A stretch of DNA of 64,000 nucleotides from Limnephilus marmoratus (taxonomy: Eukaryota > Arthropoda > Insecta > Trichoptera > Limnephilidae): contig OU862930.1 of the NCBI GenBank assembly GCA_917880885.1, positions 32,928,040-32,992,039 on the forward strand, read 5' to 3'. The notes beneath the pieces were generated by a model. It made no database searches. It was not told where the DNA came from and was given only the letters and a program-made list of their open reading frames with translations. Shown here one piece after another: positions 1-64,000 of this stretch (position 1 is its first letter; every line of letters starts with the position of its first letter). The position numbers were made by a program, and so were the translations under genes.

Positions 1-494
1 CGAAATCAATCACATTTATCTCTATAGATACTATATATGTAGGTATATATATTAAAAAAATATATATTTTAACCACCACTGTTGAATATCCTATGTACCT
101 GTATGTATCAAAAATATTTTGCCAATAAAATTAAAAAAAGAAACTGATGCGCATTGAAGTATACTCTGAAGGTATAAAGTTAACCATCGTAGTAAGTCGT
201 GAAAAGATTTAAAATAACAGAAAATATTGAATGACACGATGAGAGAAAAGGAATATAGTCAAGAAGTTGTGCGGCTATCCTCTGCGCCTACTCCTGCGTG
301 ATAGTTAGTTCAATCCCGACCCTCCCTTCTTGTTGACTTAGTAGAATCCTTAAATTTAACTACATATCCTTAAAATAAATAAAAAGTTTTTTCTCCAAAA
401 GGGGTTCTAAAGATAAAATGTAAAGATCTCTGAAAAACTTAAGAATGTCTTAACACATCAATGCATTTTATCTTTTGTTATTCCATGTAACATT

Positions 495-1489
495 AATGTG
501 GCCACCGTACCCATCAAGGCAGAACTAGGACCCCGAGAAGAAGATGGCAGGGCGATCCCGTATACGGAAATAGACATAGACGTGACAGATGTTAAAAAGG
601 AATGCTTAGAGCAATCAAGTCTTACCCAGACTGCAGGTAAAATTGATTTTTTTGACGGAATTCATCTCATGCATTTAAAAAAATATAGATACTTACCAAA
701 TTATTGAGCCTTTTTTATGTCCTTACACAATTTATATAATTATTTTTTTTATTATCGCTACCTTTTTCAGGCTTAATAATGGACCCGAAGAAGCATCCTG
801 CAGTAAAACGTTTTTCATGTTCCAATTGCTGCTATTCATATTCTCATAAGAGAAGTTTAAAACGTCACGTGCGTTCCCACACTGAAGAAAAACCAATTTC
901 ATGTTCCGTTTGTAATTATTCATGCTTTGAAAACTTTAAATTAAAAAGTCACATGCTTAAACATACTGGAGAAAAACCTAATTCATGTTCATACTGCAAT
1001 TTTTCATGTTCTCATAAGGTAAGTTTAAAACGTCACATGCTTACCCATACCGGAGAAAAATCTTTATCATGTTCAGACTGCAGTTACTCGTCTTCTCTAA
1101 AGGGAAATTTAAAAAATCACATGCTTACCCATACCGGAGAAAAACCTTTTTCATGTTCATACTGTAGTTACTTGTCTTCTCAAATGGGACATTTAAAAAT
1201 TCACATGCTTATCCATACGGATGAAAAACTTTTTTCATGTTCCGTTTGTAATTATTCATGTTCTCGCAAGGAATATTTAAAAAGTCACATGCTTACCCAT
1301 ACTGGAGAAAAACCTTTTTCGTGTTCATACTGCAGTTCGTCGTTTTCTCAAAATGGAACTTTAAAAAATCACATGCTTATGCATACTCAACAAAAACCTT
1401 TTTCATGTTCATATTGTAGTTACAAAAGTTCTCAAAAAGGAAATTTGAAGCGTCACGAGCTTAAGCACACTGGAGAAAAATCTTCTTGA
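495..1489 (+). CDS. C2H2 zinc-finger protein, 8 fingers, two visible exons
   Basis: Probable nuclear DNA-binding protein. The finger exon (771-1489) carries eight tandem C-x2-C-x12-H-x3-H fingers with TGEKP-type linkers and ends at a TGA. A preceding exon (to 636) encodes an acidic leader with the motif ATVPIKAE and the ending DVKKEC; it ends at a donor (CTGCAG|GTAAAA). The acceptor is at 769-770 (TTTTTCAG|GC). Both junctions are phase 1 and the join is in frame. The leader resembles the two 5' exons of the minus-strand gene at 40.8-42.65 kb, so the genes are paralogues. No in-frame ATG precedes the leader back to a stop near 414, and the AG acceptor seen in the paralogue is missing here. The true start is therefore upstream, or this copy has lost it. 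DNA target unknown. Confidence 0.8.
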
Positions 1490-1687
1490 CTGTAACTATT
1501 TATTAATTGCTTTTGTGTTGAGTTCGTAGAACCCCATTAAATAATAATAAAAAATGATTTAATAATGTTATTATTAAATTCTGCAAGTATTTTAGTTTTT
1601 ATTATTCTATTGTTCAAGCAAATTTAATCTAAGACTCTTTCTTTCTATATATTATAATAGTTTAGGCTTGTTGTTGTTAAGTGGGAT
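1490..1687. other. AT-rich 3' flank of zinc-finger gene
   Basis: Short AT-rich stretch with AATAATAATAAAAAATG near 1541, a possible polyadenylation region for the upstream gene. No coding signal seen. Confidence 0.3.
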
Positions 1688-1893
1688 TTAATTATCCACT
1701 AAGAGATGTTTTGCGAATTTTGAAGAAGTGTTTTTATTATTACAACATCGTATACGTTCTTTGAATCTGTTTGAGAATGCTCTACCCTTTTGTCCGATGT
1801 AAGTGGCGTTATAGTCGGCGTAGTTACATTTTAATTCATATACGCCACTGTTATTAAGTGCATGATTTCTACCTTTTAAGGCTTGTTCCTATA
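1688..1893 (-). pseudogene. GIY-YIG endonuclease fragment, Penelope-like
   Basis: On the minus strand an open stretch of about 65 codons ends at TAA (1688-1690). It contains SGVYELKCN, then ATYIGQKGRAFSNRFKER, then KFAKHLL. This is the GIY-YIG nuclease pattern (a GVY in place of GIY, a TYIG pair, an R in the next helix, an H in the AEHLL-like segment), as found C-terminal to the reverse transcriptase in Penelope-like retroelements. No reverse transcriptase is recognisable upstream (1894-2140), so only the endonuclease end remains. Related GIY-YIG domains also occur outside Penelope elements, so the family assignment is inference. Confidence 0.6.
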
Positions 1894-2141
1894 TTATTAT
1901 TGTTTCTCAAAGCTATACATTCGTATAGTCATAGTCATTGTCGTGGGTGGCTGCATCCGAGTGACTCGGTTATCCATTAAATGAGCAATGGATGCAGATG
2001 ATGGTGAGGCTACCTCCCTGATGGACGATCCTTTGACATTTATTTTAATTAATTACATTTATTTTATTTTGAATTGTACTTATTAATATGATGCTTTTAT
2101 TGTATGTTATTATTAGGTCTCTACCTATTATGTTTTTCATG

Positions 2142-2308
2142 TTTTAATTAAATGAAGACAATATTAGCGAAACTCCTAAAAAATATGAAAACAGAAAATC
2201 AGAAAAATATAGGTCACATCTAGGACTCGAACCCAGGATTTTCAATTGATTTTCGTTAATATTGTTTTCATTTAATTAAAATATTATAATTTGAGGTTTT
2301 ACTCATTA
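2142..2308. repeat. Fold-back repeat with SINE-tail arms (copy 1)
   Basis: Inverted arms: TTTTAATTAAATGAAG followed by ACAATATTAGCGAAACT on the left, and the complementary TTTTCGTTAATATTG plus TTTTCATTTAATTAAAA on the right. The centre holds a tRNA B-box-like sequence read on the minus strand (GGGTTCGAGTCC). The right end continues with AATTTGAGGTTTTACTCATT. A second copy with the same arrangement lies at 47374-47530. The arms match the tail of the SINE at 2508-2665. Confidence 0.65.
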
Positions 2309-2507
2309 AATTCGAAACAAATATTCATCCTAGACTTGTAGAAAGAGACAATAGATGTCGCATATTAAAAATAAATATAAATACACTATCTAGATAGCAT
2401 TTAGTTCGGGTTTGAATCATGCAATCATACATAAAAATAGCAGCCAATAAAAATTAAGATATTAGTTCTTAGTTGAAGTAAGATACAGTATGTGACCGAA
2501 TCGGACA

Positions 2508-2665
2508 GGGACACATTAGCTCATTTGGTAGAGCTCCGCCTCGGCAAGAAGTAGGTCGTGGCTTCGAGTCCTATATGTGACCGTATCTTTTTCTAATTTT
2601 TCTGTTTTCAGATTATCGATTGAGTTTCGTTAATATTGTCCGTTTTACTCATTTTGCTAAAAATA
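2508..2665 (+). mobile_element. tRNA-derived SINE
   Basis: A pol III promoter is visible: A box TTAGCTCATTTGGTAGAGC (2516-2534) and B box GGCTTCGAGTCC (2560-2571), with a weak acceptor-stem pairing (GGACACA with TGTGACC). After the tRNA-like head comes a tail with TTTTTCTGTTTTCAG, then CGATTGAGTTTCGTTAATATTG, ending near TTTTACTCATT. The tail also occurs in the two fold-back repeats. The head does not fold as a perfect tRNA, so this is a SINE and not a functional tRNA gene. Confidence 0.7.
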
Positions 2666-4330
2666 AATGTTTTTCGTTTAATTTTTTATTATATTTTTTC
2701 CCTTTGCAATGTAATATTTTTACCTACGTGAGATACTATATATGTAATATAGCAGCCAGGGATTGCACCATCCTCCCAGTCCTGCTGGATTAAAAACTTA
2801 AATAAAAATAAAATAATCAGATTGTGGGTAATACTTACTTCTTATTTTTCTTATTTAAACAACTTCATCAGCAATTAATGTACACATAATTAATCTGCCT
2901 TCCTGTTTCTAGGAAGATATAAACTAATCTTTGAAAATACACGTACTTCAGCTTTCCAAAATTGTTTAAGTTAATTTCTAGTGGCGTTACAGCTACCATT
3001 ACAGAATTCTCTCATTTTTTATTTTTAGATCTCGCAAAGTTCTCTTATGTATCATGTTATATGCTTTTTCCAATGATATCCTTTGAACGAACACGATGGT
3101 CTCTTTTACTGTGTGATTTCTTCTTGGTTCACAAAACTTTTTGTAAGTATATTATGCTGTCATATTGTCTTCGTTTAAGAACGAAAAAATTCAATCGGAC
3201 CATGGGATTGGTTTCTGACATCAAATTAGATTTTTTAAAAGATGTGAGGGAGCGGGCCAGATCGGTAGAGATGGGACGAGAGAAATGAAAGGCGTCAGTC
3301 GATGTATGAGTCAGTCTTTATTGTGGCTACGTAGCGGAGGTCGAAGCGGAGCGGGAGCGGAGTGACAGTGGTGCCGATAGTGATGCTGCTGCGTGATGAT
3401 GAGTGAAGAGAAGGTCAGGAGACTACGGCGGTGAAGATCACAGGTCTTCAGGGAGCCGGCGCGTTGCTCTACACCATGGCGGTGTAGAAGTGACCTTGGT
3501 CCAGGCGGTCGACCGTCGTCGTGTTGACGAGGTATGGCGGCTGTGTGTCCAGTGGGTGCAGTACAGCCAGGTGTTCTAGGCCTTTCGCGTAGGTGGCGAA
3601 ATTATTATTCCTAGGCGGTCGTCGGTACTACGCTGAAGGTAGGTATGCCGTAGTTTCCATACGTGTTCCGTGGAGGTCATTGGCGCAGCGGTAGATTTCG
3701 CAGAGCGGGTTAAGTGGCCGCTACAAATGAATATTTGTTTTCGAAATAATACCACGTACATAATATTTTTTAAACCTACAAGTTTGAATTTGGAGAGCAA
3801 ATACATGTTTTTTCTTCTACTTATACCTAAGTGTATTCGATTACTTACACAAGAATATGTTATTTGAGTTATATCTAAATATCAATAAGTAATATACCTA
3901 GGTAGGTACTCAATAAAAGTGGTGTTCGTAAAAGTATTTACGTCTAACCATAAACTGATCGCTGATATGTGAAATTACAAATATGTGTTTTAGATTAGGT
4001 TTCAATTTTAATTCTAGGTAAGATAAAAAATGTTATGTGATTTCTTCAAAAGCAAAGATTTCATAATTGCATTAAGGTTAAACGTCACGTACGTAATCTA
4101 CGCATTCACAGATGGCGCCAATTAAATAATTTTAGGTTATTAATACTTTTTGCACGTTACGCTTTAAAATATTAAGGTAAATTAATTGTTTGCGCCCGTA
4201 CATATTTAACACTCCCGGATCCACGATGCGATTATAGTTAACAACGCTCTTTAAAACATCAATAACTCCTCAAATGCTTCAATCATTAAATCAACATTTT
4301 AGATATTACCAAAAAATATATTTTTGCATC
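2666..4330. other. Unannotated region with a GC-rich block
   Basis: Mostly AT-rich with no supported gene. From about 3290 to 3715 there is a markedly GC-richer block with many CG dinucleotides and TGGCGG/GCGGTCG words, unlike its flanks, probably an old transposon or LTR piece. I could not assign it. Confidence 0.3.
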
Positions 4331-4733
4331 TGTTAAGATTTCAGGTACTGAAATATTAATATTTGTGATTGTCACCCTAATGGTTGTGGCAACATTTTTT
4401 TGTGTTGGCAATTGCCAGGGCGATTTCGTATTGCCACGGATTTTTTAATTCCTTCTTCTCTTGTTACCATCCGTCTTGTGCGGGTCGTTTTTGGCAAAAC
4501 GTCTGCTGCCAGGTTTTCACTTCATGTGGGTTATAAAACCGCGGAGAGAGATAGCATCATTGGGCTCACCGTACATGAGCTACCCTACGGGTCTTTTATT
4601 GTTTCAATAAAGACCAATTATTCAAGAGCTGGAGATATTATTGAAGAGTTACTCCAGCCACACTTCCCTTTGGAATCTGGTGTTACCACGCCGGATTGCT
4701 CTGTCAGGAGAGCGGAAGTTGAGATCCTGAACA
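4331..4733 (+). repeat. 5' LTR of BEL element A
   Basis: 403 bp, TG...CA ends. Contains a TATA box (TTATAAAA at 4531) and AATAAA (4607-4612), the usual U3-R-U5 order. Relative to the 3' LTR it has GGAGAT after CAAGAGCT and lacks a duplication of about 23 bp (TATTGAAGAGTTACTCCAGC...) present in the 3' copy. Confidence 0.92.
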
Positions 4734-4940
4734 TTGATCCATTCGAGCCGGGTGATCATTATTTGGATTGATTCATTCAAGCTGGGTGATCATTATTTGG
4801 ATTGATCCATTTGAGACGGAAGATCATTATTTGGAGTGGCCCAGTCAGGCCTCATCATCATCGGGAGTGGTCCAGTCGGCGTCCTCATCACCATCATTGG
4901 ATTGATCAAGCGAGCCTCATCACGACGCTCGCATGCACAG
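4734..4940 (+). repeat. Primer-binding region amplified as ~35-bp repeats
   Basis: Directly after the 5' LTR comes TTGATCCATTCGAGCCGG, which resembles the leader start of the other BEL elements here (TTGATCCTTCGAGTCGG, TTGGTCCTTCAGCGG). The unit TTGATCC...GGGTGATCATTATTTGGA is repeated about three times with few changes. Two or three more diverged copies (GTGGCCCAGTC..., GTGGTCCAGTC...) follow. The first unit is the likely primer-binding site. Confidence 0.6.
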
Positions 4941-5318
4941 CAAATCAGGTTGTAGCCTTCCTATCATTGTCCTTTCAAATTCCATTTAAAAAGCTAAAAA
5001 TCTGTGTAGATGCCACATTATTTCGTATTGATTATATCGAATTACATTCGGGTGTTCATAATCTGATGCTTTCAATATAGCATAAATTTGTTGGTGATAA
5101 TAATTTTTATTGTTGTATTCAGTCTGCCGAATAACTTTGCTTTTGCCTACCTACATTTCTAGCCACGCGTTTGCAAGTTTTGTCTTTGTATGCCATAGTA
5201 TTGTGATTGGCTTCTCTATGATCCAAAGTATTATTCATTATTGTTTACGTCAAACCGCGTCAAACTGCCGTATTGTGTTTTCAGTTTTTAAATCAAGTTA
5301 GTGTTATTTCGTTAAAAA

Positions 5319-6500
5319 ATGGAACTCGACAGGTTGATTAAACGGCGCGGGGTTTTGAAAGGTTCATTAACGAGATTCGAAACCTATTTAAGCAACGAAA
5401 ATGATATTACACCTGGCGTATTGTCATCGAGGTTAGACGCCATCAAACCTTCTCTGATAGAATTCTCCAAAATTCAGCTGGAGATTGATTTATTGAACAA
5501 ATCAGAAGATAATGACGCAAGGGATAATTTTGAAGGTACATATTTTAATATAATTGCATTAGGACAGGAAATGTTATCAAAATTTAAGAAGATTGAAAAT
5601 GTCCCAAATATCTCAGTAAATTTACCACCAATCTCTATACCAGTGTTTTCAGGTGACAACCATAAATGGTTGACTTTTAAAAATTCGTTCATTGCCTTAA
5701 TTCATGATAACAGTAAATTAAATAATGTTCAGAAATTTCATTACCTTATTAGTTATGTGTCCGGAGAGGCACTTGATTTGATTAGTTCTCTAGAAATAAC
5801 CGGGGATAATTATAGTGCAGCTTGAACAATGCTTATTTCGAGATACGAAAATGTCCGACTTATAGCAAATAGACATTTGAATTTCTTATTTAATTTTACA
5901 CCGTTAAAACGACAGAATCATCATGAATTACAGAACTTAATTGATCATGCAAACATTCATTTGAGAGCTTTACACAACTTAAAGCTACCAACAGAACATT
6001 GGGACACATTAATTATTCATATTCTAACCTCAAAGTTAGATAATCACACACGTAGCCTTTGGGAATCAATAGAATGCGACGAAGTTTATCCTACGTTCGT
6101 GCAGTTTAGCAATTTTATTTCACAAAGGTCTCAGATCCTGGAAACTATCCAAGGTGACATTGGTGGAATGCAACAGAAATCGGAACCAGTTGCAACAAAA
6201 CCAAAGTTTTTTTAATTTTAAGGTAAGGAATCCTACAAACAAGGTTACGTTAGCGTCAAGCAACGTTAATTGTATGCTGTGTAATGACAGTCATTTAATT
6301 TATTCTTGCAAAATATTTGTTAACAAAGAACCAGCGGCACGAAGAAAGCTCGTTTCAGAGAACAATTTATGATATAACTGCCTAAAACCGGGGCACCCTT
6401 CAAAGTTGTGCAGGTGGAAGGAAAAATGCAGTGTTTGTGATCGAAAACACCACACTCTGTTACATATCAATACTGATAATATACAAGCGGGTACTTCAAC
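5319..6500 (+). pseudogene. BEL element A gag (broken)
   Basis: Starts at ATG 5319 (MELDRLIKRRG...). The N-terminal part and the mid-region (SIPVFSGDNHKW, then NKFHYLISYVSGEAL-like) match the gag of BEL/Pao elements. A TGA at 5823 replaces an expected tryptophan codon. The same frame then continues to 6215, where a T-run near 6208 shifts the frame. The zinc-knuckle part (CMLCNDSH, NCLKPGH, CSVCDRKHHTLLH) follows in another frame with a further TGA at 6370-6372. Role in an active element: capsid protein binding the RNA genome. Confidence 0.85.
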
Positions 6501-6927
6501 TGGCAAGGGTCAGTCGGAGGCACCAGTAAATTTAGCATGTCATAGTGACATGAACGGGCGGGAAATTTTACTATCTACCGTAATAGTAAAAATAGAAGAC
6601 GCGTATGGTGGAACATACAAAATACGCGCACTTTTGGATTCGGGTTCAATGTCTAATTTTATTACAAAGGATACTTGTAAAAGATTAAATTTGCATTGTA
6701 CAAAGTTGAATATACCTGTTTCAGGTTTGCATAATAATTTAATTCATGTAAAGGAAACAGTTGACATTAAATTTAAATCATTATGTTCTTAATACCGGGA
6801 TGAAATATCTTGTTTGGTATTAGATGAGATTTCTTGCAATCTTCCTCAGACCTTGATTAATCCAAAAATGTTGAACATTCCAGACGGTATCCAGTTAGCT
6901 GATCCGCAGTTTTACCAGCCAGCTTCT
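6501..6927 (+). pseudogene. BEL element A aspartic protease region (broken)
   Basis: Contains ALLDSGSMSNFIT, a D-S-G retroviral-type aspartic protease active site, continuing the gag frame. A TAA at 6790-6792 interrupts it; the same frame resumes with CLVLDEISCNLPQ and runs into LADPQFYQPAS. There it is cut by an inserted LINE tail. The protease would process the gag-pol polyprotein. Confidence 0.8.
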
Positions 6928-7280
6928 ATTTTTTTTTTTTTTTTTTTTTTAACTTTATTTATTTCCATTTCTTTGTACATAGATATAATGTATAATAGCA
7001 AATAGTATAAAAAAACATAAAATATAATAGCAAATAAAATGAATAAGAAATGAAAACCCACTAAGGCACTGCCTGAGTGTGGGTAATATTAAAACAAAAT
7101 ACTATATTTCTAAGTACCCAAAGTATAAAAAAACTTAAAAATAAAAAACATATAAAATATAAAGTTAGTATAAAAAGTTAGTATTACATACGTAGAATAA
7201 ATGAAAAAGGTTTTGTTTCAGCTATTATAAAAATAAAATAAAAATATGGAGAAAAACATATTAATTTCAATTTTTTTTAA
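6928..7280 (-). mobile_element. LINE 3' tail inserted into BEL element A
   Basis: Begins with a run of about 22 T (minus-strand poly(A)) and continues AT-rich with no coding. It splits the protease-reverse transcriptase linker: LADPQFYQPAS lies before, IDMLIGAEIFWQ after. In the homologous BEL element B these segments are adjacent. The 5' end is truncated and the target duplication is not clear. Confidence 0.6.
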
Positions 7281-9868
7281 AGTTATTGATATGCTGATCG
7301 GAGCAGAGATATTCTGGCAGGTGGTTCGTACGGATCAGATACAGTTAGGAAAGGATAAACCTTCATTGCATCGAACGGAGCTAGGCTGGATAATATCAGG
7401 AGCTGTACATAATACGAGGCCAGTTAAAGTTTGTCATATTTCATTAAATTCTTTGCAGAATCAAATAGAAAGGTTTTGGAAGGTTGAAGAAATTGAAAAT
7501 ATTAAGCATCACTCTCTGGAAGATAGTGAATGTGAAAAGATTTTCGAAGGCACGCATAAACGCGATGCAAATGGTAGATTTGTAGTGAACTTACCATTTA
7601 AATCTAACCTATCTCAATTAGGAGATTCATTTAGTATTGCTAAAAGTAGATTAGTGTCAATGGAAAGGAAATTCTTAAGACAACCTAGTTTAAAGGAACA
7701 ATACCTACTCGGAATTTATTGATGCGTATCTTGCGTTAGGTCACATGACTGAATGTGAACCTCCAATACGTGATGAAACTACTTATTATTTACCACATCA
7801 CGCTGTATTTAAAGAATCAAGCACAACTACTAAAATTCGTGTTGTTTTTGACGGGTCGGCTAAACCCGCTCGAGGGATTTCTTTGAATCGCGCTCTAATG
7901 ATTGGGCCCACCATTCAAAATGATATATTTTGCCACTTGGTATTTTTCAGAAAACATCAATATGCAGTCACCGCAGATATTGCAAAGATGTACCGCCAAA
8001 TTAATATCAACCCGGAACACAGAAATTACCAACGTATATTATGGAGAAGGGATGCGGAGGATTGTTCGAAACACTATACGCTAAACACGGTGACATATGG
8101 TTTGGCTCCTTCGCCTTATTTAGCAATACGTTGTCTGCATCAGCTAGGTAATGACGTTTCATTTACTCATCCATTAGCTAGTAAATCCCTTAAGGAAAAT
8201 TTTTATGTAGATGATTTTCTTTCTGGTAGTGACTCCATTGATACTTGTCACTTGCTTAAATCACAAATCATTAATGCGCTTGCTACAGCAGGCATGGAGA
8301 TTAGAAAATGGAGGTCTAATGCGCCCTCGATTAATGATTCTAAAGATAATTTAGAATTATTGCCAAATGAATCCAATGAAGCTATGATTCTCGGATTAAT
8401 ATGGGACACCAAACTTGATGAGTTTACCTATCAGGTAGAAAGCATAGACTCAAAGTTAGAAGTAACAAAACGTCAAGTTTTATCATTAATTTCAGAAGTA
8501 TTTGACCCTTTAGGACTGGTAGGCCCAGTAATCATTGTCGGTAAGATAATTATGCAAAGATTGTGGAAGCTAAAAACATCCTGGGATGACAAGCTACCCA
8601 ATGACCTTTTATTGGCCTGGCAGACTTACACGCTGAGTCTCAGTAAAGCAAATCATATTCGGGTACCGAGGAAAATTTTCTGCTTTAATAAAAAATCTTT
8701 TAGAAATAGGGAGATATTTAATAATTATTCTTCATTAAGACGACTGAGGCGCGTAGTTGCTTATATGTTACGTTTCATACATAACTGTTCTAAACGAAGA
8801 CCGATGCGGGTCGACGAGCTTTCTGTAATCGAACTGGAACATGCCATGCATGTATTGATTTTGAACGCTCAGCGATTCGCATTTCATGATGAAATAGCGT
8901 CGGTGAGTAATGGAAGATTTGTATCTAGGCAGAGCAAAGTAAAGGCACTAAATCCTTTTATGCAGGATGGGTTGTTGTGTGTTGGAGGTCGACTATCACA
9001 ATCCGATATTACCTCAGTTTCTCAAAAACATCCAATTTTGTTACCACAAAATCATAAGTTGACTGACTTAATAATAACCCATCTGCATTATGAGAATTTA
9101 CATTTAGGATGTAATGCTCTGCTCGCATTACTGCGTTTACGTTTTTGGCCAATATTTGGTAAAAACGCAGTGAAGCGAGCACTGCATAAATGTATTGTAT
9201 GTTTCCGAGTCCGTCCGCGCGAGTGTCGCCAGCTCATGGGTGACCTTCCTGCTGACCGATTCCGAATCCATAGACCATTTTATGTAACCAGCATAGATTT
9301 TGCAGGTTCAATTTTAATTAAGTCTGGTTTAACCAGAAATGCTAAGAGTGTAAAATCTTACATATGTTTATTTATTTGTTTTTCAACGAAGGCAATTCAC
9401 CTAGAATTAGTGACTAATTTAACTTCAATGGCATTTATGAATGCATTGAAAAGCTTTATAGCTAGGAGGGGTAAACCCTCACGACTCTTTACTGATAACT
9501 TTACAGGTAGTTATAGGGAACTTACTGAACTATTTGATTTTTTGAAGGCATCTGATAAAGAAATCCATAATTTTTTGGCCCAGCAGAATATTAGCTGGAG
9601 TTTCTTGCCTCCCCGCTCACCGCATCACGGGGGACTTTGGGAAAGTGCAGTTAAAATGACCAAGTTGCATTTAAAAAAAGCAATGCGGTCAACTGTTTTG
9701 ACATACGAAGGCATGAATACCATACTAATACAGATTGAGGCTTGTTTAAATTCCCGTCCTCTGACTCCATTAACATCAGATCCAAATGACTTAAACGCAC
9801 TCACTCTGTCACACTTCCTTATTGGCGACAAACTGTTAGCATTACCTGATATCCACCATCTGCCTTAA
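7281..9868 (+). pseudogene. BEL element A pol: reverse transcriptase and integrase, RNase H missing
   Basis: The linker (7281-7722) ends at a frame break. From about 7745 a long open frame of 707 codons follows. Reverse transcriptase: RVVFDGSA, ADIAKMYRQI (first catalytic D), then YVDDFL (catalytic D pair, near 8205). The segment after VPRKI jumps to a sequence normally located after RNase H (LRRLRRVVAYMLRF), so the RNase H domain is absent while the frame stays open. Integrase: a zinc-binding H/H/C/C region (HLHYENLHLG ... KCIVC), catalytic SIDFAG, LFTDNF and LWES. The second integrase motif is missing two residues relative to the usual SDNGTNF pattern. The frame ends at a TAA about 14 bp before the next block. 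Confidence 0.88.
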
Positions 9869-9881
9869 TATTTACCAAAAT

Positions 9882-10184
9882 ATGTCTACCGTTGTTCAAT
9901 CTTTTTGGCACAGATGGAGCCGGGAATACCTAGCAGAATTGCAGAACCGAGTCAAATGGCAAGAAGGACGTCAACGCAGTTTACAGCCTGGTGACATGGT
10001 CATCATCAAGGACAACCAACTACCTCCGCAGTACTGGGGGATGGCGCGAGTGACGGAGATCCACCCTGGCCAAGACGGACGCGTCCGCGTCGTCTCCTTG
10101 AGGACGGCCAGAGGTGTCACCAAAAGAGCCGTGACACAGCTTTGTCTACTTCCCATGGAGGATCCTTCCTCCAACCTGGATTAA
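9882..10184 (+). pseudogene. BEL element A integrase C-terminal domain
   Basis: Encodes FWHRWSREYLAELQNR, then LQPGDMVIIKDNQLPP and KRAVTQLCLLPME. This is the C-terminal domain typical of BEL/Pao polyproteins, separated from the integrase core by a small frame disruption. Followed by about 330 bp of non-coding sequence up to the 3' LTR. Confidence 0.85.
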
Positions 10185-10517
10185 GAACCAATTACAACGC
10201 TAAAAGTGATGTGATGTGTAAATCAAAGTGCCGTCAGGCTCATCAGTGCCAAGTGTTAAACTATTTTCTCATAAGTGGGTGCAGCGCACCAGAAGGTTCT
10301 ACGTTATTAAACTTTTATTTTTTAATGTCAAGTCTGACATAGGGTTATATACTTAGTTATAAGTTTTTTGTTATTATTTTGATATCCATATATTGAATAT
10401 TGTTTATTTTTGTATGTGAACTCGCTGGGTAAATTCTAAGTACCAATGTTGCAATCTCTTCTTATATTATGTTATGAAAAACGACTTTTCCTTAATACTC
10501 GTTTTTGGGCGGGAATA

Positions 10518-10937
10518 TGTTAAGATTTCATGTACTGAAATATTAATATTTGTGATTGTCACCCTAATGGTTGTGGCAACATTTTTTTGTGTTGGCAATT
10601 GCCAGGGCGATTTCGTATTGCCACGGATTTTTTAATTCCTTCTTCTCTTGTTACCATCCGTCTTGGACAGGTCGTTTTTGGCAAAACGTCTGCTGCCAGG
10701 TTTTCACTTCATGCGGGTTATAAAACCGCCGAGAGAGATAGAATCATTGGGCTCACCGTACATGAGCTACCCTACGGGTCTTTTATTGTTTCAATAAAGA
10801 CCAATTATTCAAGAGCTATTATTGAAGAGTTACTCCAGCCACTATTGAAGAGTTACTCCAGCCACACTTCCCTTTGGAATCTGGTGTTACCACGCCGGAT
10901 TGCTCTGTCAGGAGAGCGGAAGTTGAGATCCTGAACA
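10518..10937 (+). repeat. 3' LTR of BEL element A
   Basis: 420 bp, near-identical to the 5' LTR apart from a short internal duplication (TATTGAAGAGTTACTCCAGC repeated near 10815 and 10843) and scattered substitutions. Followed at once by the GCATC target duplication. Confidence 0.92.
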
Positions 10938-11257
10938 GCATCCGTAAAAAATATTTAAAAAATTGTGACTATTCTGTATAAAATAATAAAAAAATGTTTT
11001 CCTAAAAGTCGACACATTTCTTTGTCAGGTGCGACAACAAAATTTAAATTTCTATAGGAATAACAGAGAAGAAAAAACATTAATTCATTACAACCTCATT
11101 AACCTACGTCCAATATTACGATCTCCTTTTAGTTATGTATGACAAAAAGAGATAAAATAAAACGTTAAAAACTTTTGCCTATCTGTAGAGACTATTTTAC
11201 TTCTCAAAGTTGACATCATAATACGTTTGTCGTCGCTTTCTAGTGCATTAATTTGAA
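10938..11257. other. No gene seen
   Basis: AT-rich intergenic sequence after the BEL A target duplication. Nothing supported. Confidence 0.3.
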
Positions 11258-11611
11258 ATGTCTGAAAACAGAGATGACAATATTAATTATCTTGCTGCAA
11301 AAAAACTTAGGTTACTTGAAATTCCGTTTTCATTAAAAAAAGAGCCACAAAAAAATAAGGAACCACATCGGAAGGTTCGGCCAACCGACCACCTGAAACC
11401 AGAGTCATTTTTTAATCCCTTTCTGCGTATTTCCTTAAAATTAATGACAAAATGTTACGATTGTAGACAATCAGATGACGGGGGATGTTTTTTGTTTAGT
11501 TTTATGGGTTTTGGGTTATTTGCAGGGTCATGCCACAATAGTTCAGAAGTAATAAATGTTTATTTAATTTCATTTTATTTTTATCAAATTACCTCTTCGT
11601 GGAAGACTTGA
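11258..11611 (+). CDS. Hypothetical ORF, possible 5' exon
   Basis: An ATG (MSENRDDNINYLAAKKL...) opens a 117-codon frame. The first ~55 codons are hydrophilic and lysine-rich (FSLKKEPQKNKEPHRKVRP); the rest turns hydrophobic and low-complexity, like intron read-through. It may be a first exon with a donor near codon 55, or chance. No family recognised and no downstream exon identified. Confidence 0.25.
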   Translation: MSENRDDNINYLAAKKLRLLEIPFSLKKEPQKNKEPHRKVRPTDHLKPESFFNPFLRISLKLMTKCYDCRQSDDGGCFLFSFMGFGLFAGSCHNSSEVINVYLISFYFYQITSSWKT

Positions 11612-11624
11612 TTAAGACAATGTC

Positions 11625-11935
11625 ATTGTGTCCAGGAGTGACGGACGTACGAATCTCTTCCACTACGGTGTAAGGCGATGTACCGAGAGAGTACAGATGG
11701 AGAAGTCAAAGGGACTCCCTCAACCATTCTCTCCCGATCCGGCTTGCCATGCAGTTGGTAGGCAGATGCATCCGCCGCCAAAACCTGGACAAATCTCTAC
11801 CCACGTACCCGGGCACCCCTACTAAGTTACGAAACGTAGCTAACTACTTGGGTTGACCTTTGGCAGAAGTGTTGGTTATCCAATAAATGGTTCCCGTGGC
11901 GGCGGCACCCATACCCGCCTCCCAAATTGAAAAGT
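11625..11935 (-). mobile_element. 5'-end fragment of the 43.4-47.0-kb LINE family
   Basis: On the minus strand this matches the 5' leader of the LINE at 43445. Shared words include GGCGGGTATGGGT, CCGCCGCC, GGAACCATTTATTGGAT, CAAGCCGGATCGGGAGA (CAGGCCGG in the other copy) and ACGTCCGTCACTCCTGGA in the same order. It ends where the full-length copy reads CTGGAAACTCTG (43920). Only the non-coding leader is present, which is unusual for a LINE since copies normally keep the 3' end. Confidence 0.75.
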
Positions 11936-12006
11936 AAGGCATTGAACTGGCAAAGGTAGGATAATTGTTGAAATGCTCTATAAATGAGATTCCTGATATA
12001 TATATG

Positions 12007-12095
12007 TGTTGTAAAACCATATAGTTACATTACAGGTAGAGCCAAGTTAATTTGTGGAGATCTGGAAGGGATACAAGGCCGATAAACATTATAAT
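12007..12095 (+). repeat. Dispersed repeat shared with 28100-28190
   Basis: TGTGTTGTAAAACCAT ... TGTGGAGATCTGGAAGG ... ATACAAGGCCGATAAA occurs here, and in reverse complement at 28100-28190 with modest divergence. Class unknown. Confidence 0.6.
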
Positions 12096-12430
12096 TATTT
12101 CCACCTTTTTATAGCGCCGTTTAGTGATAAAGTCACGTCAAGTGTACTTGATGGATGGGATTAAAAGGTACGCTTATTTAGTTAGGGCATTCAAAATGGA
12201 AGATATGACGCGAAGTGAATAATAGCCAAGTAAGTCATGGCATGGTCAAGTGAATCGAATACATTCAGTCGGACCACCACTCCAAGAGACAGAATAATAG
12301 AAATATGTATACCTACAGATAAATCATTTTAAAAAGAGCACGTTTGAATGTATCTCTTGCCTAGCGGTAGTCCTCCGATAGATTGCACCGCATCTATTTT
12401 TTTATTCAGATTTATCTGGACGAGTATTAG
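12096..12430. other. No gene seen
   Basis: No coding or repeat structure recognised between the dispersed repeat and the LINE 3' end. Confidence 0.3.
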
Positions 12431-13900
12431 ACGATTTAAGAATGCGAAATTTTTTTATTATATTTTATACATTTTACAAATATAAGACAAAAAGTCCCGA
12501 TAAACTACTTTTTAGTAGTTTGTCTTAACGGGTTCTTTACATTAAAGATCTTATTATATTGATTTAATAGTTACATTTTACAATTTAAGATATAAAATTA
12601 AATTAAATTTTTTACAGAAATATACTTAGATACATTTTTACAATTTTATAGATATAAAATAAAATAATTTTTTTTACAGAAATATACTTAGATAAAAGAA
12701 AAATTATGAAAAACATGAATAACAATTTTAAAGTCTTTAGAATAAGTAATATGTTATTGTAAGCTAATATAAATTAATTCTTTACGTAAGCCAAGTCTTC
12801 AGTAAGTTCACCAATTGTTTGTTTTGGGCACAGTTTTTAATTTCAGCTGGAACCATATTTAAACAATTGGGAATCATGTAATTTAACGTTCTTTGTCCAT
12901 ATTTATTTGTATGTTTAGGTACAATTAGTCCTTCATTAAAGTTAAAACGAGTATTATGGTTGTGTTCCAGCCTGTTTATATATAAAGGGTTATTTATGTG
13001 CTGAAATATAATTGTGTACCACATAATTGCTCTCACTGAAAGAATTTTGAGACTTTGATAAAAGTATGGAATATTATGCCTTTCTTTGTATAAATTTTTT
13101 TCAGCTAATAATTTAACCAATGAATTTTGCACTGATTGAACATGGTCTATATTTGTTTTACAAGAAAATCCCCAAGCTGTTATTCCATATCTTATAACAG
13201 ATTCAGCTAGAGAGATAAATAAATTATTCGAAGTGTGCAGATAGGAACAAATTTTTTTAGTTTATAAAATCTCTTTACAATTGATCTTAATCGTGCACAA
13301 ACTTTGTTTATTTGTATATCCCATTTGAAAAAGCTATCAATAATAACACCTAAATAAACATATTCTTTAACTAGTTCCATATTTTCACATGTACACGTTG
13401 CTGGAATACCATTGTGTAAGCAATCTGATGTATGTGTCTTTATTTCAGGTGTAATACATACCTTAACATTAGGGGATCTTATGTGTAACAATTTAGTTTT
13501 TTTGGCATTTATAATTAAGCCAGAGTCATGAGACCATTTTAAGAGTTCAATGTAGTCTTTTTGTAAAAGATCTATACAAGTTTGCAAATCACTGCTAGAA
13601 ATAACTAAAGCAGTATCATCCGCGTATACAAAGTACTTAACGTGTCTAAAAATGAATTTAATAAAAGATACATATATAATATACAGGATTGGACCTAATA
13701 TGGAACCTTGAGGAACGCCGGCAAAAAACTTATTTTTTTTTACTTAAAGATTTTAAGAGTTTTAATTTCATGCATCGGTTGTTTAAGTACTTTTCAAAAA
13801 GTTTTAGTAGTTTTCCTCTTATACCTATAATTTCTAGTAATTTACCATGATCAATAGTATCAAAAGCTTTCGAATAGTCTATGAATAAGACTAATGTATG
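12431..13900 (-). pseudogene. LINE reverse transcriptase fragment (Jockey/CR1-like)
   Basis: Read on minus from 13900: LFIDYSKAFDTIDHGKLL (RT motif with catalytic D), then FAGVPQGSILGPILY, then YADDTALV (catalytic DD, near 13635). The thumb (VKEYVYLGVIIDSFFKWD) and the C-terminal part (CLNMVPAEIKNC) follow, ending at 12782. A frame change sits near 13735 in an A/T run and another between 13207 and 13132. The endonuclease and early RT are missing: the fragment starts exactly at the BEL D LTR. The non-coding tail holds a hairpin (AAACTACTTTTTAGTAGTTT, 12503-12522). Confidence 0.8.
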
Positions 13901-14310
13901 TGTAAAATTGTGGTCTTCACTCAGGAGAAATCTTGGGATTGCCTTTTTATAAATGAAGCACTTTTTTACAATTTAATTTCTTGATTTTTTATTGTTATGA
14001 TTTGATATTTATAACTGACGACAATAATTTTCCTCACCCAACGGACAAGGGTTCAGTAGTATTTTAAATTCTTAGTGCAAGTTTTCGTAAAGAAGTGAGT
14101 TAATTTTACTGATGCAAGCCTTTTTATAAGGATTTCGTACATCTATATTTCCCTCGTTTGTTGGGTGAGAAAGGGACAAAAATAAAAATAAAATGATTCT
14201 ATCGACATCTAACGGGCAAATCAGACAACTCTTGGATCGCAATCCAACCTTTAATGGTAACTCAAATCCATATCCATAATTGGTTTGAGTCCTGGGTCTA
14301 AATCCAAACA
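13901..14310 (-). repeat. 3' LTR of BEL element D
   Basis: 410 bp, starting TGTTTGGATTT and ending TTTTACA on the minus strand, with a TATA-like CTTATAAAAAGG inside. It is strongly similar over its whole length to the 5' LTR of BEL element B (23122-23543). Just upstream on the minus strand is GAGGCGGAGTA, a polypurine tract like that of BEL A. The LTR abuts the LINE fragment ending at 13900, so BEL D inserted into that LINE. Confidence 0.75.
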
Positions 14311-14984
14311 TACTCCGCCTCAAAATGAGCAGATATTTAATATGAAATATCGAATTCATTTTTCTGCTAACTATAAAAAACAACATCATGCAAACCAATT
14401 ATGAGCCTAAACTAAATATTGACTTTGCTCAAAATCAAATTCAAATTCATTAAATTAATTTTAAAGTTATTCAATAACATAACACACTAAGATAATTCCA
14501 AAAACAAACTACATTTTTTTTAAAAACAAACAGAAACCATAACATTAATAACATATAAACATATAATATAGACAGCACAACATATCGTGGCAGGTTTCCT
14601 GGTCATCCTTCCTTCCTTCCTTGGGAAAAAATTAAATAAAGATAAATCATCCTTCCTTCCATAGTTCATTGCCACATTTGGAATTATTACAATGTCTTTC
14701 CAGCTATATCTACATATGCAGTTTGCAATTCTAGCCAGCAGGCTATGTTGGTTTATAAGCGTTCATTAAGTGTTTTTATCCTTTTTTTTTAAATATATGG
14801 ATCTACAATCCTTTTTGTTTTATTATTTTTTATATCACTCCCTACCACACTCAAGATTTTATTGCTCCACATTTATCCGCATTTTGTACACTGATTTTTA
14901 CTTTTAATTTATTATTATTCTGTTTTATGCACTCATTGTTTTTATCATAATGCACAAGTCCTTGGTTTTGCATTTTGTGCTTAC
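14311..14984 (-). other. Non-coding spacer of BEL element D
   Basis: Lies between the end of the D coding remnant and the D 3' LTR. AT-rich, with CCTTCCTTCCTTCC simple repeats near 14608 and 14650. No coding signal. Confidence 0.45.
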
Positions 14985-15065
14985 ACAGCGTCAGGTCCGT
15001 TGTCGTCTATTGGCAATAGACACAGCTTCGAAATTGCCCTCTGAGTAGTTGTTCCATGCTGTAAC
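14985..15065 (-). pseudogene. BEL element D polyprotein C-terminus
   Basis: Minus-strand residues TTQRAISKLCLLPIDD match the conserved end of the BEL/Pao polyprotein (compare KRAVTQLCLLPME in element A). All upstream coding is lost: from about 15066 the sequence switches to unrelated LTR-like DNA. A longer open frame across this junction is chimeric and not a gene. Confidence 0.65.
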
Positions 15066-15545
15066 GGACGTATCAGCGTCGCCACAAGACTATAAAAAAG
15101 TACCGGGTTTTTAGTGCACGAACAGGATGGTGGTGATGGAACAAATAATAAAACTGACCTCCCGTGCACCCAGTGCCTGATGCGTGAAGGACACTGGATG
15201 TGCTTAATCCTCTGCCTGATCCTGGCGCCTGGCGGTTGCCAAAGTAGGGCCGGCTCTTCTGGAGGAGTGTTGGCACCAGGACTGAAGACAGGCAGAGGTC
15301 GGCGGGGGAGGCAGCTGAGTGATAATAAACTTCCCAGTAGGAATAATAACACGAGTTGACTGTAGAGAAGAACTAACTTTATTTGGAAAATACGCGCCTT
15401 TTTATACCCTAATCTGGGCAAAAAGGTGATCACATGGTACATTTATGGGGTGGGGGGTTGGACCTCGCCCGTAAGTATAAATACGCCGACTTTCTTGTCG
15501 CACTTCATTTTGCTTGTGTCGCTCAAGAAAGTGGTCGATTAAAAT
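15066..15545 (-). mobile_element. LTR-like remnant, possibly gypsy type
   Basis: On minus: TATA box GGTATAAAAAGG (15397-15408), then AATAAA 20 bp downstream (15378-15383), then a C-rich stretch and TGGCGACGCTGATA near 15085. TGGCGAC resembles the start of the primer-binding site in the LTR element at 35359. The spacing fits a U3-R-U5 unit, but I see no second copy and no clear ends, so class and borders are tentative. Confidence 0.4.
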
Positions 15546-15547
15546 CA

Positions 15548-17430
15548 TTATTTAATAATAATTCTAGGCATTTCAATAAAAAGAGGGATTTTTCAAGGAG
15601 ACTCATTGAGCCCTCTTTGGTTTTGCTTAGCATTGAATCCCCTTTCTAAAATGTTAATTAAAAGCAAGTTTGGAATAAAAATTAAGGGTAATACAAGAGA
15701 GAGTAGTATAGTTTCACATCTATTATATATGGATGATATAAAATTATTTTCAAATTCTGAATCAAATTTAGAGAAAATGATTAAGGTAGTTAAAATTTTT
15801 TCAGATGATATTAAAATGACTTTTGGTTTAGATAAATGTAAAACTATCCATATAGAGAAAGGCAAAATTGTAGATGGAGACGAGGGTATATTTAGAAATT
15901 TCAAAATTCAAAGTATGAAAGGGGATGAGGTTTATAAATATTTAGGATACCCGCAATCGAATAGATTAGATCACACTAGTATTAAAAATGATATTAGGAT
16001 TAAATTTCAAACTAGGATCAGAAAAATTTTAAAATGCAATCTATCTGCTAAAAATTTAGTAAAAGCAATAAATACTTGGGCAATACCTCTACTAACGAAC
16101 TCATTTGGCATAATTAAATGGTCCAATACAGATTTAGATAGTTTAGAACGATTAATTAGAACTACGTTAACAAAATTTAATTGCCATCATCCAAATTCAG
16201 CTATAGAACGAATTAATTTACCTAGAAATTTAGGAGGTAGAGGTGTAGTCAAAATAACATCTTTGAAACACAATCAGGTAGAAATGCTTAGAAATTTTTT
16301 CCATAGGAAAGCTAATAGCTCAGAAATGCACAAAATAATTTGCAAGGCAGATAGAAATATTACACCTTGAAATTTATATGACGAGAATGCCAACATTCTT
16401 ATAAATACTAACCAGGAATTATTAGATTCCTGGTCAAATAAAATTATTCACGCAAAACACTTCAATTATCTCAACCAAACGTATGTTGACAAACTTTCGT
16501 CAAACAAATGGTTGAGTATTGGAGAGTTGAGCGCAGAAATAGAAGGATTTATGCTTGCCATTCAAGATAGAGTCATTAATACTAAAAATTATAGAAAGCA
16601 TATAATCAAAGATATAAATCAAATTGATGATTTATGTAGAAAATGTTTGGCTTTTCCCGAAACTATAGAACATATTATATCGGGATGTTCTATATTAGCG
16701 CCTTCCGAGTATACATTTAGGCACAATCAGGTTTTAAAAATAATTCACCAAAGTTTGGTAATTAAACATAACTTGATTGATTGCCGTAATGTAGTACCAT
16801 ATTATGAATATGAACCAAATTCATTTATTGAAAATGAATTTTATAAAATATATTATGATAAAACTATACTAACAGACAGAACAATTAGTCATAATAGACC
16901 TGATATAGTTTTACATGACAAAATTAAAAAAATAACTTATATCATTGATGTAGCTATTCCAAATTCCTGTAATATTCAAAAAACTGTTTCTGAAAAAATT
17001 AGAAAATACACAGATTTAGGAAATGAGATTAAAAGAATTTGGCATTCTCGGACTATAAAAATATTACCATTTGTTATTTCGGCCACTGGCATAATACCTA
17101 GGAATCTGATTCAAAATTTAAGCATATTAGATTTGTCAAAGAATTTGTATATAAAAATGCAAAAAGCAGTAATTTTAAATACATGTAGGATTACAAAAGA
17201 TTTTTTAAATATTTATATTGAGGGATCAGTAGGATTTATAGGTTCAATTAGAAATGCCACAGAGCCGAACCCTCTGATATGAAAATATCTGGAGTCGGTG
17301 AATTATATTCCCATTTGGTCTCTAGTGGGTTGACATGTTGTTCTTGTATTGTTTTGTATTTATAATACATATATAGTGCAATTGCATAACGTGGATTCAC
17401 TAGATGATCATTTGGGGAAGTGTATGAAAG
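15548..17430 (+). pseudogene. R4/Dong-like LINE, 5'-truncated: reverse transcriptase plus restriction-like endonuclease
   Basis: Non-LTR retrotransposon. The frame begins inside the RT (KRGIFQGDSLSPLWFCLALN), with catalytic YMDD (near 15730) and thumb GLDKCKTIHIEKGK, EVYKYLGYPQ. The C-terminal part has CRKC...ETIEHIISGCS, the zinc-binding CCHC of this group, then RPDIVLHD ... YIIDVAIP, the PD...D signature of its endonuclease. This order separates R2/R4 elements from APE-type LINEs. A single in-frame TGA at 16368-16370 splits the frame; everything else is open to TGA at 17280. A non-coding tail runs to about 17430. Lost: the N-terminal DNA-binding part and early RT. Confidence 0.85.
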
Positions 17431-17725
17431 GGTTTAGTTTTTCCTTCTTTTTTTTTTTTTTTATTTTTTTTATTTTTATTTTTTTTTTTTTTTTTTTTTT
17501 TTTTGGGGGGAAAATTTAACCCGGACATTTAAATCTGGTGCGTAAAAAATAACATAGTTTTTATAAAGTATTTCTTAATTCTAACATGTATGTACGGGTA
17601 TTCTTTACCCGTAGATTTTTAGTTTAATGAATTTAGGAACAATTTTGGAAATGTTTACCATTTGTTGGTAGGTATTTGAGTTTAATTTAAGTTTGCAAAG
17701 TGATGTGAAGAAGTTAGTATTTTCC
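17431..17725. other. Poly-T tract and AT-rich sequence
   Basis: A T-rich low-complexity run (17448-17504) ending in GGGGGG, then AT-rich sequence without genes. The run may be slippage-prone in assembly. Confidence 0.5.
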
Positions 17726-17788
17726 CCAGGTTCCTCGTAAGACTGGCTACCGAAACCGGTTTGTCTCGTGGTCTTACGAGGTTCCTGG
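17726..17788. repeat. Hairpin 1 (nested palindrome)
   Basis: Outer stem CCTCGTAAGAC (17733-17743) with GTCTTACGAGG (17771-17781), extended by CCAGG/CCTGG. The loop contains the self-complementary AAACCGGTTT. It could form a cruciform or a hairpin RNA. Confidence 0.7.
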
Positions 17789-17910
17789 ATTTTTAAAATG
17801 GAAAAAGACTGTTTTTTGATCGGAAATTTTCTAAGTACAAAATTTGTGCGCAAAGGCATATAGCGTTGGCAGTTTAAGAGTTACAAGGTTGATTTATGGC
17901 TCTATGGATG

Positions 17911-17959
17911 CCCCGTAGGACTCTGCACTGAAACGTCTTAGTTTCAGCGTCCTACGGGG
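17911..17959. repeat. Hairpin 2 (nested palindrome)
   Basis: Outer stem CCCCGTAGGA with TCCTACGGGG, inner stem CTGAAAC with GTTTCAG around a GTCTTA loop. Same nested design as hairpin 1, about 180 bp away, but with different bases. Confidence 0.7.
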
Positions 17960-18007
17960 TGTTTAAACGAAGTTATATTACAAAACGATGTTTTGCAAAG
18001 GCAGTTT

Positions 18008-18551
18008 GCTTGGCGGAGCTGCCTGGCTTCCTGCCGGGCCATAACCGCAGAACGGCAAGGGAGGGCAGGTAGTCCGCTTGGCGGAGCTGCCTGGCTTCTT
18101 GCCGTGCCATAACCGCAGAACGGCAAGGGAGGGCAGGTAGTCCGCTTGGCGGAGCTGCCTGGCTTCCTGCCGGGCCATAACCGCAGAACGGCAAGGGAGG
18201 GCAGGTAGTCCGCTTGGCGGAGCTGCCTGGCTTCCTGCCGGGCCATAACCGCAGAACGGCAAGGGAGGGCAGGTAGTCCGCTTGGCGGAGCTGCCTGGCT
18301 TCCTGCCGGGCCATAACCGCAGAACGGCAAGGGAGGGCAGGTAGTCCGCTTGGCGGAGCTGCCTGGCTTCCTGCCGTGCCATAACCGCAGAACGGCAAGG
18401 GAGGGCAGGTAGTCCGCTTGGCGGAGCTGCCTGGCTTCCTGCCGGGCCATAACCGCAGAACGGCAAGGGAGGGCAGGTAGTCCGCTTGGCGGAGCTGCCT
18501 GGCTTCCTGCCGTGCCATAACAGCAGAACGGCAAGGGAGGGAAGGCAAATG
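18008..18551. repeat. Minisatellite, 8 x 68 bp, GC-rich
   Basis: Eight head-to-tail 68-bp units start GCTTGGCGGAGCTGCCTGG at 18008, 18076, 18144, 18212, 18280, 18348, 18416 and 18484. They differ by only a few bases (CTTGCCG, CCGGGCC or CCGTGCC variants). Since 68 is not a multiple of 3 and the minus strand has no stops in any phase, all three minus frames are open across the array. This is a property of the repeat and not evidence of a protein. Much more GC-rich than its flanks. Confidence 0.92.
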
Positions 18552-18840
18552 GCCCTTCTCAGGGCTTCAGCCTAAGGCTGGAAATTAAGGCCCTCAAAGG
18601 GGTCTTAATTAAAAATAAAAGGAGGCTAGTCAGCCTGGTTGCCTTGGAGGCGTAAATAAGCATAATTAAGCATATTAATTATTAAATTATTAAAATTATA
18701 GGATTCTAGAATGTCTCCCGGTGCAAACTTGGCACACAAGCTTTATTTGGTTGCACCGGGGCATTGTACATAAGCAAACATATAAAATTAAAAATTAAGA
18801 AATGAGGGAGAGCAACACGTCGGTTACACATGCGATGTTT
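18552..18840. other. Hairpin-rich junction and end of BEL B region
   Basis: Several short inverted repeats follow the array: CAGCCTAAGGCTG, TTAAGGCCC...GGGGTCTTAA, AGGCTAGTCAGCCT. Then comes AT-rich sequence with a minus-strand AATAAA (CCAAATAAAGC, near 18740) and an inverted CCCGGTGCAA/TTGCACCGGG pair (18718-18760). This may be the 3' non-coding end of BEL B, but it does not match the B 5' LTR. Confidence 0.4.
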
Positions 18841-19516
18841 TGAAAGTCGCCACACGTACTTTCCCGTCAGCGCCTGGATGGACTGCAATCACACGTCCGA
18901 GTTTCCACACACATGGTGGTAGGTTGTCTTCCTTCAAGACCACCGTACCGCCTGGTTTGAGCTGCGTATGAGGTCTGCTGGTCCACTTCGTTCTGCCTTG
19001 TAGCTGAGCTAGGTACCTCGATCAAAAAACATCGTATTAGCAAGGAATTTTTTGATATTTATTCAGTCCGTTGACTGAAATATTTTGTAGATCTTGCTCC
19101 GGAATTGCTGCAAAGCTTCCACCAACAAGAAAGTGACCAGGACTGAGGGAAATTAGGTCATTTGGATCATTTGACAATGGGGTAAAAGGTCTAGAATTTA
19201 AACAAAATTCATCTGACACAAAACGGTATTAAATTCCTCATATATCAATAAGGAATTACTCGCTAGCCGTTTCAACTAATATTTAAACAGATTTCATTCT
19301 GACTTCTCAAAGGCCTCCAAAGTGCAGCGCCCTTGGCGGAATGTACCCCCATTGAATTGATAATTTTGATGATGATTTTCCGATAGTAGGTAGTAGCATT
19401 ATCTGAAATAATTTACTCGGCCCTCCACTACGCGCGATAAAACGCTTCAAGGCATTTAAAAAACTTTCTGTATTCAAAGACAGTTCAAGTTCTAAGTGTA
19501 TGGCTTTTGACACCAC
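18841..19516 (-). pseudogene. BEL element B integrase and C-terminal domain (broken)
   Basis: Integrase pieces: KAIHLELELSLNTESFLNAL followed by IARSGGPSKLF, a frame change at the second catalytic D, then CLNSRPFTPLSNDPNDL and GHFLVGG. The C-terminal domain (TQLKPGGTVVLKEDNLPP, then KVRVATFKTS) ends at a stop near 18835. In an active element this enzyme inserts the cDNA into the host chromosome; here it is split over several frames. Confidence 0.8.
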
Positions 19517-19621
19517 ACATACAAATAAACATACATAAGAAAAACACTAATAACAAAAATATATAAGCTCCTTTCGGCTGCAAGGTCTGCCATTATTTGC
19601 TGCATCGTCTTTGTATTTGAT

Positions 19622-20582
19622 CTAAAACATATTATTCATTTCCTTATTATCATTTTCACAAAATTTTCCTATTATTGGCCAGAACTTCAATCTGATTATT
19701 GCCAATAAGGTATGAGTACCTGCATGCAAGTGTAAATGAAAAATAAATAAATAAATGTAAATGTAGTTTTTCATAATTAATTCGGTTAAATTATGATGTG
19801 GTGGCAGCAAGATTGGATGTCGTTGATTTATTGACAGCAATTTTCCTTCGGAAAGCCTGCCGCCTACGCAAAGTAAATCATTATGTACATAAGGATTCAG
19901 TAGAGAGACGCAGCTCCCAAAAATGTCCCAATCCTGCGTCACTGTTGCCAACACCACAGTTTCCGCTTTCACCTCAGGTGGATCCATGTACGCAGACTCT
20001 CCGCATGGCCAACTGGATGGTGCGAGAGTTAGCCAATCGGGTCCGTGCCACCAAACGGTGGATGTCAACAATTGAGAAGTCCCAATATCCTTGGATAGTA
20101 CATCCGCAGCATTATCCTCTGATATCACATGCTTTTGACAAATGATTCTCCTAGGTACCTTCACATTATTTATCTGCGGCAATTCTTCCATATACCTAAG
20201 CTCTCCAAACTTTCCAAATGTCATGAGATATATCTTCAACCCACTGAGTTTTGTTCTGCCACAGACGTTCCATTAGTAGCTTCGCTACTACCGTTACACG
20301 TTCTATCAGACCCGGGGGATTAAAAATGGATGCTATGTAGGATAACATCCATCGTTTGCTTCTACTTAGTAAGCAATCTTCTTCACCACTGTCACCCGCC
20401 ATTAAGTCATCCATGTAAAAATTTTCTTTAAGAATGTGACTGACCTTGGGTTTGTGTTTTGATTTTTATTTCCTAGCCGCTCCAAAGATCTTGTGGCTAA
20501 AAATGATAATCCCAGACCGTAGACTGTATTCAGCTGATAATGTTGAATCTCCTCGATGTGTGCGTCTCTCCAAAGGATACGT
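19622..20582 (-). pseudogene. BEL element B RT end, RNase H remnant and integrase zinc region
   Basis: Continues the RT in shifted frames: RDAHIEEIQHYQLNTVYGL, then FYMDDLMAGDSGEE, where YMDD replaces the usual YVDD. The following VPRRIICQ is joined directly to KHVISEDNAADVLS, which is the sequence after RNase H; the RNase H core is deleted. Next come WWHGPDWL, DLLCVGGRLSEGK and HPILLPPHHNLTELI (integrase N-terminal part). Confidence 0.8.
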
Positions 20583-21625
20583 TATAAGTCCCTATCCTCC
20601 GGCTGCACTAATATCTGCCGGTACATTTTTTCTATGTCGGCTGTTAACGCGTACTGATGTTTTCTGAAATTCAACAGATGTGCACATAAATCCTTTTGCA
20701 ATGTCGGCCCAATCATGAGGGCATCATTTGGGATAATTCCAGTTGAGGATTTAGCTGATCCATCGACTACGACTCTGGTCTTACTAGTTGTACTAGATTC
20801 CTTGATCACCGCATGGTGAGGCAGATAATAGTGTATTTGATTTTGTGTCAATGGTTCACATTGCGTCATATGACCTAAGTCTTTGTACTCCTGCATAAAA
20901 TTCTTGTAATCTTTCATTAATTCTGGGTTTGAGGCTAATTTTTTCTCCAAATTATACAATACCTTCTCCGCCATAGGGAGACTTTCGCCTAGCTGTTTCG
21001 CACAGGGGCGTTGTGGTAAACTTACAATGAAACGGCCTCTGCCATTTCTTTTCTGAGCAGCTGTGAAGCTTTCTTCACACGCTCGCTCCTCGTGATTCCT
21101 ATGTTTAATAGGACTTAGCTCCTCTAATTTCAACAAATTTTCAATTTGCTTATGTATTAAGTTGAGTGAAAGATAACAAATATTTACTGGCCTCTTTTCT
21201 GAAGTGAAGATGGGTCCGGAATCTTGAATCTTCATCCGGTCAGAGTGCAGAGTCTCCCAGAAAGTGTCAGCCCCGATCAACATGTCTATCGGGCCGGTTT
21301 CATTAAAGTTTAGATCTGCCAATTGCAATCCTTGGAGGGTGCCGGTGCCTTTTTCCTGAAATGAGATTTGCGGTAGATTACTGGTCACTTCCGACAATAC
21401 TAGGCATTCAATCCTCTTTGAATATGGTGAATAATTGGAAGATATTTCCAAATCCACAATGTTTTTAATATGCTGTATTTTATTATGAATTCCGGTAATA
21501 GGGATATCAGTTTTTCTAATTTCTAATTGTAATTTAGAAACGAATTCTTGACTAATATAGTTAAATTGTGCCTCTGAATCCAGTAAAATTCTAGCCTTAC
21601 TTAAAATACCTTTATTATTTCTCAC
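20582..21625 (-). pseudogene. BEL element B protease and N-terminal reverse transcriptase
   Basis: A 347-codon open frame. The protease site reads ILLDSEAQFNYIS: the glycine of the normal D-S/T-G triad is E, which should inactivate it. Then LADLNFNETGPIDMLIGAD, HYYLPHHAVIKESS, KTRVVVDGSAKS and ALTADIEKMYRQILVQPED (RT, first catalytic D). The frame is lost at the next conserved segment. It overlaps the end of gag by 4 bp. Confidence 0.85.
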
Positions 21626-22278
21626 GTTGATAATGAAATAAGATTGCTGGATGATTTCGATGCATGATTGTTAATAATAAGTTCTCTTGAAGAAGTATCG
21701 CTTCCCTGATGACTTTGCATTTTATCTTCATTTTGTAAATGTAACAAAGTGTTGTGTGAATTCGCTCCACACTTGTGACAATTGTATTTACTTTTACAAT
21801 GTTGAAATTTATGTCCTACCGACAAACATTTCAGACAAGCATTCAAACGATGTATTGTTGTCAATCTATCCTCTATTGCTAAATTTAAAAACTTTTGGCA
21901 ATTATAAATTTTATGATTTTTATTACAATAAATGCAATTATGCTCATAATCTTCTTTGAACCGAGGTGGTTCAAAGATTGAAAGTTTGATAGAATTGATG
22001 ATTTTACCGGTTTCGTTGAATTTATCCTTGGCCTTTGCCAATACACTATAATATGAGTTTTCAAACATTTCTCGTTCGGTTCCATTTTTTAATTCATCCG
22101 GCAATAATATCTCTATTTTATCTTGGAATTTTCTAAAGACATCTAGTATAGGTTCGATTCTTTTCATACGTATTTCGATTTCCGAATGTAACAACTCTTT
22201 CCCATCCAAGTAATTGTTAAATCTAGACAATTTTCCCTTACATATGCCGCACTGGGCAATTAAATACTTCAAATCCAT
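21622..22278 (-). pseudogene. BEL element B gag, internally deleted
   Basis: Starts at ATG 22276-22278 (MDLKYLIAQCGICKGKL). About 219 residues, far shorter than a normal BEL gag. The N-terminal helical part runs to about residue 110, then jumps directly to the zinc-knuckle segment (CIYCNKNHKIYNC, CLKCLSVGHKFQHC, CHKCGANSHNTLLH). The central capsid portion seen in elements A and C (PIFSG...W, KFHYL) is missing without loss of frame. Confidence 0.8.
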
Positions 22279-23121
22279 GATTTTAAATAACAGGGATAAA
22301 TAACAGACAATCAATACTCACTGATTGCTCTGGCGTGGTTCACTTCTAACCACGCTAAACACTAAGAAACAAAAAACTTGCACTGTCTTTTACTTGATTG
22401 TTTCTTTTGTTTTAACAAAACACTAAAAAATCTTCTATTATTAATTTCTGATGAAAGCTCGCGTCGTAACTTGACCTTTTACAAACAACGGAATGACTTC
22501 GTGCCTACCGTCTGCATTACCGACTTAAACAATACTTCGGAAGTCAAAACAACGCCCAACGATCGCTTTCAGATTGTTTGAATAATCAATTAATACATTT
22601 CATGTATTATAATAATAATCCTTCTGTGTTTTGCGGAATCATAATCATATGACTTAGCCACAAAAAACCTAGTTAGTTTCAGTTGCAAATAAATAACGAC
22701 AGTACAGCGTACTCGTCGCCTGCTTTACCGACAGTATCGAAAACATCAACATCAAAACTCAAAACAAAACAATGAAAACACAAAACTCCGATCTTTATGT
22801 TTTTTGCGACACTATAATCATAGCTAGCCACAAAAAATCTTGCAAATATCAATTGTAACAATTAGCCCGTTGCGATTTTTTATATCAACAACAATAAAAT
22901 ACCGAATTGGTCTAACCGAATTTGTTTTTTCTATGGGATCAAATGGATAATTCAGGATGGTCACTTGCCCGTGTTGTGGATCCGCTTCATCAGAATTCTC
23001 CTGGTTTATTGCTGGTTCATGTCTGGCTTTCATCGATTTTTTGATCTGGTTCCCAGGATCGCATTCAGCCGAAAAAATCGTATCCGCTCGTGGGATCAAT
23101 CATCCGACTCGAAGGATCAAA
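22279..23121 (-). other. BEL element B leader with primer-binding site
   Basis: Between 5' LTR and gag. On minus it begins TTTGATCCTTCGAGTCGGAT (23121-23102), matching the leader start of BEL A and C and complementary to a tRNA T-arm/3' end. TTGATCCCACGAGCGG follows as a second, diverged copy. The rest is non-coding and includes two partly similar stretches (near 22630 and 22800, TAGCCACAAAAAA). Confidence 0.65.
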
Positions 23122-23543
23122 TGTAAAAAATTGGAGGTCTTCACTCAGGAGAATTTCTTTGGGTAGACTGGTTTTTTATAAATGAAGCACTTTTTTGTTT
23201 TAACTTAAGTTCTTGAATTTTTATTGTTATGATTTGATATTTATTAACTGACGACAATAACTTTCCCCACCCAACGGACAGGGGTTCAGTAGTATTTTGA
23301 ATTTGTAGTGCAAGTTTTTTAGAGAAGTGAGTTAATTTTACTGATGCAAGCCTTTTTATAAGAATTTCGTACATCTATATTTCCCTCGTTTGTTGGGTGA
23401 GAAAGGGACAAAAATAAAAAATAAAATGATTCTATCGACATCTAACGAACAAATCAGATAACTCTTAGATCGCAATCCAACCTTTAATGGTAACTCAAAT
23501 CCATATCCATAATTGGTTTGAGTCCTGGGTTCAAATCCAAACA
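23122..23543 (-). repeat. 5' LTR of BEL element B
   Basis: 422 bp, TGTTTGG...TTACA on minus, with a TATA-like CTTATAAAAAGG and the same order of words as the BEL D LTR at 13901-14310. Directly followed on minus by the primer-binding site. Confidence 0.78.
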
Positions 23544-23734
23544 ATAATTATAGAATAACCTAGTATTCACACACGAATATGTCTAGCTGAGAATGACATC
23601 ACAAGCCGATCGATGGGCACATTTGTACTGTGTATGAATTTGTCCAAAAGTTGTTCACACATTTTCATCACATGGTCTGTGATATTGATTGTCTCGACGT
23701 GCTGCTCTAAATGATTTTGCTTATCATCGGTGTT

Positions 23735-24080
23735 CGAAATTTAACTAACTAACTTACCATCACGCTGTTTCCCCGCAGGGGTAGGCAGAGAGAACGGACC
23801 GCCAAACAACTCGGTCTTGGCACACACTCTTTGCCTCATTCACATCGTCTCATACATTCTCTTCTATTATTCTGACTTTTGACATGGCCCGACTCAAGTA
23901 TCTGATTCACATGATCGTGGCATGTCTTCCTCGGGCTTCCCCGACTTCTTCTACCATTCACATTCGCGTCGTATATTCTTCTTACACTACTTTCTTCGTT
24001 CATTCGCTCTACATGCCCAAACCATCTGAGCGTCCCTATTCTTACCCATTACGCTTACATCAGCTTCGCATTCTTTGCGG
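23735..24080 (-). pseudogene. RTE-type LINE 3' end
   Basis: Minus-strand translation gives RWFGHVERMNE, then RRIYDANVNGRRSRGSPRK, the C-terminal signature of RTE-like reverse transcriptases of moths. Further on comes the common moth RTE tail encoding SLCLPLRGNSVMVS. A frameshift lies just upstream of RWFGHVE. Everything 5' is lost. Confidence 0.75.
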
Positions 24081-24245
24081 ATATACACATTTCTCACACA
24101 TTGTTTAACAATTTCAAAATTTTGAAATCTATAAAGCAAAAATACATTTATTAGCATTTCATAACATAACGTAGGTACCTATTATGTCGTGATTCTTGCG
24201 ACCGAAACTATGAACATGAGTTTTCGCTTGATCATCACTATAAAA

Positions 24246-24345
24246 TTTTCGTTATTTGTTTTTGGGGTGTTATGCCGTGTTGCGCCACCTCCTTCTTTAG
24301 CCAACGTTTCGGACATCGTTGCAGTGTCCATCATCAAGGCAGATC
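24246..24345 (+). repeat. Half copy of the inverted-repeat MITE at 34422
   Basis: TTTTTGGGGTGTTATGCCGTG ... TCTTTAGCCAACGTTT matches the left arm of the MITE at 34422-34584, and ATCAAGGCAGAT matches its centre in inverted order. The right arm is absent. Confidence 0.6.
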
Positions 24346-24894
24346 CGGCAGATCCGGTAGATCACTATAAAATTTGCCAATGGGGGTGTGGCTTTGAAAA
24401 ATTCTTGTTCAAATGCTGTGTTCAAGGTTTAAGCTGTCCATGGGCGATGGAAAACATTCCCCACCTGTTAAGTAGTACTTTTAGTACATTGTTAAGTTGC
24501 TAATTTTATTGCTACGTTGAGAGTCATTGGATAAATAGCATGTTAATTAGGTAGAATGAGTGAGGTGCTTTCTACTATGTAAACGCAGTTTGCGTGGGAG
24601 ACTGGAAGTATCAGATGCCAGTCAATTTCTTCTCTCTTCCGCTTACCGCAAATCAACTTTGGTTCTATAGTCGTGAAATGTCAATCTGCAGCAGGCACGA
24701 GACTCTCCCTTCACGGCGTGGGCAATCTTAATATGACATCCCTGGAAAGGAGTAGGGTGTAGGACTATGCCATTAAAACCCAGTATTAAGTGAGAACATA
24801 AGTATTGTATATTATACAGAGGAGGACCGGTGATAGAAACATAATACATATAAAGACTCACCCGGGACCACGTATCCAACTAATCCTAACCTAT
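24346..24894. other. No gene seen
   Basis: Low-complexity and anonymous sequence. No domain or repeat recognised. Confidence 0.3.
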
Positions 24895-25254
24895 CTATCT
24901 ACCCCCCGGGGACTGCGGCTGAGAGTAGTAGGCCCCTGAGGCCTCTCTCGGAGACGCCTGATGTAAGTTCCTAACGAAGGGGACGCCCAGACTCTCTCCA
25001 CCATCGGTAGAACTCAGCTCGAGATCCGCTCGACTAAACCAGGTAGAATCCCATGACCCTCTGCGGGATGCCGGTCCTTCTGCTTCCTCTTCAGGCCTCG
25101 GCTCTGGAGCCGAACGATCACTGCTGGTGGGGACCCATGACCCTCTACGGTTTACCGGTCCTTTCCCAAATGGTAGCGACACTCTCTCTCGCTTACGGCG
25201 CGAACCCTTAAAATGGTGTTCTCCGCGGGTTTGCCGGCCGCGGGAAAATGAATA
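24895..25254 (-). pseudogene. Arginine/serine-rich open frame with two RRGSW motifs, no start
   Basis: A 120-codon open frame on minus between a stop at 25255-25257 and one at 24895, with no ATG. It reads HHFKGSRRKRERVSLPFGKG, then two units RRGSWVPTSSD and RRGSWDSTWFSRAD separated by an acidic linker (EPRPEEEAEG). Composition is GC-rich against AT-rich flanks. The basic stretch and repeated RRGSW look like part of a real disordered regulatory protein, perhaps GIGYF-like, and no splice sites are obvious. A processed or partial pseudogene is the best reading. The family suggestion is weak. Confidence 0.35.
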
Positions 25255-25257
25255 TTA

Positions 25258-26016
25258 TCTGCGTAATGTATTATATCCCGACAGGATGGCACGGATCATT
25301 ACCGAATACAGTTGCCGAGCGCCCGCCACAATAACACGCGGTAGAATTTCACCCGCCTCGGTACTACACGAACTCACTCGCGTGTTTATGATGGTTTTGT
25401 ATCAAAACCATAATTAAATTCACTTAAAAAATCTATTGTCGCCCGCGTATACTTGATTCCACTCCTTCCCGAACAATTGGCACATTTATTCCTCACAATG
25501 TGTGACCTGTCGATTTAAAAGCGGGCCGCTCTCCTCGCTTCCAAATCAAAGAGTAAAGCGGAACCGGAAAACGCTCCCGCGCTTCGCATAGACACCACAA
25601 TCAAGAGAGTGTCGCCAACATTATCATTTTTTCTATAGCTTACGAAAGTACTTGAAGGAATAACAAATATTAAGAATTGCTTCATAACACACCGTTGCGT
25701 AAGATCTAAGCACACAGACAACGGGAGCGACTTCATTTTATGCTGTGTAAAGATGAGACAACGCATGTTGTGAAACCTTAATGTTCAAGCGAGCGTTCAT
25801 GTTCATGGCGGAGGTCGCTGAATTCGCACTTTTATAATATTATGTTATTTTGCAAATATTATGCAAATTTGCACATCAAATAAGTGGTTTATACAAAGTT
25901 GAACTATTTAATTTTTCTATAATGGATAACCACAAAGTAATAGCTACATTCAAAAATATTATGTTATTATATATTGGTTGTTACAAGAGTATTAAAAACG
26001 TATTCTGTCTAATTAC
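25258..26016. other. Unannotated
   Basis: GC-richer to about 25600, then AT-rich. No gene or repeat could be supported. Confidence 0.3.
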
Positions 26017-26118
26017 CTGAATCCGTGGAAGATGTTACATTATTGCTGGGCTTGTATGGTGAGTCATCATCGTCAGAGATCGGTAAATCCCCTTCTAATT
26101 GAAATTCAGTGTTTATGT
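26017..26118 (-). CDS. Isolated exon-like unit, 102 bp, acidic peptide
   Basis: On minus: a pyrimidine-rich acceptor CTTTATTTCAG|AC, 102 bp, then donor TTCAG|GTAATT. It adds 34 codons in phase 1-1: INTEFQLEGDLPISDDDDSP, then YKPSNNVTSSTDS. Acidic and serine-rich. No neighbouring exon of the same gene is identifiable; it could belong to a gene extending beyond the repeats. The match of open frame to both splice signals is the only support. Confidence 0.4.
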
Positions 26119-26425
26119 CTGAAATAAAGCATTTTTTAATTAAGTATTTTTTTGGTACATACATTGGTAATTTTACAATACATACAGGATTTTTTATATA
26201 GACATTTAAAAGTAGAGAAAAATACAAATTAGCAGATTAACCAAAAAAATCCCACGTAGGCATCCCAGTTCGTGGGTATACTTGTGTTTTTAAAACAGTA
26301 AAAATTTACCTATGAATACATTAAATATAATAATCAATCACAATGTACTAAGTGTAGTGCTCTTTTAAAAAAGCTCACTACGAGATTTGTGTCACAAGTA
26401 GCTATAAAAGATCATTTGGCTTGGC

Positions 26426-27240
26426 CTATTTCAGCATATCGCTCGCTATAAGCCGATATTTTATCTTTGCATATGACGGCCAACTTTGTAAAATATCAAT
26501 GCGGGACACAGTGGCGTGCGGTGTCAGCGGGGGGGGGGGGGGGGGTACGTTACAAATGTTCTCTCTCGGAAATCGTGAATTTGACTCATATAAACTACAA
26601 TCACAACATGAAAATGGTTTCTCTTTGATTCTAATGGCATCTGTATGCGGCGAATTGAAACTACACTCAGAACATAAAATAGGGAAGGGGGGGGGGTTGT
26701 CTAGAGAATCTCGGAAATAGGCTATTATCGTCAATAAAAAAACCGTCGGCAATAATTTTTTTTCCACGGTCGGGTGGCACCCCCCCCTCCGTCGACTGGC
26801 ACCTGGGGCGGTCCACCCCCCCTCGCTACGCTACTGCATAGTCCGTAACTAGAATTTTATACCTGAGCTTCTTCAAGAATGTTTTCCTTCGAAATATGTC
26901 GTCAGATGAATCCAGTTAAAATTTTACATTGTGAACACAAAACTGGTTTAAATTAAATATGTATGCGGCGCATTAAAACTACACTCAGAACATGAAAATG
27001 GTTACTTTTTTGATTCTGGCAGCACATACAACTGCCATTAGAATTTTATAAATGCACTTCGAAGAAGAGAATGTTTTCCGTCGAAATATGTCATCAGATG
27101 AATACAACTGGAATTTAGCATTCTAAACCCAAAACTGTTTTTTTTATAATTAAGAATATCTGTATGCGGCGCATTAAAACTATACTCAGAACACAAAATA
27201 AACACTTTTGCAAGATGGGAAATTCTTTTTAAAATTCAGT
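26426..27240 (-). pseudogene. Degenerate C2H2 finger units in a tandem repeat
   Basis: On minus several units of about 170-200 bp encode finger fragments: PILCSECSFNSPHTDAIRIK followed by EKPFSCCDCSLYE (26560-26690), PFSCSECSFNAPHT (near 26990), and LCSEYSFNAPHT with a mutated second cysteine (near 27190). Between them runs a second conserved piece, PVLCSQCKILTGFI then RHISKENILEEAQ, ending before GTATAA. Further copies occur at 30960-31110 and 31378-31600. All are interrupted, so this is an old, amplified zinc-finger gene remnant. Confidence 0.6.
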
Positions 27241-27660
27241 GAATTACAACTTCGCTTTTTCGCGGTCGGCGGCATGGTCAACAAATTAATGGATTTGATT
27301 TGAATGAAAAATACGGGTTATCAATTGCGTGTCACGGGTTGCACTTATTCAATACTATGGAACACTGGCGCTCTTTGTTGGCTTACCTAAATAAACCAAT
27401 CCCTAGATCGATATCTTCGGGCCTTTTCTAAGGACACATATAGTCATCAACTTACCCACAGATGAATGGAAATGGTTAAAATAGACTAAACATAGAGAAA
27501 GTTTATTTGTCTAACATAGACCATATTAGAAAATATAGGAATGCCGGATTTGCGGGACGCTTTAGACGATTTGCGGGACTATTTCATTAAATATTTCAAT
27601 GCGGGACTACAACCGTCAATGCGGGACGGTTGGTTTGTAAAATATCAATGCGGGACACAG
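26990..27660. repeat. Direct repeat copy 1 of a ~600-bp unit
   Basis: Matches 31378-31985 in the same orientation and order: the finger-like unit, TTCAGTGAATTACAACTTCGCTTTTTCGCGGTCG, AATACGGGTTATCAATT, CACTGGCGCTCTTTG, TAGATCGATATCTTCGGGCC, then a cluster of GCGGGAC words. Moderate divergence. Confidence 0.75.
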
Positions 27661-27662
27661 TG
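27548..27662. repeat. Cluster of GCGGGAC motifs
   Basis: GCGGGAC occurs five times at irregular spacing (GATTTGCGGGAC, TTCAATGCGGGAC, GTCAATGCGGGAC, ATCAATGCGGGAC), followed by CAGTGGCGTGCGGTGTC. Similar clusters lie at 31886-31980, and a single motif with the same flank at 26501. Resembles subterminal transposase-binding repeats of a DNA transposon. Confidence 0.5.
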
Positions 27663-28099
27663 GCGTGCGGTGTCGATGGGGGGGGGTTACATTTCAAATT
27701 GTCTCTCTCGGAAATCGAGAATTTGGCTCGTATAAACTACAATCACAACATGAAAATTGTTTCTCTTTGATTCTGGTAGGACATACATAGGGGAGCGTTC
27801 AAGTATTACGTAACGCAATTTTCGAAGATTTTTGACCCCCCCTCCCCCCCATGTAACGCGCCGTAACGTTTTCCTGTTCAACCCCCCCCCCCCCTAAGCG
27901 TTACGTAACACCCAAGTAACAATTTTTACCCGAAAGTCACAATTAAGTTGCGCAACGTACTGAAATGTCACTTAAATACCCTTTATCTTGATTTTATCTC
28001 GTTTGCGGTAATAAATAAAACAAGAGATTTCTAACTCGTGATACATTATATACATTTTATATATTCATATTGTCATTTTGAAAAAAATTGAGAATATTA

Positions 28100-28190
28100 T
28101 TATTTTTATCGGCCTTGTATTCCTTCCAGATCTCCACAATTTAACACTGTCTGACCTAGAATAAACCTACATGGTTTTACAACACATACT
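28100..28190 (-). repeat. Dispersed repeat (second copy)
   Basis: Reverse complement of 12007-12095 with modest divergence. Lies beside the LINE tail at 28197. Confidence 0.6.
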
Positions 28191-28196
28191 TTCTTT

Positions 28197-28262
28197 TACA
28201 TTAGCTTTAGTGAGGAGGCCCTGAGGAAAGTAATTTCCCTAAGTTTTCCCTGTGGAGCAACA
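28197..28262 (-). mobile_element. 3' tail of the 43.4-47.0-kb LINE family
   Basis: On minus the order CCTCAGGGCCTCCT ... TAATGTAAAA matches the last 60 bp of the LINE ending at 47040, including half of its terminal hairpin. Confidence 0.55.
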
Positions 28263-28282
28263 CTTTACTCCACTATGATTCA

Positions 28283-29600
28283 CAAGCTGACTCATAGTGG
28301 AGTTAAACCTTTTCCACGTCCCGAATGCAGTTACACAAGTTCTCAAAGGGAAGATTTAAAAATTAACAGTATGATTCACAGAAGATAAAAACCATTTTCA
28401 TGTCCTGACTGCAACTATTCGTGTCCTCTAAAGAGATATCTAAGAAGTCACTTGCTGACTCACGGTGTAGAAAAACCGTTTTCATGTTCCGACTGCAACT
28501 ATTCATGAACTACGAAGAGAAATCTAAAAATGATCCATGTTTACCCACAGTGGAGAAAAATCCATTTCATGTCCTAACTGCAACTATTCTACTTCTCGAA
28601 AAAAAAATAAAGAAAACGGCACTTGCTAACTCACAGTGACGAAAAACCTTTTTCTTGTCCCGATTGCGAATATTCATGAGCTACGCAACGGTATCCAAAA
28701 GTTCTCGTGTTGAACCACACTGGACAAAAACCTTTTTCATGTCCCGACTGCAATTATTCATGTAGTGCAAAGGAACTTCTTAGAAATCATTTGCTTACTC
28801 AAAGTGATACAAAACCTTTCACATGTTTCTACTGCACTATTCATGTTCTACAAAGAGTCACCAAAAAATCACATGTTAACGCACAGTGGACAAAAACCAT
28901 TTTCCTGTCCAGAATGCAGTTATACAAGTTCTCAAAAGGACAATTTATAAATCCACCGTGCGATTTACAGAAGAGAAAACCTTTTACATGTCCTGACTGC
29001 AACTATTTGTGTTCTTAAAAGGGATATCCAAAAATTCTTTTGCCGACTCTACTCATTGTGGAGAAAAGCAAGTTTCATGTTCCGACTGTAACTATTCAGA
29101 GAAATAAAAAAATCACATGTTTACTCACAGTGGTCAAAAACCCATTTCATGTCCTGACTGCAACTATTCTACTTCTCGAAAAAAAAAACTAAAACGGCAC
29201 TTGCTAATTCACAGTGATGAAAAACCTTTTACTTGTCCCGAGTGCGACTATTCAGGCGCTACAAAACGGTATCTAAAAATTCACACGTTTACCCACACTG
29301 GACCAAAACCTTTTTCGTGTCCCGACTGCAATTATTCATGTTGTACAAAGGAACTTCTTAGAAATCATTTGCTGACTCACACGGCTTCAAAACCACTTAC
29401 ATGTTTCTACTGCAACTATTCGTGTTCTACAAAGAGGCATGAAAAATCACATGTTTACCTTCAGCAGACAAAACAATTTTTTTGTCCCAGCGTGATTTTT
29501 CAAGTTCTCGAAAGGGATTAAAAAATCCACCGAACGATTCAAAGTGAAGAAAACCTTTTTCATGTTCTGAGTGTAACTATGCATTTACTACGAAACCTAT
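28283..29600 (+). pseudogene. C2H2 zinc-finger array, about 15 fingers, heavily frameshifted
   Basis: Successive 84-bp units encode KPFSCPDCNYS...L..HLLTHSG-type fingers (for example FTCPECDYSGATKRYLKIHT, then FSCPDCNYSCCTKELLRNHL). The frame breaks repeatedly: open blocks at 28421-28639, 28707-29018 and 29117-29521 lie in different phases with TGA/TAA between. No leader exon is visible. The sequence is close to the two intact zinc-finger genes in this window, so it derives from the same expanding family. It lies inside the 27790-30167 element. Confidence 0.85.
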
Positions 29601-29602
29601 CT

Positions 29603-29839
29603 TTAGGTAATATTATTATATTTTAGCAGTAAACTAACCTGTGTGTAATAACTAAAAAGCGTTGTTCTTACTAAAAACTCTCGTATAACATCCTTCATAT
29701 GTTGCATAATTTTTTTTTTTTTTTGCTGTCTTCCAAATTTGGTTGGCATTTTTTTGTTGCACTGCGCTGGCAAGTCAGCATGAGAGCCTTTATAGGCCAA
29801 TAACAGCTGATGATGTAAATCTCCCGGTTTGGAGGACAT
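29603..29839 (-). CDS. Small ORF inside the 2.4-kb element
   Basis: ATG 29839 on minus (MSSKPGDLHHQLLLAYKGSH...) opens 78 codons, becoming lysine-rich at a poly-T tract. It begins about 330 bp from the right terminus, where a transposon gene might start. No domain recognised; it could be the remnant N-terminus of the element's own protein. Confidence 0.3.
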   Translation of the reverse strand: MSSKPGDLHHQLLLAYKGSHADLPAQCNKKMPTKFGRQQKKKKIMQHMKDVIREFLVRTTLFSYYTQVSLLLKYNNIT

Positions 29840-30167
29840 TATAATTGCTAAAAACTCACATTAACAACACTGACTACAGCAAATTGTGTTTATGCGTATT
29901 TCGTGTTTAAAACACTAACGAATACTGACAACGAAAATAAAATGAAAATGACGCACAATACAGTCGAGCAATTCCCCGTACAACATAAACTAAAAGGCTT
30001 GCCAACTTGGAAGATTTCAATTCCTTAGTTTTTTATTTAAATAAAGAAAAACATGTTACGTAACGCGTCCTTCGAACCCCCCCCCCCCCCCTCCGTAACG
30101 CGCCGTAGCGTTTCACCAGACCCCCCCTCCCCCCCCCAAGTGCGTTACGTAATACTTGAACGGCCCC

Positions 30168-31377
30168 TAGGCTGCAACTAGAATTTTATGACTGCACTTC
30201 AAATAAACTAAACTACCATCTCATTTTTGTATTGTCCTTCACCCCATCAAGGGGGTGGACTGGATCTATGTCCGTGCAACAACCGAGAAGATGACTCCCA
30301 AGGTAGCCGCTGCAAAACTCGCCCGCGCCTCCCCCGTCGCCATGAGCGGGCCAGAAGACCAACTGTAGCGGACCGGTGCCCTTCCGCCCTGCCTCCGGTG
30401 ACCCGATGCTCTCTTTTATCCCTAGTTTCTTCAGGTCTTTCCGCCCTTAATCCCAACACTTTCTTCGAGGGCCTATCGGGAAGCCGGCTTAGGGACGCGG
30501 ACACCGAGTCTCGCTTGCGACTGGACTGATGGCTCCGCTTATCCTCGGTGGGACTGCCGGATGACCGTAGCTCAGCTGATTTGGTTAAGTCAAACAATCT
30601 CATCATAATATGTATTTTTTTTATTCAATTAACTTTTCTTCCTTAATTCCTTATTCTTAACTTTTATTTCAGCTTCATCAGGTGGCGGAGATGAGACGTG
30701 ATACTGTGAAATAAATAACAAACAACATGTACGCACTCGCATACTGCCTGCTTACAATGTATGCCCGGACATTGGGGGTCTAGAGTAATTTTAAATAAAA
30801 AAATTAGAGACCTGACGAGTACGGTGAAGGAAGAAACCATCTGTTTCCTTAGAACGCCGTGGGAAAGTGGTGGGCCATAATAAGACCGTCAGAAAATAAC
30901 GCCGTATTCAATATTTTTGTGACAATATCCTTCGTAATTTTTTAAACCCCCCCCCCCCCCCCGCCCCCTTATACCTGCACTTTGAATAAGAGAATGTTTT
31001 CTTTCGGAATATGTCATCAGATCATGAATCCACTTAAAATTTTACATTGTGAACACAAAACTGGTTTAAATTAAATCTGTGAACATGAAAATGCTTTAGT
31101 ATATTTGCGGCATGTTCCAAAGTGGAAGATACTATCAGTATCGCCCTGGTGTAAGACCACCATTCAGAATTGAAACGTTGCTTGAAAATGGCTTTAGCCG
31201 TGTTTAGTGACTAGATCTGAATAGCCAGGTACTTCCCAACCTTCCTCTTCCCCACCTCCTTCCCCTCCCCGCTACCATCAGCCTCACAACATACCACAAT
31301 TGGGGATGCCATAGTCTCACTGGCTCCAGACGGGAGCAGTTGAGATTCTTGTGTGGTATTCACTGTAAAAAAAAAAA
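30168..31377. other. Zinc-finger repeat debris, GC-rich block and a shared repeat
   Basis: 30225-30610 is a GC-rich block (CGCCCGCGCCTCCCC, GGGACGCGGACACC) of unknown origin with no credible gene. 30950-30966 is a C-run. 30967-31110 repeats the degenerate finger unit of 26860-26990. 31245-31345 (CTCCTTCCCCTCCCCGCTAC, then AATTGGGGATGCCATAGTCT) recurs at 59336-59415. Confidence 0.5.
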
Positions 31378-31985
31378 AAACTGCAACTTGAATTTTATAA
31401 CTGCACTTCGAATAAGAGAATGTTTTCCATAGAAATATTTCATTAGATGAATCCAAAAATCCATTAGATGAACTGGAATTTCACTTTCTTAACATAAAAC
31501 TGATTATTTGTAATTAAGAATATCTGTATGCGGCTCATTAAAACTATACTCAGAACATGAAGATAAAAACTTTTGCAAGAAAGGAAATTCTTTTTGAAAT
31601 TCAGTGAATTACAACTTCGCTTTTTCGCGGTCGAAGGCATAGTCAACGTTTTTTTTTTTTTTGATTTTTAAATGACAAATACGGGTTATCAATTCAATAC
31701 TACACTGGCGCTCTTTGGCTTATCTAAATAAACAAATCCCTAGATCGATATCTTCGGGCCTTTTCTAGGGACAAATATTGTCATCAACTTAACCACAGAT
31801 GTACGGAAATTATTAAAATAGATTAACATTGAGAATTGAGAATGTTTATTTGTCTACCATAGACAATATTAGAAAAATATGGGAATGCGGGACATGCGGG
31901 ACACTTTAGACTAGACGATTTGCGGGACTATTTCATTAAATATTTCAATGCGGGACTACAACCGTCAATGCGGGACGGTTGGCCG
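31378..31985. repeat. Direct repeat copy 2 of the ~600-bp unit
   Basis: Second copy of the 26990-27660 unit, ending with clustered GCGGGAC motifs and GTCAATGCGGGACGGTTGG. It differs by substitutions and small indels, including a T-run at 31650. Confidence 0.75.
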
Positions 31986-32669
31986 CCTTAAGTATATCTA
32001 ACTAACAATTCTGTTCAAATAGCTCGTTAAAAGGACAGAATAACCGGCAACGCTGCAGATCAAATAAGTGCCTCCATAAAAACGATCAACCAGCGGTCGT
32101 GATTAAAGGATGAAAATTTTCTGAGCATATGCATAAAATAACTTTATATATAATAGCTGAACATATTTTAAATTTAATTCACAAAAAAAGCATGTTGCCA
32201 CTTAATTCACAGCGTTATATATTACATGTGAAAGGATGATCAAGAAAGGTGGCTTACTCTAAAATGTGCCAATAAGGTGTTGTCCGATATAAATATAATA
32301 GCAAGGGTATTAAGATATAAGTAGGAATATAATATAAGTCATTGATGTGAGTTCATTATTTTAATTATAAACATAAATACGAAAATATTGTTGTTAATTA
32401 TGTTTATAATTAGCAGTCTTTATTATGCATGTATAGTGGGTATTCCGCGGATCATACCTTTATTAATATTTCGATAAAGCTGAAAATGCTTGATATTTTA
32501 TAGCTTTATTTTCAATGTTCTAATATGCTTTGATTATTATTTTTTTGTGACTCTGTTTCAAAATGTACCCTCCGACAAAGAATGATTGAGAGTGTTAGAG
32601 AGTGAGAGAAGATAAGCAAGAACTGAGACAGGCTGCCATAAGAGTAAAGGTGGAATATAAGCAAGACCG
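31986..32669. other. No gene seen
   Basis: AT-rich sequence without recognisable coding, RNA or repeat features. Confidence 0.3.
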
Positions 32670-34140
32670 ATATTATTATTTATTTTATTTATAAATATTT
32701 CAATGCCCTGATGGGCTTTTACATAAAACAGAGAAAAGTTGAACAATAAAAAAGATGAACTCGAAAAAGTAAACATCAAACGAATGGAAGGTATAAAGAT
32801 ACATTTTAGTAAAAATAATGCATCACAAAACAAAAGAAAGTTTTTAAAGTTGCAGATGGCATAAAATAGTATACATTGTGTATTTTCAAAATTTACATAA
32901 AAACAATTCTTGACAACTCAAATCAGATGTCACAGTACTTACATAAAAAAAGAAAAGAAAACGGCAACAGGTTTTTATATTGTAGATAAATAAATAAAAA
33001 TGTGCTATGTGATTCTCCCTAAATATCAAACTATACTACATAAAAATATCGTTCAAGTGTTTCTTAAATAATGGTAACTTTGTATAAAATACATCGATAC
33101 TTGAGGTGAATTTGTTTGCTAGTGTATGAAATCGTGGAATAGGTACATGTGTGAGGTAGTTGTTGGTTCCAGAATTATTGTTGCCGAATACTATGTTTTG
33201 CCTTGTCGCTCGAGTTGGTACCTTAAAGTCAATGAGATGCAGGAGTTCACAACAGTCTAATTCGGAGTGAATAATTTTAAACAAAAATTTTAGGTCAATT
33301 ATTTTTCTTCTGTTTTCTAGGAAATGCAATTTAAGTGTTTATATAGTAAGAATGTTTAAATAGTAAGAATGTATAGTTAATGTGTTGAATAGGTAGGTAT
33401 ATGTAACTTGAAGTTAATAAATCGTAAAAATTTGTGCTGCACTCGTTCAATATTTTTTATATGAATTTGATAATATGGGGACCAAACTATGGAATTGTAT
33501 TCCAGCAAGCTGCGTACTAGTGACAAATATACAATTTTTATAACTTCTAGTGAATCAAAGTATTTGATGGTTCTGATTATAAATCCTAGTGCCTTCATGC
33601 CTTTGTTGATTATTTCTTGTATGTGATTTATAAAATTTAATTGGGTGTCAAATATAACTTCAAGATCCCTGATTTCTTTGACTTTTTCTAAGATTTTGTT
33701 ATTTATTGTGTATTTGAAAGATAACGGGGTCTTTGTTCTACAAAATGTTAGTGTCTTACATTTATCGATATTGAGTAATAAGTTGTTTGCAACACACCAA
33801 TTGTGTAATTTGTCAATGTTTGACTGTAGGATTAGGCAGTCACTTATATTAGATACTTCTTTATATAATTTGATGTCATCGGCAAAAAGCAGAACTTCTA
33901 CATCGTCGAAACAACTTATGATATCATTTATGAATATGAGGAAAGGGATGGGTCCGAGATGACTCCCTTGCGGTAGACAGTTAGTTGCATAAAATAACTT
34001 TGATTTAGAGTGTTTAATTTTGACAAATAAGATTCTGTTAGACAAGTAAGTTAAGAACCAATCCAACAACTTGCCTCTCAATCCTTTTGCATAAAGTTTT
34101 CTAAGTAATAATGTATGTGATACTTTGTCGAAAGGATATT
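32670..34140 (-). pseudogene. LINE reverse transcriptase fragment (Jockey/CR1-like)
   Basis: Minus strand from about 34140: FDKVSHTLLLRKL, GLRGKLLDWFLTYLSNR, then CLPQGSHLGPIPFLIFINDI (the usual GVPQGS/GPLLF with changes) and LLFADDIKLYKEV (catalytic DD). Then LLLNIDKCKTLTFCR, the thumb EIRDLEVIFDTQLNF, and LLEYNSIVWSPYY. A frame break near 33377 is followed by the C-terminal part to 33036. The 3' end carries TTTATTTATAAAT repeats (32675-32695). 5'-truncated; endonuclease and early RT are missing. Confidence 0.85.
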
Positions 34141-34421
34141 ATAGGAATCAATTAACTAAATTCGTTTTAAAAATGCGATAGGTTCATTATGTATGTGCGA
34201 CAAGAATAAAATGGCATCGGGAAAAAACAATAGATTATTTTAAAAAATTTATGTAAATTTATTTTAAAAAATAAATATTTTTTAAAATTTATGATGGAAA
34301 TACGTCGGAACAATGTTTTAAAAAGTCGTAATTTTACTTTTAAAATGAAACATTTTTTACCAAGCGATAAGAATAATTCAAGAGATTCAGCAGGTTCTGT
34401 CATTATTCCAATTTTTTATTG

Positions 34422-34584
34422 TTTTCTTTATTTATTTTTGGGGTGTTACGCTGTGTTGCGCTACTTCCTACTTTAGCCAACGTTTTACCACATCTGCCTT
34501 GATAGTACTGTAACGTGTACGAAAGGTTGGCTAAAGAAAGGTAGCGCTACGTGGCATAACACCCCAAAAATAAATAACGAAAAT
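34422..34584. mobile_element. Inverted-repeat MITE, ~163 bp
   Basis: Left arm TTTATTTTTGGGGTGTTACG with TACTTTAGCCAACGTTT. Right arm is the reverse complement (GGTTGGCTAAAGAAAGGTAG, then CATAACACCCCAAAAATAAA). Arms of about 60 bp and no coding. Half of a related copy is at 24246-24345. Confidence 0.7.
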
Positions 34585-34748
34585 ACTTTTCGCCATGGAA
34601 ATCTAAAACCATATCCAAATTTTAATTGATACTAATTTTGAATATCAGAGACTCCCTAGTGACACATTAGATCTCACCGATCACTGCTAGATCGAGCAAA
34701 TCTAAATATTGTGAATGGTATTGTGAAAACGAATTCAATTCGTTATGC

Positions 34749-35358
34749 TGTAACCGATAAATTACGTCGGTACCTTCCAACCCCGAATACATCACAAAAT
34801 ATCGGAGAGCGTTGACAACATCACTCGTGGCATAGACGTTCCGGGAAGAAACTATACCTACCTTCAGTTTGGATCGAGCAAGCCCAAGGAGAGGCAGCGC
34901 ATACCTGCGACGGATGAAACCAACATCACCATGGCGCATCGAATTCGTAATGTTAATCTTAATCCTAATATATTATTTAGTTTAGTCAGATATTCAAGGT
35001 AACCATTTTGGTTTTACTATTTAATACTTGAGTGTTGTTGTTTAAACACTCTGGCGTCCAATTCTTCGTTTTACTTCCACATAACTTAAATTCACATTCG
35101 CAAACTAGTTTGATTGTTGTAATACTCTTCGAGTATTACAAACACCCCTTGAGATCAATAATATTATAAGAGTCATTAAAATACAATTCGCAAATGTCAC
35201 GATAATAATAATTCAATAAATCAGATTATAATATAATTAATTCCCTCTTTTATTTCATTGGCTTGTCATTTATCATGTTTCTACTTTCAGACTGTAGCTA
35301 GCCATTTTAATACATACATAATGCGAATATTATAGGTAACTTCCTTCTAATCGTTACA
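34749..35358 (+). repeat. 5' LTR of the non-autonomous element
   Basis: 610 bp. Near-identical to the 3' LTR; the few visible differences include GGTAACC versus TTTACC near 35000 and a length change near TTTGATTGTTGTAAT. A minus-strand open frame (MRHGDVGFIRRRYALPLLGL...) exists in both copies, simply because the LTRs are identical. Confidence 0.92.
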
Positions 35359-35460
35359 GTGGCGACCCAATCGTGGTAGTTCCAGTCAAACTATGTTTTG
35401 CTAATTTTATGAGGATATAATTTAAATTCTCCGCGATGGCGTTGTTATTTTAGGTTAGGT

Positions 35461-35909
35461 GAAATTACATTAATTTTTGAGGATCGCTAGCAACGGTTAC
35501 GATGCACTTTTTAAAAAAAAAAAACATTTTGATTCACCTTAATTACATTAAAAGGCAACTATTTGCATTGGGGGAAGTGGAAAATATTTCATTCTAAATT
35601 TCATTACGTAAAATTAAAATTACCTTTCGTCTTGTGAGATTGTACGCCAGAATCACAAACCATGTTACACAAACCTAGCGTAGCCGCTAAACTACTTGAA
35701 AACTGGGATGTTTTTCTTGCCTTGACGCGAGTAGGCGTTATAAAGGGGCACTTTCTTTTGTATCACAAACCATGTTACACAAATATATTTTCCACTTCCC
35801 CCAATGCAAATAGTTGTCTTTTAATGTAATTAAGGTGAATCAAAAGATGTTTTAAAAAAAAAGTGCGTATTAACCGTTGCCAGCGATCCCCAAAATTTAC
35901 CGAAATTAC
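35461..35909. mobile_element. Fold-back MITE inside the non-autonomous element
   Basis: Long inverted arms: GGATCGCTAGCAACGGTTA ... TTTGCATTGGGGGAAGTGGA on the left, with the reverse complement on the right (TCCACTTCCCCCAATGCAAA ... CCGTTGCCAGCGATCC). Arms are about 130 bp. The centre has the direct repeat ATCACAAACCATGTTACACA (35659 and 35763). Confidence 0.7.
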
Positions 35910-37106
35910 AATTCGATGGTGTGTTGATTTTATCGTCGTGGTATGTATTCATTTATTTTATTAATTGCACATTTTATATTTTCTTGGGCTTGTTCATCCA
36001 CAACTCACTTTATTTTGTGTTTGTATGTGTTGTACTAATCATATTTATTTCTCCTACTAATTATTTAGGTAGGTACACATTGTTTTATAGCAGATGGGAT
36101 GAATTTAATTTCTGCAGATGGAATTGATAATATTTCGGCAGATTTAATAATTTCACATTGTACAAAACTCGTGCTGGTCATCCGTTAATAATTGAAACTT
36201 GTAAGTATATTTTATTACAAGCTAATTTATTTACACTGTGTTATGAGTGGCTGTTTAATCTCATTGCATTTATTTTGTGATATTTTTCGTGCTTATATTT
36301 TGCAATAATGTGTAAATTTCATTAATTACCTACCTACCTGATGCAATAATTATTATTGACATCATATCACACATGAATTTCTTCACATGTTATAAACTTA
36401 ATACAGATATTTATCCTACCTGCAATTCATAGTATGTTCTGTTACATTGTGATCTTTTACAATCTTACTTTGGGAATTTTGATTTCATTTTTGTTCCCTT
36501 TATACAAATTTTATTTTTCATAACAATAAATGTAACCAAACGTGCATTTCAGACGCGGACCAAATTTTGCTGGACATCCGGAGGTGGAGATGAGACGTCA
36601 TCACAAACCTTCGTCTACAGAATTCGGGCTGTCCTGTTATGCAAAGCGACTAAAGCTAGTTTCACGTAATTAATTTTTATAATTTATTATCCGGGTTATA
36701 TTGATTTGATCGATGATTTTTATTTTTTCCTCATGTAGGGCTTTCAAAAGAAATTAAATTTCCTTGCAATATATCATTATATTTCTTGCGGATTAATATT
36801 TTATACAAATTTTTATTTTGGAGTTTTGATAAATTTCATTGAATTCCGATTTGAGTACAGAGCAGGGATTTGTATTCAAATCATTATTTTAATAGATTTT
36901 TATCGAATTTTAATTTCTCTTTAGTCGGCGGGATTAGTTTTTCTTTTAAAATAAAATAAATTCCTAATAGTTTTCGGGTTTGATGAATAACTGATATTTT
37001 GAAATTAATTTTTTGGGTTTTGATTCCAATAAAAGGATAATTCAATAAATTAGTATAGAAGATTGTATAATATTTTGCGATCAATTGGCTGATCCTTAAA
37101 TTGTTT

Positions 37107-37590
37107 TGCATGTCTTCCTTTTATAGGGTTATTAGAGATTATGCGAAGTAATTTTTCAGAGCGACTAATAAGATTTCTATAAAGTTACAGCTATTTAAAT
37201 TGATATAAAATGTAGAGTTTTATCACATGTTTACTTACGTAAAAAATCACAGGTATATGGATTCTTTATAGTTCTGGTCTGAATTATTTTTTTTTCAGTT
37301 TAGATTGTTATTCAATTAATTGATATCATTAGATAATCAATTTATCTTTCACTACCGCCATCTACATAATTAACTTAAAATTATTATTATTCTACTAATG
37401 TTTTAATTCGGTTAAAATATTTGAATTTGAATTTGATTGCTTTTGAATTAAGCGTCGCTTTAAAAGAACATTTTTTTAGCGATCTATTGACGGTTCCTTA
37501 AAGTGCTTGCATATCTTCCTTTCATAGGGTTATCAGAGGTTTGCAAGGTAATTTTTCGGAGCGGTTAATGGATTGTTGAAGAAATAAATG
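37107..37590. repeat. Two imperfect ~75-bp repeats in the LARD interior
   Basis: CATGTCTTCCTTTTATAGGG ... GTAATTTTTCAGAGCG (37110-37165) recurs as CATATCTTCCTTTCATAGGG ... GTAATTTTTCGGAGCG (37510-37565). Confidence 0.6.
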
Positions 37591-38688
37591 TTTATTGAAA
37601 TAACATCTTTAAACTTCAACTAATAGAGTTTTCATATAACTTTAATTACTTAACAGCACACAATAGTTTGGGGTCATTTAATAGATCTCGTAATTATAAA
37701 TATACAAGTTTGATACATTTTCTTATTAGTCACCCTTTCAATAACGCCATCTACATATTGATGTTTGACATAACACATACAACGACTGCTTTGGGTTTGC
37801 GTCTCCACTTTCAGAGCGGAAAACTTTAAATATTCTGTTATCAATCGGTCATAGGACATAATCAAAGGTCCTGGTGTTGCTAGTTAATGTAGCGTATTTC
37901 GTATTGCGGTGCAAGTTTGGGAAAATTTATCTGTGTTTGGGTGCGCCAACAAAAGCAGATGAATTTTGTTTTTCAATACATTCAGCTTTCAAAGGGTAAA
38001 TGAGTTTGAGCGTTGAATGTTTTGGGCTTTTGTCTTCTATTATTTGTCTTGTGTACGGATGTGACTTTTGTACTGGTGTCTTCTAATATATGGTCTTGTG
38101 TACGGATTGTTGGTCCTTGTGTGAAGTAACGAGCAAGTTTTTGTTTTAAACAAAATAATTGGAGCTTCGCTTCAATTCAGTGGATATATCTCGCACTGAT
38201 TCTATTACTGCTACCGTTTAAAACGGCAGTTATGCGCATAACATGATCTCCCGTTGAGATCCTCTGAGTATGACAATCCTTCCTTGTTTTGCGTTCTATA
38301 AATAGGATATAAAATATTTTCCTATCACTGTAGCGCAAACACGATTTTAACCGAACGTAGAAGGTGACTTCGGGTTGCCTGTTCACTTTCATGCGCGAGA
38401 TACGGAGGAATCTTTGGCGTAAGCTTTGAACTTACGATGAGGATATGTCCGTCTCTTTTGATTTCAGATAATGAAGTGATTTATCTTCTTATAAAGATGA
38501 ATTGTTGTGTTGTAGAAGCTCATGGCATTTATCTCTTTCGAGAGGATTTCAGTAAAGCCTTGAGTGTCTATAATTCAGGCAGAAAGTTTTGTTCTAAGAA
38601 CATTAATAGAAATAGATAGTAATTATAACTGTCCTTTATGTGCTATTACCATATTCATATTGCATATAAATAGGTTAAATCTATTAAG

Positions 38689-38746
38689 GCCCGGCTAGCT
38701 CAGTCGGTAGAGCATGAGACTCTTAATCTCAGGGTCGTGGGTCCGT
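38689..38746 (+). pseudogene. tRNA-Lys(CUU) pseudogene, 3' end lost
   Basis: GCCCGGCTAGCTCAGTCGGT, AGAGCATGAGACTCTTAATC and TCAGGGTCGTGGGT give a complete acceptor 5' strand, D arm, anticodon arm (anticodon CTT) and the first half of the T arm. The sequence then leaves the tRNA pattern at GGGTCCGTC, so the T loop, its 3' strand and the acceptor 3' strand are missing. It lies in the interior of the non-autonomous LTR element. It could be a SINE head or a reverse-transcribed tRNA. Confidence 0.75.
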
Positions 38747-39578
38747 CTATCATATTTTTCTTACTACTTATTATTATTTGGACTACACTAATGCCATCTA
38801 TATTTGAATACATTCAGGTATCATTTTAATTATTATTTCACCATCTGGGCATTTTTATTGACTATCTCGAAGTTATTATTTGCTACATGGGGTTTTAAAA
38901 AATATTTTCAAACAAATTAAGTATTTCAATTTTCAGAGTTTATACTCAGCTCAGTTTAATACAGTCTGGTATTTATTTTGGGAATTTAAGAAAAGTAATA
39001 AAAATAAAAAATAAATATCTCAGTAAAATTTATTTTCATATGTTATGATTTTTTTTGTATTTTGATATCTACCGGGTATTAGGTTTATTGGATAAATTTT
39101 TTCATCATACTTAATCTTAACTTAAAACGCTTTTATTTATAAAATATTTACATCGCTGGGAAATATTTCAAACTTCGGTAAATTCCGTTTATTCTAATTT
39201 TGCAAATGCATATCAATTCATTGTTTCTTTTGTATAAGACATGAAGTTTTACAATTATCTAACTTTAAATTTAGATTTCTTTAATATGTTATGTGGAAAA
39301 TTTAAATTTCAGCTTTGAGCATACATTCACATAATCATTTTTTAGGTATTTCATCTTGAATTTTCTTTCCTTTTATATCTTACTTTGTTGCTGGTAACCT
39401 TATTTAGGCAGTATAGTATAGGGAACTTCAAGATAATCTCAAGAAAATTTCAAATATCAAGACTAAGAAGAAAGTATCCTTCATGTTCATCGACGCTGGT
39501 TTCAAAATGTGGGTCAAAGGCATTCATCTTACTTCAAGCCACGTCGCATCATTATCCCGCTTGAAGACATCATCATAG

Positions 39579-39785
39579 GAAGATTCTTCAAGATCATCAA
39601 CGCTGTACTTCAAGATATAGTACCAGAGCTTCTATCTCTACCGTGGGCCACTTAGGGTCATCAGTTATTTGAAGAGTTCATTAACAGAGAGATTCTTCAA
39701 GATCATCAACGCTGTTTGCAAGATGTTATACCAGAGTTTCTATCTCTACCTTGGGCCACTTTGGGTCATCAGTAATTTGAATTCA
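39579..39785 (+). repeat. Tandem duplication, ~110 bp period
   Basis: GATTCTTCAAGATCATCAAC ... TTCTATCTCTACC(G/T)TGGGCCACT occurs twice with minor changes, near the 3' end of the LARD interior. Confidence 0.7.
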
Positions 39786-40060
39786 TCATTATCGGAGAGA
39801 TGCTGCATTGAATTATGAAACTTCTTCTGGTTCATCCTTTTATTATGACGTCATGTCAACATTATTGCAGTACGGTGGTCACCGTTTCTTTGATTATTTA
39901 CAACATTTGGACTGGATCTACTTCTGTCTACCAGGATCCCATCTACTTGCAAGTTTCAAGATATATGCTTCCATCACGCTTGCGGACAATTCTCACAGGA
40001 CAAGAAGTTCTCTTGTGGAGGTGCCAGGTGGACCTCATTTTTTTTTGGGAAAGGGGGTAA

Positions 40061-40663
40061 TGTAACCGATAAATTACGTCGGTACCTTCCAACCCCGAAT
40101 ACATCACAAAATATCGGAGAGCGTTGACAACATCACTCGTGGCATAGACGTTCCGGGAAGAAACTATACCTACCTTCAGTTTGGATCGAGCAAGCCCAAG
40201 GAGAGGCAGCGCATACCTGCGACGGATGAAACCAACATCACCATGGCGCATCGAATTCGTAATGTTAATCTTAATCCTAATATATTATTTAGTTTAGTCA
40301 GATATTCAAGTTTACCATTTTGGTTTTACTATTTAATACTTGAGTGTTGTTGTTTAAACACTCTGGCGTCCAATTCTTCGTTTTACTTCCACATAACTTA
40401 AATTCACATTCGCAAACTAGTTTTTTTTACTCGAAGAGTATTACAAACACCCCTTGAGATCAATAATATTATAAGAGTCATTAAAATACAATTCGCAAAT
40501 GTCACAATAATAATAATTCAATAAATCAGATTATAATATAATTAATTCCCTCTTTTATTTCATTGACTTGTCATTTATCATGTTTCTACTTTCAGACTGT
40601 AGCTAGCCATTTTAATACATACATAATGCGAATATTATAGGTAACTTCCTTCTAATCGTTACA
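40061..40663 (+). repeat. 3' LTR of the non-autonomous element
   Basis: 603 bp, almost identical to 34749-35358, preceded by the polypurine tract and followed by the ATGC target duplication. Confidence 0.92.
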
Positions 40664-40767
40664 ATGCACGGTATCTACAAGAAACATCATCTTGGTAAAG
40701 TCACTTCGAGAAAATGCATAATAGCAGACGAAATATAAAAAGTTCATTCTGCAAAGTTAGATCGCAC

Positions 40768-42650
40768 TTACTTCGTCGGATCATAAAACGGTTTTTCTCC
40801 ACTGTGAGTCAGCAGGTGCCTCGATAGATGATGCTTTTGAAAACTTGAATAGTTACACTTCGAACACGAAAAAGGTTTTTCTCCACTGTGAGTCAGCAGG
40901 TGCCTCGATAGATGATGCTTTTGAAAACTTGAATAGTTGCACTTCGAACACGAAAAATGTTTTTCTCCACTATGTGTCAGTAGATGCCTCGATAGATGAT
41001 TCTTTCGAAAACATGAATAGTTGCACTTGGAACATGAAAAAGGTTTTTCTCCACTGTGAGTTAGCATATGTATCTTTATATCTCCCTTCCGAAAACATGA
41101 ATAGTTGCACTCGAAACATGAAAAAGGTTTTTCTCCACTGTGAGTTAGCATGTGCCTCGTTAGATGATGCTTTCGTGAACATGAAAAGTTGCAATCGGAA
41201 CATGAAAAAGGTTTTTCTCCACTGTGAGTTAGCATATGTATCTTTAAATCTCCCTTCCGAAAACATGAATAGTTGCACTCGAAACATGAAAAAGGTTTTT
41301 TTCCACTGTGAATCAGCATGTGGATGGTCAGACTGCCCTTTTGAATACATGAATAGTTGCACATGGAACATGAAAAGGGTTTTTCTCCACTGTGAGTCAG
41401 CATGTGGATGGTCAGCCTGCCCTTTTGAGAACACGAATAGGTACACTCGGAACATGAAAAAGGTTTTTCTCCACTGTGAGTCAGCATGTGGATGGTCAGA
41501 TTGCCCTTTTGAGAACATGAATAGTTGCACTTGGAACATGAAAAGGGTTTTTCTCCACTATGAGTCAGCATGTGGATGGTCAGCCTGCCCTTTTGAGAAC
41601 ACGAATAGGTACACTCGGAACATGAAAAAGGTTTTTCTCCACTGTGAGTCAGCATGTGGATGGTCAGATTGCCCTTTTGAGAACATGAATAGTTGCACTC
41701 GGAACATGAAAAAGGTTTAACTCCAGTATGAGTGCGAAGGTGCCTTACAAAATCATTATTTTGAGAGCAAGAGTAGTTGCAGTGGGCACATGAGAATTTT
41801 TTATCCACAGGATACGTCTTCAGATCTGTCGATAAATTTGAAAAAAATTATAAGATAAGTTGAAAAAATTGATACCGCTAAACGTTAAATCATACAATGA
41901 AAATCGGTTTTACATGCAGTTTGGTCCATTCTTTCAACGTGTTCAAAGCATTCCTTATTAATATCCGATGGTTCTATGTTAATATCCATATAAGGAAAAC
42001 TCCCTTCCTCTTCTTCTCCCAATCCAACATCCGCCTTGATGGCCACTGTCTCCACATTAGTGCTGCCTGCAAAAGCAAAACGACAATTCATACATTGATC
42101 TTTGATATACAACGCAACTATTTTTTTTATAAAAACCATAATTTGAAAACATGAAATATACCAATCATATACCATGTGCAGGCGGGGATTTGGAAAAGAT
42201 GCCATATAGTCAATGCATGATAAAATAATGACCTCAGAAGTCCGCTTCAGGCGCCGATGCTTCAAGAAGGACCCTGCTCTTGAAGAAATCAATGGAAGTG
42301 TTTTCTACTTCCTTCAATATTTACGCATTTTTAGTGTAATTATAAGTGTAACTTTATAATGCATGATGGATGTCCCGAATAAAAATAGGTAAAAACTTGA
42401 GGAATCAGGAACGTAATGCGAGGAATGCAATTAATTTAAAATTCCAAATTAAACACACTACATTTTTTAATATATTCAATGAAACTAACTGGCCGTGTGG
42501 GAGCTCTTTGCATATTGCAAACATTCCTTCTTGACATCTTGAAGATCGAAATCTATATCTGTATACAGCATTACACCTCCACCTTCTTCCTGGGAACCTG
42601 GTTCCGTCTTGATGGAAACAGTCTCAGGATTTAGTAGATCCATGGCCTTG
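40768..42650 (-). CDS. C2H2 zinc-finger protein, 12 fingers, three exons
   Basis: Probable nuclear DNA-binding protein. The last exon (41825-40768, acceptor TCGACAG|AT) holds 12 tandem C-x2-C-x12-H-x3-H fingers linked by HSGEKP and ends at TAA. Fingers 2-3 are repeated as 4-5 almost exactly and 11-12 are identical, pointing to recent internal duplication. Two upstream exons encode related acidic leaders: 42650-42490 with ATG at 42643 (MDLLNPETVSIKTEPG), donor GCCA|GTTAGT; and 42066-41914 (NVETVAIKADVG), acceptor TTTGCAG, donor TGCAT|GTAAAA. All junctions are phase 1, so the three exons join in frame, and exon 2 could also be skipped. The promoter is not identified. No disabling change seen. 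Confidence 0.85.
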
Positions 42651-43444
42651 CTGCGGTAGCGGCAGGTAATTGGTTCAAGCCAAAACAAAAATTCCTGAAA
42701 CAGAATGGATAACGAAACTTTAATTCGCGTGAGCTTTGAATATTTGTTATTGAATGGGAAATGTTGCCAAACACTGAAGTCGTATACGTAACTAATATTT
42801 TGAAACAAGGATACTTACAATAAATATTGTGACTGTATTAAGCACGCATTTGGTAGTTGAGAGAATCGCCATCAATAGGGGCTTCATTCAATACAATGTA
42901 TACAATATCTATCTCTAAAAATAAACCGGTATTACCTTATTTTAGATACGCCATTCCGCCTTTAACAGAATATCGGAAAGGTGTAATAATATGTATTCTG
43001 TCAATATTATTTATTTGTGTTACTGGGTGCAGGGCTTAAGAAGAAGTTCACAGACAATTTATTCAATAAGCGATACAAGCAGCAATCGATATCAATATGG
43101 CTGTCATCCAAGCTGTCAAACTTATGGGATTAGAAGAAGAAACTGCGGGTAGATGAGATCGTATATAATCGTAGACTGTTGCTGTCGAACTCTAGAGCTG
43201 CCCTCAAAGAATCAATTTATTTTTTCCACAGAAATACTAATACAAAATAAGGCAGACTTAAAATTGATGTTTGCAATGTTACCCGAACAAAATGTTAAAC
43301 TAATTCCCTTGCACATGGTATGACGTTGCTAGGGCATGTGAGCCTGCCTGCTCAAATGAAAGAACAGTGGTAGTGTAGTACTAGTGGTAGTCTAGTACTA
43401 TAATGAATGGCGTGATTAATATCAGCATTAGTACTCAATGACTA
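42651..43444. other. Intergenic, upstream of the zinc-finger gene
   Basis: AT-rich; should contain the promoter of the minus-strand gene. No other feature recognised. AATGACTA at 43437-43444 is the likely target duplication of the LINE. Confidence 0.3.
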
Positions 43445-46400
43445 CAATTACAATTTGGTAGGCGGGTATGGGTACCGCCGCCCTGGGAACCATTTATTGG
43501 ATGACCAACACCTCTGCCACAGGTCACCCCAAGTGGTTCGCTACGTTTGGTGACTTAGCAGTGGTGCCCGGGTTCTTGGGGTAATGTTTGTCTAGGCCTT
43601 GATGGCGGGTGCGTCGGCCCACCTTCTGCGTGGCAGGCCGGATCGGGAGATGCTGGTTGAGGGAGACCCTTTACAACCGGTTACCGCTGTCCGGGTCGCT
43701 CGGTAGTACAGGGGCCCGACCCTCAGGCTCACGACTGAGGGTGGGCTGCCCCATCAACGAGTGTAAAAACCCCGCCGCTGCTGTTGTGCCGGTTCGTGAC
43801 CGGAGGGGACCCAGCAGTAGCGTTTGGGGCGCATTGGGCGACCTCTCCAGCCGGACTCTCCCTGCCCATCGCCTTGCACCGCAGTGGGTGGGTTGGATAC
43901 ATACGTCCGTCACTCCTGGAAACTCTGAATCCCAGCATCCTACCCACCCCTTTACCTTTTCCCTCCCTGACCTTCCTTCCCCTCATATCACACTTAAATA
44001 ACCCTACAAATAAAATCATGAATATACAACCATCAACAAATAACGTCATTACAGCGGCGAGGAGTAGGCGTCCCCGGTGCGGGCCAAAACTGTTGGTGAA
44101 TTACACCAACATTCGCGGCCTGCACACCAATTTAAATTCTGTCCACCACCACCTTTTTTCCCAACGCCCAAACCTACTTTTCCTGTCTGAAACCCAGATA
44201 GCTGAGCCTGTAGACACCTCCTATCTGAACTGCCCGGGCTTCACCCTCGCAGGCAAGTTCAGACCTAAAGGAGGTGTCTGTCTCTATAGTCGAGCTGACG
44301 TCAACTGTGTGCGACTGTTGAATCTGGAAAACTCCAGATTCGACGTAATGTGGGTACGCGTCAATCTTGCCAGTACGGTAAGATTCTACGCGTGTTTATA
44401 CCGCTCACCGAACCTTAGCGAATCAGACACGTCCGAGCTCTTCAAACACTTAAGCGATACTATTGATGACCTCTTGCCCCGCTACCCTACGGCAGAGTTT
44501 GTGGTCCTGGGGGACTTCAATGTTCATAACGAACCTTGGTTGAAGTTCTCAGGATCAACAGACTCGGCTGGACGCCAAGCGGAATCCTTTGCCCTTTGCT
44601 ACGGATTGGAACAAATGGTTCAGGAGCCTACAAGGGTTCCTGATGTCCAGACTCACCGTTCCAATCTGTTAGATCTATTTTTAACTACTGTGCCACTCGG
44701 TTACAGGATTGAAGTCACAGCGCCTTTAGGATCGTCCGACCACTGCCTGGTGACGACATCAATCCCTGTAAACTTCAGACCACCAAACGAGAGGCTGAAG
44801 AGAAAAGTGTGGCACTATAGGTCAGCAGATTGGTTCGGTCTGCGGGCACATTTTAATGCTTTTCCGTGGTCAGCTGTCTGTTTTCGGACTTCGGATCCCT
44901 CAAGATGTGCCCAGGAAATTGGTGAAGTCATCACATCCGCGATGGATGGCTTCATCCATTCTACTGTTAAGGAAACTGGTGTGGGCTCAAAGCCGTGGTT
45001 CAGTCGACAATGCGCTGAAGCAGTGCGACGAAAAAACGCGGCTTACCGAGCCTACAACACATCTAGAACATCCGAAGACAGAACAGCTTACAACAAAATG
45101 GCAAAGGAAACCAAGAGAATCATAAATAGGTCGAAATTGGAGCACGACCTGCAGATCAGCAGAAAGCTGGCTGCATGCCCGCATGGCAGCAGGCAATTCT
45201 GGTCGCTTGCGAGCTCAATAGGTCGCAATTTCTGCAAATCCAGTTTGCCACCTCTCACCAGACCTGACGGCTCACTAGCAAACACCGCCACCGAAAAGGC
45301 AAACTTATTAGGTAAAATGTTTGCGGATAACTCAACCCTCGATGACCAAGGTGCTGTCCCGACGTCGGTTCCTCACTGCGGTTTTCGTATGAAAAAGCTG
45401 AGGATTCGGCATCGGGAAGTACTCCATGTTTTACGAGGGCTTGATGTTAATAAAGCTAGTGGGCCTGACGGAATACCTGCCCTGGTACTGCAGAGGTGCG
45501 CTGCAGAAATAGCTCCAATTTTGACGAAGCTTTTTAAATTGTCCCTGAAGACTGGCTCTGTGCCCTCTGGTTGGAAAAAAGCGGTTATCCATCCTATTCC
45601 AAAGAAGGGTGACCGCTCCAACCCGGCCAACTACCGCCCCATAGCGATCACATCAGTTCTGTCTAAGGTGATGGAACGTGTGATCAACGACAAACTGCTC
45701 ACATACCTCGAGAAGAACAAAATTATTAACGACCGTCAATACGGATTCCGGCGGAACCGCTCGTGCGGTGATCTTCTCGCGTATGTGACGCATGTTTGGG
45801 GGCGATGCCTGGAACGTTTCGGTGAGACCCAAACGGTTGCACTGGACATCTCCAAGGCCTTTGACCGGGTTTGGCACCGAGGACTTGTCAACAAACTGCA
45901 TTCTTACGGACTTCCCGCATCCTTGTGTATGTGGATTGCCGACTTCTTGAGGGAGAGGTCGATTCAGACGGTAGTCGATGGTTTCACTTCTTCCTCACAC
46001 TCGATAAATGCTGGCGTCCCGCAGGGATCGGTTCTGTCTCCGACTTTGTTTTTGTTGCACATCAACGACCTTTTGTCATGTGCACCAATTCACTGTTACG
46101 CGGATGACAGTACAGTTCATGATAGCTTTTTGTTTGACAAGCCCCCAAAGGGCTCACAAACTCCAACAGCTCGTAGGGCTTTGAAGCAAAGAATGGACGG
46201 TTACCTCGAGAGTGTTTTCTCTTGGGGTAAAAATAATCTCGTTGAATTTAATGTTTCAAAGACCCAATCTTGTCTGATTACGTCTAAAAGGGATCGAAAT
46301 GAAAATCTAGTCTCTTTCAACGGAAGCAATCTTCCGAACAGGCCCTCCATTGATATGCTTGGTGTAACCCTAAGTGACCAGCTCAGGTATGGGGGCTCCA

Positions 46401-47040
46401 TCGAAGCCAGAGTAAAGTTAGCCTCCCAAAAACTGGGCGTACTGTACAGGGCCCGCAGATACTTTAATAGTACACAACTGCTAACCTTGTACAAATCACA
46501 AGTACGCCCCACGGTTGAATTTGGCAGCCATCTCTGGTCTGGAGCTCCAAAATACCTGAAAAATACCCTCGACTCTGTGCAGAAACGGGCGGTCCGTTTG
46601 ATAGATTCTCCCATCTTAACAGACGGATTGCAATCTTTAGAGCACAGGCGTCGGGTGGGAATGCTATCCTTGTTCTACCGGTATTACAATGGAAGATGCT
46701 CTGAAGAACTAGCATCATTGATCCCTTCGGCACCGGTGCATAGTCGGGAAACACGCCAAACGCGTGCCCAACATTTGTACACGGTTGACATTTGTCACAT
46801 GAGAACGGGTCGTTTCTTCGACTCGTTCTTGTGTTCAACAGCTCGGCTGTGGAATGATTTGCCGGCCTCTGTGTTTCCTCCTTCCTACAACATGGGTCTC
46901 TTCAAGACCAATGTTCATTCCTTCCTCTCCTCAAAAAGACTCTCCACACAGCATCCCAGATGACATAGGCCCTGAGGGAAATTATTTTCCTCAGGGCCTC
47001 CTGTGTGGAGTTAATGTAAAAAAAAAAAAAAAAAAAAAAA
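43445..47040 (+). mobile_element. Near-complete APE-type LINE with poly(A) tail
   Basis: Contains a GC-rich leader (43455-44017), one long intact ORF (44018-46963), a short tail with a strong hairpin (GGCCCTGAGG ... CCTCAGGGCC, 46969-46999) and a poly(A) of about 23. A probable 8-bp target duplication AATGACTA flanks it (43437-43444; 47039-47046, sharing two A with the tail). No separate gag-like first ORF was recognised in the leader, although an open frame of 130 codons exists at 43609-44001. Pieces of the same family occur at 11625-11935 (leader) and 28197-28262 (tail). Confidence 0.85.
44018..46963 (+). CDS. LINE ORF: apurinic endonuclease + reverse transcriptase, 981 aa
   Basis: Nicks target DNA and copies the element RNA into it. 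ATG 44018 chosen as the first in-frame Met; the frame is open further 5' without ATG. Endonuclease: NYTNIRGLHTN (about residue 28), SETQ (57-60), LGDFNVH and SSDHCLV near residue 245. Reverse transcriptase: HPIPKKGDRSNPANYRPI, QYGFRRNRSC, ALDISKAFDRVWH, AGVPQGSVLSP (about 665) and HCYADDST with catalytic DD (about 694). The C-terminal part has LWSGAPKYLKNTL and ends LSSKRLSTQHPR. The motif set fits the Jockey/CR1/L2 branch; the precise clade is uncertain. No internal stop, so it could be active if transcribed. Confidence 0.9.
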   Translation: MNIQPSTNNVITAARSRRPRCGPKLLVNYTNIRGLHTNLNSVHHHLFSQRPNLLFLSETQIAEPVDTSYLNCPGFTLAGKFRPKGGVCLYSRADVNCVRLLNLENSRFDVMWVRVNLASTVRFYACLYRSPNLSESDTSELFKHLSDTIDDLLPRYPTAEFVVLGDFNVHNEPWLKFSGSTDSAGRQAESFALCYGLEQMVQEPTRVPDVQTHRSNLLDLFLTTVPLGYRIEVTAPLGSSDHCLVTTSIPVNFRPPNERLKRKVWHYRSADWFGLRAHFNAFPWSAVCFRTSDPSRCAQEIGEVITSAMDGFIHSTVKETGVGSKPWFSRQCAEAVRRKNAAYRAYNTSRTSEDRTAYNKMAKETKRIINRSKLEHDLQISRKLAACPHGSRQFWSLASSIGRNFCKSSLPPLTRPDGSLANTATEKANLLGKMFADNSTLDDQGAVPTSVPHCGFRMKKLRIRHREVLHVLRGLDVNKASGPDGIPALVLQRCAAEIAPILTKLFKLSLKTGSVPSGWKKAVIHPIPKKGDRSNPANYRPIAITSVLSKVMERVINDKLLTYLEKNKIINDRQYGFRRNRSCGDLLAYVTHVWGRCLERFGETQTVALDISKAFDRVWHRGLVNKLHSYGLPASLCMWIADFLRERSIQTVVDGFTSSSHSINAGVPQGSVLSPTLFLLHINDLLSCAPIHCYADDSTVHDSFLFDKPPKGSQTPTARRALKQRMDGYLESVFSWGKNNLVEFNVSKTQSCLITSKRDRNENLVSFNGSNLPNRPSIDMLGVTLSDQLRYGGSIEARVKLASQKLGVLYRARRYFNSTQLLTLYKSQVRPTVEFGSHLWSGAPKYLKNTLDSVQKRAVRLIDSPILTDGLQSLEHRRRVGMLSLFYRYYNGRCSEELASLIPSAPVHSRETRQTRAQHLYTVDICHMRTGRFFDSFLCSTARLWNDLPASVFPPSYNMGLFKTNVHSFLSSKRLSTQHPR

Positions 47041-47373
47041 TGACTATCACAAACATGGGATAATAAATTTTTGGATGGGTTAAACAGTGTAAGGGATATT
47101 ATGTAGAATTAGAGACTGGAAACGGGATAAAACAACTGAAGGTAAAGGAAGCTTCTGTCAATAAAATATACTTAAGTTGTACATAGACAATGACAATGAA
47201 GTCATAAACAATAATTAAAATTTTCATTCACGCAGCCCTTCATGTTGATGAATATGATTCAATTTATATCTTAGATAATAAATATTATAGGGCTAGGAGA
47301 TTCTTCAGCCTGTTGTAAGTGGAATATCGGTGACCCTGAGAAAAAAATCGTGCTGAAAAATAGAAAAGTAATT

Positions 47374-47530
47374 TTTTAATTAAATGAAGACAATATAAGC
47401 GAAACTCAATCGAAAATCTGAAAACAGAAAAATCAGAAAAAGATATTGACACATCTGGGACGATTTTCGATTGAGTTTCGCTTATATTGTCTTCATTTAA
47501 TTAAATATTACAATTTGAGGTTTTACTCAT
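47374..47530. repeat. Fold-back repeat with SINE-tail arms (copy 2)
   Basis: TTTTAATTAAATGAAGACAA ... GCGAAACTCAATCGAAAATC on the left and the inverse (GATTTTCGATTGAGTTTCGC ... TTCATTTAATTAAA) on the right: nearly perfect arms of about 50 bp around AGAAAAATCAGAAAAAGATA. The same layout as 2142-2308 but with a shorter centre lacking the B box. Followed by the same AATTTGAGGTTTTACTCAT. Confidence 0.7.
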
Positions 47531-47699
47531 AAAGTTAAAATAAAAATAAAAATAAGAAAAGTAATTATTTCAAAGCTGTCGTAGATGTTACATACATTTA
47601 ATAAATATTGTTTCTAAAGTTTAGTGCAAGCTATTCTGATTTTTTTATGCAATTTTTAGGGCACGCAAAGGTTAAAATTGCAAATAACAAAATTAAAAT

Positions 47700-48090
47700 T
47701 AACATATTACGGTAAATAGTTGGAGTACAATGGTTTCGCAAAACGAAGTTGACAGGTGAATCGTGACAAGTTGGTAACTCTGTTCAAATCTTACATAGAT
47801 TCAACATTTTATTTAGAAGCCATCTCTAAGCCGAAGCCCTAATATACATGAAAAACCAACTATATTCTGTGCAAATTTGGGCGAGCCGTCCGATCGAAAT
47901 CAGTTGTATACAGACCGATTGTTATATCTAATACACAAACGCAATGTAGACATACTGAGTCTGCTCTACAGAAATTTCAATGAAGCCTGCTCGACAGAGC
48001 TAGCAGCACTAATTGCCCTGTGGCACGAACGCCAAACTCTTCGACACCCATTTACAGTTGATGATGGCTCCATGAGTACCTAACGATATT
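47700..48090 (+). pseudogene. Decayed LINE C-terminal fragment
   Basis: LVTLFKSYIDSTF, then HKRNVDILSLLYRNFNEACS, then TELAALIALWHERQTLRHPF parallel the C-terminal region of the 44018-46963 LINE ORF (LLTLYKSQVRPTVEF, RVGMLSLFYRYYNGRCSEEL). Several stops are present. An older copy of a related family. Confidence 0.65.
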
Positions 48091-49015
48091 GAAAAAATAT
48101 ATATGAGTATCCCAATTAAAATACATCAAAGGTCAATGGTTTATTAGGTTTGTCTTCGTTTTTGGATTGAGTGATATTAAATATTTCATACCATTACTCC
48201 TCCGCAGGGGGCTACATTAGTCCCAGGGAGAGTCATCGACGGTCTTTTTCCGAAAAGCCGTTCATTAATATCTTCCGACTCAGCCATCTTGTATGAAAAC
48301 GAAAAAGACAGAAATTTCTAGAACGTCGAATGTCTTAAGTCATATATCGTCGGCTTAGAGTGTAAACCTGCTAACAGCCAAATAGGTAACTTTACAGAAG
48401 AGACAAAAAACGTTAAAAAAAATTAAATTAATTTTAAGAAACGGTTCTTATACAGTTGGTGTATTTTTTTATTCTTTATAATATAAAATAAAAGAAGAGT
48501 TAGTAAATTCAGTATTTATTTAATAATTAATACATTTGTGATATAGCAGGTTTTTGCAGTGCAGTAACATTATTAATACTGGATTTGGCAGTTTTTCACT
48601 CTTAATATTAATTTTCTAAAAATTATAAGTAATGTTTCTAAATACAAAGTTTTATTAATATAGATTAGGAACACCTTTTTTTCGGTCTCAATATTATAAT
48701 ATTGATAGATTCTATAACTTTTTTAAATTACCACATAATTTAATTCTAAAACTAAATGCTCTATTATAATAGCTTCTTTTAATAACAAAAATAAAACGAT
48801 AATTCTCTCTTATCAAAAAAAAATTGAACTCTTAGTATTTTTTGTTGTTGTTTTAGGCAATTCACCCTAAGAAAAGTACTCTCTAACATAAAGTAACTGT
48901 AACATGTTGAAATATTGTAGCCTGAATATTTCTAAATTAAAAATCAAAATAAATCACATTAAGTAAGATTTCACACCAGTCAGCCTCAACAATTAGGTAC
49001 TAATACGAGAAGTGA
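48091..49015. other. No gene seen
   Basis: Strongly AT-rich sequence. No coding, RNA or repeat structure recognised. Confidence 0.3.
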
Positions 49016-50382
49016 CTAGTCATGTAGTAAATTATCATAATAATAACGATAGTCTTCAGGTAAAGTGCTTTTTAAATATTGCAAGTCTTCAAACTTCCTT
49101 TTTGTAATTTTTTTTTGTTTGCAAGTGATTTCTTAGGGAATCAAAAGGCAATGCAATTACAGCCGGTGATTTTCTTTGCGGTAGTATTTTCCCTACATCC
49201 GTGAATCTCAATTTAAAAAATACGTCGCCGTTTGGAGTGTACTGAAGAGCTCTAATATCAGTAACTTTAGCGTCACCTTTACCACGTCCAGGACGAATGC
49301 CTTTTAAAAAATTTCCTTCATCAATTGAAAAAATGGTTTAAATAAGTTACATCATAATGTCTAGGGTTTTTCCTTGCCGACCTGCAAATAGATATATACT
49401 CCGCAGGAACATGGATGTTTTTATCTTTAAGAGCTCGCTCAACAGAGGAATGTATGCTGTCCGCTTCCATCTGTGTGTGCCCAACTTCTAGAAACTTTTG
49501 CTCTATGATTATGTTGTGGTTTATAGCTGATAATAGCAATTAGCAATGCATTAGACGTTACACAATTCCTGTTTTGATACGTGCAACCATCGCTATAAAA
49601 AATGATTTTATTTGGTTTTGCTTGTTCATTTTGTCCTAAAACCCTGACCCTAAACTGACCCATATACTTGCAAACTCTTCCGAGTTTAAACCTCCTTCGG
49701 TTTCGTTCCATAAATAGCAATTGCCATCTTTGTTCTTCAAATTATAAAAGGCAAGATTGTGTATTTGGAGCTTTGTTCTATAGTATAAACTACTAATTTT
49801 TTATTTGGGAGCCATCAGAACCGCCTGCAAGTCAACCGTAAACACGACACTTTCTTCAACTTTATCTTTTTATTTTTCTGCTCGAGCTTCTTCTTTCTTA
49901 CTTTGATGTTCTAAATAATCTTCTTGCGACTTATTGCCGACTTTAAAGAGAGCACATATCTCACACTGGTCCTTTTTAGGATAGTACAATCCGAGATTTA
50001 GTACATCAAATTCTTCGTTAAACTTCGTTAAAATAGACAACGCATGCACTTTGCGTGTTTTACACCAATCGTTTACATAAAAATCGTAAAGGGATCGTTG
50101 TGATCGCCACTCCGGCAACAAATACTTTTTCTGCGTACTAGCATGACAGTAGTGCGATTCCATTACTGGCAATGATTCGAAAAATTTTCTAAGCTCCTGA
50201 CGTTCTAATTCAAATGGCTTTGAATTAGAAGGCTTAGTTTTAAGAGAATCTAAATCTTTTTGGTTTCTTTTAGAAGCAGGTACTTGTTTGTTTTTCCAAT
50301 TCAAAACTGTCCATCTTCCGATTCCAAGGGTCTTCAGAAACATAGTTCTGCACACTTTGAAGGTTGGTCTTCTTTTTTCAAA
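49016..50382 (-). pseudogene. DNA-transposon-type transposase, family not assigned, broken
   Basis: Minus strand, about 450 codons ending at TAG (49016). The N-terminal part has KVCRTMFLKTLGIGRWTV and SHYCHASTQKKYLLPEW, then YPKKDQCEICALFKVGNKSQ. The core follows in the same frame after an in-frame TAA: VVFTVDLQAVLMAPK (candidate first catalytic D), a shifted piece IIFYSDGCTYQNRN (second D), EQKFLEVGHTQMEADSIHS, and a C-terminal part IRPGRGKGDAKVTDIRALQY. The spacing of these acidic motifs resembles DDE-type transposases, and I take it as an insect multicopy transposon protein. Several nonsense codons and frameshifts; no terminal repeats found. Confidence 0.55.
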
Positions 50383-50519
50383 TAGTAAAACTGTTCGGGC
50401 AAATCTATACCTACTCCCATGTATCCCTCCCGTCTTACCTACCTATCCTGATATATCCATCTTGCTATTGTCACCGGTTCAAGATTGATTCCTAACCGTG
50501 AAATTAGTGCAATTTCAAC

Positions 50520-50822
50520 CAGTGGCGGCTCGTGACTTTTTGGTGTGCTAGAGTGCTGATATTTTAAAAAATGGCATTATTGATGTTGTTGTAGCCGAAA
50601 AAAATTTTTTTTTTTTTTTTTTTGAAAATCAGTTTTTTGTATGAAAAATTTCAGGTTAGTTTCAGTTTGGTGGTGCGCCGCACCGTTTTCCTGAAAAATC
50701 TTCATACAAAACACCAATTTTTGAAAAAAAAATAAAAATATTTTTCGCATACGACAACATCCATGATGCCATTTTTTTAATATTAGCACCCTAGCACAAC
50801 CAAAAGTCACGAGCCGCCACTG
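50520..50822. mobile_element. hAT-type MITE, 303 bp
   Basis: Terminal inverted repeats CAGTGGCGGCTCGTGACTTT and its complement AAAGTCACGAGCCGCCACTG are flanked by a perfect 8-bp target duplication ATTTCAAC (50512-50519 and 50823-50830). The interior is non-coding, itself partly palindromic, with a run of T. CAGTGGC ends and an 8-bp duplication are typical of hAT elements. Confidence 0.92.
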
Positions 50823-51344
50823 ATTTCAACACTGCGCGGTACTGGCAGCCCAAATACTTTGGTCTCGTCGCTTTATAGTCAAAACCCGGATCCGCGCAAG
50901 ATACGTGCTTTCAACCGTGGAGTTATTTTGAGTGCATGAAGTGTGGGACCCCAGGACGTCATCAGCAAGGTAGGGTCATCTTGTTTTCTGTGGACATCCC
51001 ATTTTTTCCCCTTCATCCCTTTTTTCATTCCAACAGTGATAGATAGAGATTCCGAACTCCGCGGAAGAAAGTAACAGGCTTCCAATCAGCTATCAAAACA
51101 TTGGTCCTTCAGCGGATGTAGAATTTACCTTGATTCTTTACAGATTAGTTAATTTACATGATTAGAAATTGTACTCAAACTAGTTTCATTACAAGACGAT
51201 TATCAATAGTAGGTAGTTTCGGTAGGTACGGCTTATTAGTTCAGCTGGTAGGTAGATAATATTGAGTCAAATAGAATACTTTATTTGTTGCAAGTATATA
51301 CCTACTATTATAATTGTTAATTTACGTATTTAATACATTTCAAA

Positions 51345-51877
51345 ATGGATAAAGTTGCAACCAAAATTGGTTCGTTAAAATTAAAACGGCAAAGGCTGTT
51401 TGGGAGAGTGCAGGTCGCATATGATCTCATTAAAGATTTAGAACAAAAAACAAAACTTTGTCAATTTAAGGCTAGAATGGAAAAAATTGAATCCACGTAC
51501 GAAGAGTTCCAAAACATTCAATGCGAATTGTCAGATCTGGTTTCGCTTCCGGAATTCGAATCAAAAAACGATATTTTAGAGGTTTCACGTGTTTTTGAAG
51601 AATTATATTTCCAAGTTACATCTGCGCGTGACATTCAATCGGACAAAAGTCACACAAGCCATGACATTTCAAATGAGGAAATACAACCGCGTCCGATGCG
51701 AAGCTTACTAGCTCCGGAAATAAAAATTCCTATATTTAGTGGAAATATCGGAGATTGGCCCCAATATTTTAATTTATTCAGGAGCCTTGTTCATGACAGC
51801 ACTATTTTGAGTGACATTGAAAAATTTCATTATTTATTGACCTCTTTGAAGGGAACAGCTTTGTCATTGGTTAAGAC
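51345..51877 (+). pseudogene. BEL element C gag, N-terminal part
   Basis: ATG 51345 (MDKVATKIGSLKLKRQRL). A helical N-terminal region, then APEIKIPIFSGNIGDWPQYF and EKFHYLLTSLKGTALSLVKT, the conserved gag core of BEL elements. Open up to the P-element insertion. Removing the P element with one GTTAAGAC copy brings this frame directly into the segment at 60014, so gag was open when the P element inserted. Confidence 0.88.
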
Positions 51878-52403
51878 CTTCGACCAAGAATATCTAGACA
51901 AGCCCTAAAAAAATAATAATGGCCCCTCAAACTCCCGAAACCAGAATAAAATTAGCTTACGGCCCATTTATGAAAAAGTATATGCATCGTATTGCACCGT
52001 TTAGAAGGCACAGTTCTTAATTGTATCTTTTATTGGGCTGGAGGGCTACACTGAAACTAATTTGCATTGCCAGCCGTCCAGACGGGGGTAAATTTTTTCA
52101 AACACAAAAATATACTACTACCGAATATTTTACAAGGTACACGTCGCGGACTTTATTTTTGAAAACGTAGTCAGCTATCAGAAAACAGAAGAAAATATAT
52201 GTGTTACAGATCGCATTTACACAGCGCATTCATATACGTGAAAAACATTATAGTTTTTAAAATTTGTCAAGCAATATTCTGACGTCATTCGCGCTTCGGT
52301 TCGTTCACTAATACATTGACATACACGGACAAAACAAAACATAACGGATTCTCGTTTCCTGTGACAGCGCGCAGCTTGTGTGTTGGTCATTAGTCATTAT
52401 AAA

Positions 52404-55400
52404 ATGTCTAAATGTATAATTAATAATTGCCACAATTCGCAAAACAGCAAAAGGAAGAATGATGGGTTGTCATACCATAGGTAAGTTTATGCAAATATAC
52501 TTTATTTTAATAAAATTATCATGTTGACGCGACGTCACTTCTTGACCGCGTGATAAGTTATCGATGTATTCAGCTCAGTTCACAATATTGACACACGTGT
52601 TGGTATTAGCCATGGCCTGCCTTCGTGTTACTTCTGAGCAAGTGTGCGTGTTTTTCGGCGGCGGATTCGCTAAACAGGGTTGTATTATGTCGATATTGCC
52701 CAGTTTTAATCTTTTAGATCATTTTAGATCATTTTTGAAATCAATAATTATGAATGAAAATATTAAAATTACATATTAGTACGATAATCACAATCAGAAT
52801 AATAATCTTTAAATCTTCTAAACGTTTTTAACGGTATTCATAGTTTGCAAAACACCCCAATGTGATTAGGTACTATTGCTATAGCGGACATGCTGTATAT
52901 GAAAAGGCAAGTTCAAGTAGGTTTACAATATTTTTAATGCAATAAGTTAGGTATAGGGATAAATATTTTCTGTATACATCCTGATAATTGTTCATAAAAC
53001 GACTTATTTTTTCTTAGGTTTCCCAAAAAAACGGAAAAATTGGAGAAATGGATAAAAGCAATACGAATTCAACAGGGTGATAGCAAGTGGATACCGTCAG
53101 CAGGAAACCGTGTGTGTTCGAATCATTTCCATCCTAAACACATACACATAACTACAAGCGGCCTTCGACGATTAGATTGCAAAGCTTTGCCTGTTTATCC
53201 GGTAATTATTTTGTTTGTTTTTTATGTGAAAACTTAAGCAAGTTTATCGAGGGTTGGTCAAGTGTTGATTGATAATGTTGTTTTCAGGCTGATTTCGGGC
53301 GATCGTTATCCGCCACGGCCACAGAGAATGCGAAGAGAACTACTGTAATTGTTTCTCCTCCAACAATAGTGGTTCACGATCCTGCTGAAACTTCCACCGT
53401 AATCGACGACCCGGCTCCAATACCAGAATTGCAAGAACCGATGTGCGTAAGTGATTCTTTTTCTCATTTTTCTTGTGTACCTTTCATTCAAGCTCATAGA
53501 TCAGATTTGAAACAAGCAATAGGAGAATCCGATAATGTCAACGAATCAATTATTTCTATACCACCATTAATTGAAACACTAAGAGAAAAACAACTCGTAT
53601 ATAAGTTAAAAAGAAAGTGTGTTTTATTAAAAAAAGCCCAATGTAAAATAAAATTATTGCAGCGACAAAACGCAAGATTAAAAAAAAAAGTATCATCATT
53701 TAAAAAGATTGTCTTGGAAAAAAGGGTTAGACCTTCTAAAGAAATAATATCACAAATATCACCAAATACTGAAACTGCTGAAGTATTTCAGAGCTTATAC
53801 CTAAAAAACGTTAAAAATAAAATCAAACCATTTAAACAATACCCTCCTGCACTCCGTAAGCTGGCATTAACACTTAATTTTTATTCCCCTGCTGCGTACA
53901 AATACACGCGAAAAGTGTTTGATTCATGTCTTCCCCATCCTCAGACACTTACTAAATGGTAAAAAAACAGATAATACAGATTTAAAATTAATATGTAACT
54001 TAACTGTTGATGAAATGGCTATCAGGCACCAAAAAATATGGGACGGTAAAAAGTATCAAGGTTATGTAGACATGGGAATGGGAGTAAACGATAAAGAGAA
54101 AGTCTTGGCTAAGGAGGCATATGTCCTGCTGTTAGTGTGCATTAATCAAAATTGGAAACTTCCTCTAGGTTATTTTCTTATAAATGGATTAGTTGCAAAG
54201 CAAAGAGCACGCATAATTAGACTATGTTTGAAAAAATGTCACGAGGTAGGAATCGAAACCGTTTCCGTGACTTTTGATGGGTGTAGAGCCAATATTTTGA
54301 CAATGAAAGTGCTTGGTTGTAAAATTGATGATGCCAAAAATTTTAAAACTACCTTCCCCCACCCATCTACTGGAAAAGAGGTTGCTAAATTTTTAGATGC
54401 TTGCCATATGATAAAGTTAGTCAGAAATACATTTGAAAAAAAAAAAATAATTATCGACAAAGAGGGCAAGGAGGCGCGATGGGAATTTTTCGTAAAACTT
54501 AATAGGACCCAAGAGGAGCAAGGCCTTCATTTCGCCACTAAAATAACTTACCAACACATTTTTTTCAGAAGTCAAATAATGAAAGTCAAACTGGCAACTC
54601 AATTATTAAGCCGAAGTGTTGCCAAAGCAATAGAATTTTGTAGAGAAGATTTAAAAATGCCATCTTACAAAGATTCAGAAGCCACATGCAAATTTGTTAA
54701 AATCTTGAATGACCTCTTCGACGTTTTTAAACTCACGAAATCTTAAAAAAAATTGGATTCCAGCAACCCTTGTCTCCCTTAAATAAAGAAACTGTATTTA
54801 ATTTTTTAGATGAAGCCACTGATTATCTTAACACTTTAAAAATCATTGTAGTAACTAAAAGGATGAATAAACAAAGTAAAAAAATTGAAATAACAAAAAC
54901 CGAAAAACTCCTCGTAGACAGTTTAAACAAAACCGGCTTCTTGGGATTTGTGGTATGCATACAAAGTCTGAAACATTTATATAAAAATTTAATTGAGGAA
55001 CATTATTTAAAATTTTTACCTTCTTACAAATTAAGCCAAGATCATATAGAGTTATTATTCGGCAATATAAGATCACATGGAGGCCACAACAATAACCCGA
55101 ATGCTCGACAGTTTAAAAGCATTTATAAAAAACTCCTCGGCCATCTTGAGCTAACATCAGCATTTAGCGGTAATTGCATTCCCCTTGAAAATATAACCCT
55201 ATTAAACTGTTCAAGTAGTACACCCATTCAAAATATAAACGTAACAACAACCGGTATGTCTTCCGATGAAGAATTTGATGAAAACTTAGATGTGATAGAT
55301 TTTATTGATTTAGACGAAACCGTTTTGAGATTACCCGGCAATAGTCACCAAATAGTAGGTTATATTTCGGGATTTGTGGCGAGAGGATTAACAAAAAAAA

Positions 55401-55837
55401 TAAAATGTAAAGAATGCATCGATAGTCTCACTGCCCAAACCAAGATGTGGTTTCACAAATTTATAATAGTCCGAGACAAAGGAGGGTTATGCTATCCATC
55501 TTTTGATGTGTTTGAAACCTGCCTTAAATGTGAATCGGTAATTAGGAAACTACTAAATGAAAACGATGGAAAAACTATAATGCCTAAATATACAAGTTCT
55601 TATATAGCAACCAAAATTTCACAAAATTTCTTAGATTCAAACATTTTTGATTCCCTCAATATTCATTCAATGGACCAACCCGCTACACATAATCATAGAT
55701 TACATTTAATACGAGCAATAATTGAAAGATATGTCAATATTAGACTTCATTATATAGCCAAAATGAGCAACATTGCCAACAAGCTTGCTAGCAAAAGGCA
55801 AGTGTTCAATAAGACTATACTTTTTCAAGGCGGGTAA
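52404..55837 (+). CDS. THAP-domain P-element transposase, three exons, two frameshifts
   Basis: Cuts and joins P-element ends. Exon 1 52404-52480 (ATG; donor ATAG|GTAAGT), exon 2 53018-53201 (acceptor TTCTTAG, donor CCG|GTAATT), exon 3 from 53288 (acceptor TTTTCAG). Junctions are phase 2 and 0 and join in frame. Domains: N-terminal THAP zinc domain (CIINNCHN ... RVCSNHF, C2CH), a leucine/lysine coiled coil (LLKKAQCKIKLLQRQNARLK), then the RNase H-like catalytic core with DEMAIR, VTFDGCRANI and FLDACHMIKLVRN, and the C-terminal LSQDHIELLFGNIRSHGG. The frame shifts in A-runs near 53955 and 54748; the remainder is open to TAA 55837. About 935 residues in all, close to THAP9 in length. A second gene product is not indicated. 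Confidence 0.85.
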
Positions 55838-55844
55838 TTAAAAT

Positions 55845-57655
55845 TTACGTTAAAGGTGATATTCCAAAGAATTAGAAATCTACTCTTTCACAGTATAAAC
55901 AACACGGGACAACCAAAAAACAACACAAACACCATAAAAATACACGAATATTTAAAAAACAACATCTGCAATTGCCCTTCTCTAGAAAAAACAGAACAAA
56001 TAAAGTATCTAGGAATCGTAATTGACCATAACCTAAAATGGACGCATCATATCAAACAAATCACAAATAAACTCCCCAAAACAATACACATTTTCCTAAA
56101 TATTATAATGTTAGGTATTAACATTAAAAGATTTATTAGTTGAGATAACATTTATTTGGAATACTTTTTGACTATAATACTATACTTGAATACTTTTTTA
56201 TCTTATCTTATCTTGAACAGAGAGTACAAAGTGGGTGATCCCATTTCCGGATCTCCCATAGACAATATTGTATCATAGAGATCTTAACATAACACTAAAC
56301 ATAAGGAACATACATATATAAAATAAAACAAATGAAAACAATATATTTTGCACTTTGTCAATCAATAATAGAAGATGGAATAATTGTCTGGAGAGGAGCA
56401 ACAAAATCAGCTATCGTTCACTTATAAATCGCGCAGAAAACGATCTTAAAGGTAATTCTTAAAACACATAGACCTGATACAGACCAAATATTCAACAGTT
56501 GTGACGTACTAGATATACGCCAATTACACGTTAAAATTATTATTCAAACATAAAGTTAATGGATCCTTATAATAACCAATTCATTACCAAATACTCGTAG
56601 ATTAATTCACTTTAACAAAACTAAATAATTATTACCTTACTTTTTATGTTTTTAGTTTAAAATAATGTAATACGTATATGTGTATATACGTCCATGTGCG
56701 TATAAGATATTATTTTTCCACTTTAAGTCTGGTGTTTTTTTTTCAATTTTTTTTTTTTGTTTTATAAATATTTTTTTATTTAAATAGCCATAAAACTGGC
56801 ACACTATATTTTTTCTACTTTCATTGTTTTTTATCTTATCTTATCTTATCTGTATCTTTTATGTATCACACAGTATTAGACAGTATATATAGACTATGTT
56901 TAGATTGTTTATCTAGTTCCTATCTCTGTAATATTAGGCAAAAAAAGTTAATAATTATTGACTTTTTATTTATTAGGTATTTGGGCATGATGTGAACATT
57001 TGTTATTGGGTTGTAACCTAATTATTATAATTTATTGTTTTGTTTAATGCATGTGATGTTATTAACCTGTAAATGTTCCTAATAAAATAAAATAAAATAA
57101 AAATAAAACTCTACTTAACTACATTTTCGACCAAAAAAACAAATTTCAACAATCTCAAAATATCACTAACAGACCAGTAAGACAATCGTACGAAAATAAC
57201 ATAAAAACTCCGACAGTAAATACAAGCTTTGGAAAAAGGCATTATAAATATCATGCTATTAAAGCATTCAACAGTCTTACCCTTGAAAATAAAATAGAAG
57301 AAAACAAAAATAAATCCATACTCAAAACTAAAAATTGGATTAAAGAACAAAAAAGACAAAATTTACAAAATCTCATTACATAATAAGAATAAAACACCAA
57401 CACGTAACACACAAAAATAAATATAAAACACATTATCAAAAAAAAAAACATTTTACCTAAATTATAAATTTTTATTTTAAGTTTAATTTTAGCTTTTTTT
57501 ATGCAGCATTATTTTTATATTATTTTTAATGTAATATGTATAAATTTTTGTTTTATAAAATGGAGGCCTCAGCGCAGGTCAGCTACCCAGTGAGGTCGAC
57601 ATTGCTGAATTGTATTTAATAATGTTAGATATTATGTCAAATAAATAAATTATCG
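55845..57655 (+). pseudogene. LINE 3' half inserted in the P element, itself interrupted
   Basis: Thumb KTEQIKYLGIVIDHNLKWTH (near 56000), then YFALCQSIIEDGIIVWRGAT (56350) and KTHRPDTDQIFNSCDVLDIR, and finally SFGKRHYKYHAIKAFNSL (57215). A non-coding tail ends with AAATAAATAAATTA (57638-57655). The coding order is that of a CR1/Jockey-type RT C-terminus with stops. Two foreign blocks separate the parts: about 56110-56300, and 56580-57105, the latter ending in an (AATAA)n tail. Confidence 0.7.
56580..57105 (+). mobile_element. Nested LINE tail with (AATAA)n end
   Basis: Non-coding AT-rich block with TCTTA repeats (56826-56850) that ends CTAATAAAATAAAATAAAAT, a LINE-type terminal repeat, just before the older LINE's coding sequence resumes. 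Confidence 0.5.
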
Positions 57656-58655
57656 GAAAGTAGTGTTCAGAAAGGAATTTAGTCATTTGATGCTTGTGGT
57701 TCATTGATCACTGTTTATTTTTCCTTAGCCGACTTAACAGCATAATGAATCCCTTTTATTTGTACTTTTTTAAACTTGTATTATTTTGCTTTCATGTTGT
57801 CGCTTCCTCTCGAGTCGTTTGCCGGGGACCCCCAGTACCCACTACCCACTCCAAATGCACCGACCAACAAGGGTCATCTCTCCTCGTACTTGTTTACGAC
57901 ATAGAGAGCTGAGAAAACCAACATTCCGGGTGCCTTGGCGGTGTCTTGGCGTTGCTGCTGATGCAAATGTTAACATTATGTTTATGCACTGTATTTTTGT
58001 AAACTATAAACTGACTTCTATTATTTGTGTGAACTGCATAACTTTTTGCCTAGGTTTTTAATGTTGAATCTCTGTGCGGACGACGTTTTTTTTTGTAGAT
58101 TTAAAGAAGATGTGCTTTGAAGATTGTTGATCCTAAAAAACCAACATTGCCATTACTGTTTCAATTTATTTTAAAAAAGGATCAAAGTCAAATTTCGCCG
58201 TCCCTTGCCCAGGCTACGATGCAACAACGCGATGGGTAACGTAAATGTAATTCTTATTACAAGCTTTGGTTAGTTCAAAAATCTGCTTCCGATAAAATAA
58301 ATTTTAAAATCAGTAAATAAGCTTCCAAATCCGTCCATAAAGAGATTAAAACTTTTCCTAGAAGCGTCAGAAAATCATTTGCTGCAATATCTCTAAAGGG
58401 GCATTTGTATAACAAAAGACATGGTTTTATTAATAAACATTTCTTTATTTTATGTACCAATCTTTTCATTTTCCAACCTTGTTTGGTAGTTTCCCAAATC
58501 GATCATCAACAAACTGAAAACACCGCAAATAACTCTCCGATTGAGCTAGTGGGAGAAGACTAAGTATCAACTATTTTTAGCTGAAAACTTACTTTGAAAA
58601 AAAAAAACGTTTCTGGTAGATTTCTGCCTTGAAGTTTCGAAGGAATATCCCACAA
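57656..58655. other. P-element interior without recognised gene
   Basis: 57780-57960 is GC-richer with CGGGGACCCCC and a short open frame, possibly another insertion. Nothing was assigned. Confidence 0.3.
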
Positions 58656-59309
58656 TTAGTCCAGTCAATGAAAGGTCAAAAAGGTGTTGTAGAGTGCGTG
58701 AGCAGGAACAGAAACTTCACGCTCCACAAATGTAGATATTTTCGAAAAAAATAATTTTACCTCACATTTTGAATCAAACATTCCTTCATATCGTCTAAAA
58801 TATTCATCAATGAAAGAAATTTATTTGTAAGAAGTTGTAAAGAATTTAATTCCCTTTTAGAATAAACATATGCAAATTAATCTCTAACCAGTAAATATTT
58901 ACAGCAATTTTAAGTTTTTTAGTAAAATGTCGTCATTTTCAGAAAAAGCTGATTTTATCTTATTACTGACACATCACTTTTGTTTGTAACAGATTGTGGG
59001 ACTTAGACTTGGATTTAATTTATTTTCAGCTTGGATTTAGAAAATTACGTATAGAATAAAAGTTGTACATAATTTTATGAGCTTTTACTTATTATAAGAA
59101 AATTGTCCTCTGCGACGCACCGTTTTCGAGATATAAGCGCACATCCGAAAATTGGGACGTTCTCTCCCCCCCCTCTTCCACCCCTAGCTCACCACCTAGA
59201 CGTCAGGACTATTAGTATGTTCACACCCTAAACACCCTGAACAAGTTTCTGAAGGAATCGCTTAGGTTCCTGCTCACGCACTCTACACCTCCTTCCTTGA
59301 CTGGACTAA
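58656..59309. mobile_element. Inverted-repeat DNA element, ~654 bp
   Basis: TTAGTCCAGTCAATGAAAGG ... GTAGAGTGCGTGAGCAGGAA at the left (58656-58721); the reverse complement (TTCCTGCTCACGCACTCTAC ... CCTTGACTGGACTAA) at the right (59251-59309). Arms of about 55-65 bp with one small gap. The interior is non-coding. The target duplication is not clear. Confidence 0.65.
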
Positions 59310-59324
59310 ATAGAAATACGGCTG

Positions 59325-59470
59325 CTCTAACCCATCTCCTTCCCCTCCCCACTACAATCAGCCTCACATCCCCAATTGGGGATGCCATAGTCTAACTGGT
59401 TCCAGGCGGTTGGGAGAAACCCATAACCACCATTTATTGGGTAACTAACACCCCTACAATGGGTCTTTCC
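59325..59470 (+). repeat. Dispersed repeat, copy of 31245-31345 with LINE-leader similarity
   Basis: ATCTCCTTCCCCTCCCCACT and AATTGGGGATGCCATAGTCT recur at 31245-31345. The following CCACCATTTATTGGGTAACT resembles the LINE leader words CCATTTATTGGATGACCAAC at 43490. Confidence 0.55.
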
Positions 59471-60013
59471 AAGTGGTTATTTAATATTTATTTACCAAAT
59501 ATTTTTAACTAAGATAAAACCTTTGCCCAATAATAAAAAATGTAGGTTTACCTACCGTTTTTGGTTCTAGAGGACCTGTTCAGAATGTAAAAACTAAAAA
59601 TGAAAACTAAAATGTTTCATGTTATTTATTAATCCTCTCCCAATTCAGCCCTTCTTTTGTTTCGTGACGTATTTTCTCGACGTTTGTTTAAAATTAAAAG
59701 AACACCTCTTGTCACACAATGAACGCTCTCGGGTTATTTTCTTTACGAGCGTGTACGGCTAGTTTATACCAAGTAGGATTGATAAATTCATCTCCATAAT
59801 ACGTCACGCGCGATATGTGATTGGTTGAAAAATGATAAAACTAAAAAATGGGATTTGAGAATGAACTTTGTGATCGGATTTACAAACTTCGAGGCGAGGC
59901 GATGGAATACGTACAATAGTTGTATTGTTAACATTTACTTACACGGGGTCAATTTTACTGGCTTGCTTACTAGGTTAGGCCGTATCTAGATATACTTGAT
60001 CGAAGGTTAAGAC

Positions 60014-60998
60014 TATTCCATTGATTCAAGAAAATTATGAATTAGCATGGGAAACACTGTGGAGTCATTATTCCGAGTCCAGGGCATTATTTATATATTA
60101 TGCCAACTCGATTTTAAATTGTAATTTTGCTAATAATGAAGAGATTTTGAATGTCTTGCGTGAAAATCTCTCGGGGCTTCGCGAATTAAACCGGGGAAAA
60201 TTATTTGAAGAATTCGTTTGTCATATTATGGTTCTGCAAAAAATAGATTTAAAAACGCGTCGGTCTTTTGAATCTCTTGTTAAAAAAGATGAAATACCGG
60301 ATACTGGAAAATTAATAGAATTTTTAGCAACCCAAAATCGAATAAATATGCTTTCAGATATTAAAGAAAAAAAGATTCCTAAGAGGGCATTATTTTCAAA
60401 CGCGAGCTCAAACGAGCATAATGTCAATAAAATTACTTGTATGATGTGTAATCACACACATCACTTGACAAAGTGTCAAGACTTTCTATCACTAAATGTA
60501 GACAGTAGGAGGGACTTCGTAAAAAAGGAGAAGTTGTGTTTCAATTGTTTGAATCCACATTTCATTAAAAAATGCCGTTCAAAGTTTCGATGCAAAAAGT
60601 GCAACCGAACGCACAATACTCTGCTACATACTGATGAAAGATCTCCTTCGCCAAACAACCGCAGTACTGCAACGGACGCGGACGATTCTGTACAGTGTAA
60701 TATTGCTTACGGGCGATCAAAACGTTCGATATTACCTACAGCGCTAGCAGAATTCCTGGACTGTTCGGGACGTAAACACCGAGCGCGGATTTTAATTGAT
60801 ACGGGTAGTGAAGTATCATTTATGTCCGAAAACCTATATAACATTTTAGGGCTACATTCACAAAAATGGTCCGGGAAAGTTCGGGGTGTAAACAATGCTA
60901 TTGTCAACAATGTACAGGGTTTAGTTACCTGTAAAATATTCTCTATTCAAAATCACTGCTTTGTGAAAGGGCAAGCTATCAAATATCAAATATTCTAA
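60014..60998 (+). pseudogene. BEL element C gag C-terminus and protease
   Basis: Resumes gag after the P element (IQENYELAWETLWSHY). Zinc knuckles CMMCNHTHHLTKC, CFNCLNPHFIKKC and CKKCNRTHNTLLH bind RNA. The protease region follows with ILIDTGSEVSFMS, an intact D-T-G active site. The frame is lost at about 60990, in a direct repeat TATCAAATATCAAATAT. Confidence 0.85.
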
Positions 60999-62356
60999 AA
61001 TTACGCCCGTAGATTTACAAGAATCATTTGAAGATTTCAAACATTTAAATTTGGCTGACCCAGATTTCCAAAAGCAAGGAGACATTGATTTTCTAGTGGG
61101 ATCAGATTTGATTGGGAACATATGGAGACATGGATATGTATCAAGCCTTAAATGTAATTTGCTAGCAGTGAATACGATATTCGGGTATGTTATCATGGGT
61201 TCATGTTTACAAGGTTATAATTCAGCACAACCCGTTGTGACGTCAGCGTTAACTGCGATTGAAAATAGTGACTTAAATCACGCGGTACCTAAGTCGTTTC
61301 TGGGAAATTGAAGAGGTTTCTAACGAAATTATTCAGAATAAGGACGATACTGAATGCGAAACCATATTTCAATCAACAGTCAACCGGGAAGCGTGCGGCA
61401 GGTATATCGTGGCACTACCTTTCAAGAACAGAGATCATGTGGATATAGGAAGTACATATGATATCGCCCTTAAGAGATTTTATAATCTTGAAAAACGCTT
61501 GTCATTAAATCCAACATTGGCGGGACGTTACTGTAAATATATGGAGGATTTCTTACAGCAAGGCTTCATGACAAAAGTTTCCCCATCGACTGAGATACCG
61601 AATACTTATTACATTCCACATCATGCGGTTGTTCAAAAAATAGGAAATGATATTAAAATTCGGGTGGTCTTTGACGCTTCCTGTAAATCAAACAAACAAA
61701 TTTCATTAAATAATTGTTTATATTCGGGTCCTAAATTACAAAATGAAATAGGTCATATCTTATTAAAATTTCGTTTATATCCTATAGTATTTACTACGGA
61801 TATTCAGAAGATGTTTCTTCAAATTGGAATCAGAGAAGAGGATACTTGCTTTCAAAGGATTTTTTGGCGTTTTTCTCCCTTAGAGCCAGTAGGGCAATAT
61901 ACACTTGGCACGGTCACATTCGGGGTGAATTCTTCGCCGTACCTCGCTATAAGGACATTACATCAGCTAGTGAAAGATGAAGGTGCACAATTTCCAAAGG
62001 CCTCTAAGGCACTGTTGTCGGATACATACGTTGATGACATAGTTACTGGCGAATGGGAGCCAGACAGCGCTTCTCAGCTTCAAATTGAGCTGACAGAACT
62101 CCTTGCCAAAGGAGGTTTTCAATAAGGAAAATGGATGAGTAATTCGTTTCCGTTGTTAAATAACATCCCAATTGAACATCGGATCCACGCAAGTGGTCAA
62201 GTTGCGTTTGATGATAGTACATCTTGCTCAATCAAAATATTAGGTTTAATTTGGAATCCTGATAAAGATACATTTTCGTACTCGGTAGAAGAAAAAGAAA
62301 AGGTTTTTACAAAACGTGCGATACTGAGCTGTGTTGCACGTATTTTCGATCCCATT
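60999..62356 (+). pseudogene. BEL element C reverse transcriptase (broken, 3' cut)
   Basis: Linker LADPDFQKQGDIDFLVGSDL, a frame change near 61300, then RT: YYIPHHAVVQKIG, KIRVVFDASCKS, FTTDIQKMFLQIGI (first catalytic D), DTYVDDIVTGE (catalytic DD, near 62030). A TAA at 62123-62125 interrupts GGFQ/KWMSN; the frame continues through ILGLIWNPDKD to RIFDPI, where the LINE is inserted. RNase H and integrase are not in the window. Confidence 0.85.
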
Positions 62357-64000
62357 ATTTTTTATTTTATTTACTAATCTTAAGTTAGCTCACATCTTTG
62401 TGTGTGCTAATATTTTATAAATATATAAACATTTACATTGGTTGTCAAACATAATCATTCTTTAAATATTTCACACAAATAAAGATATTAATAATTGAGG
62501 TAGACATATTTTCGTAATTCTTTTTTAAACTTATTTATATTTTCTATCTCAGTAATTTCATTCGGGATGTTGTTATACAGTTGGACGGCCTGGTACATCA
62601 GAGATTTCTGGGTGCTTGATTTTTTTCTTGTCGGCAGTCTAATTTGCTTTGAATTTCTTGTCCCGTGACTGTGTGTTTCGTTATTATAATGTATTTTTCT
62701 TTTTAGTTCCTTAGACATCATCCCCATGTTAATTTTATGTAAAAAAATAAGTACATTCAAATACACAGTTTGCTTCACTGTCAACATATTTAGCTCTTTT
62801 AGCATGTCTCGTATTCGTGTGTATATGTTGCGCTTAAGTATTATTCGCATTGCTTTATTTTGCAGTATTTGCATTTTTTTCATTTTCTCTTCATTGCAGA
62901 GAAAAAGAATACTTAAACAGTAATTAAAGTGCGGTGCTATAATTGTATTATATATTATCTCTCATGTTTCTTTATTTACTTTGTTTCTGATTCTACCAAG
63001 AAATGATATTTTTTTTGCAATTTTTTTAATTGTGTAATCTGCATTTTTTGAGAAGTTCAATTTTGAGTCTATTATGACACCAAGATATTTAATTTCTTCT
63101 ACTTTTTTTATGATTTCTCCATTTATAGAAACCTTTGGTTCACCATGCGTATTTGTTCTACCTATATGCATGTATTTTGTCTTATTTACATTTAGTTTCA
63201 ATTTATTTAATTTGAGCCATTTTGACAAAGTTTCTAAGTCACTATTTATCTTTTTGATTGCTTTCTCATAATTATCTTCTGCAATATAAATCAGTGCGTC
63301 GTCTGCAAACAGTCTTATTTTGCAATGTTTTAGTATTTTTACCATATCATTTATGTAGAGTATAAACAATATCGGGCCCAATACCGATCCTTGCGGTACC
63401 CCCAGCATATTTTCAATCGGTTTTGATACATTGTTTCTTATCTTTGTTGTTTGTTGTCTGTTGCCTAAATAATTTTTAAACCATTCCAATTCTTTCCCTT
63501 TTATTCCACATTTTTTTAAATTTTTTAATAACTCTTTTTCTATCTATTGTTTCAAAAGCTCTTTGAAAATCTAAAAACACCGCAACAGTATACAAGTTTT
63601 TATCTATATCTTCCTTCCAATCATCAATCACTAAATTTAACGCTGTTTCACATGAATTATTGTTCCTAAATCCAGATTGTTCATCACAAAGGAGGCACAT
63701 TTTTTTGAATTCGAAATCTTTGGAATCGGTATCACCATAGACGTTTTCCATGATTCGGGAAACTTCCCTGTTTCTAAAGATTCGTTTATTAAACTAAGAA
63801 ACTGTTCTCCTATTACAGGTAGTGCATCTTTTAATATTTGAATTGTGATCCCATCTTGGCTGGGCTTTGATTTGGTGTTGGACAGTATTCTTTGAAGTTT
63901 CTGGCCGTCTATTTTATTGAACTTGAATTCGCAAGTTTTTTCTTCAAAATTGAAAATTTCATCTTCTTTTATGATTGGGATATTTTTGTTAATTTCTTCT
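62357..64000 (-). pseudogene. LINE (CR1/Jockey-like) inserted in BEL element C, runs off the window
   Basis: The 3' end lies at about 62357 (ATTTTTTATTTTATTTA on plus, an A/T tail on minus). Minus-strand coding from 64000: KPSQDGITIQILKDALPVIG, FPESWKTSMVIPIPK, then EQSGFRNNNSCETALNLVID, FLDFQRAFETIDRK (first catalytic D), MLGVPQGSVLGPILFILYIND, IRLFADDALIYIAE (catalytic DD, near 63300), IKYLGVIIDSKLNF, and the C-terminal part ending at 62488 (NKFKKELRKYVYLNY). Frame changes lie near 63740, 63480 and between 62962 and 62883. The endonuclease, if present, is beyond the right edge. Confidence 0.85.

Follow-up and report, generated by a model that had tools for sequence, protein, structure and literature searches.

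A broken P-superfamily transposon inserted in the gag of a BEL/Pao retrotransposon of Limnephilus marmoratus

The gag region of a BEL/Pao retrotransposon (BEL C) of Limnephilus marmoratus is interrupted by an insert of 8128 bp, which occupies positions 51878-60005 of the 64,000 nucleotides of contig OU862930.1 analysed here (the window) and is flanked on both sides by GTTAAGAC. The insertion and its duplication are directly visible, and we consider it very nearly certain that they record a P-superfamily transposon that entered the gag of a pre-existing retrotransposon by cut-and-paste, in a copy that was later broken and probably invaded in its turn. Staggered joining at the 8 bp target followed by gap repair would have produced the duplication, a deletion and a break of the frame would later have abolished transposase function, and the 3' part of the insert was probably entered by a fragment of a retrotransposon and by a small inverted-repeat element. 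The nest yields an order of age in which BEL is the oldest, P came next and the non-LTR fragment probably followed. Coordinates of the individual features are collected in Table 1.

Table 1. Features of the insert and of its gag host (positions within the window)
Feature	Position	Strand	Remarks
5' half of the BEL C gag with the left target-site copy (DUF1759 profile positions 1-49)	51321..51877	+	Pfam DUF1759 E=2.5e-12 for ORF 51321-51908
Target site duplication GTTAAGAC, left copy	51870..51877	+	
Left 31-bp terminal inverted repeat	51878..51908	+	26/31 against right repeat
Possible subterminal inverted repeat	52243..52257	+	14/15 with 59603-59617; 365 bp in from left end
Proposed transposase exon 1, first part of THAP domain	52404..52480	+	GT-AG boundary, from the sequence
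Proposed transposase exon 2, remainder of THAP domain	53018..53201	+	
Transposase exon 3, first part, P-element HTH domain, then frame lost	53288..53959	+	Tnp_P_element E=8.1e-16
Second transposase frame, with the N-terminal part of RNase H and the GTP-binding insertion domain	53961..54743	+	E=1.8e-39, 2.1e-39; 6p5a E=6.3e-12
Third transposase frame, with the C-terminal part of RNase H and the THAP9 C-terminal domain, to likely natural stop	54743..55837	+	E=1.6e-19, 2.8e-08
Probable nested decayed non-LTR retrotransposon remnant, seemingly itself interrupted	55838..57660	+	limits by eye; comparison supports part only
Inverted-repeat-bounded unit, possibly nested MITE	58656..59309	.	54-column arm alignment 76%, inner 29 bp 93%
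Possible subterminal repeat partner	59603..59617	-	388 bp in from right end
Right 31-bp terminal inverted repeat	59975..60005	-	26/31 against left repeat
Target site duplication GTTAAGAC, right copy	60006..60013	+	
3' half of the BEL C gag, followed by a part resembling a zinc knuckle (by eye) and an aspartic protease	60014..60998	+	DUF1759 E=5.3e-07

Insertion boundaries and the interrupted gag

The two ends of the insert pair as 31 bp terminal inverted repeats (TIRs), with 2 mismatches in the first 20 bases. Stretching the comparison to 33 bases leaves the match at 26, and shifting the right end by 1 or 2 bases lowers it to 7-10. Counting the base before GTTAAGAC, the direct repeat is really 9 bp long (GGTTAAGAC), so that more than one register is possible; symmetric insert ends are obtained only in the 8 bp register, which was the choice of the first-pass annotation. 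A 20-base pattern derived from both ends and allowed up to 3 mismatches occurs within the 64 kb only at the two insert ends, yielding no extra site that would mark a P-derived MITE in the window, and 100 shuffles returned no occurrence. The 8 bp target site duplication and the TIRs are both those of the P superfamily. The outermost bases of the insert are CT, which we count against the P-element reading: they are CA in zebrafish Pdre2 and also in Drosophila P.

DUF1759, the gag domain by which BEL/Pao elements are recognised, is found in both halves of the insertion host, profile positions 46-146 lying to the right of the insert, and each half scores above the Pfam cut-off. Excision of 8136 bp (the insert plus one copy of the duplication) preserves the gag frame: joining 51877 to 60014 gives a single open frame with a terminal stop only, compared with 26 stops in each of the two joins placed one base off. 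Between the joined gag peptide (122 residues) and a second BEL gag, at 5631-5996 in the window, the alignment shows 33% identity (E=4.6e-16) and is gap-free at the join; that second copy carries its own stop a few residues past the join position. Because the gag frame is restored and aligned through the join, the P element is younger than the BEL C copy. The first-pass annotation had placed the insert and an exact 8 bp duplication at these coordinates, counted two mismatches in the 20 terminal bases, proposed that removing the insert with one GTTAAGAC reopens the gag frame, and drawn from this a defined empty site and a P element younger than BEL C; each of these statements stands.

Downstream, BEL C continues in different frames, so it is decayed too; matches there to Asp_protease_2 (E=0.0021) and RVT_1 (E=2.1e-5) are both below the Pfam cut-off, and self-comparison within the 64 kb window found no LTRs of BEL C. 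A near-palindrome of about 309 bp (77%) lies at 50517-50825, some 500 bp upstream of the BEL C gag.

Transposase gene and its broken frames

Two proposed GT-AG introns link three exons in the left part of the insert, and the spliced product of exons 1 and 2 with the start of exon 3 matches the Pfam THAP domain (PF05485, E=9.3e-16), which spans exons 1 and 2. The order of domains is THAP, P-element helix-turn-helix (HTH; PF12017, E=8.1e-16), RNase H N-terminal part, GTP-binding insertion, RNase H C-terminal part and THAP9 C-terminal domain, with all matches above Pfam cut-offs. An N-terminal THAP with a P-type HTH, and an RNase H with a GTP-binding insertion (PF21787, PF21788, PF21789) and D, D and E in its catalytic columns, are the protein features of the P superfamily, and the element had been annotated at first pass, correctly, as a P element with a THAP transposase and introns. 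The Drosophila P transposase structure 6p5a aligns to the GTP-binding/catalytic part and to the C-terminal catalytic part. Catalytic residues of the Drosophila protein are D230, D303 and E531 (PMC7776569). In an alignment of 121 rows, comprising the insert copy and 120 listed relatives, the corresponding columns hold D in 116, D in 120 and E in 119, and the insert copy keeps all three, the second and third being reached by the 6p5a alignments and the first assigned by motif only. These domains and retained DDE positions point to a presumptive GTP-dependent DDE chemistry. The transposase frame ends at 55837, where the match to relative P0002 has reached residue 846 of 847.

P transposase genes have introns, two of which are well placed here, and with the three catalytic positions and the natural stop all kept, the copy might be taken for a functional autonomous transposon in which the remaining apparent breaks are introns as well. 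The breaks themselves make this very improbable. At the first, 34 bp separate the conserved Trp after the HTH from the Cys before the first Asp; the same anchors are 28-33 residues apart in relatives (81 of 120 have both anchors, and 30 residues separate them in 58 of these), and since 34 bp stand where 28-33 codons are expected, coding sequence is missing and not extra, with a net loss of about 56 bp after the HTH and a shift of frame. The second, a frame change near 54.73 kb located by tblastn with relatives, leaves no room for an intron, since the frames abut or overlap for four of the five relatives printed; for the fifth (P0011) there are about 62 bp for 20 residues. Neither break looks like an intron. 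The continuous transposase coding capacity of an autonomous P element is thereby absent, the frame being lost at a deletion and broken a second time further on, and the copy, whose termini and target site the first-pass annotation had called intact, is to judge by its reading frames inactivated and now a fossil. Its termini might still be a putative substrate for transposase made elsewhere.

Errors of assembly could account in part for the frame breaks. That the junction as a whole is such an artefact, a chimeric join in place of an insertion, is scarcely credible: the two junctions coincide exactly with the matching TIRs and a perfect 8 bp duplication, the host frame resumes beyond them, and by our own arithmetic a duplication at a given pair of places arises by chance with a probability of 4^-8.

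Nested pieces, native length and subterminal repeats

The insert had been singled out at first pass as a long element, and 8128 bp do lie between its termini, but part of this length is probably a later nested insertion, and the P element in its native state was probably less than 8.1 kb long. Within the piece that follows the transposase frame, 55967-56107 reads as non-LTR reverse transcriptase (RT), matching 3 of 7 RT frames that we chose from the window (E 1.9e-6 to 3.6e-4), whereas neither of two control sequences, 57661-60005 and the reversed piece, is matched by any window RT frame at E 0.05. Two of 120 fetched reverse transcriptases have weak matches, at 55979-56101 and 56317-56523 (E 0.005 and 0.004). 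GC content falls to 25.6% over 55838-57660, compared with 34.2% in 51878-55837 and 36.0% in 57661-60005. The inverted-repeat-bounded unit further to the right points in the same direction. For a native length of 8.1 kb free of nested insertions it can be said that a native P element of 7545 bp is reported from Anopheles (PMC1562414), that the other 4 of the 7 RT frames do not match the nested piece, and that 57096-57380, assigned to the retrotransposon remnant by eye only, has no significant match to one window reverse transcriptase with which it was compared (E 0.65); set against the RT-like peptide, the drop in GC and the inverted-repeat unit, this reading is decidedly unlikely. The matches behind the nested-piece readings are weak, and we keep to a shorter native element, later invaded, as the probable history. 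Separately, an 85 bp stretch in the right part of the insert (59325-59409) recurs at 31245-31333 with 84% identity and is perhaps a further small nested repeat.

A possible pair of subterminal inverted repeats lies inside the two ends (Table 1). A pair as good as this (14/15) turned up in 11 of 200 plain shuffles. With dinucleotide shuffles and offsets of no more than 25, a cut-off introduced once the pair had been noticed, the count was 3 of 200; the pair is thus suggestive only. The corresponding spacers are about 100 bp in Drosophila melanogaster P (PMC7776569) and about 400 bp in zebrafish Pdre2 (PMC7776569, PMC10983969), compared with 365 and 388 bp for the possible pair here. Set against the Drosophila P motif GTCCGGAC (PMC3276498), the target sequence GTTAAGAC agrees at 5 of 8 bases, this being one site only; we calculate that a match of at least 5/8 arises by chance with a probability of about 0.03 at equal base frequencies. 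One could go further and suppose a P family that can still be mobilised in a lepidopteran-like host, with this copy as a member. The family's 31 bp TIRs, subterminal repeats some 380 bp inside and GT....AC target preference would then form a bridge between the layouts of Drosophila and zebrafish, and its MITE derivatives would still move; we regard this as speculative and rather unlikely.

Known P elements, relatives and neighbouring sequences

TIR length, duplication length, domain order and the spliced gene agree with described P elements. Elements of this build were described in Anopheles gambiae in 2006, at 4178-7545 bp, and share with the insert TIRs of comparable form (27-31 bp, with up to 8 mismatches) and perfect 8 bp duplications; the Anopheles master copies have coding capability, unlike the insert copy (PMC1562414). 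Drosophila melanogaster P likewise has 31 bp TIRs, an 8 bp duplication, a GTP-binding insertion in RNase H and DDE residues (PMC7776569; PDB 6p5a), but is 2.9 kb long with perfect TIRs. Zebrafish Pdre2/THAP9 has the same 8 bp duplication, with TIRs of 13 bp in contrast to 31 bp here (PMC7776569, PMC10983969). A long insect copy with its ends and target site preserved, which the first-pass annotation considered worth documenting, therefore has precedents in the 2006 Anopheles description (PMC1562414), and the first-pass statement that P elements are known from flies and vertebrates was too narrow, the P superfamily being among those present in all arthropod species of one survey (PMC6327564). 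With this wide arthropod presence already reported, the insertion does not change views on P elements; its exact termini and defined empty site are useful for annotating the P family of the host and for finding its MITEs. Among the titles listed by a literature search we found no prior description of this insertion, and a search on P element, THAP9 and Lepidoptera found no paper, most subscription journals lying outside its coverage.

Of 7985 candidates scored in a homology search, 605 matched as homologues at E<=1e-3. The 120 of these that were listed are 40-54% identical to the insert copy, and the best-scoring row among the matches listed is an aphid protein at 41% identity. In a tree rerooted at its midpoint, where support values next to the root may be misplaced, the insert copy falls in a 57-tip clade with support 1.0. 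Most rows are nameless; an organism name is attached to 21, of which 18 were labelled and the remaining three are Chilo. All 11 labelled members of the clade are Lepidoptera, and labelled beetles and the aphid fall outside it. The innermost grouping of the insert copy is weak, with a support of 0.279, and the nearest tip is at a distance of 1.16. The P-like THAP9 proteins of Lepidoptera, such as those of Choristoneura (P0003), Colias (P0006), Mythimna (P0011) and Plutella (P0023), have the same domain set and are 49-52% identical over 97-100% of the 481 residues searched; compared with these, the insert copy is broken.

No other P copy was detected in the 64 kb window by tblastn with the 120 listed relatives, none of the 371 hits starting outside the insert. 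Virus-borne relatives were sought in viral_contigs, where a 23-base terminal pattern had 0 exact matches and a scan with an alignment of 9 relatives gave 137 pattern stretches, none encoding a relative; at the sensitivity used, viral_contigs thus shows no sign of a viral vector.

Elsewhere in the window, 43739-46963 holds an uninterrupted 1074-aa non-LTR retrotransposon frame with a GC content of 49.7%, compared with 35.9% for the window, and is perhaps a recent arrival. For residues 560-1000 of this frame the named relatives among 120 listed are mostly Lepidoptera, with the beetle Callosobruchus and the crab Petrolisthes in addition, a pattern that by itself would do no more than lean towards a lepidopteran host. 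A tandem array at 18008-18545 consists of 7.9 copies of a 68 bp unit with 98% matches and has three frames open on the minus strand. Three further arrays have units of 84 bp (794-1484, 28387-29436 and 40778-41733); the first and the last of these lie within open frames and read, by eye, as C2H2 zinc fingers.
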